A stretch of DNA of 64,000 nucleotides from Campylobacter canadensis (lineage in GTDB: Bacteria > Campylobacterota > Campylobacteria > Campylobacterales > Campylobacteraceae): positions 186,001-250,000 of the forward strand of contig NZ_CP035946.1 of assembly GCF_013177655.1 (NCBI RefSeq), given 5' to 3'. A program made the position numbers and the translations under genes. Numbering within the stretch: the first letter of the stretch is position 1; each line of letters begins with the position of its first letter. The notes under the pieces were generated by a model. It searched no databases, was not told the DNA's origin, and saw only the letters and a program-made list of their open reading frames with translations. This document shows, piece after piece, positions 1 to 64,000 of this stretch.

Positions 1-1
1 G

Positions 2-2770
2 AAGAAATATGTAAAAGTAGAAGCTTACATAGAAGATTATCCAGACTCAAACAATTACATTACAAATCCAAAATTTGTTAGTGGGGTAGATTATAAATTT
101 ATGAGTATTGAAACTAAAGAGCCAATAAATAATTATTTGCCATATGAGAGAAAATATGCACCTGAAGTAGTCGCTACTAAAAATTATTTAGGTAACTATG
201 TTTGGGATTATCTAACAACAGTTCAAAGAGCAACAGCTAATTTTGCAGTTCAAACAATACCATATTGTAAGCAAAGGGTGCTTTATAAAATTGAAGTAAA
301 AAGAATACAAATTCCAGGTCAGTGGATGGATTATACTATTTTTGATACTTATCCAAATTCAGATAAATGCAAAGTTCTAGGTGATTGGAATTTAAAAAGA
401 GGGCAAAATAATTTTAAGGAAAGTGAAAAAAATGAATACACTTGGTGGGGATTTTTTGATGGAGTTCATACTTGTACAGGTGATACAAGATGGGGATATT
501 GGAACTTGTTCAAAGATGAGCCACACCCACGTAGCGAATTATTTTATTTTTATGTAATACAAGATGCTTGGGAAGGAGATAAAAAATTTGAAAAAGATTG
601 CTTGCCTACCCCTATTGCAAATATTACAAGTGCCTTTGTAAATTCTAAAGGTGGCGGTAGCAACAATACAACATTTTCTTATAAAAACCCAACCGATGCA
701 ACAGATATTTATACTTATTTAGATGGAGAAGATGCTTATATTAAAATAGATTTTAATAATGAAGAAAATGTATTTAAGCCAAGCACAAATCCATTTACAA
801 GCGATAACACTCGTTATATTTCTTTAGATATTGCAGAAAGTAGAAAAAATTCAGAAAATCAAGGTGTTTGGAAATATTATGTTCAAAAAGATTGCACGGA
901 TTTTAATAATAAAAATTGTAAATATGTTCAATTAGCTTATCAGTATGATTTAAATGATATTAATGTATTTAATAGCGGTTCAAATGGAATTTTATACAAA
1001 GATATGTGTAAGTTTGCAAATCAAAAAGTAAAAGAGCAAATAGGAAATAGTGCAAATATTTGTAATCCAGATGACCCTGCTAGACAAAATGAGATTTTCT
1101 TTAAATACAACAACGCAATTTTAGAATTTGATAAAATAAGCACAAATGCTAATGATAAAAATAGAAGAGAGTTTAAACTAAGATTTTATCCTTCAATTAA
1201 TTCAATAGCTAGTACAGGTTTAGAGATAAAGCATTCTCCAATTACAGTTAGACCAAGATATTTTGAAGCTAAGCAAGAAAGTTGTGCAATTGGTCAAAGC
1301 TGCACTAAGCCAATTCAAGCAAATATCACAAATGGCACAATTTACGATAATAAGATTTATGCTGATAAATATTTATTAAAGGTAGATTATCCAGGAACTA
1401 CATATTATTTTAATCTTGCAAAAAATTATAATATTGTAAATGATAGTAATCCTATAGTTTTAAAAAGTAGCAACGATAACAATGATAGTTTTATGCCAAT
1501 AATTCCTTTTGATAGTGCAAATATTGCTAGTATCGTGTTAAAAGATGCACATATTAAAAAATATTTACAAGATTATTTTAAAAATCCTAGCTATGATTAC
1601 ACAAAACATTGTAGCGATAGTGATGAAGTTTTAACTATGGATAAGGCAAATATAAGAGATAGTGTTACAGGTAAAATAGCTTGCCAAACACCAATGAAAG
1701 ACTTTATACCTGTTACGCCAAAAGGTGTTGAAAGTGCTATTTCTTATAAAGATAGCATTGATAAAGATGCAAGGGTGAATGTAGTTTTAAATAATATTGA
1801 CCCTGATAATAAAAATTTTACCTTTGCATACCGCATTTATCCACAATTACAAGCACAAGCAAGTAATTTTAATAAGCAAAATATTGCAAAGTATTACACA
1901 GATGATATAAATATTGAAATTACTCCAAGCTTTAGCAGTGGTGTTAGTTTAGATAAATTTGTATTAGAACAAGATACAAATGCTCTAAATAGAGCTTATG
2001 CAAATGAGATTAAGCTTGAAAATGGTGTATTTAAAATTAAAGTTAGCAAAGAAGAACTAAATAAATATTTTAAAACAAAGCTAGATGAATTAAATGACAA
2101 CACTAAAACAACATTTACTTTCTTAAACGAAGCAAGTAATATGAGCTATGATAATGTAAGCAGATATGAAGCTATAGTAAAAAAAGATAAAAGAATAAAT
2201 TCTTTAATCATCGCAAATGAAAATGCTAATGAAATACCTTTTACATTTTACTATACAAAAAAAGCACCTATTTTTACACTAAATAATGTAAAAATAAAAG
2301 TTTTAAAAAATGCTCAACTTGCAAATGATATTGAGCAAACACAAAGTGTTGGAGTAAAATTTGTAAGTGCAAGTCCGTTTTTTAAAGATGTAAAAGTTAG
2401 TAAAGGAAGTGATAATGCAAGCATTGATGAAACACATCTTGATATAAAACCAATGCTAAATTACCTTGATAGCGACAAACAATACAAAGAATTTATTTAT
2501 CAAGCTAAAACTAGTAAAGAAGAAGCTTGGAGTGCAGATTGTGCTAATGCAAATAAAGTTTGTTATAGAAAATTACCAAGCTCAAAACTACCTGGCTATG
2601 AAGCTAAGTTTTTAAGTGATTATGGTTTAGATATAACAAGTGGTACAAATGTACTTAAAATTAAAAACACAAAGCAAAAGAATTCAGCTTATATAAAAGA
2701 TACAATTCACTGCTTTGGCGGGGAATTTAATTGTGATACATCTTTTACAATTGAATTTAAAAATGACTAA
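2..2770 (+). CDS. Large unrecognised protein, C-terminal part (5' end outside window)
   Basis: The frame is open from base 2 without any stop, so the in-window Met at 101 is probably internal and the gene begins to the left. About 922 residues are visible. They are rich in Asn, Lys, Tyr and Thr, with no obvious transmembrane segment. Several Cys pairs are closely spaced (CAIGQSC, CANANKVC and CFGGEFNC near the C-terminus), which suits disulfide bonds in an exported or surface protein. I see no repeats, no autotransporter barrel and no enzyme motif, and I do not recognise the family. The signal peptide, if any, would lie outside the window. The gene ends just before a strong hairpin terminator. 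Its function is unknown. Confidence 0.75.
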   Translation, partial: KKYVKVEAYIEDYPDSNNYITNPKFVSGVDYKFMSIETKEPINNYLPYERKYAPEVVATKNYLGNYVWDYLTTVQRATANFAVQTIPYCKQRVLYKIEVKRIQIPGQWMDYTIFDTYPNSDKCKVLGDWNLKRGQNNFKESEKNEYTWWGFFDGVHTCTGDTRWGYWNLFKDEPHPRSELFYFYVIQDAWEGDKKFEKDCLPTPIANITSAFVNSKGGGSNNTTFSYKNPTDATDIYTYLDGEDAYIKIDFNNEENVFKPSTNPFTSDNTRYISLDIAESRKNSENQGVWKYYVQKDCTDFNNKNCKYVQLAYQYDLNDINVFNSGSNGILYKDMCKFANQKVKEQIGNSANICNPDDPARQNEIFFKYNNAILEFDKISTNANDKNRREFKLRFYPSINSIASTGLEIKHSPITVRPRYFEAKQESCAIGQSCTKPIQANITNGTIYDNKIYADKYLLKVDYPGTTYYFNLAKNYNIVNDSNPIVLKSSNDNNDSFMPIIPFDSANIASIVLKDAHIKKYLQDYFKNPSYDYTKHCSDSDEVLTMDKANIRDSVTGKIACQTPMKDFIPVTPKGVESAISYKDSIDKDARVNVVLNNIDPDNKNFTFAYRIYPQLQAQASNFNKQNIAKYYTDDINIEITPSFSSGVSLDKFVLEQDTNALNRAYANEIKLENGVFKIKVSKEELNKYFKTKLDELNDNTKTTFTFLNEASNMSYDNVSRYEAIVKKDKRINSLIIANENANEIPFTFYYTKKAPIFTLNNVKIKVLKNAQLANDIEQTQSVGVKFVSASPFFKDVKVSKGSDNASIDETHLDIKPMLNYLDSDKQYKEFIYQAKTSKEEAWSADCANANKVCYRKLPSSKLPGYEAKFLSDYGLDITSGTNVLKIKNTKQKNSAYIKDTIHCFGGEFNCDTSFTIEFKND

Positions 2771-2801
2771 TTTTTGCAGCTTAAACTGCAAAAATTTTTT
2801 T
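2771..2801 (+). terminator. Rho-independent terminator
   Basis: Perfect 9-bp stem (2771-2779 with 2786-2794), 6-nt loop, then seven T residues. It starts directly after the stop codon of the large upstream gene. Confidence 0.85.
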
Positions 2802-2850
2802 AATAAAAAACAAAAATTTATTAAATTTATTATTAAAAATAATAAAATCT

Positions 2851-2859
2851 TGCTACAAT
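2851..2859 (+). promoter_or_regulatory. Candidate extended -10 promoter element
   Basis: TGCTACAAT has the TGn-TAnnAT form of Campylobacter sigma-70 promoters. The expected start near 2866 would serve the small ORF at 2891 and possibly the MFS gene at 3100, with a leader of about 230 nt. Found by eye only. Confidence 0.45.
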
Positions 2860-2890
2860 CAGCTTTTTTAGTTTTTAAAAAAGGATATAA

Positions 2891-3055
2891 ATGCAAGTAG
2901 CAAGATATTTAAACTTATTTTTTTTATATTTTTACTTGCGTTCTATTAGCTTTAAAATTAGTAATTTGAGTATTAAACTATGTAATTTTACATACAAAAG
3001 CCTTTTTACAGCTTTTTTAAGCTTTAAAAGATTATTTTATTTTTATTGCAAATAA
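2891..3055 (+). CDS. Possible small basic hydrophobic protein (54 aa)
   Basis: An ATG at 2891 follows an AAGGA ribosome-binding site by six bases and sits 25 bases after a plausible transcription start. The 54-codon frame ends at 3055. The product would be rich in Phe, Leu, Tyr, Lys and Arg (starting MQVARYLNLFFLYFYL), so it could be a small membrane peptide or a leader peptide ahead of the transporter gene. Against it, AT-rich spacer DNA readily yields such translations and I recognise no family. The rest of the 329-base gap (2771-3099) holds only the terminator and the MFS ribosome-binding site AAGGAG. Confidence 0.3.
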   Translation: MQVARYLNLFFLYFYLRSISFKISNLSIKLCNFTYKSLFTAFLSFKRLFYFYCK

Positions 3056-3099
3056 ATCTTTTTTAAACAAGCTTAAAAAAAATATAAAAAGGAGTTGAT

Positions 3100-4386
3100 A
3101 TGAAGAAATTAAATAAAAGCGATGTTAAAACATTAATATTAAGTTCATTAGGCGGAACTTTAGAATTTTATGATTTTATTATTTTTGCAATATTTACTCC
3201 TTATTTTACCCATCATTTTTTCCCAAGTAATTTAGATAAAAATGTGCAATTATTAAATTCGTACATTGCATTTGCAGCAGGTTATTTAGCAAGACCGCTT
3301 GGAGCAATTATTATGGGGCATTTTAGTGATAAATTTGGTAGAAAAAGAATGTTTTTATTAAGCATTGTTTTAATGGTTGTGCCTACTTTTATTTTTTCAA
3401 TTATGCCTACTTATAAAGATATTGGATATTTTGCAATTTTAATTTTGCTTATTATAAGATTTACTCAAGGAGTGGCAATTGGAGCAGAGCTTCCTAGTGC
3501 TTGGGTTTTTGTGTATGAGCATAGTCCTAAAAATTACAAGGCTAGATTTTTAGCCTTGCTTACTTGCGGGGTTTGTGCTGGAATTTTACTTGGAGCTTTA
3601 GCGGCTTTATTTTTACATCTTAATTTTAGCGATGAAGAGATTAAAGATTATGCTTATAGAATTCCTTTTTTCATAGGTGGTATTTTTGGCTTAATTAGTA
3701 TCTATCTTAGAAAGTTTTTACAAGAAACACCTACCTTTCAAAAAATGAAAGAAAGCAAGCAAATAAGCTCTTTTCCACTAAAAGATGTAATTAAAAATTA
3801 TAAAGTTGATATTGCTTTGTCTATGATGATTACTTGGGTTTTAGCAGCTTGTGTGCTTGTTTTAGTGATTTTAATGCCAAATTATACTAAAGAACTTTTT
3901 TACATAAACTCAATTACAAATTCTTTCGTGCAAATAAGCGGCTGTATTGCTATGATATTTGGTTTATTTAGTACTGGCTATTTTGCAGATAGGTTTAAAG
4001 CAGCGTCTGTGTGTAAAATTTATGCTTTTTACTTATTTACATTTAATGTTTTATGCTTTTATGAAATGTATGTTGGTAAGGATTTTGTTTTATTTTGGAT
4101 TTTTTATTTATGTGCTTGTTTTTTTGCTGGTATTGTTAATTTTGCTTCTATTTTTATGTGTTCGCTTTATAAAGAAAATATTTTAGTCTCTGGTATTAGT
4201 TTTTCTTATAATTTATCTTATGCGATATCAGGCTTTATAACCCCTATTGTTGTATTTAAATTGCATAGATTAGCGATTGAAAATGGCGGATTGTTTTTAT
4301 TATCAAATGGCGTTTATATGTGTTTAATTTCAATTTTAGCCTTTTTTTGTGCTGTATTGTTTGAAAAAATAAAGGAAATAAAATAA
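3100..4386 (+). CDS. MFS transporter, metabolite:H+ symporter (MHS) type
   Basis: A 428-residue integral membrane protein with about twelve hydrophobic segments. The MFS loop 2-3 signature is visible as GHFSDKFGRKR at about residues 73-83. The acidic-aromatic start of helix 1 (GGTLEFYDF) and the RFTQGVAIGAE segment are typical of the MHS branch, which includes KgtP, ProP and citrate or shikimate symporters. The likely role is proton-coupled uptake of a small organic acid or amino-acid-like solute; the substrate cannot be read from sequence. The ATG follows AAGGAG at normal spacing. The gene stands alone between a terminator and the convergent rmuC. Confidence 0.88.
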   Translation: MKKLNKSDVKTLILSSLGGTLEFYDFIIFAIFTPYFTHHFFPSNLDKNVQLLNSYIAFAAGYLARPLGAIIMGHFSDKFGRKRMFLLSIVLMVVPTFIFSIMPTYKDIGYFAILILLIIRFTQGVAIGAELPSAWVFVYEHSPKNYKARFLALLTCGVCAGILLGALAALFLHLNFSDEEIKDYAYRIPFFIGGIFGLISIYLRKFLQETPTFQKMKESKQISSFPLKDVIKNYKVDIALSMMITWVLAACVLVLVILMPNYTKELFYINSITNSFVQISGCIAMIFGLFSTGYFADRFKAASVCKIYAFYLFTFNVLCFYEMYVGKDFVLFWIFYLCACFFAGIVNFASIFMCSLYKENILVSGISFSYNLSYAISGFITPIVVFKLHRLAIENGGLFLLSNGVYMCLISILAFFCAVLFEKIKEIK

Positions 4387-4390
4387 TTAA

Positions 4391-4421
4391 TATAGCTTAT
4401 ATTTTTGTATTATAAACTATA
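4391..4421. terminator. Weak hairpin between convergent genes
   Basis: An 11-bp, all but one paired stem (4391-4401 with 4411-4421) with a 9-nt T-rich loop just after the MFS stop. It may end MFS transcription, but it is AT-rich and has no clean T-run, so this is tentative. Confidence 0.3.
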
Positions 4422-4496
4422 CTTAAGATTATAAAAGCATATATATTTATTAAAATTACATAGATTAAAATAAATAAAATAGTATTTTAAAATATT

Positions 4497-5759
4497 TTAT
4501 TCATAATGCGTTATATTTATGCTTTTATTTTCTAGGAGAGTTTTTGTATTTTGTATGCCTAGACTTTGTATTTTTTCTAACTTAGAAAAAAGATTAGCCC
4601 TTCCATAAAGTTTTACATCAATACTGCTTAAACCTTTGTCAATTTGCATTTTTAATCTTTGATAATCAGATAAAAAATCAGCAAATTTATCATAAAAAGA
4701 GCTTAGCTCTTTCATAATTTCTTCTAAGTTTTTATTACTTTTGTAATTATTCCAGCCTAAATAAATCATTTTTAATCCAATAAATAAAGTGCTTGGACTT
4801 ACTAAGAATATTTTTTTCTTTTGCGCTTTTAAAAATAAGCTTTTATCGTATGTGCAAGCTTGTTCTAAAAGGCTGTTGTAGGGTACAAATAAAAGCATAT
4901 ATTCATTTGCACCTTTTATAGTTTTTGCATAGTCTTTTTTAGCAAGTTCATCTATTCTAGCCAAGAGATTTTTTACTAATTCTTCTTTAAAATTATTCTC
5001 ATCTTCGCTAAAAGCAAGAGAAAATTTTGAATCAATCACAACGCATTTTTCAGGCTCAAAATACACAATTGCATCTGGAATTTTTCTTTTATTTTCATCA
5101 TCAATAAAATGCTCTTGCAAGAAAAATTGCTCGTTTTCAATAAGCCCACTAGCAAGCAAAACTTGCCTTAAGGCTTCTTCTGCAAAATTGCCCCTTATTT
5201 TTTTATCTCCTTTTAAAATAGCTGCAAACTCATCAGCCTTTTTACCCAAATTCATACTAGCATCAAACATAGTTTTAAGATTATTTTCTATGTTTTGATT
5301 TTGAAGCTTTAGATTTACTTCATAATCATTTAATTTTTTTGCTATTGGCTCAAAAATATCATTTAGTTTTTGATTTGATTTTTCAAGTAAAATTTTTGTA
5401 TTTGTTTCATAAATTAATTGAGAATTTTTTTCATAATCTTGTTTTAATTTTTCTTCTAAAAAATAAGCTAATTCTTTATAATTTTTTTCTAGCTTGTTTA
5501 AATTATTTTCATAATCTTGCTGATTTTTTAAAAGATTTTCCTTAGTGCTTTGCAAATATGCCTTTAAATTTGCATTTTCTTCTTTAATTTGCTCGTAAGT
5601 ACTTAATTTTTCATTATTTTCTTGAATTTTTAAAGATAGTTCTTCGTTTTTAGCATTTAAAATACTATTTTGCGTGTTTATTTTTAAAAATTTCACAAAA
5701 ACAATACTTACAGCAAGAAGTAAAAATAAAAGCCCACTAGCTAAAATAATTTCTATCAT
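4497..5759 (-). CDS. rmuC: RmuC family DNA recombination protein
   Basis: 420 residues. An N-terminal transmembrane helix (about 3-23) is followed by a long Glu/Lys/Asn-rich coiled coil (about 30-165) and the RmuC domain (about 170-400). Conserved elements visible are RGNFAEEALRQVL (189-201), VIDSKFSL (241-248) and FLVSPSTLFIGLKMIYLGW. RmuC proteins limit inversions at short repeats, and the fold resembles the restriction-endonuclease superfamily, with the D-x-K of DSKFSL in the expected place. The start overlaps the kdsB stop by four bases (ATGA), so it is the last gene of the long minus-strand run. Confidence 0.9.
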   Translation of the reverse strand: MIEIILASGLLFLLLAVSIVFVKFLKINTQNSILNAKNEELSLKIQENNEKLSTYEQIKEENANLKAYLQSTKENLLKNQQDYENNLNKLEKNYKELAYFLEEKLKQDYEKNSQLIYETNTKILLEKSNQKLNDIFEPIAKKLNDYEVNLKLQNQNIENNLKTMFDASMNLGKKADEFAAILKGDKKIRGNFAEEALRQVLLASGLIENEQFFLQEHFIDDENKRKIPDAIVYFEPEKCVVIDSKFSLAFSEDENNFKEELVKNLLARIDELAKKDYAKTIKGANEYMLLFVPYNSLLEQACTYDKSLFLKAQKKKIFLVSPSTLFIGLKMIYLGWNNYKSNKNLEEIMKELSSFYDKFADFLSDYQRLKMQIDKGLSSIDVKLYGRANLFSKLEKIQSLGIQNTKTLLENKSINITHYE

Positions 5760-6454
5760 AATAATTTCATTAATCTTTCATAATCTTCTTTAGTATCAAT
5801 GCCAAATGACTTTGTGTTTATTTCTAGCATTTTGATTTTTTTACCATTTTCTAAAGCTCTTAATTGCTCTAACTTCTCAATGTTTTCAAGCACTGATGTA
5901 AAGCTTACAAACTCTTTTAAAGCCTTGTACGAATAAGCATAAATTCCTAAGTGTAAATATATTAAATTACTTGTGTTATCTCTATTAAAAGGTATGTTTG
6001 CTCTAGAAAAATATAAAGCATAATTATCTTTATCAAGCACTACTTTTACTGCATTTGCATCTTTATAATCATTAATTTTACTAAAACAAGATGCCATAAA
6101 AAATTCATCTTTATATTTATTTGCAAAGTCTTTAAATAAAAGTAGATTTTGCTTTTCAAAAAGCGGCTCATCAGCTTGTAAATTAATGATTATCTCATCA
6201 TCATTTAAGCCTAAAATATCTGCTGCTTCTTTTATTCTTTCTGTGCCGCTATTATGCTCTTTTATACTTTTTACACATTTAATATTGTGTTCTTTTGCTA
6301 GATTTATTACTTCATCGCTATCAGTTACAATTATTGTTTCATCTACTTTTTTTGCCTGTAAGGCTGTATAAATACACATTGCAATACCATTTATTGGTGC
6401 TAGAATTTTATTAGGAAAGCGAGTTGATTTTAATCTTGCTGGTATGATTATCAT
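5756..6454 (-). CDS. kdsB: 3-deoxy-manno-octulosonate cytidylyltransferase
   Basis: Activates Kdo as CMP-Kdo for the inner core of lipooligosaccharide, in the cytoplasm. The CTP-binding motif IPARLKSTRFPNK is at residues 4-16, followed by VTDSDEV, the QADEP nucleotide-binding segment (most family members have QGDEP) and LGIYAYS. An in-frame TTG at 6472 would add six residues inside thrC. I prefer the ATG at 6452-6454 because AAGGA lies six bases upstream and the protein then begins MIIIPARL like its relatives (232 aa). The gene is two bases after thrC and overlaps rmuC. The lpxK-thrC-kdsB order matches C. jejuni as I recall it. Confidence 0.93.
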   Translation of the reverse strand: MIIIPARLKSTRFPNKILAPINGIAMCIYTALQAKKVDETIIVTDSDEVINLAKEHNIKCVKSIKEHNSGTERIKEAADILGLNDDEIIINLQADEPLFEKQNLLLFKDFANKYKDEFFMASCFSKINDYKDANAVKVVLDKDNYALYFSRANIPFNRDNTSNLIYLHLGIYAYSYKALKEFVSFTSVLENIEKLEQLRALENGKKIKMLEINTKSFGIDTKEDYERLMKLL

Positions 6455-6456
6455 TT

Positions 6457-7830
6457 TTATCCTTTTATCCAATTTAAAATTTGTTCTTTTATTTCATTTA
6501 CCTTAATCTCTTTTGCGTAATTTACATTTGAATTTAAAGCTTCTAAAAGATTATCACTTATTTTGCAATTTTTTTCCTTGCTTAGTTCAAAAAGTGCTTG
6601 TTTTTCTTCTTTGTTAATATCTAAAGCTTTGCAAATGCTAGGAGTAAATTTACACCACTGCGCACTAGCACAAAGCAAGGTAAAATCATCATCTAAGGCA
6701 TTAAGAGTGGTTGCTGTGTGCGGGTCAAACAAATAAACATCGCTATATTTTTTTATGTTTTTTAAACACTCATCATCGCTGCATTTATAAGCAATAAAAT
6801 GCTCTTTAAGTTTATTTAATTCATCTTTGCTTAATGTAAAATATTTTTTTTCATTTAAATCTTTATATAAACTAGCTGTTCTTTCATCGCCAAAAAAGTA
6901 AAAAATCAATCTTTCAAGATTAGAAGATTTTAAAATATCCATAGCAGGGCTTAAAGTGCATTTAAACTCACGCTTTCTTAAATCATAACAACCTGTATTA
7001 AAAAAATCATATAAAACACAATTTTCATTGCTAATTATTTTAATTTTATTAATATTAGCTCCCATCATCTTTGCATAAAAAGCAGCTAGAGCGTTGCCAA
7101 AATTACCGCTTGGAACTGCTATATTTATTTTATTTTCATATTTAAGCGAAGCATAATAATGATAAATTATTTGATATAAAATCCTACCAAAATTAAGAGA
7201 ATTTGCAGCACTTAAGTTTAATTTTGCTTCCTTAATACTATTTTTAAAATCAGCGTCATTTAAAAGCTCTTTTAAAGCACTTTGCGCATCATCAAAATTA
7301 CCATCAATTGCTAAAACTAAAGAATTATTATATTTTATTTTACCCATTTGTGCTTGTTGAACTACACTTGTTTTATTGTGTGGATAAATGCAAATTGTTC
7401 TTGCAAGATTATTAAAAGCACTTAAAGTTGCAGGTCCTGTATCTCCGCTTGTTGCACACATAATTAATAAATTATCTTCTAAAGCACTCATAAATCTTGC
7501 TAAAGGTGCTAAAGCAAGGTCTTTAAAAGCACGAGTTTTACCTAAAAATAATTCACAAATATGGGCTTTGTCGTTAAGTTTTACAATATTTATTGCTTTT
7601 TGATAATCAAATTCTAAATAAGCATCAAGACTATTTTTAAATTCATTTATAAATTCATTACTAAAAGTTTTATAAATTACTAAGGCTAAGTCGTTATAAC
7701 TTATATTTTTATCTACACTAATCTTTGTTAAAACACTAGGCGAATAAAGTCCGCCATCACTGCTTAATGGGTTTAGCAAGGCTTCTTTTAGCGAAGCTTT
7801 TAATTTTGAGTTTTTGCTGCTTACAAACAT
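6457..7830 (-). CDS. thrC: Threonine synthase
   Basis: Converts O-phosphohomoserine to threonine with pyridoxal phosphate. 457 residues, typical of the long bacterial and fungal type. Seen are the N-terminal LSSDGGLYSP block, the PLP-lysine motif TRAFKDLALAPL (Lys103), ATSGDTGPA (126-134) and the phosphate-cup segment VPSGNFGNALAA. The ATG is preceded by AAGGA. It sits between two LPS genes (lpxK upstream by 51 bases, kdsB downstream by 2), a neighbourhood shared with C. jejuni rather than a threonine operon. Confidence 0.95.
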   Translation of the reverse strand: MFVSSKNSKLKASLKEALLNPLSSDGGLYSPSVLTKISVDKNISYNDLALVIYKTFSNEFINEFKNSLDAYLEFDYQKAINIVKLNDKAHICELFLGKTRAFKDLALAPLARFMSALEDNLLIMCATSGDTGPATLSAFNNLARTICIYPHNKTSVVQQAQMGKIKYNNSLVLAIDGNFDDAQSALKELLNDADFKNSIKEAKLNLSAANSLNFGRILYQIIYHYYASLKYENKINIAVPSGNFGNALAAFYAKMMGANINKIKIISNENCVLYDFFNTGCYDLRKREFKCTLSPAMDILKSSNLERLIFYFFGDERTASLYKDLNEKKYFTLSKDELNKLKEHFIAYKCSDDECLKNIKKYSDVYLFDPHTATTLNALDDDFTLLCASAQWCKFTPSICKALDINKEEKQALFELSKEKNCKISDNLLEALNSNVNYAKEIKVNEIKEQILNWIKG

Positions 7831-7881
7831 TTTTTTCCTTTATTTTAAGTTAGATAATTTTGGTATTTTTTAATTAATTTT

Positions 7882-8817
7882 TCAAGTAATTTTACATTTA
7901 TAAAAGGATTTTATATATTTTAAAATTTCTTTTTTTACATTTAAACTAAGCTCTAGTTTTTCATCAATTAAAATTGTATTAAAATTAAATTCTTTAATTT
8001 TTACATAGTCTTTTTTGCATAGTACAAAGCCTTTTGCCTTGTGTTTTGCTAATAAATCTTCTAACTTGCTCTTACTAAAATAATAATGGTCGCTAAAATA
8101 ATAATACGCCTTTGCTTTTTTTGCATATTTTTCTAATCTAAAGGGCTTTGCAATAGCACTAATAAATACATAATCGCTAAAATCATCTTCTTTTACAAAA
8201 GATGTTCTAAAATAATCTTTATTTTCATATAAATTTAAATTTGCTCTTTTTTGAAAATAAAGCGGCAATCTATATTGCCCACTTGGTAGGGTAAAATTAT
8301 ATTTTGCCCTTTCTTTTGCATTTAGTAAAATATCAAATTTTTTTATGTGAAATTTAGAAAAAGCATCATCTAAAATAACACATTTTGCCCCTAAACTAAT
8401 AGCCTTTTTAATAGCGTCTTCTCTTTTATTTGCAACGATAACATTTGCCTTTGTAAAATATGCGTGCTCTAAAGCTTCATCAGAGCTTTGAAGATAAGAA
8501 GCTAAAATTTCTTTTTTGTATTTTACTAATAAAACTCCTTTGCTTTTTCTTTTATAGCCACGCAATATTATAAAAATATCATCTTTATAAATTGGATATA
8601 AAAAATCGCTAAGAGCCTTAGTAAATGGAGTTTTACCGCTACCGCCAACGCTTAAATTTCCAACGCTAATAATAGCAATATCAAAGCTTATTCTTTTTTT
8701 TAAACTTGAGTTTAAAATAGAAAGTATCATATATAAAAATGAAAATGGCAAAAGCATAAAAATCAGTATTTTTTGAAAAAAACTTGGTTTAAAAAAGTAT
8801 CTATCTAAAAAACTCAT
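7882..8817 (-). CDS. lpxK: Tetraacyldisaccharide 4'-kinase
   Basis: Phosphorylates the 4' position of the lipid A disaccharide precursor at the inner membrane. 311 residues with an N-terminal hydrophobic segment (about 15-37), the P-loop NLSVGGSGKTPF (GGSGKT at 58-63) and the second-motif region VILDDAFSKF, where many homologues have DDGFQH. It follows yigZ by one base and precedes thrC by 51 bases. Start ATG with AAGGA upstream. Together with glmU, lpxD and kdsB in the same run, it supplies four steps of LOS precursor synthesis. Confidence 0.92.
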   Translation of the reverse strand: MSFLDRYFFKPSFFQKILIFMLLPFSFLYMILSILNSSLKKRISFDIAIISVGNLSVGGSGKTPFTKALSDFLYPIYKDDIFIILRGYKRKSKGVLLVKYKKEILASYLQSSDEALEHAYFTKANVIVANKREDAIKKAISLGAKCVILDDAFSKFHIKKFDILLNAKERAKYNFTLPSGQYRLPLYFQKRANLNLYENKDYFRTSFVKEDDFSDYVFISAIAKPFRLEKYAKKAKAYYYFSDHYYFSKSKLEDLLAKHKAKGFVLCKKDYVKIKEFNFNTILIDEKLELSLNVKKEILKYIKSFYKCKIT

Positions 8818-8818
8818 T

Positions 8819-9415
8819 TTAATCCTTTATAATTTGTATTTGCATATCTTTTAATTCATTAGATAAAATAATCATTTCTTCATTGCTTAAAGACATTTTT
8901 ACCTTGATTAAATCGCTAAATTCTTTATCGTAAATTATATTATTTTTATCTAAAATATAAGAGATTTTATTAAATAAATTATAGTTTGTATAAAGACTGT
9001 AGTTTTGCCTTTTAATATAACTTTGTAATAAATTTTCATTTTGAGCTTTAATAATAGCTTGATTAACGCTAGTTGAATAAGCCCTAACTAGCCCACCACT
9101 ACCCAAAAGCGTACCGCCAAAATACCTTACTATATAACAAGCGCAATTTATTAAATTCGCTCCACGCAAAGCATTTAAAGCACTTTGACCGCTAGTTCCT
9201 TTAGGTTCTTTATCATCGCTTTGATTTTCAACAATTTGATTAAATTCATTTAAAACCCTTAAAGCATAAACAACATGCACTGCTTTAAAATGTTCTTGCT
9301 TTAGCTCGTTTTGTCTTATGCTAGGATTATTTTCATAAATTGGCTCTAAATAGCAAATGAATTTAGAGCCTTTTACTAAATAACTTTCAGTTACTAAAGT
9401 ATTTATTATAAACAT
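8819..9415 (-). CDS. YigZ/IMPACT (UPF0029) family protein
   Basis: 198 residues. The N-terminal IMPACT domain carries the family signatures in slightly altered form: KGSKFICYL, DKEPKGTSGQSAL (usually DGEPSGTAG) and YFGGTLLGSGGLVRAYS (usually YFGGIKLGAGGLVRAY). A C-terminal ferredoxin-like domain of about 60 residues follows. The biochemical role of bacterial YigZ proteins is not settled; links to ribosomes or translation have been suggested for the family. It lies two bases after the permease gene and one base before lpxK, inside the envelope-gene run. No strong ribosome-binding site precedes the ATG, so it may rely on coupled translation. Confidence 0.88.
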   Translation of the reverse strand: MFIINTLVTESYLVKGSKFICYLEPIYENNPSIRQNELKQEHFKAVHVVYALRVLNEFNQIVENQSDDKEPKGTSGQSALNALRGANLINCACYIVRYFGGTLLGSGGLVRAYSTSVNQAIIKAQNENLLQSYIKRQNYSLYTNYNLFNKISYILDKNNIIYDKEFSDLIKVKMSLSNEEMIILSNELKDMQIQIIKD

Positions 9416-9417
9416 AA

Positions 9418-10788
9418 TTATGAGTTATTCTTTTCTTTTGGCAAGAATAATTCAAGCAAAATAGCACACAAACCACCAGTTGCAATAGCTGATGAGAATA
9501 AGGTTTTAAATATGCTTGGAAAATGTTCTAAGATTGCAGGTTGAGTGCTAACGCCTAAACCAAGAGCTAAAGAAATTGCTAAAATCATTAAAGCTCTTTT
9601 GTCTAAGGTTGCACGAGAGATTATTTTAATACCTGTTGCTGCTATTGTTCCAAACATTACTAAAATAGCACCGCCTAAAACTGGCTCAGGAATTCTTAAT
9701 GCAAATTGTGCAACTACAGGAAAAACCCCACAAATAATAAGCATAATGCAAACAATGTAGCCAACATATCTACTAGCAACTCCGCTTAATGCAATTACTG
9801 CATTATTTTGACCAAAACAAGAATTAGGAAAGGTGTTAAAAAATCCTGAAACGCAAGAATTAAGCCCGTTAGCAAAAACCCCGCCTCTTAATCTTCTTTC
9901 AAAGTCTTTTCCTTGTGTTGGCTGGTTGCTAAGCTCACTTGTAGCGCTAATATCTCCAATAGTTTCAAGAGAAGTAACTATAAAAATAATGGCAAAAGGT
10001 AAAATAAGAGAGCTTTCAATGCTAAGCCCATAAAATAAAGGAATTGGATAAATAAATGTTGAGCTTGCATGAACATCGCTTATATCAAATCTTCCTATTA
10101 AACTAGCATAAATTATACCTATTAAAATAGCAAAAAATAAGGCACTAACTTTTATAAATGGTTGTTTTAAACTATTTAAAATCACAATAGAAAGTAAAAC
10201 AATACCGCTTAAGCTAAGATTTTGAATTGACGCAAATTGTAAGTTTTCAGCAATGTTTTTATCCATTGAAGCATAGCCGCCACCTGCACTAACTAAACCT
10301 ACTGAAATTAGTGTAAGTCCAATTAGCATAACAACAATCCCGCATACTAAATCAGAAATTACCCTTCTTACATATTTTAAACTCATAGAAACAATCATTT
10401 CAGCAACAGAACAAAGCATTAAAGTTCCAAAAATTGCTGCTAGAATTTCTTCATCACTTAAATTTTCATTTCTTAAAATAAGTCCGCCTGAAATAATCAC
10501 AGAAACAAAGTTAAATGAAGTTCCTTGAATACTTAAAAGTCCGCTACCAATTTGAAAATTTTTAATTTTAAAGGTCATCATTTGTATAAAACCAGCAACC
10601 CCGCTAGCAAATAAAGACATACTTACAATTCTTGTTATATTCTCATCGCTAAGTCCTATGGCTTTACCAATGATTAAAGATGGCGTAATAACCGCAACAA
10701 ACATCGCTAATAAATGAACTAATGCCGCAAAAATCGCACGGCTAAATGGTGGTTTATCGTTAAGTCCATAAATCAATTCGTTTTTCAT
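9418..10788 (-). CDS. Xanthine/uracil (NCS2/NAT) family permease
   Basis: A 456-residue inner-membrane protein with 12-14 hydrophobic segments. The NAT signature region reads FGQNNAVIALSGVASRYVG (canonical QNxGxxxxT), and a second block SLETIGDISATSELS carries the acidic residue used for purine binding in the family. The QNNxVIxLxGVASR wording is closest to the xanthine/urate branch (XanQ, XanP, UacT), rather than UraA, but substrate calls within NCS2 from memory are unsafe. The start overlaps the end of the ape1-like gene by four bases, and AGAGGA precedes the ATG. Confidence 0.85.
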   Translation of the reverse strand: MKNELIYGLNDKPPFSRAIFAALVHLLAMFVAVITPSLIIGKAIGLSDENITRIVSMSLFASGVAGFIQMMTFKIKNFQIGSGLLSIQGTSFNFVSVIISGGLILRNENLSDEEILAAIFGTLMLCSVAEMIVSMSLKYVRRVISDLVCGIVVMLIGLTLISVGLVSAGGGYASMDKNIAENLQFASIQNLSLSGIVLLSIVILNSLKQPFIKVSALFFAILIGIIYASLIGRFDISDVHASSTFIYPIPLFYGLSIESSLILPFAIIFIVTSLETIGDISATSELSNQPTQGKDFERRLRGGVFANGLNSCVSGFFNTFPNSCFGQNNAVIALSGVASRYVGYIVCIMLIICGVFPVVAQFALRIPEPVLGGAILVMFGTIAATGIKIISRATLDKRALMILAISLALGLGVSTQPAILEHFPSIFKTLFSSAIATGGLCAILLELFLPKEKNNS

Positions 10789-11900
10789 AATTTCCTCTTT
10801 TTAATTAAGTCTAAATCAATTAAATATTCAAGTAGCTTTTGTGCTACAAAGTCGTACCCTTTTTTGCTTAAATGTGTGTTTTTTAAGGATAAATCGCTAT
10901 TAATCCAAGCTTTTTTTCCTCCGTCTTTTTGCATAAGTAAATCAATATCAAAGACATAACAATTAAGCTCTTTTGCTAAATCATAAATAAGTTTTTTTAC
11001 TACATCAGCACTTTCTCCTTTTTTATAAGATTGATTTTCATACAAGGTTGGTTCAGGGGCTATTAAAAGCACAATTTTTGAATTTTTTGTTTTAAATAAA
11101 GATATTATTTTTTTATAATTTTCTAAAAAAGTTTTTTCATTTACATATTTTACTACTCCTTCATTTGTGCCAAATGAAAAAATTAATATTGAATAATCAA
11201 GTTTTTGTGCAATTTCTTTTACAAAAGCATCATTTACTCTTAAATAATTATAAACACTAGCTCCATTTATGCCTAAATTATCAATATATTCATTATTATT
11301 ACTTAAAAATCCGCCTAAGGTGTAAAAGCTTGTAAAATAAATATGTTTTGTATTATTAGATAGTTTTTTTATTTTCCATTGAGAATTTTGCAAATATAAT
11401 TGCTCAAGTTTTTTTGCTTGAAAAAATAGCTTTATATCAACCAAGCAAGAATTAGTGCAAACTGCGTTAATACCACCAAAAGATAGATTATTTTTTGTAT
11501 TAATCAAATAAGAAATTTTAAAATTTTTATTATTGTAAGTTGCTAGGTATTGATTGTGCCATTTAGGTAAAATAGGCGGAATAAAACCTAAGGAGCTTAT
11601 ATTTAATTTTTTTCTAAAATAAGCACTCATATAATCACTTGCAAGATGAGAATCGCCTATAAATGCTATTTTTAAATTTTCTTTTTTTTGAGTTGGGCTT
11701 GTTTGTACTTTTTTTTCTTTTAGTTCTTTATTTTGTTTTAGTTGTTGTTTTATGCTTGGAATTTTATGTTCTATTATTTTTTTTTCTTCTTGTTTTTGTT
11801 GTGTTGTGTTTGGGATTGTTTTTGGAATTTTACTTGAAAAAAAATCATAAGAACAAGAAGAAAAAAAGATTAAAATAATTAAAGTAAATAAAATTCTCAT
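10785..11900 (-). CDS. Ape1-like peptidoglycan O-acetyl esterase (SGNH hydrolase)
   Basis: Likely removes O-acetyl groups from MurNAc in the periplasm, allowing lytic turnover. 371 residues. An N-terminal hydrophobic segment ends in FSSC (Cys16), a possible lipobox. A charged Lys/Gln linker (about 35-75) follows, then an SGNH domain with block I IGDSH (Ser84), block III FSFGTNEG (Asn246) and NTHLSKKGY (His343). The usual catalytic Asp three residues before the His is a Lys here. GDSH and GTNE are the wording of the Neisseria and Campylobacter Ape1 type. It is downstream of and overlaps patB by four bases, in the order patA-patB-ape1 known for the C. jejuni O-acetylation cluster. Confidence 0.78.
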   Translation of the reverse strand: MRILFTLIILIFFSSCSYDFFSSKIPKTIPNTTQQKQEEKKIIEHKIPSIKQQLKQNKELKEKKVQTSPTQKKENLKIAFIGDSHLASDYMSAYFRKKLNISSLGFIPPILPKWHNQYLATYNNKNFKISYLINTKNNLSFGGINAVCTNSCLVDIKLFFQAKKLEQLYLQNSQWKIKKLSNNTKHIYFTSFYTLGGFLSNNNEYIDNLGINGASVYNYLRVNDAFVKEIAQKLDYSILIFSFGTNEGVVKYVNEKTFLENYKKIISLFKTKNSKIVLLIAPEPTLYENQSYKKGESADVVKKLIYDLAKELNCYVFDIDLLMQKDGGKKAWINSDLSLKNTHLSKKGYDFVAQKLLEYLIDLDLIKKRKL

Positions 11901-12790
11901 TCAAACTCAACCAAATCAAAAAAGTCTTGAGCTAAAAGCTCGTAACCGCTAGGGGTAAAATGCACACCGTCATTTGAGCGTAATTTTTTGCTTTTTCCAT
12001 CAATTTTTAAATAATAATCAAAATGAAGTTTTAAAATTGAATTTATTTTTACAAGATTAAGCTCTTTTTCGTTAGCTAGTTTTGTAAAGATATTGTTTAG
12101 GGTTTGTACTTTTTGATTTTTATCTTCGTCTTTAAAAATAGGCAGTTCGTACCAAAATATTTTAGCTTGATAATTTTTTGCTATTTTTATTAGTTCTTTG
12201 ATTCTATTTGTATAAAATTCATTCCAATCGTTTTCTCCGAATTTTAGTGTTTTTTTGTTTATTTTAATATCCCACAAATCATTAATCCCCGCTAAAACTA
12301 TTATTGTTTTAAAATTATTTTGTTTTAGAATTTTTTCTAAATTATTTGCGTAATCATAATATTTTTTTCTTAAAAGTCCCGTACTTTGTTTTGCAATATT
12401 TACACAATTAATTTGCATACTTTTTGCAATTTTGCAGATTTTATCTCCTACACCTTGCATTAAACTATCGCCTATTAAAACCAAGCCATCGTTTTTTAAT
12501 AAAATTATTTTGTCATTTTTATTTGTACTAAAATTAAAATTAAATTTAAAATCATGCAAATAACATTTTTTAAATTTTATTTGTTTTTCTTCTTTTTGCG
12601 CTAAGATTTCATCGTCTTTTTTGAAGTTGTTTTCTAAAAAATTTTTAAATTCATCAAATTTTTTAAAATATAAAGAGTTTAATTCTAGGCTTTTATGATA
12701 TTTTTGTTCATAATATTCGCTTAATGATTGATTATACAAGCTAATAAAAAAAATAAAAACTATTAAGCTAATAAAAACAAATTCTTTCAT
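11897..12790 (-). CDS. patB: Peptidoglycan O-acetyltransferase PatB-like (SGNH)
   Basis: Periplasmic enzyme that transfers acetyl groups, delivered by PatA, to the C6 hydroxyl of MurNAc. 297 residues with an N-terminal membrane anchor (about 4-20), a Lys/Glu-rich stalk, then a complete SGNH set: LIGDSLMQGVG (Ser109), AGINDLWD (Asn170) and DGVHFTPSGY (Asp274, His277). The intact Asp-x-x-His contrasts with its SGNH neighbour downstream. It overlaps the patA stop by one base and ape1 by four, so the three are very probably translated together. Confidence rests on the family motifs plus the MBOAT partner next door. Confidence 0.85.
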   Translation of the reverse strand: MKEFVFISLIVFIFFISLYNQSLSEYYEQKYHKSLELNSLYFKKFDEFKNFLENNFKKDDEILAQKEEKQIKFKKCYLHDFKFNFNFSTNKNDKIILLKNDGLVLIGDSLMQGVGDKICKIAKSMQINCVNIAKQSTGLLRKKYYDYANNLEKILKQNNFKTIIVLAGINDLWDIKINKKTLKFGENDWNEFYTNRIKELIKIAKNYQAKIFWYELPIFKDEDKNQKVQTLNNIFTKLANEKELNLVKINSILKLHFDYYLKIDGKSKKLRSNDGVHFTPSGYELLAQDFFDLVEFE

Positions 12791-14136
12791 TAAAACCCTG
12801 CATAAATAAAATTTGGAATGCCATTTGGCATAAAAATAAATACTAATGTTAAAACCAAAATTACAATAATTATTTTAACAAAAATATTAACACTTTTGAA
12901 AAACAAGCATAAAAGCGCTAAAAGATTTTTAGAATAAAAATTAAATATTAAATAAGCACAAATTATTAAAAATGTGATTAGTTCTTTATTGCTTACTTTA
13001 TTATTTAAAAAAAAGCATTCATAATATTGCAAAAACTCATCAAAACTAGCAAAATAAAAAAAGCTCCAAGCCAAACTAATATAAGTAAAAGTTACAAACA
13101 TTGAAAGTAAAGGAAAAAATCTAAATTTAATACTTGATACAACGCATAAAGCAAAGGCGTGGGCTAAGCCCCAAAATAAAAAATTAATAGTATTTCCATG
13201 CCACAAGCCAGATAGTGCAAAGGCAATTATTATATTTAATTTTGTCCTAAAAAAACCACATCTTGAGCCGCCAAGTTTTATATAAATAAAGTCTTTAATA
13301 AACAAAGAAAGGCTAATATGCCATCTTCTCCAAAAATCTTGAATGTTAATAGCTTTAAAAGGATTATTAAAATTCTTAGGCAATTTAATACCAAGCATTA
13401 AAGCCAAAGCACTTACTAAATTAACATAAGCACTAAAATCACAATAAAGCATAAAAGAATAAAAATAAAAACAAATTATTAAACCCAAAATACTTAAGTT
13501 TTCTTTATTTTCTAAGTAAGATAAAAAATAATCTTCAAAAATATTTCTTAAAACAAGCATTTTAACAAGTGCAAAAAGTAATAAAGACAAGATTAAATTA
13601 ATTTTCATAAAGCGTTTTTTGCTTAAAAATTGCTTGTTAAAATAGCTAAATCTAAATATAGGACCGCTAGTAAAAATAGCAAAAAAACCAAGATATGTAA
13701 TTAAATTAAAAAGGCTTATTGGATATTGTTTTTTATTATAAATGGCACTAAGATAAGTAAGTGCATTAAAAGTATAAAAAGATAATCCTACAACAAATAA
13801 AATTTCAACATTCATATTTAAATGTAATAAAGATAAAAGATAATCAAGGCTATCTTTAATGCTTTCATAATATTTAAAAAAACTTAAAAATAAAAGCAGG
13901 GCAAATGATGAACTTGTATAAATATAAACATTATTTCTTGTATAAATTAGCAAAGCTAAAAAATGAGTAAATAGACAAAAAATAATAAAAACACTAAAAA
14001 CATAAGCTGACAATAAATAAATAAAGCTTAAAGAAAAGACGCAAAGCAAAATATTTTGAATTTTTTCATTTGCTAAATTATAAATTATTACAAAGGGTAA
14101 AAAACAAAGAAAAAATTCAATAGAAAGTAAGCTCAA
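12790..14136 (-). CDS. patA: Peptidoglycan O-acetyltransferase PatA (MBOAT family)
   Basis: Moves acetyl groups from a cytoplasmic donor across the inner membrane for PatB. 448 residues, nearly all membrane-spanning. MBOAT hallmarks are DFWRRWHISLSLFIKDFIYI (His273), LGGSRCG and the catalytic-His motif SGLWHG (His313). The AlgI/DltB/PatA group shares these; the adjoining SGNH genes point to PatA rather than alginate or teichoic-acid acetylation. The start is a TTG overlapping the murG stop, with AAAGGA upstream at normal spacing. In C. jejuni, as I recall, the patA cluster lies apart from murG and ftsW, whereas here they are fused into one run. Confidence 0.87.
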   Translation of the reverse strand: MSLLSIEFFLCFLPFVIIYNLANEKIQNILLCVFSLSFIYLLSAYVFSVFIIFCLFTHFLALLIYTRNNVYIYTSSSFALLLFLSFFKYYESIKDSLDYLLSLLHLNMNVEILFVVGLSFYTFNALTYLSAIYNKKQYPISLFNLITYLGFFAIFTSGPIFRFSYFNKQFLSKKRFMKINLILSLLLFALVKMLVLRNIFEDYFLSYLENKENLSILGLIICFYFYSFMLYCDFSAYVNLVSALALMLGIKLPKNFNNPFKAINIQDFWRRWHISLSLFIKDFIYIKLGGSRCGFFRTKLNIIIAFALSGLWHGNTINFLFWGLAHAFALCVVSSIKFRFFPLLSMFVTFTYISLAWSFFYFASFDEFLQYYECFFLNNKVSNKELITFLIICAYLIFNFYSKNLLALLCLFFKSVNIFVKIIIVILVLTLVFIFMPNGIPNFIYAGF

Positions 14137-15128
14137 TGTGTTTCCTTTATATATTTTTTTATTTCAATGCTTAATTTACTTAAGCCATCTTCATCGTTGT
14201 TTAAAAATAGATTATTTGCAATTAAATAATCATAATTATCTAAAAAATTAGTAAAGAAATCTTTATTTAAATCATCTTGATTACACAAATATGCAAGTTT
14301 TTTATCAACAAAGAATTTAGCATTAAAATATTGATGATTTTTATAAGCGTATTTATAAGGTACAAACAAAGTTGGTAAAGCATTAGCACAAAGTTCAAAA
14401 CAAGAACTAGCCCCAGCTCTGCTAATGCAAAAATCAGCCTGTCTTATGTAGTTAATAAGCTCCTTGCTAAAGCCAATTAGCGTTGGTTTAATGCTAAAAT
14501 TTTCATATAATTTTTCATATTTTTTTAATTCTTTTTCTCCACATTGATGAATTAAATGTATATTTTTTTCAAGCAAATAAGGATAAATTAAATAAGCAAA
14601 TTCATTTAAAAAACTAGCACCCTGAGAGCCGCCTAGTATTAAAATACATTTAATTTCCTTTCTTTGTCTTTTTAAATCTTTATAAATATTATTAATTGGA
14701 TAAGCTAAATATTCTTTGCAAAAAGCACAAAAAAATCTTTTACTAAAAGGTTTGCAAATACGATTTGCTAAGCCCATTTTTGAGTTTTGCTCGTGAATTA
14801 TTAAAGGTTTAAACATAATAATAGCAGCAATACTAGCAGGCAAACTAGAATAACCGCCAACGCTAAAAACACAAGAAATTTTATGTTTTTTAAAAATTTT
14901 TATACAAATAAAAATTGCTTGTATTAAAGCTAAAAGACTTTTTATTTTTGTAGAAATTTTAGAATTTACAAAGCCACTTGATTTTAAAAAATAGCAATTA
15001 TCCCCACTAAAATAATTTTTATCTTGACCATTTACGCTACCAACATAAATATATTTTGTAATCTTTGTGCTAAGTGCTTTTGCAATGGCTAAATGACCAC
15101 CCGTTCCTCCGCCAGTAATTAAAAGCAT
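14133..15128 (-). CDS. murG: UDP-GlcNAc:undecaprenyl-pyrophosphoryl-MurNAc-pentapeptide GlcNAc transferase
   Basis: Converts lipid I to lipid II on the cytoplasmic face of the inner membrane. 331 residues, slightly short for the family (usually 340-360). GT-B motifs are clear: GGGTGGH (6-12), FSVGGYSSLPA, HEQNSKMGLANR, LILGGSQGASFLNE and SRAGASSCFEL followed by PYKYAYKNHQYFNA. The start codon overlaps the ftsW stop by one base (taATG), and the end overlaps the patA TTG start. The gene is therefore translationally linked to both the septal flippase/polymerase gene and the O-acetylation gene. Confidence 0.96.
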   Translation of the reverse strand: MLLITGGGTGGHLAIAKALSTKITKYIYVGSVNGQDKNYFSGDNCYFLKSSGFVNSKISTKIKSLLALIQAIFICIKIFKKHKISCVFSVGGYSSLPASIAAIIMFKPLIIHEQNSKMGLANRICKPFSKRFFCAFCKEYLAYPINNIYKDLKRQRKEIKCILILGGSQGASFLNEFAYLIYPYLLEKNIHLIHQCGEKELKKYEKLYENFSIKPTLIGFSKELINYIRQADFCISRAGASSCFELCANALPTLFVPYKYAYKNHQYFNAKFFVDKKLAYLCNQDDLNKDFFTNFLDNYDYLIANNLFLNNDEDGLSKLSIEIKKYIKETH

Positions 15129-16309
15129 TAAGAATTCTCCTTGTAAAAAGATTTTTTATTATTTGTTTTATAAAGTGCTAAAATGATTGTAATTGCAAAC
15201 ACATTTGCAAACATAGAACTTCCCCCATAGCTTAAAAACGGCACCGCAATTCCTTTTAAAGGTATAAAACCTAAAATTCCAAAAATATTCATTAAAAATG
15301 AATAAGCAATGCAAAATGTGTATCCTATTATAAACAAAGAGTATTTTTTTTCTTGTACATTTGCAGAAATTTTTATTAAAGATAAAAAAAGCCAAAAATA
15401 AATAGCGCAAATAAATAATAAGCCTAAAATTCCTATTTCTTCAGTCATTCCAGCTAAAATAAAGTCAGTATGCACCTCGCTTAAAAATCCAAGCTTAAAC
15501 ACTCCAAGCCCAAGTCCTTCTCCAAAAATCCCGCCATTAAAAAAAGCGTTTAATCCGTGCGTTAGCTGATAGGGCGTGTTTGCGTTATAAATTCTCATTG
15601 ATTCTTGAAAGCGTTCTGGTAGTAGGGGTAAAATAATATCTTGAATATTTACCCACCAATCTAAGATGCGTTGAATTCTTTTTGTATTTAATAAAATAGC
15701 TAATATTACTAATAAAACTCCGCAAGAAGAAATCAATAAAACACTCATAAATGTTCCACCAGCACACAAAGCCATACTTAGTAAAACAACAAGCATTACC
15801 ACAGCTTGTCCTAAGTCGTTTTGAGTTACATAAATATAAGCAAAGATAATAAAATACAAAAATAAAGATGGGGCAATACGCATAATATCTTGTTTTAAAG
15901 ATATAGCCTTGCTTCCATATTTTCTTGAATAAGTCCAAGCTAGAATATAAATAAAGCCTATTTTTAAAAATTCCGTAGGTGCAATTGAAATTGATAGTAT
16001 CCTAAGCCATCTTCTAGCTCCTTTAGTCTCCACCACTAAACTAGCTGGTAAAAAAGGCAATAAAATACAAGCAATAATGCTTATTGTAATGCAAGAAATT
16101 AGTAAAAAAATAATCATTCTTTCATTACAAATTTTTAAAAAAGTAAATAAAAATACCAAAGAAACAAAGGCAAAAAGGCTTTGATAGCTTAATAAAGCTA
16201 GTGCATCTTTTTGCCCTGTGTATTGAAAAAAACCAAGTGAAAAAACAAAAAGCACACTAAAACTCATAAGTATTAGTATGCTTAAAAATACTTGTTCTTG
16301 TATTTTCAA
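15128..16309 (-). CDS. ftsW: Septal peptidoglycan polymerase FtsW
   Basis: SEDS-family glycosyltransferase for division-site peptidoglycan. 393 residues and about ten membrane segments. Family landmarks are KGARRWLRI, VTQNDLGQAVVM, FNGGIFGEGLGLG and FLSEVHTDFILAGMTEEIG (periplasmic loop), and the C-terminal PFLSYGGSSMFAN signature. FtsW is preferred over RodA because of the murG linkage and the long GEGLGLG-to-EVHTDF loop; the two are hard to separate otherwise. The start is a TTG one base after the small upstream gene, with AAGG in range. Confidence 0.92.
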   Translation of the reverse strand: MKIQEQVFLSILILMSFSVLFVFSLGFFQYTGQKDALALLSYQSLFAFVSLVFLFTFLKICNERMIIFLLISCITISIIACILLPFLPASLVVETKGARRWLRILSISIAPTEFLKIGFIYILAWTYSRKYGSKAISLKQDIMRIAPSLFLYFIIFAYIYVTQNDLGQAVVMLVVLLSMALCAGGTFMSVLLISSCGVLLVILAILLNTKRIQRILDWWVNIQDIILPLLPERFQESMRIYNANTPYQLTHGLNAFFNGGIFGEGLGLGVFKLGFLSEVHTDFILAGMTEEIGILGLLFICAIYFWLFLSLIKISANVQEKKYSLFIIGYTFCIAYSFLMNIFGILGFIPLKGIAVPFLSYGGSSMFANVFAITIILALYKTNNKKSFYKENS

Positions 16310-16310
16310 G

Positions 16311-16532
16311 CTACTGCCTTTTTTCTTTAATTTGTTCTAGTGCTATTATTAATTCATCTAAATTATCGTAAGGAATGTGAATTTTCCAATCTACTTTACT
16401 TTCTTTTAAACAAATAGCAAGACTTAAAACATCATCACTTCCTATTCCATAAGGTTCTTTTAGATTTGCAATTGATAAGGTAGCATTTTTGCTATTTTTT
16501 AAAATTATAGAATTTAAACGCTCAACTTTCAT
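16311..16532 (-). CDS. Small conserved hypothetical protein (73 aa)
   Basis: A 73-residue soluble acidic protein, no signal peptide or membrane segment. It reads like a compact alpha/beta fold: IILKNSKNATLSIANL, then GSDDVLSLAICLKESK, then an amphipathic C-terminal helix ending EQIKEKRQ. It overlaps the lpxD 3' end by eleven bases and sits one base before ftsW, so it is expressed with them. I do not recognise a named family. Its retention inside a tight envelope operon argues that it is a real gene. Confidence 0.75.
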   Translation of the reverse strand: MKVERLNSIILKNSKNATLSIANLKEPYGIGSDDVLSLAICLKESKVDWKIHIPYDNLDELIIALEQIKEKRQ

Positions 16533-17466
16533 CGCTTGTAATCCTTTTTAATTTTGCTTGCATTCTTAACCACTCTTTTTGCTCCATAATAGGAAAGCCT
16601 CCATAGGTTTTGCTTTCAGTTAGGCTTTTGCTAACCCCACCTCTTGCAGCAATAATACAACCATCTTTTATACTTAAATGCCCACTAGTTGCACTTTGTC
16701 CGCCCATAATTACAAAAGAGCCAAGTTTTGATGAACCTGCAAGACCTGTTTGAGAAACAATAATACAATTATTTCCTATTTCACAATTATGCCCTATTTG
16801 AACTAAATTATCAATTTTGCTACCGCTTTTAATAAGAGTTTTATCAAAAACAGCCCTATCAATACATACGCAAGAGCCTATTTCTACATTATCTTCAATC
16901 TCTACAAAGCCATTGTGATAAATTTTAGTATGACCTTTTATGCTACTTGCATAGCCAAAGCCATCGCTACCTATTACACTATTTGCATGAAAAATGCAGT
17001 TATTGCCTATTTTAGTATCGTTATAAATTACTACATTAGGATAGATTATGCACTTATTTCCTATTTTTACATTATCTCCTACAAAGGCTCCGCTCATAAT
17101 AATACATTCATCGCCAATTACGCTATTTGAGCCTAAATGAACATTAGGCATAATATTGCAGTTTTTACCGACTATGGCATTTTTAGCATTGCTTAATAAT
17201 TCTTTTGCAAATAATTTGCTAAGTTTTGCGAAGGCTAATTTAGCATCATCAACCACAATAGCTAAACTATTTTTTGGTACATAATCTTTTAATGCTTTAT
17301 TTACAAGCACTGCAGCTGCTTTTGTGTTTGCTAATTCATCATTATTTTTTAAAGCAAAACTTAATTCTTCGTTACTTGCTAAACTTAAAGAATTAAGCGC
17401 CTTAATCGCAATATTTTTTTCACATTCAATTTCTAAATATTCGCAAAGAAATTTTAAATCCTTCAT
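16522..17466 (-). CDS. lpxD: UDP-3-O-acyl-glucosamine N-acyltransferase
   Basis: Third committed step of lipid A synthesis, using acyl-ACP. 314 residues: an N-terminal uridine-binding domain (about 1-95), then a left-handed parallel beta-helix of hexapeptide repeats (about 97-270) and a C-terminal helix. The catalytic His is in VQIGHNCEIG (His226), with the GSDGFGYA segment before it. The ATG overlaps the ilvH stop and follows GGAG. The ilvI-ilvH-lpxD order is the same as in C. jejuni. Confidence 0.94.
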   Translation of the reverse strand: MKDLKFLCEYLEIECEKNIAIKALNSLSLASNEELSFALKNNDELANTKAAAVLVNKALKDYVPKNSLAIVVDDAKLAFAKLSKLFAKELLSNAKNAIVGKNCNIMPNVHLGSNSVIGDECIIMSGAFVGDNVKIGNKCIIYPNVVIYNDTKIGNNCIFHANSVIGSDGFGYASSIKGHTKIYHNGFVEIEDNVEIGSCVCIDRAVFDKTLIKSGSKIDNLVQIGHNCEIGNNCIIVSQTGLAGSSKLGSFVIMGGQSATSGHLSIKDGCIIAARGGVSKSLTESKTYGGFPIMEQKEWLRMQAKLKRITSDES

Positions 17467-17927
17467 TTAATCTCCATTAATAACACCCCTGACCTTGCAA
17501 TATCAATAGGGTTAAATCTTTTCATAGTTTTAATAAAATTACTAATTCTTTCATTAGTATCATTTACACAGATTGTAATAAATTCATCATTTGAATGTGC
17601 AATATTACCACCATAAGATTTTAATAAAGTATCAAGTCCGCTTAAATTTTCATTAGCGCTAATTTTAATTAAAGCACATTCACGCTCAACAAACTCACAA
17701 TCTTCTAGCACCTTATAAACAGGAATAAGTTTGTGTAATTGTTTTGTTATTTGTTCAAAAGTTGCATTATCTTCACTTGTGCTTATGTTTATTCTTGAAA
17801 ATTCAGTATTTACTATAGGAGCAACGGTTAAACTATCAATATTATAACCACGACCTGAAAATAAACCAACAACTCTACTTAAAACCCCATGCTCATTGCT
17901 TACTATTATACTTAATACTCTTTTCAT
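17463..17927 (-). CDS. ilvH: Acetolactate synthase, small regulatory subunit
   Basis: Regulatory partner of IlvB, conferring valine feedback control in homologues. 154 residues with an N-terminal ACT domain (SIIVSNEHGVLSRVVGLFSG, then NIDSLTVAP) and a C-terminal domain of about 75 residues. The ATG overlaps the ilvB stop (spacing AAGGA-AGATA-ATG), ensuring matched synthesis of the two subunits. Confidence 0.95.
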   Translation of the reverse strand: MKRVLSIIVSNEHGVLSRVVGLFSGRGYNIDSLTVAPIVNTEFSRINISTSEDNATFEQITKQLHKLIPVYKVLEDCEFVERECALIKISANENLSGLDTLLKSYGGNIAHSNDEFITICVNDTNERISNFIKTMKRFNPIDIARSGVLLMEIK

Positions 17928-19615
17928 TTATCTTCCTTTGTGATTAAGTTGCTTGGTAAAATCATATTATATAAAGCTGCTCCTGCAGGTACCATCGGCA
18001 ATACATCTTCAAATCTATTTACAATTACATCTAAAACACAAGTGTTTTTACTATCTAAACACTTTTTAAAAGCTTCATCAAATTCTGTTTTTGTGCTAAC
18101 TCTATAAGCATCACAACCAAAACTTTTTGCTAAGGCTACAAAATCAGGCTGTACATCTTCTAAATCCGTGCTTGAATATCTTTGCTCATAAAATCTAGTT
18201 TGCCATTGTCTTACCATACCTAAATAAGAGTTGTTTAAAATTATATTTATTACTTTTTTTCTTTGAGCGATTAAGGTCATTAGTTCTTGCACATTCATTA
18301 AAAAAGAACCATCTCCAACAAAATTAATCACAAGCTCATCTTCTTTAGCAAAAGCAACTCCAAGTGCAGCAGGAATAGAATAACCCATCGTACCTAAACC
18401 TCCGCTTGTGCTAAGTCTTCTTGGCTCATAAAAAGGATAAAATTGTGCTACCCACATTTGATGCTGACCAACATCAGTAATTATATTTGAATTTTTTGGA
18501 GCAAGGGCTGCTGTGCGAGATATTACCCATTGAGGTTTTAAAACTTCTTTGCTATCTTCATAGCTTAATGGATAAAGATTTTCATATCTATTTAAAATTT
18601 CATACCACTCATTAAATTCACATTCATTAACTTCCTTTGTTAAATCAGAAATTACTAAGCTAGCATCTCCTACTATTGGATAATCAGCTTTAATAATTTT
18701 TGAAATAGAGCAAGGGTCAATATCAATATGAGCTATTTTTGCCATTTTAGCAAATTCACTTGTTTTACCTGTGATTCTATCATCAAATCTAGCGCCTATG
18801 CTAATTAATAAATCGCACTCGCTAATTGCCATATTTGCTTTATAGCTTCCGTGCATTCCTGCCATTTTTAGATTTAATTTTTCATCATCTGGTAAAATTC
18901 CTAAAGCCATTAATGTGCAAACTGAAGGGATTTTTGCCTTTTTTATAAATTCTTTAATCTCATTTGATGCGTTCATAGCACCACCGCCAATATATAAAAG
19001 TGGTTTTTTACTCTCGTTTATGGCTTGAGCTAGTTTTTTTATTTGTTTTAAATGACCTTTGTAAGTTGGTTTATAAGTTTTAAGATTTACTTCGCTTGGA
19101 TAGTTAAATTCATATTTTAAAGCGGTAATATCTTTAGGAATATCAATATGTACAGGACCTGGGCGACCACTTTTTGCTATATAAAAAGCTTCTTTTATTG
19201 TTTTTGCTAAATCTTTTATATCTTTTACTAGGTAGCTATGTTTTACACAGGGTCTACTCATACCAATAGCATCAATTTCTTGAAAAGCATCGGTTCCAAT
19301 TAAACTTGTAGCAACTTGAGCTGATATTAAAACCATTGGAATACTATCACAATAAGCAGTTGCTAAGCCAGTTAGTGTATTTGTAAAACCAGGTCCGCTT
19401 GTAACCAAAGCAACGCCTACCTTAGAACTAGCTCTTGAATAAGCATCAGCCGCATGTGCAGCACTTTGCTCGTGACGAACTAAAATATGTTTAAAATCAT
19501 TTTGTTTGTAAATTTCATCATAAATATTTAAAGCAGCTCCACCAGGATAACCAAAAACTACTTCAACACCTTCTTCTTTTAACGCCTTGCAGATTATTTT
19601 TGCACCACTAATCAT
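17924..19615 (-). CDS. ilvB: Acetolactate synthase, large catalytic subunit
   Basis: ThDP-dependent condensation of pyruvate to acetolactate (valine/leucine) or with 2-ketobutyrate (isoleucine). 563 residues with the three domains in order. FGYPGGAALNIYDEI and the ThDP-activating Glu49 (RHEQSAAHAADAY) are in domain 1, the FAD-site segment around RFDDRITG in the middle, and the ThDP motif GDGSFLMNVQEL...NNSYLGMVRQWQ in domain 3. It could equally be named ilvI. A 79-base gap after lptF holds a possible promoter, so the ilvBH-lpxD-ftsW-murG-pat section may have its own start. Confidence 0.95.
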   Translation of the reverse strand: MISGAKIICKALKEEGVEVVFGYPGGAALNIYDEIYKQNDFKHILVRHEQSAAHAADAYSRASSKVGVALVTSGPGFTNTLTGLATAYCDSIPMVLISAQVATSLIGTDAFQEIDAIGMSRPCVKHSYLVKDIKDLAKTIKEAFYIAKSGRPGPVHIDIPKDITALKYEFNYPSEVNLKTYKPTYKGHLKQIKKLAQAINESKKPLLYIGGGAMNASNEIKEFIKKAKIPSVCTLMALGILPDDEKLNLKMAGMHGSYKANMAISECDLLISIGARFDDRITGKTSEFAKMAKIAHIDIDPCSISKIIKADYPIVGDASLVISDLTKEVNECEFNEWYEILNRYENLYPLSYEDSKEVLKPQWVISRTAALAPKNSNIITDVGQHQMWVAQFYPFYEPRRLSTSGGLGTMGYSIPAALGVAFAKEDELVINFVGDGSFLMNVQELMTLIAQRKKVINIILNNSYLGMVRQWQTRFYEQRYSSTDLEDVQPDFVALAKSFGCDAYRVSTKTEFDEAFKKCLDSKNTCVLDVIVNRFEDVLPMVPAGAALYNMILPSNLITKEDK

Positions 19616-19683
19616 ATCTTTTCCTTTAAGTTTTTCTTATTAAAACAAGTATTCATTAATAAAAACTTAATTTTAATAAAGTA

Positions 19684-19691
19684 ATTTTATA
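19684..19691 (-). promoter_or_regulatory. Candidate -10 element upstream of ilvB
   Basis: TATAAAAT on the minus strand just after the lptF stop would give a leader of about 60 bases before ilvB. No attenuator or leader peptide rich in branched-chain codons is apparent. Confidence 0.35.
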
Positions 19692-19694
19692 CGC

Positions 19695-20702
19695 TTAATA
19701 TTTACTAATAATTTTATTTTTGAAAAAAAAGTAAGAAAGAGTAGAAAAAATCAAAAATATTGAGATAATAGTGTAAATATGAAACTTACTAAGCACTAAA
19801 GCAAGTGAAAAATAAAGCATAAAAAATATAAATAAAGCAGGATATAAAAACGATTTTTCATATCTTGAGCTAATTATACTAAAGGATAAAACATATTTAA
19901 AGGCACATAAAGGTAACAAACTTAAAATAGAGTAAATTATTAATTCTTTAGATTTTGATGGGTTTTTATAATCTTTCCAGTATTCTAATACATTTTGAAT
20001 ATCTGTATTTTGCTTACTTACTTGTGTATTAAAATCTAAATTAGCAATTTTATTTATATAAAGTGTATTTTGAAAGATATATTGAGTAACATCGTTTAGT
20101 TTTAAACTTATACTGTTATCTTGAGCTATTATTTTTGCTGATTTTGCAAAGATTATTTGCTCATCTTCTTCTTTGCTTTTTGCTTTATAGATTGTGATAT
20201 CTTTGTAAATTCCGTTTTCTTCACTATTTGTTAGATAGATTAAATTACCAATTTTTTGTCCGTAGCCGTGTGTTTTAAGATTTATTTTAGAAAAGGCTTT
20301 TTTGTAATCTAAAAAATTATCGTACAAAGAAAAAGAAATAGGAATAAAAATTAAGGTTATTAATAACAAGATAAAGCTAACAATAAAGGATAAATAACAA
20401 AAGAATTTAGAAATAATTTTAGGCGAATAACCTAAAGAAAATAACATTATTAGCTCATTTTCCTTGCTTAAATTAAGGCAAGAAATTCCACAAGCAAGTA
20501 AAAAAGAAATAGGAAAGGTAAATAAAATTAATTTTACCCCCATTAAAGAATATAATTTAAATAAATCATATAAAGATAATTCAATATATGAAGTAAATTT
20601 TGTAATTTGAAACAAAATTATTATTGATGAAATTAAAAATAAAGTTATAAAAATTGACAAAAATGAAGCAGAAAAATGCTTAAATAAATATCTATAAACC
20701 AT
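19695..20702 (-). CDS. lptF: LPS export permease LptF/LptG family (LptF-like)
   Basis: Membrane subunit of the LptB2FG transporter that extracts LOS from the inner membrane. About 335 residues: three N-terminal membrane helices (to about 120), a periplasmic beta-rich domain (about 135-245) and three C-terminal helices. The phrase NELIMLFSLGYSPKIISKFF is the coupling-helix region of the family. A TTG at 20711 would add three residues; I chose the ATG at 20702. Either start overlaps the end of the prepilin peptidase gene. A second family member (lptG) is at 37522; calling this one LptF is by elimination. Confidence 0.78.
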   Translation of the reverse strand: MVYRYLFKHFSASFLSIFITLFLISSIIILFQITKFTSYIELSLYDLFKLYSLMGVKLILFTFPISFLLACGISCLNLSKENELIMLFSLGYSPKIISKFFCYLSFIVSFILLLITLIFIPISFSLYDNFLDYKKAFSKINLKTHGYGQKIGNLIYLTNSEENGIYKDITIYKAKSKEEDEQIIFAKSAKIIAQDNSISLKLNDVTQYIFQNTLYINKIANLDFNTQVSKQNTDIQNVLEYWKDYKNPSKSKELIIYSILSLLPLCAFKYVLSFSIISSRYEKSFLYPALFIFFMLYFSLALVLSKFHIYTIISIFLIFSTLSYFFFKNKIISKY

Positions 20703-21483
20703 AAAAACCAAGCATCCATTCTGCTAAATTAGGAAAAATATAAATTAAGGCAAAAGCTATGCTTAAAAAAGGAATGAAAGGTAATTCAATATTATTTTTT
20801 CCACTAAGTTTTACTACAAAAAACACAGGCAAAGAAATAATAGCCGCTAAAAAAACAGCACAAAAACCATAAGAGATTTTATCTAATATACCCATAATAG
20901 CAATAATTTCAATATCTGCTTCGCCCATTACCTGAATACAGTCTTTTTCATCTTTTTTCATATTTATAAAGGCTTCTAGTATTGATTTTAGCAAATAAGC
21001 TGCTCCTGCAAAAAACAAGATTTGATTAAATGTTTGCAATGAAAAATTAGCAACAAAAAATAAAAGTAAGGTAAAAACTAAAAGAAGATGCGGTACAGCT
21101 AAATATTTAATATCTATTATGCAAAGTGCTAATAATAAAGCAAATGCAATAGCTAAAAGGCAGGTTTTTGCTAAAAAATAAAGATTAATTTCTTCAATAT
21201 TTTTAAAGCAAAAAAAGAAAATTAAAGCGCAAATAAACTCAATAACAGGGTAAATAAAACTTATTTTTTCTTTACAAAATGCGCATTTTCCACCAAGCAT
21301 AATCCAACCAAAAATAGGTACATTATGATAAAACTTAAGTTGATTTTTGCATTTTACACAAGCACTTGGCGGGTAAAAAATACTCATTTTATTAGGTAAT
21401 CTATAAATTAATACATTCAAAAAAGAGCCAAAACAAGCTCCAACAATACAAGCTAGAATTTGAATAAATAAAATTATATCCAT
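20692..21483 (-). CDS. Prepilin peptidase (type IV leader peptidase, A24 family)
   Basis: Cleaves and usually N-methylates type IV prepilins and pseudopilins at the inner membrane. 263 residues. Seen are GACFGSFLNVLIYRLP, the two CxxC pairs of the N-methylase loop (Cys42/45 and Cys67/70), and the two catalytic aspartates in IIDIKY (Asp124) and GEADIEI (Asp190; more often GxGDxK). About seven to eight membrane helices. C. jejuni has this gene in the same uppS neighbourhood. A likely substrate, the pseudopilin gene at 31015, is also in this window. Confidence 0.9.
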   Translation of the reverse strand: MDIILFIQILACIVGACFGSFLNVLIYRLPNKMSIFYPPSACVKCKNQLKFYHNVPIFGWIMLGGKCAFCKEKISFIYPVIEFICALIFFFCFKNIEEINLYFLAKTCLLAIAFALLLALCIIDIKYLAVPHLLLVFTLLLFFVANFSLQTFNQILFFAGAAYLLKSILEAFINMKKDEKDCIQVMGEADIEIIAIMGILDKISYGFCAVFLAAIISLPVFFVVKLSGKNNIELPFIPFLSIAFALIYIFPNLAEWMLGFYGL

Positions 21484-22154
21484 TAAACACCGCCAAAAGT
21501 TCTTTTTGTATTTAAAAAATCATTAATAATTTGTTCTAATTCTAAAGAAGAAAAATCAGGAAATAAGGTTTTTGTAAAATGAATTTGTGCATAAGCACAT
21601 TGCCAAAGCATAAAATTTGAAATTCTTGTACAATCTCCCGTTCTAATTAATAAATCTACATCAGTGCTAATATCAAGATTTTTTGTGATATTTTCTTCAT
21701 TAATTTGTAAATTTTTTTCTTGAATTTTTTTAAAGGTTCTTACTAGTTCATCTTTTGCACCGTAATTTATAGCAAGGTTAAAGTTAATTTTATTTTCATT
21801 TTTTGTATATTCGCTAAATTCTAAAATATTATTTTGTAGTTTTTGATTAAGTTTTGTAATATCTCCAAAAACTTTAAAGCATACGCCTTCGTTTTTAAAT
21901 TTTTCTTTATATTTACTAAGATAATCATCAAATAAGGAAAATATAAAATCTACTTCATTTTTAGGTCTTTGCCAGTTTTCAGTGGAAAAGGCAAATAAGC
22001 TTAAATTTTTTACATTAAATTCTAAGCAGCATTTTAAAATATTTTCAACATTATTCGCTCCAGCCTTATGCCCAAAGCTTCTTATTAAACCTTGCTTTTT
22101 TGCCCATCTTCCATTGCCATCCATAATTATAGCAATGTGTTTTAATTCATTCAT
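21483..22154 (-). CDS. uppS: Undecaprenyl diphosphate synthase
   Basis: Makes the C55 lipid carrier for peptidoglycan and glycans. 223 residues, somewhat short. The first motif MDGNGRWAKKQG has the catalytic Asp12, and LFAFSTENWQRP and NLAINYGAKDE are standard. The C-terminal signature is divergent: RTGDCTRISNF (171-181) instead of RTGGExRISNF, and AYAQIHF (Gln190) where E. coli has Glu213. Recalled C. jejuni UppS is also divergent at the first site but keeps the second Glu. Overlaps its neighbours by one and four bases, within the glmU-coaBC-orf-uppS string. Confidence 0.92.
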   Translation of the reverse strand: MNELKHIAIIMDGNGRWAKKQGLIRSFGHKAGANNVENILKCCLEFNVKNLSLFAFSTENWQRPKNEVDFIFSLFDDYLSKYKEKFKNEGVCFKVFGDITKLNQKLQNNILEFSEYTKNENKINFNLAINYGAKDELVRTFKKIQEKNLQINEENITKNLDISTDVDLLIRTGDCTRISNFMLWQCAYAQIHFTKTLFPDFSSLELEQIINDFLNTKRTFGGV

Positions 22155-22726
22155 ACCTTACCCTTAAACTCAAGTTTAAAAAAATCATCATTAAATTCTG
22201 TGAATTGAACATTAGTAAAATCGTTTAAAAAATATTCTTTCACTTTAAAAAAACTAGTTTGTAATAAATTTGTATCAAAAAAAAGGCTTAATTTAGCAAA
22301 AACATCATAATAAACAGCAAGACAATTACTTTTTTTTCTATATTCAATTAAAATCGCAGTTTCATTTAAAACGCAAGGTAAATATAAAATATCGTTAAAA
22401 TAAGCAATTAGCATTAATTTATAACACTCATACTCAGCCTTGCTAGTGCAAGTTAGCAAGCTATTTATTAAAATATTTTTATAGTCTTTACTAAATGCAA
22501 GGTCTAAAAGCTTAAAACAATCTATGTTTAAATAAGCAAATTCTTTTACTTTTTGTAGATTTTTAAATAGGCTATCGTTGTAAATTTCAGCTATATAATA
22601 TGTGTTTAATTCAAGTTTTAAGCTTGATTTTGTGCTTAATTCTTTTTTGTTAATTTGTAATTTATATCTATTAAATAATAGTTTTTCTTTTACATAAAAT
22701 TTAATAGGTAAAATATCATTAAACAT
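22151..22726 (-). CDS. Conserved hypothetical protein in the coaBC-uppS string
   Basis: 191 residues, soluble, no signal peptide, rich in Leu, Lys, Tyr and Phe. I do not recognise a family. C. jejuni has an unnamed gene in the same place between its coaBC and uppS, which supports a real gene. It overlaps coaBC by eight bases and uppS by four. No catalytic motif stands out; Cys at CTSKAEYECYK are the only clustered cysteines. Confidence 0.75.
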   Translation of the reverse strand: MFNDILPIKFYVKEKLLFNRYKLQINKKELSTKSSLKLELNTYYIAEIYNDSLFKNLQKVKEFAYLNIDCFKLLDLAFSKDYKNILINSLLTCTSKAEYECYKLMLIAYFNDILYLPCVLNETAILIEYRKKSNCLAVYYDVFAKLSLFFDTNLLQTSFFKVKEYFLNDFTNVQFTEFNDDFFKLEFKGKV

Positions 22727-23873
22727 TACTTGCCGCCTTTAAAATCTCTTTTGCAATTATTGTCTTATCTGCCACTATTTTATTAGAAAAATTTTTACCA
22801 TCATATAAATAAAATTCGCTTTCGTCGTTTCCAAAATAGACATTTTTTCCTAAAATATTTAAACAAAGCAATTTTAAGTTTTTATCAAAAAAGGCATTTT
22901 GTGCTTTATTAAATGCGATATTTTCATCGCTTTCAAGTTTAAAAGCTATTTTTTTACCTTTAAAATCATAATTTTTTACTAAATCAAAATTAGCCTTAAT
23001 TTTAATATTTAATTCATCTTTAAATTCATTTCTATTTAATTTATGCTCTAATTTAATAGGCACAAAATCGCTAACTGCAGCAACCATAAATAAATAATCA
23101 TAATTTTTATATTCTTGCATTAAATCCCAAAGCTCTTTTGAAGAAGAAAAATTAAGGCTTTTTATCCCATCAAAAGAAAAATTAAAAGAATTTAAAAATA
23201 CAACATTAGCACCGTAAAAATAAGCTTGTTTTGCTAAAGCACTAGCCATTTTTCCACTTGAATAATTGCTAATACAACGCACTCCATCAATATCTTCTTT
23301 ACAAGCTCCACCTGTAATTAAAATATTTTTATTTTCAAATTCTTTTATCTTAAATAATTCTTTTTTAGCTGCATTAAAAATACTTTCAACACTGGCTAAA
23401 GCCCCAACGCCAACATCTTTACAAGCAAGTTCTTTACAAACAGGATTAATAATAATTGCATTATTTTTTCTTAACTTTTCTAAGCTTTCTTGAGTAGAAA
23501 AATGCAAATACATATTTGTGTTTGCAGCTGGAGCAATTATTAATGGTTTGTTTGCTGCAATTAGGGTTTGAATGAATAAATTATCACAAATTCCATTAGC
23601 AAGTTTGTTTATGCTATTTACGCTAGCTGGTGCAAAAATGATTAAATCGCAATCTTTACTAAAGGCAATATGGTTTAAATTATTTTGCCAATTTTGATTA
23701 TTTTCATATAAAACCTCTTCGCACAAAGCTTCAAAACTAATAGGATTTACAAAATCTAATAAGCCCTTACTAAGCAAGGCTTTAACCTTTATGCCTTCTT
23801 TTTTAAACATTGAAATTAATTCATAAGATTTATAAAAAGCTATACTAGCACTAATTGCGATTAAAACCTTCAT
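22719..23873 (-). CDS. coaBC: Bifunctional phosphopantothenoylcysteine decarboxylase/synthase
   Basis: Two consecutive steps of coenzyme A synthesis. 384 residues. The flavin-dependent CoaC half (about 1-180) has ISASIAFYKSYELI, PAANTNMYLH and the Cys-bearing flap around ELACKDVGVGAL. The CoaB half (about 183-384) has ILITGGACKEDIDGVR, SNYSSGKMASALA and VAAVSDFVP. Nine bases after glmU and overlapping the next gene. Also called dfp. Confidence 0.93.
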   Translation of the reverse strand: MKVLIAISASIAFYKSYELISMFKKEGIKVKALLSKGLLDFVNPISFEALCEEVLYENNQNWQNNLNHIAFSKDCDLIIFAPASVNSINKLANGICDNLFIQTLIAANKPLIIAPAANTNMYLHFSTQESLEKLRKNNAIIINPVCKELACKDVGVGALASVESIFNAAKKELFKIKEFENKNILITGGACKEDIDGVRCISNYSSGKMASALAKQAYFYGANVVFLNSFNFSFDGIKSLNFSSSKELWDLMQEYKNYDYLFMVAAVSDFVPIKLEHKLNRNEFKDELNIKIKANFDLVKNYDFKGKKIAFKLESDENIAFNKAQNAFFDKNLKLLCLNILGKNVYFGNDESEFYLYDGKNFSNKIVADKTIIAKEILKAASNV

Positions 23874-23882
23874 ATTTTTTCC

Positions 23883-25166
23883 TTAAAATTGTTTAAAATT
23901 ACTAATTATTCTTGCATCTGCTCTTTGTAAAAATAAATCTTTTTCTTGCATTTTACTTGCATCTTTATTGCTAATTGTGCTTCCTGCTGCTATTAGTGTA
24001 TTTTTTGCAATTTCAATTGGAGCAATTAGGTTTGAATTACTGCCTATAAAACAATCTTCATTAATAACGCTTAAATGCTTTTTAACCCCATCGTAATTAC
24101 AAATTATAACTCCACAGCCAATATTTACACCGCTTTTTATAACGCAGTCTCCAAGATAGCTTAAATGTCCTGCTTTTACCTTTGTTAAATCAGCATTTTT
24201 GCATTCAACGAAATTTCCAATTTTACTTTCTTTAATATCACATTTTGGGCGTATTCTTGCAAGTGGTCCTATGCTTGAGTTTGTAACTATGCTATTTTCA
24301 ATGCTTGTATTTTCATAAATTACACTTTTAATAATTTTATTTTTTCCTTTAAAAACACAATTTGGATAAATCTCACACTCATCAATAAATTCACTTTTAT
24401 AACTTATAAAAATACTTTCTTTATTGTGCATAATAATTCCATCTTGTAATAATTTTTCTTTTATCATTTTTTGATGCAAGGCTTGAGCTTGTTCTAAATC
24501 TTTTTTAGAATTTATGCCTAAAAATTCATTTTCATCTTTTAACATACTTTTTACTAAAAAACCATCATCAATAGCAAATTTTATAATATCAGTTAAATAA
24601 TATTCTTTTTGCGCATTGTCATTTTTTAATTTTGGTAGATAATTTTCTAAGATATCTTTTTTAAATTTATAAATTCCGCCATTGCAAAGACTTATATTTT
24701 TTTCTTCTTCATTTGCGTCTTTATTTTCAACTATTTTTACTATTTTTTCATCATTAATTACTACTTTTCCATATTCATTTTTTTCATATTTATTAAAAAC
24801 ACTCATTGCAATATCGCAATCAAGCGTACATAATTGTTTTAAAGAATCTAAGCTAACTAATGGCATATCAGCATTTAAAACCAAAACTTCATCATATAAA
24901 GCATGATAGTTTTTTAAAGCCCCGCCTGTACCACTAAATTGCATATTTTGAAGTACGATTTTAGTATTTTTAAATTCACTTAATATTTTTTCTTGTATTT
25001 TTTCAGCCTGATTAAAAAGCACTACGCTTACATCATCGCTTAGTTTAAAAGCATTTTCTAAAGAATAAAAAATCATCTCCCAATCGCTTATTTTATGAAG
25101 TGGTTTTGCTAAAGAACTTTTCATTCTAGTTCCAAATCCTGCTGCTAGTATAACTACGCTTGTCAT
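23883..25166 (-). CDS. glmU: Bifunctional GlcNAc-1-P uridylyltransferase / GlcN-1-P acetyltransferase
   Basis: Makes UDP-GlcNAc, the common precursor for MurG, lipid A and glycans. 427 residues. The N-terminal pyrophosphorylase has LAAGFGTRMKSSLAKPLHK (6-24), QFSGTGGALKNY and LNADMPL. The C-terminal left-handed beta-helix acetyltransferase includes IGPLARIRP, KAGHLSYLGDC and the C-terminal GSNSNLIAPI segment. First gene of the long minus-strand run, divergent from fliP across an 83-base gap with overlapping -10 elements. Confidence 0.95.
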   Translation of the reverse strand: MTSVVILAAGFGTRMKSSLAKPLHKISDWEMIFYSLENAFKLSDDVSVVLFNQAEKIQEKILSEFKNTKIVLQNMQFSGTGGALKNYHALYDEVLVLNADMPLVSLDSLKQLCTLDCDIAMSVFNKYEKNEYGKVVINDEKIVKIVENKDANEEEKNISLCNGGIYKFKKDILENYLPKLKNDNAQKEYYLTDIIKFAIDDGFLVKSMLKDENEFLGINSKKDLEQAQALHQKMIKEKLLQDGIIMHNKESIFISYKSEFIDECEIYPNCVFKGKNKIIKSVIYENTSIENSIVTNSSIGPLARIRPKCDIKESKIGNFVECKNADLTKVKAGHLSYLGDCVIKSGVNIGCGVIICNYDGVKKHLSVINEDCFIGSNSNLIAPIEIAKNTLIAAGSTISNKDASKMQEKDLFLQRADARIISNFKQF

Positions 25167-25201
25167 TTTTATCCTTTTTTTGATATTTTTTTAATTAAAT
25201 T

Positions 25202-25211
25202 ATTATAAAAT
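25202..25211. promoter_or_regulatory. Overlapping divergent -10 elements (glmU / fliP)
   Basis: Plus strand TATAAAAT at 25204-25211 faces fliP; minus strand TATAAT at 25207-25202 faces glmU. The two candidate -10 boxes share bases, so the polymerases would compete. By-eye assignment. Confidence 0.5.
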
Positions 25212-25249
25212 AAAGCTAATATTTATTAAAAAAATTCTTTAGGAAAAAA

Positions 25250-25978
25250 GTGAGAAAAATACTATTTTTATTAATTGCTACTATGATTTTTGCTGCGCCG
25301 CTTAGCGTTCCTACGCTTAATTTAAATCTAAGCGCTCCAAATTCAGCTAGCCAACTTGTAACTACTTTAAATGTTGTTATTGTGCTTACTATTTTAGCCC
25401 TTGCACCTAGTATTATTTTTGTATGCACTTCTTTTTTAAGGCTTGTTATTGTTTTTTCTTTTTTAAGACAGGCAATGGGTACTCAGGCTATGCCGCCTAA
25501 TACAATTTTAATTTCTCTTGCTTTAGTACTTACTTTTTTTATTATGCAACCAGCTAGCAAGCAAGCTTATGATAATGCAATAAAGCCTTATATTGATGAA
25601 AAAATTTCTTATGAAGAAGCCTTTAATTTAGGTGTAAAGCCTTTTAAAGAATTTATGTTAAGAAACACAAGGCAAAAAGATTTAGCCTTGTTTTATAGAT
25701 TAAAAAATTTAGAAAATCCTACAAGTGTTGAAGAAATAGAACTTACAACCTTGGTTCCTGCTTTTATGATAAGCGAATTAAAAACCGCATTTGAAATTGG
25801 CTTTTTATTATATTTGCCATTTTTAGTAATTGATATGGTAGTATCATCGGTTTTAATGGCAATGGGTATGATGATGTTACCGCCTGTTATGATTTCTTTA
25901 CCATTTAAAATACTTATTTTTGTGTTGGTAGATGGTTGGAATTTATTAATTGGAAATTTAGTAAAAAGTTTTACATAG
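25250..25978 (+). CDS. fliP: Flagellar type III export gate protein FliP
   Basis: Forms the FliP5-FliQ4-FliR1 export gate in the basal body membrane. 242 residues, GTG start after an AGGA. An N-terminal cleavable signal (about 1-18) is typical of FliP. Then come the helices and family phrases TSFLRLVIVFSFLRQAMGTQAMPPN, ALVLTFFIMQP, VPAFMISELKTAFEIGF and MGMMMLPPVMISLPFK. The gene following eight bases downstream encodes an efflux outer-membrane protein, an unusual operon partner. Confidence 0.96.
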   Translation: MRKILFLLIATMIFAAPLSVPTLNLNLSAPNSASQLVTTLNVVIVLTILALAPSIIFVCTSFLRLVIVFSFLRQAMGTQAMPPNTILISLALVLTFFIMQPASKQAYDNAIKPYIDEKISYEEAFNLGVKPFKEFMLRNTRQKDLALFYRLKNLENPTSVEEIELTTLVPAFMISELKTAFEIGFLLYLPFLVIDMVVSSVLMAMGMMMLPPVMISLPFKILIFVLVDGWNLLIGNLVKSFT

Positions 25979-25986
25979 GAATAAAT

Positions 25987-27240
25987 ATGAAAAAAATATT
26001 ATTTTATACATTGTTAAGTTTAAGTTTAAATGCTAGTGATTTAAAACAAATGTTAAATTCTTTAAAAGATAGCGAGAATATAAAGGCATTAGATTTAAAT
26101 TTATTGGCAAAAAATGAAGCAAAAGATGAGGTTTTTTTAAGATATTTACCTAGCCTAGATTTAAATTTAAATGCTTTTAACACTAGTAAAGATAGATTAT
26201 TAATTGAGCCAAAAAATAATTTAAGTGCTAGTTTTATTATAAATGCACTGTTATATGATGGAAAAAGAAGTGCAAATATTAAGCTTGCAGATAAAAATTA
26301 TCAATTACAAAAAATAAAAACAGAAAAAGATAAAAACGAAGTAGCATTTAATTTAATTAAACTTTATTATACATACTTAACTCTTGAAAAAAATATAGAA
26401 TATCAAGAAAAAAATATAGATTATTTAAATGCTGAATTAAATAGATTAAATTCTTTAAAAAACGCAGGTTTAAAAAGTTTTGATGAATTAGCTATTTTTA
26501 CTGCAAATGTTAGTTTAAAAAAGGCACAGGTTTTAGAATATCAAACAAAAAAAGATGAGGTTTTAAGGATGATACATTTGCTAACTAACTCAACACTAAT
26601 TCCAAGCGTAGATAGTAAAATTCAGCTTTTACAAGATACAAATAATTCTTTTGATGTGGCAATAAGTGATATTCAAAGCGAATTAGCCTTATTAAATAAA
26701 GAGCTAAAAAAGGCAAATTTTTACCCTAGTATTTATTTGCAAGACAATTTAACTTTTGCAAATTCAAAATACGATTATTCAACTTTTTCGCCATACGATA
26801 GCATTGCTAAAGCAAAAATTAAAGAAAAAACTGCTAAAAATACAATTTTATTAGGTGTAAAGTTTAATTTATTTTCATTTTTTGCAGACAAAAAAGCTTT
26901 AGAATCAGCAAAGGTGCAAAGTTTAGCAGCTAAATTAAAAAATAATTTTGATAAAAAACAAAATAAAACAAATATTGAAAATATAAAAGCACAAATAAAT
27001 ACAAGCAAAGCTTTAATTGATGCAAATCTTGAAAGAGTAAAAGCAAGCGAACTTGCCTTTGAATCTATTAGGCAAAAATATGAAGCAGGGCTTGTATCTT
27101 ATGTAGAATACTTAAATGCTTTAGAATTAAACGAAGCTGCAAATGCTGCACTAACTTTAAGTGAAAATGATTTAGAAATAAAAAAAGCAAGTTTATTAAA
27201 TGAAATAGGTGTTGTCTTAGATGAAAGGATAGTAAAATGA
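25987..27240 (+). CDS. cmeD: Outer membrane efflux channel, CmeD-like (TolC family)
   Basis: Outer-membrane duct of a tripartite RND pump. 417 residues from the ATG at 25987, which gives a clean signal peptide (MKKILFYTLLSLSLNAS); a longer frame from 25936 inside fliP lacks sense. Two OEP-type long-helix repeats with many Lys/Glu/Asn residues; LKNAGLKSFDELAIF and the C-terminal YEAGLVSYVEYLNALE are TolC-family phrases. Size and order match CmeD-CmeE-CmeF of C. jejuni (about 424, 246 and 1005 residues as I recall). Eight bases after fliP. Confidence 0.85.
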   Translation: MKKILFYTLLSLSLNASDLKQMLNSLKDSENIKALDLNLLAKNEAKDEVFLRYLPSLDLNLNAFNTSKDRLLIEPKNNLSASFIINALLYDGKRSANIKLADKNYQLQKIKTEKDKNEVAFNLIKLYYTYLTLEKNIEYQEKNIDYLNAELNRLNSLKNAGLKSFDELAIFTANVSLKKAQVLEYQTKKDEVLRMIHLLTNSTLIPSVDSKIQLLQDTNNSFDVAISDIQSELALLNKELKKANFYPSIYLQDNLTFANSKYDYSTFSPYDSIAKAKIKEKTAKNTILLGVKFNLFSFFADKKALESAKVQSLAAKLKNNFDKKQNKTNIENIKAQINTSKALIDANLERVKASELAFESIRQKYEAGLVSYVEYLNALELNEAANAALTLSENDLEIKKASLLNEIGVVLDERIVK

Positions 27241-27968
27241 GAAAAATCTTATTAATATTAAGTTCTATTTATTTATTTGCAAATGAAATTTATGCTTCAT
27301 TTGATGTTATCGCTGATAAAAGCTCAAAATTAGCTTTAAGTGCTGGTGGAGTTGTAAGTAAGATTTATGTAGATGTTGCAAGCAAGGTAAAAAAAGGCGA
27401 TTTGTTATTGGAGCTTGATAGCGATATAGAAGAAATTGCATTAAAACAAGCAAAAAGCGAATATGAATTAGCAAAAATTGGTTTTGAGCATGCTAATAAT
27501 ACTTTAAATAGATATTTGCAAGTAAAAAATGTAATTGATGAGCAAAGCTTAGAAAGCATAAAGGCAAAACAAGAAGAATTTCAAACAAGATTAAATACCG
27601 CACAAATTAATATTTTAAGATACGAAACAATGATAAAAAAGAAAAAACTATATGCTCCATTTAGTGGGGTTATTAGTGCAAAATTAGTTGAAGTTGCTGA
27701 AGGTGTTGGTGGAGTTATGCAGCCGTTATTTGTGCTTGATTCTTATCCAAAAGTAAAACTTTTATTAAGTTTTGATGAAAAATATAAAGATTTAGTAAAA
27801 ATAGGAGATAGTTTTTCTTATCAAGTAAATGATAAAAAAATGCAAGGTAAAATTAGTAAAATATATCCTAATATTGATGTGAAAACAAGAAAGGTTTATG
27901 CAGAAGTTGATGCACAAGATTTAAGCATTGGCTTATTTGGAGAAGGTTATATAAAGGTGGGTGAATAA
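27237..27968 (+). CDS. cmeE: RND periplasmic adaptor, CmeE-like
   Basis: Membrane-fusion protein bridging CmeF and CmeD. 243 residues, short for an adaptor but matching CmeE. Signal peptide 1-20; biotinyl-lipoyl halves at GGVVSKIYVDVASKVKKGDLLLELD and APFSGVISAKLVEVAEG flank a short helical hairpin (about 65-130); beta-barrel domain to the end. The ATG overlaps the cmeD stop (ATGA), and its own stop overlaps the cmeF ATG by one base. Confidence 0.87.
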   Translation: MRKILLILSSIYLFANEIYASFDVIADKSSKLALSAGGVVSKIYVDVASKVKKGDLLLELDSDIEEIALKQAKSEYELAKIGFEHANNTLNRYLQVKNVIDEQSLESIKAKQEEFQTRLNTAQINILRYETMIKKKKLYAPFSGVISAKLVEVAEGVGGVMQPLFVLDSYPKVKLLLSFDEKYKDLVKIGDSFSYQVNDKKMQGKISKIYPNIDVKTRKVYAEVDAQDLSIGLFGEGYIKVGE

Positions 27969-30900
27969 TGCTTAAAATTGCTATTAATAGACCAATAACA
28001 ACCTTAATGTGCTTTATTTCAATGTTGCTTTTTGGTTGGATTTCTATTTTTACAATGCCTGTAAATTTATATCCTAGCGTTGATATTCCTTTAATTAAAA
28101 TTACAACCTATGCTAACGCTGATTTAGAATATGTTGAATCTCAAATTACAAAAAAATTAGAAAACGCAGTTTCAAGTGTTAGTCAAATAGAAAGAATTAA
28201 TTCAAAAAGTTTTAACAATCTTAGCATTATTGTAGTTCAATTTAAATTAGGCAAAGATTTAGAAGTAGCAGCAAATGATATTAGAGAAAAAATTAGTAAG
28301 GTCAAATTAGAATTTAGTCCTAGTGTTGAAAAGGTTTCATCTGATGCAGGGAGTATTTTAAATATTTTTTTACAAAATAAAACAAATAATATAAGTACTT
28401 TTATGCAAGAAGTTGATGATGATATAATCCCTGATTTTCAAAGAATTGATGGGGTTGGAGAAGTAAAAAGCATAGGATTTTTAAAAAATGATATAAAGAT
28501 TGAGCTTGATATTGATTTATTAAATAAATACCATTTAGATGCCCTAGATGTAAGTAAATTAATAAAAATGCAAAATTTTAAAAGCTATTTAGGGGAATTT
28601 ACAAATAACAAACAAGAAATTACTCTAAAAGGTTATTTTGATGCAAATACAATATCTGAATTAGAGCAAATTAGACTAGCTCCAGGCGTGTTTTTAAAAG
28701 ATGTTGCACAAATTAGCGAAAGTATTATTAAAAAAGATTCAAGTGCTGTTTTTAACTCTAAAGAAGGAGTTTTGCTTGAGATTAAAAAAGTTCAAAATTA
28801 TGATACTTTAAAGGCAATTAAAAATGTAGAAAATAAGCTAAATTCAATTAATAATAAATATAAAGATGTTGAATTTAATGTAGTTTATAATAAGGCAAAT
28901 AATATCACAAAACATATTAAGCAGGTTGTTTTTGATATGATTTTGGGCGTTATTTTAACTGTTATTATAGTATTTTTATTTTTAAGAAATATTAGCGCAA
29001 CAATAATTGCAAGTATTGCTATACCAACTTCAATTATTTCAAGCTTTTTTTTAATAGATTTATTTGGCTATGATTTAAATAGATTAACCTTAATTGCTCT
29101 TACTTTAGCAATAGGGATTTTTGTTGATGATGCTATTGTTGTAATTGAAAATATTAGTAAAAAAATTCATAGTGAAAAAAATCCGCTTTTAGCTTCGTAT
29201 GCTGGTGCTAAAGAGATTATGTTTTCAGTTTTTAGTATTAGTATTGTTTTGCTTTGTGTGTTTATTCCAATTTCTTACATGAATAGTATTCCAGGTTTGT
29301 TTTTTAATACTCTTGGAATGAGTGTTGCTTTTGGGGTTATTATTTCATTTTTAGTATGTATATTTTTAATACCAACTATTAGTGCTAGATTTTTAAATAC
29401 AAATGAAAGTACTTTTTATAAAAATACAGAGCCTTTTTTTGAAAAATTAGAAGATTCTTATGTAAAAATATTAGATTTTGTATTAAGAAAAAAAGCAATA
29501 AGTATTGTTTTTGTATTGATTTTATGTTTTGGTGGATTTTTACTTGCGCCTAAAGTTGGGCTTGATTTTTTACCTATGGAAGATGATAATGAAGTGCAAG
29601 TGCTGCTTGAATCACAAAAGGATTTATCGCTAAATCATATGCAAGAACGTTCTTTAAAGGTTTTAGAAGAAATTAAAAAGAATGAAAATGTAGAATTTGC
29701 TTACTTGCTAGTAGGATACGATGATGCAAAAGATAGAAAAAAAGCAAAAATTTATGTAAAGCTTAAAAAATTAGAAGATAGAAAAATAAGACAAAATGCC
29801 GTAGTAAAAGAGCTAAGACAAACTATAAAAGCACAAGATATGAAAATAAAAGTTTTAGAGCTACCTAAATTTGAGGGTGCTGGGGTTGATGAGCCTGTGC
29901 AGTTTGTTTTATTAGGCGATGATATTAAAGATTTAAAAGAAGCAAGTTTAAGAGCGCAAAAGGTTTTAAAAGAGCTTAATGGTGTTGTTGATGTTGGAGA
30001 TGATGTTGATGCTTTAATGGATGTTTTAGCGATTAATATCAACAAAGAAAAGGCAAGAAAATTAAATGTTAATTTAGTATCTTTAGCGCAGGTTTTACAA
30101 TCATCTTTTGCAAATGTAAAGGTTGGAAGTATTGATGCTAGTAAGAATTCTCAAGATATTTATTTAAGTTTAAGCGAAAAAACTAATGCGCAAGTCTTAG
30201 AAAAAATAAATATAAAAACTCTTGATAATAGTTTTATTACACTTGGTTCTATTGCTGATTTTACACTTATTAAAGATAATTCAAGCATAAATAGGCTTGA
30301 TAGACAAAAATCAATAAAGGTTACAAGTGGTGTTGATAGACTTTCTTTAGATGCTGTTAAAAAGCATTTAGAATCAAATATTGATTATATTTTAGGCGAT
30401 AAAGTAAGTTATACTTTTACAGGTTTTATAGATTTATTAAAACAAACAATTATTGGCTTTGGTGTTGTACTTGCATTGGCGTTTTTGCTTATTTATTTAG
30501 TTTTAGCAGCGCTTTATGAGAGTTTAATAGTGCCTTTAGTAATTATGCTTACAATGCCACTTGCATTCGCAGGAGCTTGTGTTGGGCTTTATTTAACTTC
30601 GCATCCTTTTTCATTATTTGTATTAATTGCATTAATTTTGCTTTTTGGTATGGTTAGTAAAAATGCAATTTTATTAATTGATGTTGCAAATAAATTATGT
30701 GATGAAGGAATGCCTTATGAACAAGCTTTAAAAATAGCAGGAAAAAGTAGAATTCGTGCTATTTTAATGACTACAATTGCTATGATTTTTGCTATGCTTC
30801 CACTTGCACTTAGCAAAGGTAGTGGCTATGAAGGAAATTCGCCTATGGCAATAGCTATTATTAGCGGTTTAATAAGCTCAACAATTTTAACATTATTTAT

Positions 30901-30976
30901 AATACCAGCTATTTATGGTGCTGTTTATAAAATTGATAGAGCATTAAAAAGAATTTATAAAAGAGAGCTTATATAG
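27968..30976 (+). CDS. cmeF: RND multidrug efflux transporter, CmeF-like
   Basis: Proton-driven inner-membrane pump of the AcrB/HAE family. 1002 residues: helix 1 (about 10-30), two large periplasmic loops and twelve membrane segments. The proton-relay Asp pair is visible in TM4 (AIGIFVDDAIVVIENIS), and a second-half family phrase is MVSKNAILLIDVAN. The substrate range cannot be read. CmeF in C. jejuni contributes to resistance alongside CmeABC; no regulator gene adjoins here, and transcription seems to come from the fliP side. Confidence 0.92.
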   Translation: MLKIAINRPITTLMCFISMLLFGWISIFTMPVNLYPSVDIPLIKITTYANADLEYVESQITKKLENAVSSVSQIERINSKSFNNLSIIVVQFKLGKDLEVAANDIREKISKVKLEFSPSVEKVSSDAGSILNIFLQNKTNNISTFMQEVDDDIIPDFQRIDGVGEVKSIGFLKNDIKIELDIDLLNKYHLDALDVSKLIKMQNFKSYLGEFTNNKQEITLKGYFDANTISELEQIRLAPGVFLKDVAQISESIIKKDSSAVFNSKEGVLLEIKKVQNYDTLKAIKNVENKLNSINNKYKDVEFNVVYNKANNITKHIKQVVFDMILGVILTVIIVFLFLRNISATIIASIAIPTSIISSFFLIDLFGYDLNRLTLIALTLAIGIFVDDAIVVIENISKKIHSEKNPLLASYAGAKEIMFSVFSISIVLLCVFIPISYMNSIPGLFFNTLGMSVAFGVIISFLVCIFLIPTISARFLNTNESTFYKNTEPFFEKLEDSYVKILDFVLRKKAISIVFVLILCFGGFLLAPKVGLDFLPMEDDNEVQVLLESQKDLSLNHMQERSLKVLEEIKKNENVEFAYLLVGYDDAKDRKKAKIYVKLKKLEDRKIRQNAVVKELRQTIKAQDMKIKVLELPKFEGAGVDEPVQFVLLGDDIKDLKEASLRAQKVLKELNGVVDVGDDVDALMDVLAININKEKARKLNVNLVSLAQVLQSSFANVKVGSIDASKNSQDIYLSLSEKTNAQVLEKINIKTLDNSFITLGSIADFTLIKDNSSINRLDRQKSIKVTSGVDRLSLDAVKKHLESNIDYILGDKVSYTFTGFIDLLKQTIIGFGVVLALAFLLIYLVLAALYESLIVPLVIMLTMPLAFAGACVGLYLTSHPFSLFVLIALILLFGMVSKNAILLIDVANKLCDEGMPYEQALKIAGKSRIRAILMTTIAMIFAMLPLALSKGSGYEGNSPMAIAIISGLISSTILTLFIIPAIYGAVYKIDRALKRIYKRELI

Positions 30977-30994
30977 CAATATTTTTTGCTATAT
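30971..30994 (+). terminator. Hairpin after cmeF
   Basis: Perfect 9-bp stem (30971-30979 with 30986-30994) and 6-nt loop spanning the cmeF stop codon. It has no downstream T-run, so it may act weakly or protect the mRNA 3' end ahead of the pseudopilin gene. Confidence 0.4.
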
Positions 30995-31014
30995 AAATTC
31001 GCAAAAAGGATTGT

Positions 31015-31545
31015 ATGAAAAAAGCTTTTACCCCGATTGAAGTAATTATAGGAATTATTATTTTAGGCATAATTTCAGTTGTTGCTGTGCCTGCTAAAAT
31101 GATGGAAATATTATTTGCAGTTATTATTTTAGGTATGCTTGCTGCAGTATCAATTCCAAGGTTAAATAAAACAAGAGAAGATGCTATTTTAACTAAGGCT
31201 AGTGCTAATATTAAAACCTTAGTTCAAGATGTACAGTCTTATCATAATTTGCATAATGATGATAAAGTAGATATTACAAAAATGAGCAATGTAGGTCTTC
31301 GCAAAGAAAATAATATTTATTATTTTGATGTTGAAAAAGAAGATTCTTGCTTAAGCGTTGAACAAAAAGAAGAAAGCTTAAAAATAAAAGCAAAAAAAGT
31401 TGATGGAAAAAAAGATAAATTATGCAAAGAATTTTTACAAAGTCAAAATGCCAAAGCCATTTTAGGAGATTTGCTTTGTGAGGATACTTGCAAAGAAGAA
31501 AAGAGTGTAGAAATAAACACAAGTGCAAATAAAATAACTTGGTAA
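31015..31545 (+). CDS. Type II/IV pseudopilin-like protein with duplicated N-terminal helix
   Basis: 176 residues. MKKA|FTPIEVIIGIIILG has a prepilin cleavage site before Phe5 with Glu at mature position 5. A second, similar hydrophobic block (EILFAVIILGMLAAVSIPRL, 31-50) follows with an exact 22-residue offset: Glu9/Glu31, Gly18/Gly40, Pro26/Pro48. A normal pseudopilin has a single such helix running straight into a segment like LNKTREDA. The C-terminal part (about 51-176) is Lys/Glu-rich with a Cys pair near the end (CEDTC). It probably belongs to a pseudopilus or competence-type system and would be processed by the peptidase encoded at 20692-21483. Preceded by AAGGA; placed downstream of cmeF and convergent with ruvB. 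Confidence 0.8.
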   Translation: MKKAFTPIEVIIGIIILGIISVVAVPAKMMEILFAVIILGMLAAVSIPRLNKTREDAILTKASANIKTLVQDVQSYHNLHNDDKVDITKMSNVGLRKENNIYYFDVEKEDSCLSVEQKEESLKIKAKKVDGKKDKLCKEFLQSQNAKAILGDLLCEDTCKEEKSVEINTSANKITW

Positions 31546-31569
31546 AAGCCCTAAAATAAAACAGGGCTT
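31546..31569. terminator. Hairpin between pseudopilin gene and ruvB
   Basis: 7-bp perfect stem (31546-31552 with 31563-31569), 10-nt A-rich loop, starting immediately after the pseudopilin stop and overlapping the ruvB stop. It may work in both directions, though T-runs are short. Confidence 0.5.
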
Positions 31570-32546
31570 GATAGTTTTAATAAAATGTAAGCTTTTTTAG
31601 TTGCCACTCTTCCTTTTGCACTCTTTTCAATATAATTATTTGCTAATAAATAAGGTTCAATCACATCTTCAATAGTTCTTTCATCTTCACTTAAAGTTGC
31701 TGCAAGAGTGTTTAAACCAACAGCCTTTTTAGCCTTGCATAAAAAATCAAGATATTTTAAATCAATCTCATCAAGCCCTAATTCATTTACGCCTAAAGCA
31801 ATTAAAGACTCGTGAGCCCTTTTTTTTGTAATTATTTCTTCATTATTTACAAGAGCAAAATCTCTTACTCTTTTTAATAATCTTAAAGCTATTCTAGGAG
31901 TGCTTCTACTTCTTTTTGCAATCTCTAAAGCAGCATCTTCATTACATTTAATATTTAATTTTATAGCAGCTTTATAAATTATTAAAGCAAGTTCTTCGTC
32001 TTTATAAAATTCTAAGCGAAAATTAATTCCAAATCTATCTCTTAAAGGCGTTGAAATCCCACCACTTTTAGTTGTTGCTGCTATTAAAGTAAAGCGATTT
32101 AAATCAATTTTTACTGTTTGAGCAGCTGGCCCACTACCAATAATAATATCAAGGCGAAAATCTTCCATCGCAGGATACAAAACTTCTTCAATAGCAGGGC
32201 TTAGACGGTGAATTTCATCAATAAATAAAATATCCCCTTGCTCAAGATTAGTTAAAATTGCAGCTAAATCCCCACTTTTTTCAATCATTGGTGCTGCAGT
32301 TGTTTTTATATTTACGCCCATTTCACTCGCAATAATATTTGCTAAGGTAGTTTTACCAAGCCCAGCAGGTCCAAAAAACAAACAATGATCTAAACTTTCA
32401 TTCCTTAATTTTGCAGCTTTAATAAAAACTTTTAGATTTTCTTTTATTTTTTCTTGACCTATGTAATCATCAAAATTTAATGGTCTTAAGCCTTGTTCGT
32501 AATTTTCATCAGGCTTAAATTGTTCTATTTCTACTAATCTTTGCAT
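31551..32546 (-). CDS. ruvB: Holliday junction branch migration helicase RuvB
   Basis: ATP-driven motor of the RuvAB complex. 331 residues. N-terminal AAA+ domain with [19 protein letters not shown], Walker [15 protein letters not shown], Walker [11 protein letters not shown], sensor 1 [13 protein letters not shown] and arginine finger PLRDRFG; then the C-terminal winged-helix domain with [20 protein letters not shown]. It stands alone on the minus strand, divergent from the Hpt gene. Confidence 0.97.
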
Positions 32547-32577
32547 TTAAAAACCCTTAATATTTGTAAAACTTTTT

Positions 32578-32583
32578 TATAAT
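32578..32583 (+). promoter_or_regulatory. Candidate -10 element for Hpt gene
   Basis: TATAAT in the 66-base gap between ruvB and the Hpt gene; expected start about 23 bases before its ATG. Confidence 0.5.
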
Positions 32584-32612
32584 CTTAGATAAAATAAAAA
32601 AACGAGTGAGAA

Positions 32613-33041
32613 ATGGACAAAAAATTAGGACTTTTAGAAAAATTAGAATTAGAATTTGAATTTGACTTAGTTGATGATTTTATGACACATTTTGGAATAT
32701 TTTGTGATGGGCTTGAACCTTTAATTGTATCTTTGCTAAATAAAGATAAATATAAAGAAAATGTAGCTGAATTATTTAGAATGTTTCACAGTATGAAAAG
32801 TGCTAGTGGCTTTTTAAAAATTTCTCAATTTGTAAATATTTGTTCAATTGTAGAAGATGTGCTAGATGAAGCTAGGGAATTAAACGGACCTGCTAGTGAT
32901 GAACTTGTTGATTGGCTGCTTGTAATTTGCGATGAATTTTTTAAATATAAAAGAGACTTTGACAATAACAATTATTATTTAAGTGCTTTAAATACTAAGA
33001 TAATTCAAGTGCCAATGAGGATTACAAAAGACGATGAATAG
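32613..33041 (+). CDS. Stand-alone histidine phosphotransfer (Hpt) protein
   Basis: 142 residues, all helical, no membrane segment. The phosphoacceptor motif FHSMKSASGFLKI (His59) matches the Hpt consensus HxxKGxxxxxG closely enough, with Ser in place of the usual Gly. It lacks a kinase ATPase domain or receiver, so it must act as an intermediate with partners encoded elsewhere, or as a chemotaxis/phosphorelay accessory. It overlaps the next gene by eight bases. The ribosome-binding site is weak (GAGTGAG). Confidence 0.75.
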   Translation: MDKKLGLLEKLELEFEFDLVDDFMTHFGIFCDGLEPLIVSLLNKDKYKENVAELFRMFHSMKSASGFLKISQFVNICSIVEDVLDEARELNGPASDELVDWLLVICDEFFKYKRDFDNNNYYLSALNTKIIQVPMRITKDDE

Positions 33042-34083
33042 TAAATATTTTGTTATTGTACTAATTTGTGCTGTATTTTTTTCTTTAATTTATTTATTTA
33101 AACCTTTTTTATTAGTAATTGCGATTGCTATTTTAATGAGTGTTGCAACTGCAAATATCCATAATGCAATTTATTTAAAAATAAAAAGAAAATACTTTAC
33201 ACCTTTTATAATGACAGGGCTTATTTTAATGTTATTTTTTGCACCTTTAGTTTATGCAGGATTTTCTTTTGCAAACGAGTTAAAACAACTTGATATTAAT
33301 ACCTTACAAGCAGGTTTAATGAAGATAAAAAATATGGAATTTAATCTTCCTAATAATTTAAGTTTTATTGAGCCAAAAATAAAAGAATTTTTAAATGAAA
33401 TTGATATTAACCATTTAGGAAAAGATGTTTTAAATTATGCTTCAAATTTTACAAAAAGCGGGGCAAAATTTATAATTGATTTGATTTTAATTACAATTTT
33501 TTACTTTTTTGCAAATTATTATGGCTTAGAATTACTTAATTATTTTCGCAGTTTAATGCCAATTCAAAAAGATGAAGTTGAAAATGTATTAAAAGAAGTC
33601 TCAAATGTAATGAGCGTTGTATTTTATTCAGTGATTTTTAATGCAGTTTTTCAAGGAATTTTATTTGGTTGCTTTGTAAGTTTTTATAATTATGATGGTT
33701 TATTAATGGGAATTTTATATGCTATTTCTTCATTAATTCCTATTATCGGCGGTGCTTTGCTTTGGTTGCCTGTATCTTTGCTTGAATATTCACAAGGTAA
33801 TACAACAAATGCTATTGTTATTGCTTTATACACAATAATAATAATCTCAGGTATAGCAGATACTTTAATAAAGCCTTTTATTATAAAATGGATAAATGAA
33901 AAATTCTTAAAAACATCAGTAAAAATAAATGAATTATTAATTTTCTTTGCGATGATTGCAGGAATTTCTACTTTTGGATTTTGGGGAGTTATTCTTGGTC
34001 CTGCTATTTTGGCTTTATTTTTATCAGTTGTAAAGCTTTATTTACTAATAATTGAACGAGAAGTAAATACAAAAAATAGTTAA
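33034..34083 (+). CDS. AI-2E family (UPF0118/PerM) transporter
   Basis: 349 residues with about eight membrane helices: two at the N-terminus, a soluble stretch (about 80-150), then the core with YFFANYYGLELL, NAVFQGILFGCF, ISSLIPIIGGALLWLPV, ADTLIKPFIIKW and FGFWGVILGPAILAL. The family includes the reported AI-2 exporter TqsA and Na+/H+-type exchangers, so the substrate is open. Overlap with the Hpt gene suggests coupled translation. In the AT-rich leader of the next gene I see no terminator. Confidence 0.85.
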   Translation: MNSKYFVIVLICAVFFSLIYLFKPFLLVIAIAILMSVATANIHNAIYLKIKRKYFTPFIMTGLILMLFFAPLVYAGFSFANELKQLDINTLQAGLMKIKNMEFNLPNNLSFIEPKIKEFLNEIDINHLGKDVLNYASNFTKSGAKFIIDLILITIFYFFANYYGLELLNYFRSLMPIQKDEVENVLKEVSNVMSVVFYSVIFNAVFQGILFGCFVSFYNYDGLLMGILYAISSLIPIIGGALLWLPVSLLEYSQGNTTNAIVIALYTIIIISGIADTLIKPFIIKWINEKFLKTSVKINELLIFFAMIAGISTFGFWGVILGPAILALFLSVVKLYLLIIEREVNTKNS

Positions 34084-34130
34084 AAATATTTATCTTTTAT
34101 AACTAAAATTGTTCTCATAAAGGATTAGAT

Positions 34131-37115
34131 ATGATAAAAATTATTTCAGATATAAAAATTAGTATTGTTTTGTTTTTACTATTTGCCTGTGCTAGTGCTA
34201 TTGCTACTTTTATTGAAAGCAAATACACAACTCCTAGCGCTTGGGCTTTAGTTTATGGTACTTGGTGGTTTGGTTTAATTCAGTTGTTATTGGGCATAAA
34301 CTTATTTTTTGCAATTTTTAGATACAAAATGTATGAAAAATTACCTTTATTTTTGTTTCATATAAGTTTTTTATTTATTTTGCTTGGCTCTATTCTTACT
34401 AGGTATTACGGCTTTGAAGGAATGCTACATTTAAGACAAAATGATACAAGCAATATAATAACTTCTCAGCAAGCACACTTTATATTAAGTGCTAAAAAAG
34501 ATGATAAAATTTATAGTAATGATATTTCAAAATACATTAGTTTAGTTGGTTCAAATTCTGTTGATTTAGAGCTTAAAATTGATGAAAAAATAGCTAAATT
34601 ACATTTAGATAAAATAATTTTAAATGCAAAGGCAAAATATGTTGAAAGCCCTAATGGCAAAGCACTTGTTTATTTAAATATCTCAAGCAATGATTACTCA
34701 AGCGCCCTTGCTTTAGAAAAAGGAGATTTTAGAATTTTAGGCAAAAGTGTGCTTAGCAATGATAAAGATATTAATATGAACGGGGTTGATATTTTAAATT
34801 TTAAAGATGGTGGATATATTTCAAATACCAAAACATCGGTTTTTGATACCATTACAAAAAGTACAAAAAATATAGAAAAAAATACTTTTTATAAGCTAGA
34901 AAATCCAAGCGTTATTACTTACAAAGATTATAAAATCGGTTTTATTAAAGAGTATAAAAGTGCAATTAAAACTTATGAGCAAGGCGATGATAAAAATTAT
35001 CCAAATGCTTATGAATTTACTCTAAGTTATGATAATGAAAGTACGAAGTTGTATTTGTTTGAAAACGAAAGTGAGATTGTAAAATTAGCAAATCAAAGCT
35101 TTTCTTTAGCATATACTCCAAAAGCTTATGAACTACCTTTTTCTTTTACCTTAGATAAATTTGAGCTTGAAAGATACGAAGCATCAAATAGTGCAAAATC
35201 TTATGCTAGTTTTGTAAAATTAAATGATGAAAACGAAAGTAAAGAATATAAAATTTTTATGAATAATGTTTTAGACTACAAAGGTTATAGATTTTATCAA
35301 AGCTCTTATGATACAGATGAAAAAGGCACATATTTAAGCGTAAATAAAGACCCAGGTAAATTTCCAACATATATTGGTTATTTTTTACTAGGCTTAGGCT
35401 TATTTTTAAATATTTTTCATAAAAAATCTCGTTTTATGCAACTTAGAGCAAAATTAATAAAGCTTACATCTTTAGTATTGCTTTTATCTTGTATTAATTT
35501 ACACTCAAATACTCTTGAAAATCAAATTCAACAAGCAGCAGCAAAGCTTGATAAGGTAAGCTTAGAAGAACACGCTAAAAATCTTTCAACTTTAGCTGTT
35601 AGAAAAGAAAACTCAAGGGTAGCTCCATTTGGAACTATGGCTTTAGAGCTTTTAGAAAAAATTCACAAAAGTACAAGTTATAAAAATCAAGATGCAAGTA
35701 CAACTTTAATAAAAATTATGGGAGATTTTGATAATTTTATAAATGAGAAATTTATTTATTTAAAAGATAAAGATATAAGAAAAATGCTTGGCTTAGAAGA
35801 TGGTAAATACGCATCTTTTGCTGATTTTTTTAAGGATAGAAAATATGCTTTAAAAGATGAAGTTGATAGAGCTTCAAGGTTAAATCCAAACAAAAGAGGT
35901 ACATTAGAAAAAGAATTATTAAAAGTAGATGAAAGATTAAATATTTTATATTACGCATCGCTTGGTGGATACTTAACTGCTTTTTTTGATGAAAATAATG
36001 CTAAAAATTTATTAGACACAGATGATGTAAAGGCAAAAGCGTATTATGCAGCATTAGTTCAGGCAAATAAAGATGGTAATTATGCTTTAGCTGATAAAAT
36101 TTTAAAGGAAATTAAACTTTCTCAAAGTAAAAAATATGATGAAAATAAATTTTTATTAGAAATTGAGTTTGATAAGATAGCTCCTTTTACAAAATTAATT
36201 CCTTTTTATCTTCTTTGTGGTTTAGCCTTATTATTATTAATTTTTACAAAAATAATAAGAACAAAAGAAATAAACTTAAAGCCAGCATTTAAAACAGTTT
36301 ATTATTTAAATGTACTTGCTTTTATAATACATACAATATCTTTAGCAATTCGTGGATATATAAGCAATCACGCTCCTTGGTCAAATTCTTATGAAAGTTT
36401 GCTTTATATTGCTTGGGCTTTATCTTTAAGTGGAATAATTTTTTCAAAAAGAAGTCCAATATCTTTAAGTTTAACTTCTATTCTTGCTGCTATTGTGCTT
36501 TTTGTAGCTCAGCTTAGTTCAATTGACCCGCAAATAGGCAATCTTGCTCCTGTTTTACAAAGTTATTGGCTAACAATACATGTTAGTGTAATTACTGCAA
36601 GTTATGGATTTTTAGGGCTTTGTGCCTTACTTGGTTGTTTTGTTTTAATTTTATTTTGTATGTTTGCTAAAGATGAAAAATATAATGAAAAATTAGCAAA
36701 AAATATTCAAGAAGCAACTATGATTAATGAAATGGCTATGATTTTAGGCTTATCTTTACTTACTTTAGGAAACTTTTTAGGTGGGGTTTGGGCTAATGAA
36801 AGCTGGGGAAGATACTGGGGCTGGGATAGCAAAGAAACTTGGGCTTTAGTATCAATTTTAGTTTATGCAGCCGTAATTCATACAAGATTGGTAAAAGGTA
36901 TAAATAATCAGTTTTATTTTGCTATTTTTTCAATGTTTGCATATTTAAGCATTGTAATGACTTATTTTGGGGTAAATTATTTTTTAACAGGAATGCACTC
37001 TTATGCAGCAGGCAATGCAGCTAGTGTGCCTTTATATGCTTATATTATTGTTGCAATTATGATAGTTTTAAGTATAATTGCAGCAAAAAATAAATCAAAG
37101 GCGAAATTATTATGA
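34131..37115 (+). CDS. Fused System II cytochrome c assembly protein CcsBA
   Basis: Exports haem and attaches it to periplasmic c-type apocytochromes. 994 residues. The N-terminal ResB/CcsB half has four membrane helices with a large periplasmic domain (about 100-410). The C-terminal CcsA half (about 690-994) bears the haem-binding tryptophan-rich WWD motif (WGRYWGWDSKETWAL, about 891-905) and flanking His in HAPWSNSYE and TGMHSYAAG. Fused CcsBA is the usual form in Campylobacter and Helicobacter; C. jejuni's is slightly longer. AAGGA precedes the ATG; it heads a plus-strand run reaching 48.5 kb. Confidence 0.93.
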   Translation: MIKIISDIKISIVLFLLFACASAIATFIESKYTTPSAWALVYGTWWFGLIQLLLGINLFFAIFRYKMYEKLPLFLFHISFLFILLGSILTRYYGFEGMLHLRQNDTSNIITSQQAHFILSAKKDDKIYSNDISKYISLVGSNSVDLELKIDEKIAKLHLDKIILNAKAKYVESPNGKALVYLNISSNDYSSALALEKGDFRILGKSVLSNDKDINMNGVDILNFKDGGYISNTKTSVFDTITKSTKNIEKNTFYKLENPSVITYKDYKIGFIKEYKSAIKTYEQGDDKNYPNAYEFTLSYDNESTKLYLFENESEIVKLANQSFSLAYTPKAYELPFSFTLDKFELERYEASNSAKSYASFVKLNDENESKEYKIFMNNVLDYKGYRFYQSSYDTDEKGTYLSVNKDPGKFPTYIGYFLLGLGLFLNIFHKKSRFMQLRAKLIKLTSLVLLLSCINLHSNTLENQIQQAAAKLDKVSLEEHAKNLSTLAVRKENSRVAPFGTMALELLEKIHKSTSYKNQDASTTLIKIMGDFDNFINEKFIYLKDKDIRKMLGLEDGKYASFADFFKDRKYALKDEVDRASRLNPNKRGTLEKELLKVDERLNILYYASLGGYLTAFFDENNAKNLLDTDDVKAKAYYAALVQANKDGNYALADKILKEIKLSQSKKYDENKFLLEIEFDKIAPFTKLIPFYLLCGLALLLLIFTKIIRTKEINLKPAFKTVYYLNVLAFIIHTISLAIRGYISNHAPWSNSYESLLYIAWALSLSGIIFSKRSPISLSLTSILAAIVLFVAQLSSIDPQIGNLAPVLQSYWLTIHVSVITASYGFLGLCALLGCFVLILFCMFAKDEKYNEKLAKNIQEATMINEMAMILGLSLLTLGNFLGGVWANESWGRYWGWDSKETWALVSILVYAAVIHTRLVKGINNQFYFAIFSMFAYLSIVMTYFGVNYFLTGMHSYAAGNAASVPLYAYIIVAIMIVLSIIAAKNKSKAKLL

Positions 37116-37525
37116 ACCCAATAGTTTTATTATCAATTCTTGCTGCAATTATTGTTGCTTTAATTATTTTTGTAATTTTATTAAAAAGCTTTAAAAGTAA
37201 TAAAAAAGTTGTTAATACTGAAAAAAAACAAAGCACTATAGCTGATTTAATAAAAGAAGTAAAAGAATGTACAAGCACAAATGAATTAAACAAAATTGTG
37301 CTTTACTTTTTGCAAAATTACAGCTTTAGTGCAAAGACTTCAAAGACAATTAACGATGATGCAAAATTAATGCTTGAATTTTTATCAAGCGTATGTGCAA
37401 ATAATAATTCTGATGCAAAGATGATTTCTTTTTTAAGCACAGAGCTTAGCAAAAAAAATCCAAGTTATGCAAAAGAGATTGATATATATGAAAAAATGGG
37501 AATTGCAAAGCGTAAATTTCAATGA
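37112..37525 (+). CDS. Hypothetical single-pass membrane protein
   Basis: 137 residues. One N-terminal membrane helix (about 4-25), a basic stretch, then a helical soluble domain with no motif I recognise. Its ATG overlaps the ccsBA stop and its own stop overlaps the lptG ATG, so it is a genuine part of the operon. Function unknown. Confidence 0.72.
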   Translation: MNPIVLLSILAAIIVALIIFVILLKSFKSNKKVVNTEKKQSTIADLIKEVKECTSTNELNKIVLYFLQNYSFSAKTSKTINDDAKLMLEFLSSVCANNNSDAKMISFLSTELSKKNPSYAKEIDIYEKMGIAKRKFQ

Positions 37526-38565
37526 ATAAATTATATTTTAGATATTTAGCGTCGCTTTATTTAAAGGATTTTTTAATTTTATTATTTGCAATGGTTTTAA
37601 TGTTTGCTTTTATTGATATTTTAGTAAATCATTCAAAGCTAAATTTTAATTCCAATTTATTTTTACTTTATTTTTTATTTACTTGTTTTAGTGCCATTGC
37701 TTATGTTTTACCAATTTGTCAAATTCTTGCTTTTATTTGGATGAAAATAAGCCTTATTAAAAATAATGAACTAATAGCGCTTTATTCTTTAGGGCTTAGT
37801 AAAAATCAAATTCTTTTTGCTGCTTTTTTACTTTCTTTTTTTATTAGTCTTATTTCAATATGTGCTAATTTTACTTCTTTTGCTTATGCAGAAAGTTATA
37901 AAAATAACATTTTAAAAAATTCTTATGTAGAAAGTAAAAGAGATGATATTTTTTTTAAATATAAAGAGGATTTTTTTTATATTCAAAGATATGAAAATAA
38001 TCAAATTTTTAATGTAAAAATATTTTCTATGAAAGATGAAAAAATAAAAAAAATAATAAAAGCTCAAAGTGCAGAATTTAAAAATAAAGAATGGAATTTT
38101 AAAAATGTAAATGTTATTGAATTTTTAGATGATGCACAGTTAGGAAAACAAGCAATTAAAACAAATAATTATTATGAAAAAATAACCTTAGATAATTTTA
38201 CTCCAAGCATTTTACAAAATTTTGGAACTTCTAATATATCGTTAAAAGATGCCTATTTTTATTTAAAAAATATAAATAAACAATCAAGTGTAATAAGAGC
38301 TAATATTTATAAATTAAGTATATTTTTATTATATGCACCATTTTTAAGTATTATTTTATTTTATTATCTTCCAAGTTTAGCAAGATATGAAGATTTAAGC
38401 ATAAAAGGTCTTGTTTTAACCTGTGCTAGTTTGCTTATTTATGGTGGATTTTTTTTGTTATTAAGATTAGCAACAAATGATTCTTTAAATCCTGAAATTG
38501 CTATCTTAATGCCAGTTATGTTTATTATTGTATATTCGTTAATATTATTTATTAAAAATAAGTGA
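37522..38565 (+). CDS. lptG: LPS export permease LptF/LptG family (LptG-like)
   Basis: 347 residues with the LptFG layout: three helices, a periplasmic domain (about 120-245), three helices. The coupling segment reads NNELIALYSLGLSKNQILFAAF. C. jejuni has a YjgP/YjgQ-family gene directly upstream of lysA, as here. With the other family member at 19.7 kb, the window encodes both membrane subunits of the LOS extractor. Which is F and which is G is an inference. Confidence 0.8.
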   Translation: MNKLYFRYLASLYLKDFLILLFAMVLMFAFIDILVNHSKLNFNSNLFLLYFLFTCFSAIAYVLPICQILAFIWMKISLIKNNELIALYSLGLSKNQILFAAFLLSFFISLISICANFTSFAYAESYKNNILKNSYVESKRDDIFFKYKEDFFYIQRYENNQIFNVKIFSMKDEKIKKIIKAQSAEFKNKEWNFKNVNVIEFLDDAQLGKQAIKTNNYYEKITLDNFTPSILQNFGTSNISLKDAYFYLKNINKQSSVIRANIYKLSIFLLYAPFLSIILFYYLPSLARYEDLSIKGLVLTCASLLIYGGFFLLLRLATNDSLNPEIAILMPVMFIIVYSLILFIKNK

Positions 38566-38579
38566 GTTAAGGAGTGCTT

Positions 38580-39773
38580 GTGCAAGAGATTATAAAAGAT
38601 ATTAAAACCCCATTTTATTTATACGATTTTGATGCAATTAAAGAAAGATTTTTAAGTATAAAAAATTCTTTAAACGGCGTTAGTTCCAATATTTTTTATG
38701 CAGTAAAAGCAAATTCAAATTTATCTTTATTAAAATTTTTAAAAGAACTTGATAGCGGTTTTGATTGCGTTAGCGTAAATGAAATTAAAAGAGCTTTATT
38801 AATCGGTGCAAAGCCTTATAAGATTATTTTTAGTGGAGTTGCAAAAAGCAAAGAAGACTTAGAATTTGCTTTACAAGAAAAGATTTTATATATAAATATT
38901 GAAAATCAAGCAGAATTAGATTTATTAGAAGAATGCGCTAAGAATTTAAATACAGTTGCAAATATATCAATTCGTGTAAATCCTAATGTAGATGCAAAAA
39001 CACATCCTTATATTTCTACAGGTCTTAAAGAAAATAAATTTGGCGTTAGTCTTGATGTAGCAAGAAAAATGTATTTAAAAGCACATAAAAGCGAATATTT
39101 AAATCCTATTGCTTGTCATTTTCACATAGGCTCAAATTTATTAGATTTAAGCCCTATTATTCAAAGTGCTAAAATAATTAAGGATTTTGTTACTTCGCTA
39201 AATAGTGCAGGGCTTAATATTCGCTTTTTTGATATTGGTGGCGGTATTGGAGTAAGCTATTTAAAAGATGAAATTGAACCTAATATTAAAGACTTTTTTA
39301 ATCAAATAAAAGCTATAGCAAAAGATTATACAATATGCACAGAACCAGGCAGATACATAGTAGCAAATGCTGGATATTTAGTAACAAAAGTTTTATATGA
39401 AAAAATCAACGAAAATAAAAGATTTGTAATAGTTGATGCTGCTATGAGTGAGCTAATAAGACCAAGTTTATATAATGCAAAGCACGAAATAATATGCTTT
39501 AAAGATGATTTAGCAAATTCTAGCAAGGCTGATGTGGTTGGCGGGGTTTGTGAAAGTGGGGATTTTTTAGCAAAAGATGTCGTGTTACCTAGTTTAAATA
39601 GCCAAGATTATTTAATAGTTAAAAGTGCTGGTGCATATGGCTATGTAATGAGTAGCAATTATAATTCAAGAACAAAAATTGCAGAATATGCCATAATTAA
39701 TGGTAAAATAAAACTTATTAATAAAGCAGAAGATTTTATGCAAATGATAAAAGGCGAAGTGGAGTGCTTATGA
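38580..39773 (+). CDS. lysA: Diaminopimelate decarboxylase
   Basis: Last step of lysine synthesis. 397 residues from a GTG at 38580, placed five bases after AAGGAG; an in-frame GTG at 38574 would overlap that site and is less likely. Alanine-racemase-like barrel with the PLP-lysine in FYAVKANSNL (Lys43), HFHIGSNL, the phosphate loop DIGGGIG, EPGRYIV, and the catalytic-Cys motif GGVCESGDFLA. Nine bases after lptG. Confidence 0.95.
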   Translation: MQEIIKDIKTPFYLYDFDAIKERFLSIKNSLNGVSSNIFYAVKANSNLSLLKFLKELDSGFDCVSVNEIKRALLIGAKPYKIIFSGVAKSKEDLEFALQEKILYINIENQAELDLLEECAKNLNTVANISIRVNPNVDAKTHPYISTGLKENKFGVSLDVARKMYLKAHKSEYLNPIACHFHIGSNLLDLSPIIQSAKIIKDFVTSLNSAGLNIRFFDIGGGIGVSYLKDEIEPNIKDFFNQIKAIAKDYTICTEPGRYIVANAGYLVTKVLYEKINENKRFVIVDAAMSELIRPSLYNAKHEIICFKDDLANSSKADVVGGVCESGDFLAKDVVLPSLNSQDYLIVKSAGAYGYVMSSNYNSRTKIAEYAIINGKIKLINKAEDFMQMIKGEVECL

Positions 39774-40828
39774 GCTTAGAAGATATTAGAAAAGATATTA
39801 ATCAAATTGATGATGAGATAATTACTTTGCTTAAAAAAAGAATGCAATGTGTTCATAAAGTTGGTTTAATAAAGCAAAATGAAAAAAGCCCAATTTATAG
39901 ACCAACAAGAGAAATGCAAATAATAAACAGACTAAGTTTGCAAGAAGATGAATTTTTAAAAAAAGAAGCCATTAGCTCTATTTATCAAGAGATTTTTTCA
40001 ATATCAAGAAATTTAGAAAGACATCAAAGAGTAGCTTTTTTAGGTCCAAGTGGAACTTATACTCATCAAGCAGCTTCATCTTGGTTTGGCAATTTATGCA
40101 CTTATGTTGAGCTTGCTAGTATTAATGATGTTTTTACTGCTTTAAAAAACGATGAGGTTGATTATTCAGTAGTTCCTATTGAAAATAATACAGAAGGTGT
40201 AGTTGGAAATACTTTAGATAATCTTGCTTTACATAAAGATATTTTTATTTTTGCAGAAAAGTATTTAGATATTCATCACTCTTTTGCAAGCAATTGTTAT
40301 AGTTTAAGCGATATTAAATGTATTTATTCTCATCCACAAGCTTATAATCAGTGTTTGAATTTTATTGCTTCTCATAATTTGCAAAACGCAGAATTCATCG
40401 CTACAAAAAGTACTTCTCAAGCAGCATTATTTGCAAGTAAAAATGAAAATTCAGCAGCAATTTGTTCAAAAATAGCTGCAAAATTAGCAAATATTCCTTT
40501 AATGTTTGAAAAAATTGAAGATAATTTATCAAATAAAACAAGATTTTTAATCTTAAGTAAGCATAAAGCAGAATATTCTAATAATTCAAAAACATCAATA
40601 ATTGCAAATACTTCTCATAAGCCAGGTGCTTTGGTAGAACTTTTAAACGAGTTTAAAAATGCAAATATAAATCTTACACAAATTCAATCTCGTCCTTTAA
40701 AAACAGATAAATTTGAGTATTCATTTTTTATTGATTTTGATGGACATGAAGATGATTTAGTAGTAAAAAATATAATTAATAAAAAGAACATAAGAATTTT
40801 AGGTTCTTATATAAAGTGTGAAGTATGA
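39770..40828 (+). CDS. pheA: Bifunctional chorismate mutase / prephenate dehydratase
   Basis: Chorismate to phenylpyruvate for phenylalanine. 352 residues. AroQ chorismate mutase helices (about 1-85, with RKDINQIDDEIITLLKKRM), prephenate dehydratase (about 90-270, with FLGPSGTYTHQAA, VPIENNTEGVV, HPQAYNQC, TKSTSQAA and the NKTRFLIL motif containing the catalytic Thr), then an ACT domain (about 275-352, HKPGALVELL and IQSRPLKT) for Phe feedback. I chose the ATG at 39770, five bases after GGAG, over an in-frame GTG at 39764. C. jejuni places hisC next, absent here. Confidence 0.95.
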   Translation: MSLEDIRKDINQIDDEIITLLKKRMQCVHKVGLIKQNEKSPIYRPTREMQIINRLSLQEDEFLKKEAISSIYQEIFSISRNLERHQRVAFLGPSGTYTHQAASSWFGNLCTYVELASINDVFTALKNDEVDYSVVPIENNTEGVVGNTLDNLALHKDIFIFAEKYLDIHHSFASNCYSLSDIKCIYSHPQAYNQCLNFIASHNLQNAEFIATKSTSQAALFASKNENSAAICSKIAAKLANIPLMFEKIEDNLSNKTRFLILSKHKAEYSNNSKTSIIANTSHKPGALVELLNEFKNANINLTQIQSRPLKTDKFEYSFFIDFDGHEDDLVVKNIINKKNIRILGSYIKCEV

Positions 40829-42516
40829 ATTATAAGCAACTTTTACAGGGTATAGGTGCAATTTATGCAAAGCTTGACAAAAAACAAAAGCTAACCATTC
40901 TTGCTGCAATTATCGCAACGGTTGCTTTTATAATCTTTTTATTATTTTATAATGCTAAAGATGATAAAACTTATAGCGGATATTCTGTTTTATTTGATGA
41001 GCTAAACCCATCAAATGCAGCCAGTGTTTTATCTATTTTAGAAAAAAATCAAGTACATTATATTTTAAAAAACGAAAGCACTATTTTAGTTCCTACAAAA
41101 GATGTTTATAAACAAAGATTAGAAGTTGCATCAGCAGGTGTTATTAAAGATAATAAAGTAGGTTTTGAAATTTTTGACAAGCAAGAATTTGGAGCAACTG
41201 ATGAAGAACAAAAAATAAAATTCAAAAGAGCTCTTGAAGGAGAATTAAGCAGAACAATAAGCGCTCTTAATCCTATTCAAAAAGCAAATGTTTTACTAGC
41301 TTTAGCTGAGGATAGTCTTTTTTCTAAAAATAAAAAACCAGCTAGTGCTTCAGTTCAATTAAATCTAAAACAAGGGCAAAAATTAAGCCAAAAGCAAATC
41401 ACTGGTATTAAAAATCTTGTAGCAAGTGCTTTGATTGATTTAGAGCCTGAAAGAGTTAAAATTACTGACCAAAATGGCGTTATTTTAGGCGATGAAGAGC
41501 AAGATTTTGATGTAGATATGATTGCAGCACAAATTCAATATAAAAAACAATATGAAAATAACTTAGAGCAAAATATTACCAATGTTTTAGCCGTTGTTTT
41601 AGGTGGATATGATAGGGTTGTAACAAGGGTTAATGTAGATTTTGATTTTGCACAAAAAAATTATCAAAGTGAAGTTTTTGACCCAAATTCAGTAGCTAGA
41701 AGTGAAAACAATTTAGAAGAAAAAAAAGAAGGTAGAACGCAAAAAGAAGTAGGCGGAGTACCAGGGGCAATTTCAAATATAGGTCCTGTGCAAGGCATTG
41801 ATGATTCAAATAATCTTAAAGAACTTTACACAAAAAATCAAAATACTATAAATTATGAAATTTCAAAAACTTTAACCAATGTAAAAGGTCAGTTTGCAAC
41901 TATAAAAAGAATTAGCACTTCTGTAATTGTAGATGGCAGATACGAGCATGATGAAAACGGCAAGTTAAAATATGTTGCAATATCTAATGAAGAATTAGCA
42001 AAACTCTTAACTCAAGTAAAAAATATAGTTGGTTTTAACGAGCAAAGAGGAGATAGCGTAAGCGTTGATAATATTGAGTTTAACAAGGTTGCTACACCTG
42101 AGCTACCATCGGCAAAATTAAAAAGCTTCCTAGAGCTTTACATAATGCCATTTATTCCACCTGCAAAATATATCTTTGCTATGTTCTTAATCTTTTTATT
42201 TTACAAAAAAATCATTGTACCATTTGCACAAAAAATGCTTGAAGATAAAGCTTTTGAAGAAGAAATTGAACAAGTTGTTAAAAAAGAAGAAGTTATTGAA
42301 GAAGATGCTATTGAAAAATATCAACAAACTAGAAAGAAAGTTGAAGAACAACTTGGAATTGATTCAGGCTTTAATGAAGATACCTTACAGCATGATATTT
42401 TATTAGAAAAATTAAGAGCTATTAGCACAGAAAGAAGTGAAGAAATCGCTATGTTATTTGCTTCTTTATTGAAAAATGATGCAGAATTTAATCAATCTCA
42501 AAAGGATATGCAATGA
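40825..42516 (+). CDS. fliF: Flagellar MS-ring protein FliF
   Basis: Inner-membrane ring of the flagellar basal body and export platform. 563 residues: a membrane helix at about 22-42, the YscJ-like ring-building domains (about 45-230; SVLFDELNPSNAASVLSILEK, FDKQEFGATDEEQKIKFKRALEGELSRTI), the beta-collar region (about 260-430, with a Gly/Pro loop VGGVPGAISNIGP), a second helix (about 445-465) and an acidic C-terminal tail that binds FliG. Overlaps pheA and fliG by four bases each. Confidence 0.96.
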   Translation: MNYKQLLQGIGAIYAKLDKKQKLTILAAIIATVAFIIFLLFYNAKDDKTYSGYSVLFDELNPSNAASVLSILEKNQVHYILKNESTILVPTKDVYKQRLEVASAGVIKDNKVGFEIFDKQEFGATDEEQKIKFKRALEGELSRTISALNPIQKANVLLALAEDSLFSKNKKPASASVQLNLKQGQKLSQKQITGIKNLVASALIDLEPERVKITDQNGVILGDEEQDFDVDMIAAQIQYKKQYENNLEQNITNVLAVVLGGYDRVVTRVNVDFDFAQKNYQSEVFDPNSVARSENNLEEKKEGRTQKEVGGVPGAISNIGPVQGIDDSNNLKELYTKNQNTINYEISKTLTNVKGQFATIKRISTSVIVDGRYEHDENGKLKYVAISNEELAKLLTQVKNIVGFNEQRGDSVSVDNIEFNKVATPELPSAKLKSFLELYIMPFIPPAKYIFAMFLIFLFYKKIIVPFAQKMLEDKAFEEEIEQVVKKEEVIEEDAIEKYQQTRKKVEEQLGIDSGFNEDTLQHDILLEKLRAISTERSEEIAMLFASLLKNDAEFNQSQKDMQ

Positions 42517-43544
42517 TTAATTTAAACAATGAGCAAAAAGCTGTTTATAATGAGCTTAGTATTTTAGAAAAAATTGCTATTTTTTTAATTCAAATTGGTG
42601 AAGAAGCGGCTACTTTAATATTTTCAAATATTCAAGACCCAAATATGATTACAGAAATTACAAAGCATATTACCTATGCAAGGACGGTAGATAAATCCGT
42701 TGCAACAGCAGTTTTAGAAGAATTTCACGCCCTGCTTAAATCAAATCAATACATAAAAAATGGTGGTTTAGAATACGCAAAAGAAATTTTATATAGAACT
42801 TACGGAGCTGAAGAAGCGGAAAAAATTCTTAGCAAATTAGCAAAATCAATGGATGCAAATCAAGCTTTTTCATATTTAGGCAATATAAAACCACAACAAT
42901 TAGCAGATTTTATTGTAAATGAATATCCACAAACAATAGCCTTAATCATAGCTCATATGGAGCCAACAAGAGCGGCTGAAACTTTAGAATTTTTTGATGA
43001 CGAATTAAGAAGCGATGTAATTCACAGAATAGCAAATTTAGGTGATATTAGTCCAAATATTATCAAAAGAGTTTCAGCAGTTTTAGAAAGTAAATTACAA
43101 GCTCTTACATCTTATAAAATTGAAGTTGGTGGCCCTCGTGCTGTTGCTGAAGTGCTTAATAGACTTGGTCAAAAATCAAGTAAATCTACAATTAGCTATT
43201 TAGAACAAACAAACGAAAAACTAGCATCAACAATCAAAGAACTTATGTTTACTTTTGATGATATTAAAAAGCTTGGAAATAATGCTATTAGAGAGATTTT
43301 AAAAGTTGTAGATAAAAAAGATTTACAAGTAGCCTTAAAAGGCAGCGCAGAAGAACTTAAACAAATGTTTTTAGCAAATATGAGCCAAAGAGCAGCAGAT
43401 TCTTTTAATGAAGAAATGGGCTTTTTAGGTGCTGTTAGGGTTAAAGATGTTGAAGAAGCACAAAGAAAGGTGGTTGAAGTTGTACAAAAACTAAATGAAA
43501 CAGGTGTAATTCAACTTGGTGAAAGCGATGAGATGATTGAATGA
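42513..43544 (+). CDS. fliG: Flagellar motor switch protein FliG
   Basis: Rotor component contacting the stator. 343 residues with the three FliG domains: FliF-binding N-terminal part (about 1-110), the middle domain with the EHPQ-like motif written VNEYPQTIALIIAHM, and the C-terminal charged torque helix region (MFTFDDIKKLGNNAIREILK, then MSQRAADSF). Translationally coupled to fliF and fliH. Confidence 0.96.
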   Translation: MINLNNEQKAVYNELSILEKIAIFLIQIGEEAATLIFSNIQDPNMITEITKHITYARTVDKSVATAVLEEFHALLKSNQYIKNGGLEYAKEILYRTYGAEEAEKILSKLAKSMDANQAFSYLGNIKPQQLADFIVNEYPQTIALIIAHMEPTRAAETLEFFDDELRSDVIHRIANLGDISPNIIKRVSAVLESKLQALTSYKIEVGGPRAVAEVLNRLGQKSSKSTISYLEQTNEKLASTIKELMFTFDDIKKLGNNAIREILKVVDKKDLQVALKGSAEELKQMFLANMSQRAADSFNEEMGFLGAVRVKDVEEAQRKVVEVVQKLNETGVIQLGESDEMIE

Positions 43545-44341
43545 TGAAGTCTATTATTAACAATAACAATAAAAATAAAGAGCATTTTATTCAGCCTTAT
43601 AAGTTTAAAATTCTTAACACTTCAACAAATGAAGAAGAGCCTGTAAAAGAAGAAGAGCATATAGCGCCAGCCGTAAAAGAAGAAGAAAAAGAAGAAAATA
43701 TTGTTAAAGAAGAGGCTATTGCAAATATTCAAGTAAATAATCAATTAAACGAAGATTTGCTAAAAAAACTAGATGAGTTAAGCGATAATGTAATTAAATT
43801 GCAAATGAAACTTGAAAAGCAAGAGCAAGAATTTAATACTCGCCTTTTGCAAGAAATTGAAGTAGCTAAAAAAAATGCTTACGCAGAAGGTTTAAACGCA
43901 GGTTTAGAGCAAAACGAAGCAAAACTAAATGAGCTAAGTTTAAATGTAAGCACGAGCGTAAAAAAACTAGATGCAAAGCTTAATGAAATTAGCACTTTTT
44001 TAGACAAAACACAGATAGAATTAAACGAAGCAGCATATTTAATTGCAAAAGAAGTCATTAACAAAGAATTAAGCGATAATTCAAGTAAAATAGCCCTAGC
44101 TTTTGCTAAAACGCTAATAAAGGATATAAATAAGGATTTAAAAATAAAAATCAGCGTAAATCCAAATGATTATAATTTCTTAAAGCAAGAGCTTTCAAGC
44201 AATTTAATTGAAATTCTTTCAGATGATGCAGTAAATAAAGGTTGTTTGGTTTTAAATTCTGATAATTTAAATACTCAAATTAATCTAAAAGATAGGTTAG
44301 CACACGCAAGGAGCATAGTTTTAGATGAAAACTCTAATTGA
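43541..44341 (+). CDS. fliH: Flagellar export ATPase regulator FliH
   Basis: Binds the FliI ATPase and docks it to the export gate. 266 residues: a variable Glu/Lys-rich N-terminus (about 25-70), a long coiled coil (about 70-160) and the C-terminal FliI-binding domain (about 165-266) with IAKEVINKELSD and a CLVLNSDNLNTQI segment. The AxxxG-type helical run is modest (AYAEGLNAGLE). Double ATG at the start; the first overlaps the fliG stop. Overlaps dxs by 17 bases. Confidence 0.88.
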   Translation: MMKSIINNNNKNKEHFIQPYKFKILNTSTNEEEPVKEEEHIAPAVKEEEKEENIVKEEAIANIQVNNQLNEDLLKKLDELSDNVIKLQMKLEKQEQEFNTRLLQEIEVAKKNAYAEGLNAGLEQNEAKLNELSLNVSTSVKKLDAKLNEISTFLDKTQIELNEAAYLIAKEVINKELSDNSSKIALAFAKTLIKDINKDLKIKISVNPNDYNFLKQELSSNLIEILSDDAVNKGCLVLNSDNLNTQINLKDRLAHARSIVLDENSN

Positions 44342-46136
44342 AAATATAAAAAAACTAAACATTGATGAACTTAATAATTTATGCAAATTAATAAGAGAAG
44401 AGATAATAAATCAAGTTAGCAAAAATGGCGGACATCTTTCATCTAATTTGGGCGTGGTTGAGCTTAGCGTTGCTATTCATCATTTGTTTGATTTAAAGAA
44501 AAATCCTTTAATTTTTGATGTTTCTCATCAAATTTATGCACATAAAATTTTAACAAACAGAAGTCTTGAAAATTTAAGACAATTTAAAGGTATTAGCGGT
44601 TTTAGCGAACCAAGCGAAAGTGAGTATGACTTTTTTGTAGCAGGTCATGCAAGTACATCAATTTCTTTAGCAGTAGGTGCTGCAAAGGCTTTTGCTTTAC
44701 AAAAAAATGATAATTTTCCAATAGCCTTAATCGGCGATGGTTCTATGGGTTGTGGTTTAGCTTACGAAGCTTTAAATGAGCTAGGAGATAAAAAATATCC
44801 AAGTATTATTATTTTAAATGATAATAAAATGAGCATAAGCAAGCCTATTGGTGCGGTTTCAAAGTTTTTATCCTGTTCTTTATCTAGCCCTTTTTATCAA
44901 AGATTTAAAAAAGGCGTTGAGGGAATGCTTGAATATTTGCCAAATAGTGCAAGATTTGCAGCAAAAAGGTTTGAAGATGGATTTAAGCTATTAACTCCTG
45001 CAGGAATGTTTTTTGAAGAAATGGGGCTTGAATATATTGGTCCAATTGATGGGCATAATATTGAAGAATTAATTAAATCTTTAAAACTAGCTTGTAATTT
45101 AAAAAAGCCTGTTTTACTTCATGTGCAAACCATTAAAGGTTATGGATACTCGCACTCGCAAAACGATGAAGGAAGTTGGCACGGAGTAAGCCCTTTTGAT
45201 ATTAAAAGTGGCAAGGCGATAAAAAACTCAAATTCTAAAAGCATAACATCAATTTTTAGCGATATTTTGTATGAACTTGCAAGTAAAGATGAAAAAATAG
45301 TAGGAGTAAGCGCAGCTATGCCAAGCGGTACGGGAATGGATAAATTAATAAAATTTTATCCTGATAGATTTTTTGATGTTGGTATCGCAGAAGCTCACGC
45401 AGTAACTTCAATGGCGGCTATGAGTAAGTGTGGTTTTATGCCAGTGGTTGCTATTTATTCAACCTTTTTACAAAGAGCATATGATAGCTTAATTCACGAT
45501 GCGGCAATTATGAATTTAAATATGCTTTTTGCAATTGATAGAGCAGGAATTGTTGGTAATGATGGAAAAACTCATCAAGGTGTTTTTGATATTTCTTATC
45601 TTTCTTGCATACCAAATTTTAAAATTTGTGCGCCAATAAATGAAAGTAGCCTTAGATTATTGCTTGAATACGCAACAAGCAAGGTTGGATTAATTGCTAT
45701 TCGCTATGCAAGAGGCGCTTTTATGCTAGATGATAGCTTTAAAGCTAGTTTAAAAAGCCATTATTTAATTAATAATAATTCAGATATTAGCTTTTTATGT
45801 TTTGGTCAAGAAGCTTATAAGGCAATTAAATTAAGTGATGAATTTAATGCAAATGTTATTGATTTAGTTTTTGCAAAACCGCTTGATAGAGAATTTTTAC
45901 TTTCATTAGCAAAAAGCTCTAAAAAGTGGTTTATTTTTTCATCAAGTTTAAAAATTGGCGGATTGTATTCTATAATTAGTGCCTTTTTGCAAGAAGAAAA
46001 AATAAATGATATTAAACTTGTAAGCTTTGAGTATGAAGATGAATTTATTACTCACGGAGATAGCAGTGTAGTAGAAGAATCGCTAGGTTTAGATATAAAC
46101 AGTATTAAAGAAAAAATTAAAAAGGAGCTTAATTGA
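44325..46136 (+). CDS. dxs: 1-deoxy-D-xylulose-5-phosphate synthase
   Basis: First enzyme of the MEP isoprenoid pathway, feeding UppS among others. 603 residues. ThDP and Mg sites are visible: FDVSHQIYAHKIL, GDGSMGCGLAYEALN with NDNKMSIS, and the transketolase pyrimidine domain with FDVGIAEAHAVT, YSTFLQRAYD and DRAGIVGNDGKTHQG. The fliH-dxs junction is the same in C. jejuni. The ATG lies inside the fliH 3' end, with AAGGAG upstream at somewhat long spacing. Confidence 0.96.
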   Translation: MKTLIENIKKLNIDELNNLCKLIREEIINQVSKNGGHLSSNLGVVELSVAIHHLFDLKKNPLIFDVSHQIYAHKILTNRSLENLRQFKGISGFSEPSESEYDFFVAGHASTSISLAVGAAKAFALQKNDNFPIALIGDGSMGCGLAYEALNELGDKKYPSIIILNDNKMSISKPIGAVSKFLSCSLSSPFYQRFKKGVEGMLEYLPNSARFAAKRFEDGFKLLTPAGMFFEEMGLEYIGPIDGHNIEELIKSLKLACNLKKPVLLHVQTIKGYGYSHSQNDEGSWHGVSPFDIKSGKAIKNSNSKSITSIFSDILYELASKDEKIVGVSAAMPSGTGMDKLIKFYPDRFFDVGIAEAHAVTSMAAMSKCGFMPVVAIYSTFLQRAYDSLIHDAAIMNLNMLFAIDRAGIVGNDGKTHQGVFDISYLSCIPNFKICAPINESSLRLLLEYATSKVGLIAIRYARGAFMLDDSFKASLKSHYLINNNSDISFLCFGQEAYKAIKLSDEFNANVIDLVFAKPLDREFLLSLAKSSKKWFIFSSSLKIGGLYSIISAFLQEEKINDIKLVSFEYEDEFITHGDSSVVEESLGLDINSIKEKIKKELN

Positions 46137-46645
46137 TAATTTGTGCAGGTAATACAGAAAATTATGATTTTGCTAAAAGCGTTGGCGTAGGGAATATTCA
46201 AGTAGCTATTAATTTAAGCAAGATTATTTTAGAAAATAAAGTAAAAAGATTAATTTTTGTAGGCTCAATGGGGCTTTATACTAAAGAAAATGAACTTTTT
46301 TCAATTTTTGAATTTGATGATGCAAACAATATAGAACTTTCATCTTTAAATAATCAAAGCTACACTCCGCTTAATAGCACAATAAGTTCAAAATTAAACT
46401 CAAATAATTTTATTTGTAAGGATTTTTCTTTAGCTAATAAAATGTATGAAAAATATTCTTTTATTGGTGAAAATATGGAAGCTTTTGGCTTTTTTTCTTG
46501 TGCAAAATATTTTAATATAAATGCAAAAGCAATTTTAATTGCTACAAATTATTGTGATGAAAACGCACATTCAACTTATTTAAATAATTATAAAAAGGCA
46601 AATGAATTACTAGAAAATTATTTAGAAAATAAAGGATATTTGTGA
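46133..46645 (+). CDS. Small nucleosidase/phosphorylase-like (PNP_UDP superfamily) protein
   Basis: 170 residues. The start is a TTG that overlaps the dxs stop, with AAGGAG nearby. Features resemble the purine nucleoside phosphorylase/MTA-SAH nucleosidase fold: an N-terminal [16 protein letters not shown] helix, [10 protein letters not shown] (usually a ...GTAG segment), [15 protein letters not shown] (compare VEMEAAA) and a late Asp in NYCDENA. The protein is about 60 residues shorter than typical members, so it may be a reduced or altered enzyme. C. jejuni, as I recall, has an unnamed gene just before rlmN, as here. Confidence 0.65.
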
Positions 46646-47703
46646 AAGAAATTTTAGATTATTTGCCAGAAGAATACGGCTTAAATCCAAGTTTTAATAA
46701 TAATCAATTAGCAAAATTTATTTATCAAAAATATATAAATGATTTTGATGAAGCTACAAGTCTTTCAAAGGATTTAAGAGCAAAATTAAAAAAGGAATTT
46801 AATCTTATGCCTTTAAAGCTTAAAAATAAACAAATAAGCATTGATAAAAGTATTAAATTCTTATTTGAATTAAATGATAAACACACAGTAGAAAGTGTTT
46901 TATTACCTATGAAGCAAGAGCGTGTTGAAAATGGGATTAAAAAAAGCGCAAAATATACAATTTGCATTAGCTCTCAAGTAGGTTGCAAGAGTGGTTGCAG
47001 TTTTTGTTTAACAGGAAAAAGTGGGCTTATTAGAAATCTTAGTAGTGCTGAAATTGTTGCACAGGTTTTATTTATAAAAAAATACGCACAAATTCCTTAT
47101 GAGCATGGAGTAAATATAGTTTTTATGGGAATGGGAGAACCGCTTGATAATTTAAATGCAGTTGCAAAAGCAGTAAAGATACTAGCTCACAATGATACTC
47201 TTGCAATTTCTCCAAGAAGACAAACAATCTCAACTAGCGGTCTAGCAAAGCAAATTATTGAGTTAGGCAAAATGAATTTAGGTGTTTTACTTGCCATTTC
47301 TTTACATGCTGTAAATGATGAATTAAGAGATAAATTAATGCCTATTAATAAAGCTTACAATATTAAAAGCGTACTTGATGCAATAAGGCAATTTCCTATT
47401 GATGCTAGAAAAAGAGTTATGTTTGAATATTTATGCCTTGGCGGTATAAATGATGATATTAGCCACGCTAAAGCCTTAGTAAAATTATTGCACGGAATTA
47501 AGGCTAAGATTAATTTAATTTATTTTAACCCACACAAAGGTAGTGAATACAAAAGACCTAGCGAAGAAAGGGTTATTGCATTTAGAGATTACTTACAAGC
47601 ACACGGACAAAATGCTACTATTAGGCAAAGCAAAGGTCTTGATATAAGCGCTGCTTGTGGGCAATTACAAGATGAGCAAAAAAGATTAGAGGAGGTACAA
47701 TGA
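46642..47703 (+). CDS. rlmN: Dual-specificity 23S rRNA/tRNA adenine-C2 methyltransferase RlmN
   Basis: Radical-SAM enzyme methylating A2503 of 23S rRNA and A37 of some tRNAs. 353 residues, GTG start overlapping the preceding stop. The Fe-S motif is CKSGCSFC (Cys115, Cys119, Cys122), with GMGEPLDN for SAM binding and the methyl-carrying Cys in the C-terminal SAACGQL. The downstream glycosyltransferase overlaps by four bases and so rides on this transcript. Confidence 0.96.
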
Positions 47704-48548
47704 AAGAGGTTGCAAGTTTTTGGTATAGTAAAAATCTAAAATCATCACTGGGGGGGGGTATTTTAGATAAATTAGCATTTAAAAAAAATGTAAATAATTG
47801 TGGTTTAAGTAGTTTAGAAATACTTTGTATAAAAAGTTTTATTGATAATAATTTTACCTTTACCTTATATACATACGATAAAAACAATGAATTGTTTAAT
47901 CGATTACAAAAAGAATTAAAAAATTTTTATGTAAAAGATGCGAATGAAATTGTAGATTTTAGTGAATATTTTGATGATAATCGTGGTGCTGGAGTTGCAG
48001 CTTTTAGTGATTATTTTCGTTTTAGAATGATAAATAAAAGTAATGTTGCTTGGGTTGATACTGATATGCTTTGCTTGAAAGAATTTGATTTGAGTGATTA
48101 TGTTGTAATTACACAAGCAGGTAGTGATGGTCATTTAAGCCCTACAACTTCAATGCTAAAATACCCACAAAATAGTGAATTAGCAAATTATTTAATAGAT
48201 GAAAGTAAAAAAATAATTGCAGGTAAAAAAATGGTTGAATGGGGAGTTATCGGACCAGTGTTTTTAGCAAGAGCTATAAAAGAACTAAAATTAGAGCATA
48301 TTTTAAAAGAGCAAGAATATGCTTGTGCTATAAATTGGGCTGATTATCAATATTTTACAAGCGCATCATATATTGATTTTCCACAAAATAGCGTTTGTGC
48401 GCACCTTTGGACTGAAATGTGGAAGGGCTTTAGAGGTTTACCAGCAATAAATAAAGATATTAAAGCACCATTTAATAGTATTTATGAAAGATATAAAAGA
48501 AAACATAATATTTATGAATTTTTAGAAAAACTTTCGTATAAATTGTAA
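47700..48548 (+). CDS. Phase-variable glycosyltransferase (GT32-like, DXD)
   Basis: 282 residues. AGGAGG precedes the ATG. The N-terminus (ASFWYSKNL), [20 protein letters not shown] and the [12 protein letters not shown] block (Asp120 and Asp122 as the DXD) match sugar transferases of the capsular/Och1-like group that Campylobacter uses for LOS or capsule side chains. A run of nine G encodes SLGGG at residues 16-20; with G9 the frame is open, while G8 or G10 meets a stop within about four codons. It is coupled to rlmN and faces the autotransporter across a shared terminator. Donor and acceptor sugars are unknown. Confidence 0.82.
47750..47758 (+). repeat. Poly-G tract (G9), phase-variation site
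   Basis: Nine consecutive G within codons 17-19 of the glycosyltransferase gene. In this AT-rich sequence such a run is exceptional. As written the gene is in frame (ON); one base gained gives ...GGG TAT TTT AGA TAA and one lost gives ...GTA TTT TAG. Confidence 0.93.
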
Positions 48549-48550
48549 TC

Positions 48551-48572
48551 TTTGTAGCCAAAAGGCTACAAA
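48551..48572. terminator. Bidirectional terminator between glycosyltransferase and autotransporter
   Basis: Perfect 9-bp stem (48551-48559 with 48564-48572) with an AAAA loop, placed in the 26-base gap between two convergent stops. The arm sequences give T-rich ends on both strands. Confidence 0.8.
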
Positions 48573-49564
48573 AGTTATAAAGAATATCTTGCTACAAAAT
48601 TTAAGCTCAAATCTTTCTTGATATGTCCGCTTAAACTTTTATCAATATCAAAATTTAATTTTAACTTATCACTTGCTTTATAGCTAGTTGAAAGCGAGAT
48701 ATCAAAAGTGTTTTCTCTATCTAGCTTTATATCAAGTTTATTAATTTTCATAGGAATTAAATCAGTTGTATAAGCAAAACCACCCCTAAATGATAATTTA
48801 TCATTTACATTCATTCCTGCGAATAAATTTGTTTTAAGTAAAGAACCGTAAATATTCATATTTGAACCTGATTTTGGTGAAACTATGTTTAAATATGGTA
48901 AAAGCTCAATACTAGGCTCAATGTAGTAATTATTTATATCATATCTATAACCAAGCTCGGCAATAAAGCTTAATAAAGCTTGTTTGTTATCGCTAGTAAA
49001 ATTAAAATTAGCCTTAGCACTTAAATCATAAAATAAGCCATTATTTAATAAGCTTGAATAATAAGCTCCTACACCTAAATATCCATCAAAATCACTAATT
49101 TTAGAATAATTAATCATAAAACCTAAAAAATTATCTGCATTGCTAGTAGAATTAAGTTTATCATAACCTGCTTGTAAATACACACTATTAAAATTGTTAT
49201 CATAAACATTGTATCTAGTATAAGATAATCTTGCCCAAGCCCCGCTTGATTTAGCATCGTCTCTTAATTCTCCCATTCTTTTATTTAAATCATTAGAACT
49301 TGCTAAAACGCTAAGATAGGTTGAGCCAATTATGTTTGAGCTTAAATATATTTCATTTTTGCTTGGAATTTTAATAGATGATATAAGATTACCTATGTAA
49401 TCATTTATATTTGCATTCTCACTCGCCCAAGCAGGTAAAGTAGAATTATCTAAAACATAACTTAATGCCTCTTGTAAAACTTTATTACTAGCATTATAAA
49501 AAGCTATTAAATTTGCATAATCTTGTGTTGTTAGTTTAGATGGGTCTTCAGGTAATGTTGAATA

Positions 49565-49571
49565 TTTTTTT
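49565..49571 (-). repeat. A7 run at the autotransporter frameshift
   Basis: Seven A on the coding (minus) strand in TTA GAA AAA AAT ATT. Eight would join the two halves of the autotransporter into one frame. Confidence 0.85.
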
Positions 49572-50062
49572 CTAATTCTGTATTAATTGTATCAAATGAG
49601 CTAGAAATTTTGCTAATACGAGCAAGATTATCTAGCGTATCTTGACCTGCTAGCATATGAGTTAAAGATAATTTTGTTGATTTTTCAAGTAAAGATTGCA
49701 AAGTTTGCTTTTGCTCTTGTGTAAGATTAGTTTTATTAATATCATTTTTTATTGATTCATTTTCAGCTAATTCATCTTTTAAGATAGAATTATAGTCTTT
49801 AATAAAGTTATCATTATTTATTTTAGCTTGTTGCTTATATTGACTTAAGTCTATATAACTACTTTTGGTACTGTTACAATTAACACCTATGGTAGCTAAA
49901 CATTGTTTATTTATATAATCTTTTAACGCAGCTTCATCGTTTAAAGCATTAATTTCTTTATATGTTCCTGTTTGAAAATTACTGTCTAAAGGGTTTAAAT
50001 CCACTAAAGTGTAAGCGTAAGAATTTGCTAATAAAAAAGTAGCGATTAAAGAGTGTTTAAGA

Positions 50063-50070
50063 CCCCCCCC
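50063..50070 (-). repeat. Poly-G tract (G8), phase-variation site
   Basis: Eight C on the plus strand, read as ATT GGG GGG GGT CTT in codons 7-11 of the autotransporter. G8 keeps the signal peptide in frame; G9 gives a stop directly after (TCT TAA), and G7 gives a stop five codons on. Confidence 0.92.
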
Positions 50071-50191
50071 AATTTTACAATTTTTTGTCATTTTGTATCC
50101 TTTTTGTTAATTTAAAAAGAGCAAATATTAACAAAAAAATTATCTAAATGTAATATTTTTTTATAATTTTTAACTCAATTAGAGCTAAAAA

Positions 50192-51277
50192 TTATTTAAA
50201 AAAAGATTTTATTTTTTCAAAAAGTCCGTGCTGCTCTTCGTTTTCACTACTTCCAATTCCAAAAGATGAATTTAATTTTTCTAATAATTGTTTTTGTTCA
50301 TCGTTTAACTTTTTAGGGAATTTTATACTAAGTTGCACATACTGGTCGCCAATTCTTCCTGTATGTGGGTCTTTTACACCTTCATTTGGTATTTTTATTA
50401 ATTCTTTATCGCTTATTCCTAAAGGAATTTGTAAATTAGCTTCTCCACGGATTGTAGGCACTTTAATACTAGCTCCCATTGCAGCTTGTGTAAATAAAAT
50501 TGGCACATCAATATAAATATCATTGTTTTTTCTAATAAATTTTGAATCTTTTTGAACTCTTAATTTTACATACAAATCACTTCTTTGTTTATTTGCTCCA
50601 ATGTTTCCTTTAGCATTGCAGCGTAAAGTAACTGCATTATCTACACCTTCTGGAATATTAATTTCTATTTCATCTTCTTTTTGAGTATAGCTTAAACCAT
50701 TGCAAGCCTTGCATTTTTCTTTGATAATCTTGCCTTTACCATTGCAACTTTGACAAGTGCTTTGAATGTTAAAAAAGCCTTGTCTAATAAAGATTTTACC
50801 TTTACCTTTGCAGCTTGGGCATTGATTTAGGTTTTTATCTTGAGCACCTGTACCATCGCATTTTTCGCAAAGGCATTTATATGTGTATTTAAATTTCTTT
50901 TTGCAGCCAAATACTGCTTCTTTAAATGTTAAATCCAATGTAGCAAACAAATCTTCATTAATCTCATCTTCTTCGCTCATATCATCACCAAAAAACGAAG
51001 AAAAAATATCCTCAAAAGAAGAAAAACCACCAAAACCGCCGCCAAATCCACCTTGACTTTTAAGCCCATCTTCACCGTATCTATCATACATTGCTCTTTT
51101 ATTTTCATCACTTAAAACTTCATAGGCTGCATTTATTTCTTTAAATTTTTCTTCTGTTTCTTTGTTGCCTTGATTTCTATCAGGATGGTATTTTAGTGCC
51201 AATTTACGATAAGCTTTTTTTATTTCATCTGCACTAGAATTTTTGCTAACACCTAAAATCTCGTAAAAATCTCGCAT
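50192..51277 (-). CDS. dnaJ: Chaperone DnaJ
   Basis: DnaK co-chaperone. 361 residues in canonical order: J domain (1-70, HPD in KYHPDRNQG), Gly/Phe-rich linker (about 73-95), zinc domain with four Cys repeats ([31 protein letters not shown], about 135-200), then the two substrate-binding beta domains and a C-terminal helix. The ATG follows AAGGA. Divergent from racR, as in C. jejuni. An imperfect hairpin (50165-50193) lies at its 3' end without a T-run. Confidence 0.97.
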
Positions 51278-51297
51278 TTTTTTCCTTTTGATTAATA

Positions 51298-51322
51298 ATT
51301 GTAAATATTTAATAGTTAGAAT
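51298..51322. promoter_or_regulatory. Divergent -10 candidates for dnaJ and racR
   Basis: Minus strand TACAAT at 51303-51298 lies about 20 bases before the dnaJ ATG; plus strand TAGAAT at 51317-51322 lies about 30 bases before the racR ATG. Both are by-eye matches in a 75-base gap. I do not see a clear CIRCE or HspR-type inverted repeat. Confidence 0.4.
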
Positions 51323-51352
51323 AATAAAACTTTAATAGATAAAGGTGTAAAA

Positions 51353-52021
51353 ATGATTAATGTAATTATGATTGAAGACGATATTGAGTTTGCTAATTTA
51401 CTCACTGAGTACTTAGCTAAATTTAACATACAAGTAAAACAATACAGCGACCCTTATTTAGGATTAAGTGCAGGTATAAGCGATTTTGATTGTATGATTT
51501 TAGACCTTACTTTACCAGGACTTGATGGGCTTGAAGTTTGTAAAGAAGTTAGAAAAAAATTCGATATTCCAATTATCATTTCAAGTGCAAGAACTGATTT
51601 AAGTGATAAGGTTTTAGGTTTAGGCTTGGGGGCTGATGACTATTTACCAAAACCATATGACCCTAAAGAAATGCAAGCTAGAATTACTTCTTTAGTAAGA
51701 AGATATAAAAAAACTTTAGCACCGCAAATCGACCCTAACTCTAAGTTCAAAGTAGAGCATGAAAAACACGAAATTTTTTATGATGGACAGCTTTTAACGC
51801 TAACACCTGCAGAATATGATATTTTGCACTTTTTGATAAAAAAACACGGCTTTTCAATCTCAAGAGAAGAATTAGCAAATAACTGCAAATCTTTAAGAGA
51901 AAAAGACTCTAAGAGTTTAGATGTAATCATAGGAAGATTAAGAGCTAAAATTAATGATAATTCAAGAGAGCCAAAACATATTTTTTCAGTTCGTGGAATT
52001 GGCTATAAACTTCTTGGATAA
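51353..52021 (+). CDS. racR: Response regulator RacR (OmpR family)
   Basis: 222 residues. Receiver domain (1-115) with acidic pocket EDD (8-10), phosphoacceptor Asp51 in MILDLTLPG, Lys in YLPKPYDPKE; winged-helix DNA-binding domain (about 130-222) with LTPAEYDILHFLI and SVRGIGYKLLG. In C. jejuni the RacRS pair governs respiration and temperature-dependent growth genes. Followed at once by its kinase gene. Confidence 0.93.
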   Translation: MINVIMIEDDIEFANLLTEYLAKFNIQVKQYSDPYLGLSAGISDFDCMILDLTLPGLDGLEVCKEVRKKFDIPIIISSARTDLSDKVLGLGLGADDYLPKPYDPKEMQARITSLVRRYKKTLAPQIDPNSKFKVEHEKHEIFYDGQLLTLTPAEYDILHFLIKKHGFSISREELANNCKSLREKDSKSLDVIIGRLRAKINDNSREPKHIFSVRGIGYKLLG

Positions 52022-53247
52022 TGATTTATACACTACAAAGCAAGTTTTTGTTCTTTTTTGCATTAACTTGCTTACTTGTTGTTGCTTTATTTATAAGCAT
52101 TGACCAAGTTATAAAAACAAATTCAGAAAACGAAGAATTACAAAGACAATATTTCATCTCGCATAGTGTTGCTAAACTTTATAATTTAGGTTTAGGCAAT
52201 GAGGTTGATAATTATTTAATTAGTGCTAACTTATATAAAGTTAGTGAAAGTGAAAAAATTTTAAATATTATTAGTAATGCAAGAAATGTTTTTACAAGAA
52301 TTTTGGATATCGGTTATATAAGATGTTATGAATTAGATGATGTATTTTATTTGCAAATTGATTTAAAAAATAGTGCAGGTGTTGCTATGTATGCAAGTAA
52401 ATATACACCTAATCTAAACAGGCTTATATTAATTGCTGGTTTATTTATAGCTTTGTTAGTGTTTTTTACCTTTTATTATTTTACATTAAAAGATATTATA
52501 AAACCGCTTAAAAAGCTATCAGTTCATATTAAAAATTGGAATGTGGGCAATCATCATATTTTTAAATATACTAAAAATGATGAAATATCAACTGTTATTA
52601 AAGAAGTAAATAAATTAACTAGAAACATAAACGAGTTAATTCAATCAAGACAATTTTTTATACGCTCAATTATGCACGAGCTTAAAACCCCTATTGGAAA
52701 AGGAAAAATTCTTGTAGCACTTTTTGAAGAAAGCTCTAAAACAAGGCAACTTGATAATATTTTTGATAGATTAAATATGTTGCTTAATGAGTTTAATAAA
52801 ATTGAGCAAATTTTAACAAAAAACTATACATTAAATATTCAAACTTATAGACTGCATGTTATTTACGAACAAGCTTTAGATATGCTAATGATTGAGCCAG
52901 GAGATGCTAGAATTGCAGTAAAAATTAATGCTCAAAAACAAATTGATGTGGATTTAGAATTATTTTCAATGCTTGTTAAAAATCTTTTGGATAATGCTTT
53001 AAAATATTCAAGCGATGGCAAGTGCGAATTTGTTGTTGATGAAGATAAAATAAGTGTTATTAATAATGGGGCTGCTTTAAAAGAACCCTTTGAATATTAC
53101 CTTGGAACCTTTGTAAGGGGTGAAAGCACTAATAATACTCACGGATTTGGTTTAGGGCTTTATTTAATTGATTATATTTGCACATTGCATAATTTTACCT
53201 TTGCTTATCATTATGATACAAGGCATCATTTTAAGGTGATTTTTTGA
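52021..53247 (+). CDS. racS: Sensor histidine kinase RacS
   Basis: 408 residues. Membrane helix 1 (about 9-28), a periplasmic sensor domain of about 105 residues, helix 2 (about 137-158), HAMP-like linker, then H-box SIMHELKTPIGKG (His219), N-box NLLDNALKYSSDG and G-box HGFGLGLYLIDY. The ATG overlaps the racR stop by one base. Divergent N and G boxes are typical of this family. Overlaps recR. Confidence 0.92.
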   Translation: MIYTLQSKFLFFFALTCLLVVALFISIDQVIKTNSENEELQRQYFISHSVAKLYNLGLGNEVDNYLISANLYKVSESEKILNIISNARNVFTRILDIGYIRCYELDDVFYLQIDLKNSAGVAMYASKYTPNLNRLILIAGLFIALLVFFTFYYFTLKDIIKPLKKLSVHIKNWNVGNHHIFKYTKNDEISTVIKEVNKLTRNINELIQSRQFFIRSIMHELKTPIGKGKILVALFEESSKTRQLDNIFDRLNMLLNEFNKIEQILTKNYTLNIQTYRLHVIYEQALDMLMIEPGDARIAVKINAQKQIDVDLELFSMLVKNLLDNALKYSSDGKCEFVVDEDKISVINNGAALKEPFEYYLGTFVRGESTNNTHGFGLGLYLIDYICTLHNFTFAYHYDTRHHFKVIF

Positions 53248-53804
53248 AAGAATTTGAAAAATTATGCAAGAATTTTAATAAAATTCAAGGCGTAGGAAAA
53301 AAAACTGCTTTAAAAATGGCTTATCATTTATGTTATGAAAATAAAAATCTTTTAGAAGAATTAGCTCACTCTTTAAAAAGTGCAAGTTCTGCTATTAAAG
53401 AATGTGAAATTTGCGGAGCTTTGTGTGAAGATTATTTGTGCGATGAGTGTTTAAATGAAGATTTAGAAAAAAGTGTATGTTTAGTAGAAAGTGCAAAAGA
53501 TATCTTTTTTTTAAAAGATTGCAATGCCTATGAAGGTAGATATTTTGTTTTTGCAAAGGCTAATGAATATTATTTAAAAAAACTAGAAAATATGATTAAT
53601 AAATACAATATACAAGAAATAATTATTGCTTATACACCAAGTGTTAGCACCGATACTTTATGCTTTTATTTAGAAAATTATTTTATAAATAAAAATCTAA
53701 GTATTAGTAAAATTGCACAAGGAATTCCAAACGGAGTAAAAATTCAAGATATTGACCAAAGTTCATTAAGTAGTGCTATTTTAAATAGAGTAAAATTTAC
53801 ATAA
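53244..53804 (+). CDS. recR: Recombination mediator RecR
   Basis: 186 residues, slightly short. N-terminal helix-hairpin-helix (KIQGVGKKTALKMAYHL), a Cys zinc finger (CEICGALCEDYLCDEC), and a Toprim domain beginning CLVESAKDIFFL. The start is a TTG overlapping the racS stop, behind an AAGG. RecR acts at single-strand gaps; Campylobacter lacks a conventional RecF partner as far as I recall. The dnaJ-racRS-recR order is conserved with C. jejuni. Confidence 0.93.
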   Translation: MKEFEKLCKNFNKIQGVGKKTALKMAYHLCYENKNLLEELAHSLKSASSAIKECEICGALCEDYLCDECLNEDLEKSVCLVESAKDIFFLKDCNAYEGRYFVFAKANEYYLKKLENMINKYNIQEIIIAYTPSVSTDTLCFYLENYFINKNLSISKIAQGIPNGVKIQDIDQSSLSSAILNRVKFT

Positions 53805-53813
53805 GGGAATAAA

Positions 53814-55412
53814 ATGAAAAGAGTGTTATTTTTAATATTTTTTATTTGTTTTTTTGTAAGAGCAGATATTTTAGAACCAAATCAAGCTTTTATGCCAAGT
53901 GTTAATAAAGATGAACAATTTGTGCATATCTCAATAAAATTAGCCGATGATATTTATTTATACAAAGATAGTTTTGCTTTATTTATTAATAATGTTGATG
54001 ATACAAAGTTTATAGATTTTAAAAAAGCAGAAATTAAAGAAAAGCAAGAAGTGTATTTTAATGAATTTTCTTTTTCTATTCCTTTATTTAAGTTAGAGCA
54101 AAACAATTCTATTGTTATTTATTATCAAGGTTGTTCTATGCAGGGTCTATGCTACCAATCTTTAAAAAGTAAATTTAATATTAATAATAGTAAAATAAGC
54201 GTTGATTATATAAATAAACAAGCTAACAAAAAAGAAGAAAATTTATATGAAGAAAGTTTAAATTCTAAAAGCTTTTTTATAGTTATTTTTTCATTTTTTC
54301 TTGCTGGACTTTTACTTTCTTTAACACCTTGCACACTTCCTATGATTCCAATTTTATCAAGCATACTAGCAAACTTAAGCTCCAAAAGAACCTTATTAGC
54401 ATCAATAATTTATGTTTTAGGAACTAGCTTAACATATACAATTAGTGGTGTTATTGCAGCCTTGCTTGGTAGTGGTTTGCAAGAAATTTTTCAAAGCAAA
54501 ATTGTAATTATTATTTTCTCTTTAATTTTTGTTTTATTTGCTGTATCAATGTTTGGTTTTTTTAATATTCAAATGCCAAATTCAATGCAAAATTCACTTT
54601 TAAAAATAAATTCTAAGCAAAGTGGTTTTGTTGGTATTTTTATAATGGGTGCTTTAAGTGCTTTGATTGTAGGTCCTTGCGTAGCTGCACCGCTTGCAAC
54701 TTTACTTATTTATATTGCTAATACTAAAGATGTTTTTTTAGGTGCTAGTGCTTTATTTACGATGAGTATTGCTATGTCTATTCCGCTTATTGTTATTGGT
54801 TTTGGTTTTAAATTTTTAAAAAGTGGTGCTTGGATGCAAGTTATTAATAAGATTTTTGCTTTTATTATGCTTGTTATGGCAGTTTATTTTCTTGGGAGAA
54901 TTCTTAGTGAAGAAATAACAAATATTTTATATGCTCTAATTTGTTTTGCAAGTGTTATTTATTTTGGTCTATTTGATGAGATAAAAAGTAAATTTGCCTT
55001 TATTATTAAATATATTTTACTTTTAATCTTTGTTTTTGCTCTATATTTAACTTTTAGTGTTTTTATGGAAAAAAATAATGCAAAAACTTTAGAATTTAAA
55101 ATAGCAAGTTCTAAAGAAGAAATGCTTTTACAAGATAAAAATTTAATTTATTTTACTGCAGACTGGTGTGAAAATTGCAAGGAGTTAGCAAAAACTACTT
55201 TTAAAGATGAAAGAGTAATAAATAAACTTTCTAAAATTAATTTAATCAAAATAGACTTAAGCGATGTAAATGATTTTGAAAAAGAATTAACGCAAAAATA
55301 TCAAATTTTTGGACCTCCTGTTATGATGATTGTTGATAAAAATATGAATGTAGAAAATAAAATAATAGGCTATGTTGATGCAAATACTTTTTTGAAAAAA
55401 ATTAATTTTTAA
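53814..55412 (+). CDS. dsbD: Thiol:disulfide interchange protein DsbD
   Basis: Carries electrons from cytoplasmic thioredoxin to periplasmic thiol systems such as cytochrome c assembly, relevant to CcsBA. 532 residues with signal peptide (1-18), an N-terminal domain with the Cys pair CSMQGLC, eight membrane helices with the paired Cys in LTPCTLPMIP and VGPCVAAP, and a C-terminal thioredoxin-like domain with ADWCENCKELA. All three Cys pairs are intact. Nine bases after recR. Confidence 0.94.
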   Translation: MKRVLFLIFFICFFVRADILEPNQAFMPSVNKDEQFVHISIKLADDIYLYKDSFALFINNVDDTKFIDFKKAEIKEKQEVYFNEFSFSIPLFKLEQNNSIVIYYQGCSMQGLCYQSLKSKFNINNSKISVDYINKQANKKEENLYEESLNSKSFFIVIFSFFLAGLLLSLTPCTLPMIPILSSILANLSSKRTLLASIIYVLGTSLTYTISGVIAALLGSGLQEIFQSKIVIIIFSLIFVLFAVSMFGFFNIQMPNSMQNSLLKINSKQSGFVGIFIMGALSALIVGPCVAAPLATLLIYIANTKDVFLGASALFTMSIAMSIPLIVIGFGFKFLKSGAWMQVINKIFAFIMLVMAVYFLGRILSEEITNILYALICFASVIYFGLFDEIKSKFAFIIKYILLLIFVFALYLTFSVFMEKNNAKTLEFKIASSKEEMLLQDKNLIYFTADWCENCKELAKTTFKDERVINKLSKINLIKIDLSDVNDFEKELTQKYQIFGPPVMMIVDKNMNVENKIIGYVDANTFLKKINF

Positions 55413-55430
55413 AGCTTAAATTAAACTTAT

Positions 55431-55436
55431 TAGAAT
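55431..55436 (+). promoter_or_regulatory. Candidate -10 element for the ndk operon
   Basis: TAGAAT about 33 bases before the ndk ATG in the 56-base gap after dsbD; GGAGAG lies before the ATG. Confidence 0.4.
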
Positions 55437-55468
55437 AAAATAAGCCCTTTTTATTTTAAGGAGAGTGT

Positions 55469-55882
55469 ATGCAAAGAACTTTATCAATCATAAAGCCTGA
55501 CGCTGTAAAAAAGAATGTAATTGGTGAAATTTTAAGCAGATTTGAAAAGAATGGATTAAAAATCGTTGCTATGAAATATTTACATTTAAGTAAAGATGAC
55601 GCAGCAAGATTTTATATTGTTCATAAAGATAGACCATTTTATGGTGAATTAACTGATTTTATGAGCAGTGGCCCTGTTGTTGTAAGTGTTTTAGAAGGCG
55701 AAGATGCAGTTGCTAAAAATAGAAAATTAATGGGAGCAACAAATCCAAAAGAAGCTGAAAAAGGCACTATTAGAGCAGATTTTGCTGATAGCATTGATGC
55801 AAATGCGGTTCATGGCAGCGATAGCTTAGAAAACGCAAAAATTGAAATTGATTTTTTCTTTAATAAGCTTGAAATAAAATGA
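55469..55882 (+). CDS. ndk: Nucleoside diphosphate kinase
   Basis: Balances nucleoside triphosphates. 137 residues, standard length. The N-terminal [31 protein letters not shown] and catalytic-His motif [12 protein letters not shown] (His115) are all present. First gene of the ndk-DUF177-rpmF-plsX-fabH string found in C. jejuni too. Confidence 0.97.
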
Positions 55883-56235
55883 AAATATTATTTTCTAAAA
55901 TTAGCAAAGTTAATTATCCATTTAAACTAGACTTAGATAATATGAGCTTAGTTGGCTTTTTAAAAAGAGAAAACGAGCAAATAGTAAATCTAGAAGCTAA
56001 AATGAGTGGTACTTTTATGTATCTTTGTGCTAAATGTGGTTGCGAACTTGAGCTTAATATTGATGAGGATATTAAATTAAGTCTTAGCGATGGCGTTTAT
56101 AAGGATATAGATAATCAGCTTAGCGATACTATGGAATTTTTCAATTCGGAAATTGATTTGTTAGAAATTTTAGAAAGTGAATTAAATTTATATCTTAGTG
56201 ATAATTTTTATTGTTTAAATTGTGAAAAGGAGTAA
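55879..56235 (+). CDS. DUF177/YceD family protein
   Basis: 118 residues. A beta-rich N-terminal part ([12 protein letters not shown]), then [12 protein letters not shown] and a closing CLNCEKE forming two CxxC pairs that could bind a metal. YceD proteins are nearly always encoded just before rpmF and are linked to 23S rRNA maturation. Overlaps ndk by four bases, and its stop is three bases before the rpmF ATG. Confidence 0.88.
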
Positions 56236-56238
56236 AAA

Positions 56239-56397
56239 ATGGCAGTTCCAAAGAGAAGAGTTAGTAAAACAAGAGCAGCAAAAAGACGCACTCATTATAA
56301 AATTGAGCTTGTTAGACCAATTAAGGATAAAGACGGAAACTGGAAATTACCACACCGTGTAAATCCTGTAACTGGCGAATACAACACTAAAGAATAA
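56239..56397 (+). CDS. rpmF: 50S ribosomal protein L32
   Basis: 52 residues, too short for a usual ORF cut-off. Starts [20 protein letters not shown] and ends [11 protein letters not shown]. The zinc-ribbon Cys pairs of many L32 proteins are absent, so this is the Cys-free form. AAAGGAG before the ATG overlaps the upstream stop. Two bases before plsX. Confidence 0.96.
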
Positions 56398-56399
56398 CA

Positions 56400-57386
56400 A
56401 TGATTAGAGTTGCTGTTGATGCTATGGGTGGGGATTTTTCCTATCCACCAATTTTACAAGGCTGTATTGATGCTTTAAAAGAAAAGAAAGATTTCTCTAT
56501 TATCTTAGTTGGTGATGAAGAAGCTTTAAGAAAGGGCATTCCTAGTAATCTTTTAGATAGAATTTCTTTTGTTGATACTAAAGATGTTTTTTTAATGGAA
56601 GAAAATTCTACCGATGTTTTAAAAAGAAAAGAAAGCAGCATTTATAAAGCAGTTGAACTTGTAAGAAATAAACAAGCAGATGCAGTTGTATCAGCAGGGC
56701 ATAGTGGTGCTACTATGAGCCTTGCTACTATTAGATTAGGTAGGGTAAAAGGGGTTGATAGACCAGCTATTGCTACCTTGATGCCATCGGTAACTGGTAG
56801 AATTTTAGTTCTTGATGTCGGTGCTAATGTTGATTGTGAGAGTGAAAATTTATTACAATTTGCAATTATGGGAGAAGCATACGCAAAAGAAGTAATGGGC
56901 ATTAAAGAGCCAAAAATCGGATTGTTATCTAATGGAGAAGAAGATTGTAAAGGCAATAAACTTACAAAAGAAAGTCATAAATTATTAAAAAATATGAAAA
57001 ATTTTGTAGGCAATATTGAAGGTGGCCATATTTTTAGTGGCGAGTGTGATGTTGTTGTTTGTGATGGTTTTACAGGTAATATTTTGCTAAAAACCGCAGA
57101 AGGTACGGTGGGAATTTTTACTAAGTTGTTAAGAAGTGAAATTAGTCAATCAAATTTTGCAAAACTTGGTTATATACTTAGTAAAAAGGCTTTTAAGTCT
57201 TTAAAAAGACATCTTGATTATGACCAATACGGCGGAGCTCCATTATTAGGAGTTAATCAATGCACAATAATTTCACATGGAAAAAGTAATGAAATAGCAA
57301 TAAAAAATGCTATTTTTCAAGCTTTAAAATTTGCTAAGTCAAATATAAATGAGAATATAGAAAATGAAATTAAAAGCATGTATTAA
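56400..57386 (+). CDS. plsX: Phosphate acyltransferase PlsX
   Basis: Makes acyl-phosphate from acyl-ACP for phospholipid synthesis. 328 residues. [14 protein letters not shown] at the N-terminus, [30 protein letters not shown] and [15 protein letters not shown] are the family blocks. Overlaps fabH by 23 bases. Confidence 0.96.
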
Positions 57387-58332
57387 AAGTATTGGTGCTT
57401 ATTTACCTAAAAATATTGTTTATAATCAGGATTTTGAAACTTTTTTAGATACTAGTGATGAGTGGATTACAAGAAGAACAGGTATTAAACAAAGATTTAA
57501 GGCTGATAAAGATGAACAAACAAGTGATTTAGCATATAAAGCAGCTTTAGTTGCTATAAAAAGAGCAAAAATTAATATTGATGATATTGATATGATTATT
57601 GTTGCTACTTTAAGTCCTGATTATTTTGCTATGCCATCTACTGCAACCTTAGTTGCTCACAAACTTGGTTTAAAGGTTAGTGCTTTTGATATTAGTGCTG
57701 CTTGTTCTGGATTTATTTATATGCTTGAATTAGCAAAATCTTTAGTTGAAAGCGCTAGTAAAAAAAATGTTTTAATAATTGGTGCTGAAAAAATCAGTTC
57801 AGTTTTAGATTATAACGACCGTTCAACTTGTGTACTATTTGGCGATGGTGCAGCAGCTTGTGTTATATCTGCTGGTTATGAAAATGAAATTTTAGATGTG
57901 CAAACAGCAACTGATGGTGAATATGCAAAATTGCTATTTACAAATAGACCAAAATATAGCAAAGATTGTACTCCAATTAGTCTTAAAATGCAAGGTAATG
58001 ATGTTTTTAAAGTTGCAGTAAACACTTTAGCAAATGAAGTAAAGCATATTTTAAGTAAAAATAATTTAAGCAAAGATGATATTACACATTTTATTCCACA
58101 TCAAGCTAATTTAAGAATTATTAATTATGTAAAAGAAAAATTAGAGTTAAAAGATGAGCAATGTTGTGTATGTGTAGATAAATACGGTAATACTTCAGCA
58201 GCTTCAATTCCTATTGCTATTAACGAGTTATATGAAAGTAAAAAACTTAAAAAAGGTGATTTAATGTTATTTGATGCCTTTGGTGGTGGCTTTACTTGGG
58301 GTAGTGCTTTAGCTTACTTTGATGGCGAATAA
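57364..58332 (+). CDS. fabH: Beta-ketoacyl-ACP synthase III
   Basis: Starts fatty-acid chains from acetyl-CoA and malonyl-ACP. 322 residues. Cys-His-Asn triad: SAACSGFIY (Cys114), [10 protein letters not shown] (His about 244), [10 protein letters not shown] (Asn about 274). The start lies inside plsX. Last gene of the string; no clear terminator follows, only AT-rich sequence. Confidence 0.96.
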
Positions 58333-58563
58333 ATATTTTTTATAAAATTATAAAGCAAAAAGTATTTAATAATTTTAAATTCTAAGTTTTTAACTAATAC
58401 ATTTTTATAAAGTTAAAATGCTATAAGTAACAAATATATTTATATATAAAAGCAGCGTTTTTAAAAAGTGCTTGATTATAAAAGTTGTTTAAAGTTTTAT
58501 ATAATAGTATTTAAAACTCCAATTAAATAAGCCAAAAAGAATATTTCATTGTTGTAAATCTTT

Positions 58564-58769
58564 CACCTTTTCTTCAAAACTATTATAGCTTTTTCACCAC
58601 TTGTAACTTCTTTTGTTGCTTTTAAAAGTTCAGGGATTTTGTGTTTAGCTTATTTTCTATTTTTGTTTTTTTTTATTTGATTTTTCATTGTTTTTAAAGT
58701 ATCAAGCATTATTTTTAGCTGTCTTTTGCTCTTAGTTTTTAATTTTTCTATTTAATCTAACTTATCTTT
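58564..58769 (-). pseudogene. Possible decayed gene remnant
   Basis: One minus-strand frame gives about 68 codons broken by only two internal stops before the terminal one. It reads like a charged helical protein (for example IEKLKTKSKRQLKIMLDTL and HKIPELLKATKEVTSGEKA). After the last stop, an adjacent frame continues with a hydrophobic FFLAYLIGVLN stretch. The composition looks more coding-like than the surrounding AT spacer, but I recognise no family, and the frame damage means no product is expected. Confidence 0.3.
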
Positions 58770-58859
58770 TTTTAAGCGGATATTGACTTAGCAAAATAGC
58801 TTATAACACGATTTTAAGGCTTTTCAATGCAGTTTTAAGCTATTTTCAAGTCTAAAAAT

Positions 58860-58954
58860 AAAGCTTAAATTAAACTTAAACTAGCGTTTAAGGAAAATAA
58901 GCTAAAAATGATAAAAATTATTAAAATAAATGTAAAGCTTATATTAAACTTAAA
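58860..58954 (+). repeat. Short direct repeat pair
   Basis: 58860-58880 and 58934-58954 match at 20 of 21 bases, 74 bases apart. The first 19 bases (aaagcttaaattaaactta) also occur exactly at 55411-55429, just before ndk. Confidence 0.6.
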
Positions 58955-59154
58955 TTACTTAAAGCCTTAAAGCTTCACTTTTGCTAATTAATCTTTTTAC
59001 ATTATCAAGCACACGCTCTTTTTTCTTTAAACTGCTTTTTGTTTGTTACTACGATAAAGCTATTTGCAAAATACTTTTATAAATACATAATTATGAAAAA
59101 ATAAGAATATGTGTTAAGAATTTGCTTTGCTTAAAGGTAAAACAGTTAATTTTT

Positions 59155-59162
59155 GCTATTAT
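59155..59162 (+). promoter_or_regulatory. Candidate extended -10 element
   Basis: TG-C-TATTAT about 24 bases before the Sel1-like-repeat gene, followed by AAGGAGAG as ribosome-binding site. Confidence 0.45.
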
Positions 59163-59186
59163 TAAAAATTAAATAAAGGAGAGTTT

Positions 59187-59705
59187 ATGAAAAAGTTATT
59201 GACATTATATGTATTAGCTTTAACTTGCAGTGCAGTGGGGATTTATGATGTAGAGCCAACGCTAAATGAAGAGCAAATAAAACTTTATGATGAATGTATC
59301 AAAGAAAACAATGCTAAATCTTGTGAGGACTATTTAAGTTATAAAAAATATGATAGTAGTGCTTATTTAAAATTAAAAGAGAGTGCTGAAGTAGCTTTTA
59401 AAGGTTGCGATGAATTAAAGAACGCTATATCTTGTGAAATGTTGGCTGGTTATTATGAAGAGGGATTTCCACAAAACAAAACTATCGCAAATGATGAAAA
59501 AAAATCATTTGAGTATAATTTAAAAACTTGTGAAATTGATAATAAATATTGCTGGTATGTTGGTAATTATTACGAACGAAAATATATTAAAACTAAAGAC
59601 AAAAAAGATAAAAAACAAGCTTTAAAATATTATAAAATGGCTTGTGATAATGGGTATAAACTAGATTGTGAAGATTATAAAGAATTAGATAGTTGGTGGA
59701 AATAA
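59187..59705 (+). CDS. Secreted Sel1-like-repeat (Hcp-type) cysteine-rich protein
   Basis: 172 residues with a signal peptide (about 1-17). Cys pairs spaced as in Helicobacter cysteine-rich SLR proteins occur in the helical repeats (CIKENNAKSCEDY, CDELKNAISCEMLAGYYEEG, CEIDNKYCWYVGNYYE, ALKYYKMACDNGYKLDCEDY). These Cys normally lock each repeat by a disulfide in the periplasm or outside the cell. ALTC near the end of the signal is a poor lipobox. The role is unknown. Single gene with its own promoter and a probable terminator behind it. Confidence 0.82.
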   Translation: MKKLLTLYVLALTCSAVGIYDVEPTLNEEQIKLYDECIKENNAKSCEDYLSYKKYDSSAYLKLKESAEVAFKGCDELKNAISCEMLAGYYEEGFPQNKTIANDEKKSFEYNLKTCEIDNKYCWYVGNYYERKYIKTKDKKDKKQALKYYKMACDNGYKLDCEDYKELDSWWK

Positions 59706-59991
59706 TCCACCAATAAATTTAAAAGCCATAAAGCTTCATGGCTACTTTTGTTTTCTTCCACCAAGCAAGGCAAGCAACAGTGTAAAAAATTGATATTTAT
59801 AATAAAATTGGAGTTAATTAAAAAATATTAAAGCATATTAATCAACTTAAAAAAACTTTTTATATTAATTTTTATTATTTATTTATAATTTATTAAATTA
59901 TATTATCATTTTTACTTGAAATTTTATCTTACTTTAATAAAAAAAAGCATAAAATTAATTAAAATTTTTTATTTTATTTTAAGGAGGAATT
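59706..59991. other. 286-base AT-rich gap
   Basis: Holds the hairpin at 59724-59743 and otherwise very AT-rich spacer with several TATAAT-like strings, one or more of which may drive the anion transporter gene. AAGGAGG lies directly before its ATG. No gene seen. Confidence 0.5.
59724..59743 (+). terminator. Probable terminator after SLR gene
   Basis: 6-bp perfect stem agccat/atggct with an 8-nt loop, then acttttgttttctt. Stem is short; T-run imperfect. Confidence 0.5.
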
Positions 59992-61461
59992 ATGCAAACA
60001 AATATTATTAAATTATCAGCGCCTATTTTTACGGCTTTATTTGTACTTGCTTTAGCATTTGCCTTTGCTGATTTTACAATTTTAAGCCTTAAGGCATGGA
60101 TATTTGTAAGTATTTTTGCAGCTTTGGTTGTAGGTTTAATTTTAGAGCCATTACCGCCTGCTTTTATTGGAGTAATAGCGATTGCGGTTGCTGTTTTGTT
60201 TAAAGTTGGTCCTGCAAAATCAGCAGCAGCTGATGCAAATATATCTTCTGCTGCAGCTATTAATTGGGGTTTAACTGGTTTTTCAAATGCTGTTGTTTGG
60301 CTTATCTTTGCTTCATTTATGATTGGTATTGGCTACGCAAATAGTGGTCTTGGTAAAAGAATTGCATTGCTTTTAGTAAAAAAATTAGGTAAAAGTACTT
60401 TAGGCTTAGGCTATGCTATTGCCTTTGCTGATTTAATTTTAGCTCCATTTATACCATCAAATGCTGCAAGAAGTGGCGGAACTATTTATCCAATTGCAAC
60501 TAGCATTCCTGCTATGTTTGATTCTTTTCCTGATAAAAACCCTAGAAAAATAGGTTCTTATTTAGCGTGGGTATCTCTTGCTACTACATGTATTTCAAGC
60601 TCTATTTTTTTAACAGGTCAAGCGCCAAATCCACTTGCTTTAAACCTTGTTAGCTCTGCTGGGGTGAAGGTTGTAGATTGGATGGGCTGGTTTTTAGCTT
60701 TTTTACCTGTAGGAATTATTTTATTTGCAATTACACCTTTGCTTACATATTTTATTTATCCACCTGAAATTAAAGGCTCACCAGAGATTACAAAATGGGC
60801 TAGTGATGAGCTTGATAAAATAGGTAAAATTACTACAAAAGAAATAATAATGCTTTGCATATCAATAGCGGCATTAATCTTATGGATAGGTTCAAAGGCT
60901 TTTAGTATCAATGCTACAACAACAGCTATCTTGGTAATTATTGCTATGATACTTTGTAAGATTATTTCTTGGCAAGATTTTTTAGCAAATAAACCTGCTT
61001 GGAATGTATTAACTTGGTTTGCAACCTTAGTTACAATGGCAGGTGGTTTAAAAAATGTCGGATTTTTAGATTATTTATCTAAAAATACAGAATCTTTATT
61101 GGTGCATTTGCAACCTACTTTAGCCTTAATGATTTTATTAGTTGTATTTTGTTTATTAAGGTATTTTTTTGCTTCAGGTACAGCTTATGTTACTGCAGTA
61201 GCAGGGGTTTTTGCAACTATGGCTACAAAAATTACTGGTTTTTCTCCTGAATTTACTATGATATTTTTACTAGCTCCAATGGGTATGATAAGTGTTTTAA
61301 CACCTTATGGAACAGGACATAGTCCAATTTGGTTTGCTAGTGGTTATATTAAAGGTTCTGATTTTTGGCGTTTAGGTGCAATTTTTGGATTAATATATTT
61401 TATAATCTATGTGCTTATTGCTTACCCGTATTTAAGTTTTATGCAAAAATATATATTTTAA
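59992..61461 (+). CDS. DASS family anion (di/tricarboxylate) transporter
   Basis: 489 residues, about 12-13 membrane segments plus re-entrant loops. Family landmarks: PFIPSNAARSGGTIYPI (SNT-type Na/substrate motif), FLTGQAPNPLALNL, LTWFATLVTMAGGL and TPYGTGHSPIWFASGYI. Closest in style to the CitT/TtdT/2-oxoglutarate-malate translocator branch, so likely exchange or uptake of C4-C6 carboxylates. Campylobacter lives on organic acids, which fits. The exact substrate is not readable. Single gene, strong AAGGAGG site. Confidence 0.88.
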   Translation: MQTNIIKLSAPIFTALFVLALAFAFADFTILSLKAWIFVSIFAALVVGLILEPLPPAFIGVIAIAVAVLFKVGPAKSAAADANISSAAAINWGLTGFSNAVVWLIFASFMIGIGYANSGLGKRIALLLVKKLGKSTLGLGYAIAFADLILAPFIPSNAARSGGTIYPIATSIPAMFDSFPDKNPRKIGSYLAWVSLATTCISSSIFLTGQAPNPLALNLVSSAGVKVVDWMGWFLAFLPVGIILFAITPLLTYFIYPPEIKGSPEITKWASDELDKIGKITTKEIIMLCISIAALILWIGSKAFSINATTTAILVIIAMILCKIISWQDFLANKPAWNVLTWFATLVTMAGGLKNVGFLDYLSKNTESLLVHLQPTLALMILLVVFCLLRYFFASGTAYVTAVAGVFATMATKITGFSPEFTMIFLLAPMGMISVLTPYGTGHSPIWFASGYIKGSDFWRLGAIFGLIYFIIYVLIAYPYLSFMQKYIF

Positions 61462-61486
61462 ATTCTCATAATTTTTTATGAGAATT
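61461..61486. terminator. Bidirectional terminator between anion transporter and pflA
   Basis: Perfect 10-bp stem (61461-61470 with 61477-61486), 6-nt loop, T-rich downstream on the plus strand. It sits exactly between the convergent stops. Confidence 0.8.
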
Positions 61487-63811
61487 TTAATTTAGCAAAC
61501 TAAGTTCATCATCGCAAAGTTGTTTATAATTATTACCTTCTTTGCATTTGCTTAAACTTTGTTTTGCTAAATCAATTTTATTTAAAGCTTTATAAATTTT
61601 AGCTTGTAAAAATAAAGCTCTTGTATAATCGCCATCATCTAATTTTAATTTTAGTAAGTCTTTTACAATTTCTTCAGCTTTTTTAAATTCATTTTTACTG
61701 ATTAAGGCATCAAGAGTTATAAATTCTAATTCAGGGCTATAAAGATTTACACCTATTTTATTTTGAATATCTATTGCTTTTTGACCATAAGTTATTATTG
61801 ATAATGGCATTTTATTTTTATTAAAATAAGCTAAAAATTCATTGTAGATTTCAACAATTTTAAAGTCATTGCTAATTTTTTCTAGCTTTTTTAAATTAAA
61901 AATAGCATTATTATAATCATTAAGTCTTAAATAAGATAAACTTAAGGTGCTGTAAATATCAAAATATTCATCTTTATAAATACTCTTTCTGCTTTTTAGC
62001 GTTTTGTTTAGTATTTTAATGCTTTCTTTGTATTCTTGTTTTTTAAATAAAATTTGTGCTTGTTTTATACTATAAAAAATATCATCTTCATTAATAAATT
62101 CGCTAGCAGCTTTAAAGGCTAAATCGTCTTCATATTTTCTAATCAAACACACAACTAAGCTTTTTTTATTATTCAATTTAGCAAATTCATTAAAATCATA
62201 GTCTTTTATTAAATCAAGGGCTATATCGCAATCTTTAGTTTTTAAACTAGAGTCAATTAGTATTTTTAAAGATTTATCAAATAAATCGCTTAAAACATCA
62301 TTTTCAAGTTTTTTTATTTTTTTATCATAATTTAAAATTTGCGTGTATTCTTTTTCTTTAAAAAGTAATTTTACTTCTTCAAGCAAGGCACGGTCTGATA
62401 TTTCATTATCATATTTTGCCATTAATAATTTATAATATTCGTGTAATTTAAAACTATCTGTTTCTTTGCTATGAAAATATAATAAATCAATAGCTTCATC
62501 AATAACGCTTAAATATTCTCCGTTTGAATAGAGTTTTTTATATTCGTTTAGATATTTTTGCGCTTTATCGTATTCTTTGATTTTACTTAAAGAAAGAGCT
62601 AAATTTTTTAAAGATTTTTCATAATATTGGTTTTGGCTATTTGAATTATCAAGCACGAATTCATAAATAACTGCTGCAATATCATAAAGTTTATTATTGT
62701 AAAAATCATCAGCTAAGGCTATTGTTTTTTCTTTATCTTCAAGTAAAAAAGGTTTATTTGCATTAAAAACTTTTAATACAAATTCCTTTGCCTCAGCAAT
62801 TTTTTTATCACTTATATTTATTCTTGCTAAAGCTATTGCGGCTTTACTTGCTAGAGTTGTGCTATTTGAAGTAAAAAGCGTGTTATTGTACAACAGACTA
62901 GCTTGTTGTTTTTTATTATGCGCTAATAAATAATCAGCATAATCTAAATTAGCTAATTTTGTGTAATAAGAATTAGGATGTTCATTGTTTAAAATATCTA
63001 TAAAATATTGTGCGTTTGAGCTTTGCTCTATTTTTAAATAAGTTTTAATTAATAATTGCAAAGTTTCAGGGTAGTTTTCACTGCTTGCAAATTTTTTAGC
63101 ATAGTCTTTTACATCTTTTATGATTTCATCAGCATAGGTTGAATCTTGATGCAATAATTCTACCATAGCTCTTATTTTATATAAATAAAATTCACTTAAA
63201 AAAATACTTTTTCCATATTTATTAATTGCTTGCAAGCTTAAGTCTAATAGCTCTTTATATTTTTTGCTTTCATAAAATTTTTTTAAATCCAAATATGTGC
63301 TAATATCAGCATTATCACTAATATTTACAGGATTTTTATCTAAATCTAATCCTCCTACAAAGGGTAAGTTTAAATTAGGATATAAAACATCAAAATCTAA
63401 GCCATTTACAGCATTTTTTACCTTGTAATCTGGATAAAAAATAATACTCCAGTATTTTGACTTATCGCTTGTTTTATTTTTTATTTCTTTTTTTAAAAAA
63501 TCATTTTCATCTAAGGGTAAAATTAGGCTTTGAGTTTTTGGATATATAAAAATATCTAATTTTTCTTTTTTATTTTGAAAGACAATTTTAAACAATTTTA
63601 AATCTTGATTAGCTATTAATTTTGCTCTTCCTAAAACGCTGCATTTATAATAAATATTTGTATTATTATCTTGCAAAGTAAGGCAGTTTATATCTTGCTC
63701 GTCTTTTATGTGCAAAATATCAATTTGAGTATTATTCTCTTTTCCTGTGTTTAAAAAAACTTCAAAAGCAAAAGAATTTAAAACTAGAAAAAAGAATAAT
63801 ATTTTTTTCAT
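61487..63811 (-). CDS. pflA: Paralysed-flagella protein PflA
   Basis: Periplasmic scaffold of the Campylobacter flagellar motor, needed for stator placement rather than filament assembly. 774 residues (C. jejuni PflA is about 788). Signal peptide (1-15), an N-terminal beta domain (about 16-170), then a long helical TPR-like solenoid (about 180-774) with repeat phrases such as LKNLALSLSKIKEYDKAQKYL and YSTLSLSYLRLNDYNNAIFNL. The pflA start overlaps the nuoN stop (ATGA), the same junction as in C. jejuni, which strengthens the name. Confidence 0.88.
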   Translation of the reverse strand: MKKILFFFLVLNSFAFEVFLNTGKENNTQIDILHIKDEQDINCLTLQDNNTNIYYKCSVLGRAKLIANQDLKLFKIVFQNKKEKLDIFIYPKTQSLILPLDENDFLKKEIKNKTSDKSKYWSIIFYPDYKVKNAVNGLDFDVLYPNLNLPFVGGLDLDKNPVNISDNADISTYLDLKKFYESKKYKELLDLSLQAINKYGKSIFLSEFYLYKIRAMVELLHQDSTYADEIIKDVKDYAKKFASSENYPETLQLLIKTYLKIEQSSNAQYFIDILNNEHPNSYYTKLANLDYADYLLAHNKKQQASLLYNNTLFTSNSTTLASKAAIALARINISDKKIAEAKEFVLKVFNANKPFLLEDKEKTIALADDFYNNKLYDIAAVIYEFVLDNSNSQNQYYEKSLKNLALSLSKIKEYDKAQKYLNEYKKLYSNGEYLSVIDEAIDLLYFHSKETDSFKLHEYYKLLMAKYDNEISDRALLEEVKLLFKEKEYTQILNYDKKIKKLENDVLSDLFDKSLKILIDSSLKTKDCDIALDLIKDYDFNEFAKLNNKKSLVVCLIRKYEDDLAFKAASEFINEDDIFYSIKQAQILFKKQEYKESIKILNKTLKSRKSIYKDEYFDIYSTLSLSYLRLNDYNNAIFNLKKLEKISNDFKIVEIYNEFLAYFNKNKMPLSIITYGQKAIDIQNKIGVNLYSPELEFITLDALISKNEFKKAEEIVKDLLKLKLDDGDYTRALFLQAKIYKALNKIDLAKQSLSKCKEGNNYKQLCDDELSLLN

Positions 63812-64000
63812 ATGTAATTTAATACCAAGCTAGAAATAAAGCTAACGATTATTGAAAACGCTATTAATGCTTTTTGAGTGTTTGTAAAATAAATAAAGTA
63901 TTTTGTACTTGAATCAGCAAAAATTGCTTTTATAAATTTTAAATAAGCAAAAAGCATAATTAAAGATGAAAGCGCCATACAAAGTGCTATTATGAAATTA
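63808..64000 (-). CDS. nuoN: NADH-quinone oxidoreductase subunit N, C-terminal end (partial)
   Basis: Only the last 63 codons are inside the window. They encode two hydrophobic helices separated by a short loop (ALSSLIMLFAYLKFIKAIF, then a loop with DSSTKYFIYF, then ALIAFSIIVSFISSLVLNYI), the usual NuoN C-terminus of an antiporter-like complex I subunit. The identity leans on the pflA neighbour; the start lies to the right of the window. Confidence 0.78.
   Translation of the reverse strand, partial: NFIIALCMALSSLIMLFAYLKFIKAIFADSSTKYFIYFTNTQKALIAFSIIVSFISSLVLNYI

Follow-up and report, generated by a model that had tools for sequence, protein, structure and literature searches.

A pilin-like gene of Campylobacter canadensis with two homologous hydrophobic helices at its N-terminus

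The defining feature of pilins is a single hydrophobic helix, which acts both as the membrane anchor and as the core of the filament. In prepilins, this segment comprises 20-25 hydrophobic residues, and the leader lies inside and the head outside according to the positive-inside rule (PMC10191384, PMC4471445). A hydrophobic stretch of 40 residues with a central turn-prone residue can span the membrane as a helical hairpin (PMC8657811). Here, we analyzed a pilin-like gene in a window of 64,000 nucleotides from the Campylobacter canadensis genome. When its product was compared with solved structures, the N-terminal helix regions of geopilin domain 1 (9egp, 2m7g), PilE1 (8pfb) and GspG (5wda) matched it from residue 29 to approximately residues 70-115; in each case the match comprised one helix only, and residues 1-28 had no counterpart. 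The sole structural match of the first helix was weak (MshA, 9lab; residues 3-27, E 0.88). As a natural two-helix pilin, the protein would test whether a doubled stick is compatible with pilin assembly and topology, or whether a pilin of this form leaves the pilus for another role.

The gene and its genomic setting

The gene is located at positions 31015..31545 of the plus strand and encodes 176 residues, as evident from the list of open reading frames, the family alignment and the matches in relatives. The protein starts MKKAFTPIEVIIGIIILGIISVVAVPAKMMEILFAVIILGMLAAVSIPRLNKTRED, opening with MKKAFT, and is directly preceded by the ribosome-binding stretch AAAAAGGATTGT (31003..31014, +), in which AGGA lies 4 bases from the ATG. 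The leader MKKA (31015..31026, +) is short, hydrophilic and Lys-bearing with Ala before Phe, as in type IV pilins, and the predicted leader-peptidase cut between Ala4 and Phe5 falls in a sequence that is also found in single-helix pilins of congeners. In agreement with the preliminary description, only the first helix copy carries a leader and cleavage site. Helix copy 1, defined by comparison of the helices, comprises residues 5-26 (31027..31092, +), and helix copy 2 comprises residues 27-48 (31093..31158, +), where family members align from residue 27 or 28. The pilin body, consisting of the remaining part of α1 and the globular part (31159..31545, +), was delimited by the family alignment, in which it retains the Cys pair of the family (DSCLS... 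KLCKEF) and the KMSNV motif. Two extra Cys residues (LLCEDTC) were present near the C-terminus (31471-31491), and these are mostly lacking in the aligned relatives.

The genome (1.92 Mb, one contig; Campylobacteraceae) contains approximately 17 further pilin-like genes, and the window gene stands alone at its locus, away from the pilin array. The stop of an upstream RND efflux gene (ACR_tran, AcrB-type; 27968..30976, +) lies 38 bases ahead of the pilin start, and a convergent ruvB gene, assigned from the sequence and its wide conservation, is found downstream (31551..32546, -); the nearest named ruvB loci were those of a Campylobacteraceae MAG, Sulfurospirillum arcachonense and Campylobacter gastrosuis. 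No sigma-70-like promoter on the plus strand was listed just upstream of the pilin gene, which may therefore be cotranscribed with the efflux operon. A short inverted repeat (ATAGCAA...TTGCTAT) surrounds the stop of the efflux gene (30973-30993), where no proper terminator was listed. Within the window, a prepilin peptidase identified by domain matches (Peptidase_A24 and A24_N_bact; 20692..21483, -) would cut the leader. Extension ATPases and a platform protein are encoded elsewhere in the genome, and a protein that reads as secretin-like adjoins the ATPase and platform genes.

Other pilin loci of the same genome lie outside the window. At 318-372 kb (contig C1; loci L169, L170 and L171), approximately 12 full-length pilin genes share identical helix DNA and have mosaic 3' parts; flagellin-like genes and a tyrosine-recombinase-like gene (L171:7258-8220, -) are scattered among them, and the whole lies in large inverted repeats, such as 318111-324423 versus 337143-330829 with 99.8% identity. 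This region looks like a repertoire of recombining surface proteins. On both sides of the pilin gene at 1167354 are long tandem arrays whose translation reads LGRLGR or MEWMEW/MDGMDG (L003:357-563 and 2556-2936; approximately 1166-1169 kb).

Relatives of the gene and origin of the extra helix

An alignment of 32 pilins from the same genome, three congeners and some family members revealed that the window gene corresponds to an ordinary pilin with exactly 22 additional in-frame residues after MKKAFT; by this alignment, the insertion comprises residues 7-28 (31033-31098, +). Residues 27-176 aligned with ordinary single-helix pilins of Campylobacteraceae, and the second helix and the body together make up a normal pilin. 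The body matched the paralogue at 354359 of the same genome (E 1e-21 over residues 27-173).

Homologues were searched for in 60 relatives, 153 family genomes, 399 order genomes and 397 phylum genomes, the last of which were queried with a consensus double-helix sequence. No double-helix homologue was found among these approximately 560 distinct genomes of the phylum, in which the window gene alone covers both helices. Nearly all matches in relatives began at query residue 27 or 28, some began at approximately residues 20-23, the region that aligns with the leader of a single-helix pilin, and a few began further upstream through read-through of a stop or a chance frame. Seven hits (G342, G558, G563, G216, G045, G215 and G225) had an alignment that extended into the first half of the query or continued across a stop. 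On inspection, all of them proved to be single-helix pilins, and the remainder of each match was sequence that lies in frame ahead of the start. A scan of genome contigs with the protein gave no matches, nor did searches of plasmids by DNA and protein, and no paper on double-helix pilins was found in the literature searched. The double-helix form, known from one sequence, is a real pilin paralogue that is apparently unique among the genomes searched.

As stated in the preliminary description, residues 5-26 and 27-48 align without gaps at an exact spacing of 22 residues. The two copies (31027-31092 versus 31093-31158) are identical at 39 of 66 bases and at 7 of 22 residues, including Glu9/Glu31, the ILG block and Pro26/Pro48, and the earlier count of about 34 of 54 bases proved exact for Glu9-Pro26 versus Glu31-Pro48. 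The BLOSUM62 score between the copies was 46, compared with a mean of -4 for shuffled sequences, and none of 20,000 shuffles scored as high; among codon shuffles, 39 matches were reached with a frequency of 0.00015. This similarity far exceeds what chance would give between unrelated sequences. Pairs among 21 distinct pilin helices, however, shared 39-65 of 66 bases, so the two copies lie at the bottom of that range; their similarity therefore shows homology of the helices and not recent copying.

The view that the helix was tandemly duplicated consequently stood in one part only: the two segments are homologous pilin helices, but the tandem copying itself was unsupported, as the copies match each other at 39 of 66 bases and each matches the helix of the major pilin of the same genome at 47 of 66. 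A recent tandem duplication was not supported, as the copies are no closer to each other than are the two most divergent of the separate pilin genes compared. Thirty-six of the 66 positions were common to both copies and the major pilin, and only 3 changes were shared between the copies. Copy 1 shares 7 derived bases with the paralogue at 1129977, compared with the 3 that it shares with copy 2. From these comparisons, a fusion between two pilin genes and an old duplication each fit as well as tandem copying. Misassembly by repeated reads was rejected; the copies differ at 27 of 66 bases, and this 41% divergence rules out a simple assembly duplication.

Membrane topology and alternative explanations

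Hydropathy analysis revealed a hydrophobic stretch of 44 residues with two membrane-length segments, which is broken around residues 24-31 and contains Pro26-Ala27-Lys28 in its middle. Because two Lys residues precede helix 1 and Arg49, Lys52 and Arg54 follow helix 2, both ends are predicted to be inside. The preliminary description had offered two readings of the stretch; a double crossing of the membrane fits better, since the Pro-Ala-Lys turn and the positive-inside rule would both favor a hairpin, and a lengthened pilus core found no support. A structure predicted by AlphaFold from the single sequence contained helices at residues 7-23 and 27-79, with a break at residues 24-26, and strands; the model had low confidence (pLDDT 52, pTM 0.32), and a Foldseek search with it gave no significant match, so that only the helix break was drawn upon. 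The most likely arrangement appears to be a membrane hairpin with the head in the cytoplasm, that is, a non-assembling protein and not one that lengthens the pilus core.

Our best overall explanation, which we put forward tentatively, is that the gene is an intact, lineage-specific orphan pilin paralogue with an extra helix, and that a hairpin keeps its product out of filaments. An extra pilin-type helix (residues 7-28) would have been inserted between the leader and the normal helix, either by fusion with the 5' end of another pilin or by an old intragenic duplication. The MKKA leader would direct the chain to the membrane, the prepilin peptidase of the organism can probably cut between Ala4 and Phe5, and the 44-residue stretch would insert as a helical hairpin in an N-in/C-in orientation, with Arg49, Lys52, Arg54 and the pilin head ending up on the cytoplasmic side. 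With its head there, the protein would remain in the inner membrane and would therefore be excluded as a normal filament subunit. Two features argue against the hairpin: the Cys pair typical of a periplasmic head is kept, and helix 1, being less hydrophobic than a normal pilin helix, may not span the membrane.

The alternative that follows most closely, although we consider it somewhat doubtful, is that the gene is a decaying or useless orphan paralogue, in which a chance fusion or duplication broke a pilin and the frame is open only because the event was recent. It is consistent with the isolation of the gene from the pilin array, with the lack of an orthologue in the three congeners and of a pilin beside either flanking gene there, and with a tree of pilin bodies, in which the gene formed a long branch and had no resolved sister. 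The Pfam N_methyl match of 8.9 bits, below the curated cut-off of 21.2 that three paralogues pass, points the same way, as do the Pro at mature position 3 and the loss of FT in the second copy. On the other hand, the open reading frame is intact, residues typical of the family continue to the C-terminus, and the ribosome-binding site is good. In addition, only approximately 2% of sequences kept the frame free of stops when neutral drift after copying within the gene was simulated; if the copies arose in this manner, selection therefore kept the gene, but this argument fails if two genes were fused recently. Equally, a single orphan without conservation may have come about as a side effect of the turnover of pilin genes in a pilin-rich genome.

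The weak hydrophobicity of helix 1 makes a different topology a serious rival, if an unlikely one: helix 1 would lie on the membrane surface and helix 2 would be the usual N-in/C-out anchor, flanked on the cytoplasmic side by Lys28. The head would then be periplasmic behind a second helix that lacks a cuttable leader, and the protein may be an anchored minor pilin or a regulator. The best 19-residue hydropathy sum, calculated without position weighting, was +0.75 in helix 1, compared with -0.70 in helix 2 and -2.85 in the major pilin. Helix 2 and the body form a complete, ordinary pilin stick and head, the low-confidence model shows helix 27-79 as a canonical helix of 53 residues, and the head Cys pair is conserved. 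Against this topology, the three positive charges after helix 2 and the two in the leader favor both ends inside, and helix 1 retains the Glu, the Gly and its hydrophobic character.

We regard it as rather improbable that the hairpin form has acquired a function as a pilin-derived inner-membrane protein with a cytoplasmic head, such as one that regulates or plugs the pilus platform; if true, it would show that pilin topology can be changed by the gain of one helix. Very unlikely is a working pilin whose lengthened hydrophobic stick joins the filament and extends its core. The Glu is indeed kept in both helices, and assembly machinery is present in the genome, but a stretch of 44 hydrophobic residues with a central Pro26-Ala27-Lys28 would be unfit for one span or for standard filament packing, and no such relative occurred in the approximately 560 genomes. 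Least probable of all is translation from Met29 or Met30, which would give a leaderless single-helix protein with the upstream helix untranslated: two Met codons open copy 2, but inspection of the sequence found a Shine-Dalgarno stretch before Met1 and none before Met29 or Met30, which makes this previously suggested short form unlikely, and in addition an open, pilin-like frame runs from Met1, and nucleotides 1-77, including the leader, match the 5' end of one paralogue at 75%. Met1 is most likely the translation start.

Comparison with known pilins

We compared the window gene with the type IVa pilins of Campylobacteraceae, which resemble the major pseudopilin of the T2SS and carry a class III signal peptide and N_methyl (genes at C1:354347, 1129510, 1129977 and 1167354 of the same genome). 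The proteins share the MKKA/G leader before Phe, Glu5 of the mature chain, the ILG block and a Pro that ends the hydrophobic helix. The likeness continues into a homologous body, with R-D/E-DA after the helix, KM(S/T)NV, the Cys pair and a similar length. The window protein has Glu9 at mature position 5 and a second Glu at residue 31. A difference is seen in the hydrophobic region: whereas a pilin is described as having a single stretch of approximately 20-25 residues (PMC10191384, PMC4471445), the window protein has 44 residues in two segments, as its 22 extra residues add another hydrophobic helix ahead of the normal one. Unlike those pilin genes, the window gene also stands alone at its locus, had no orthologue that we could find, and scores below the curated N_methyl cut-off.
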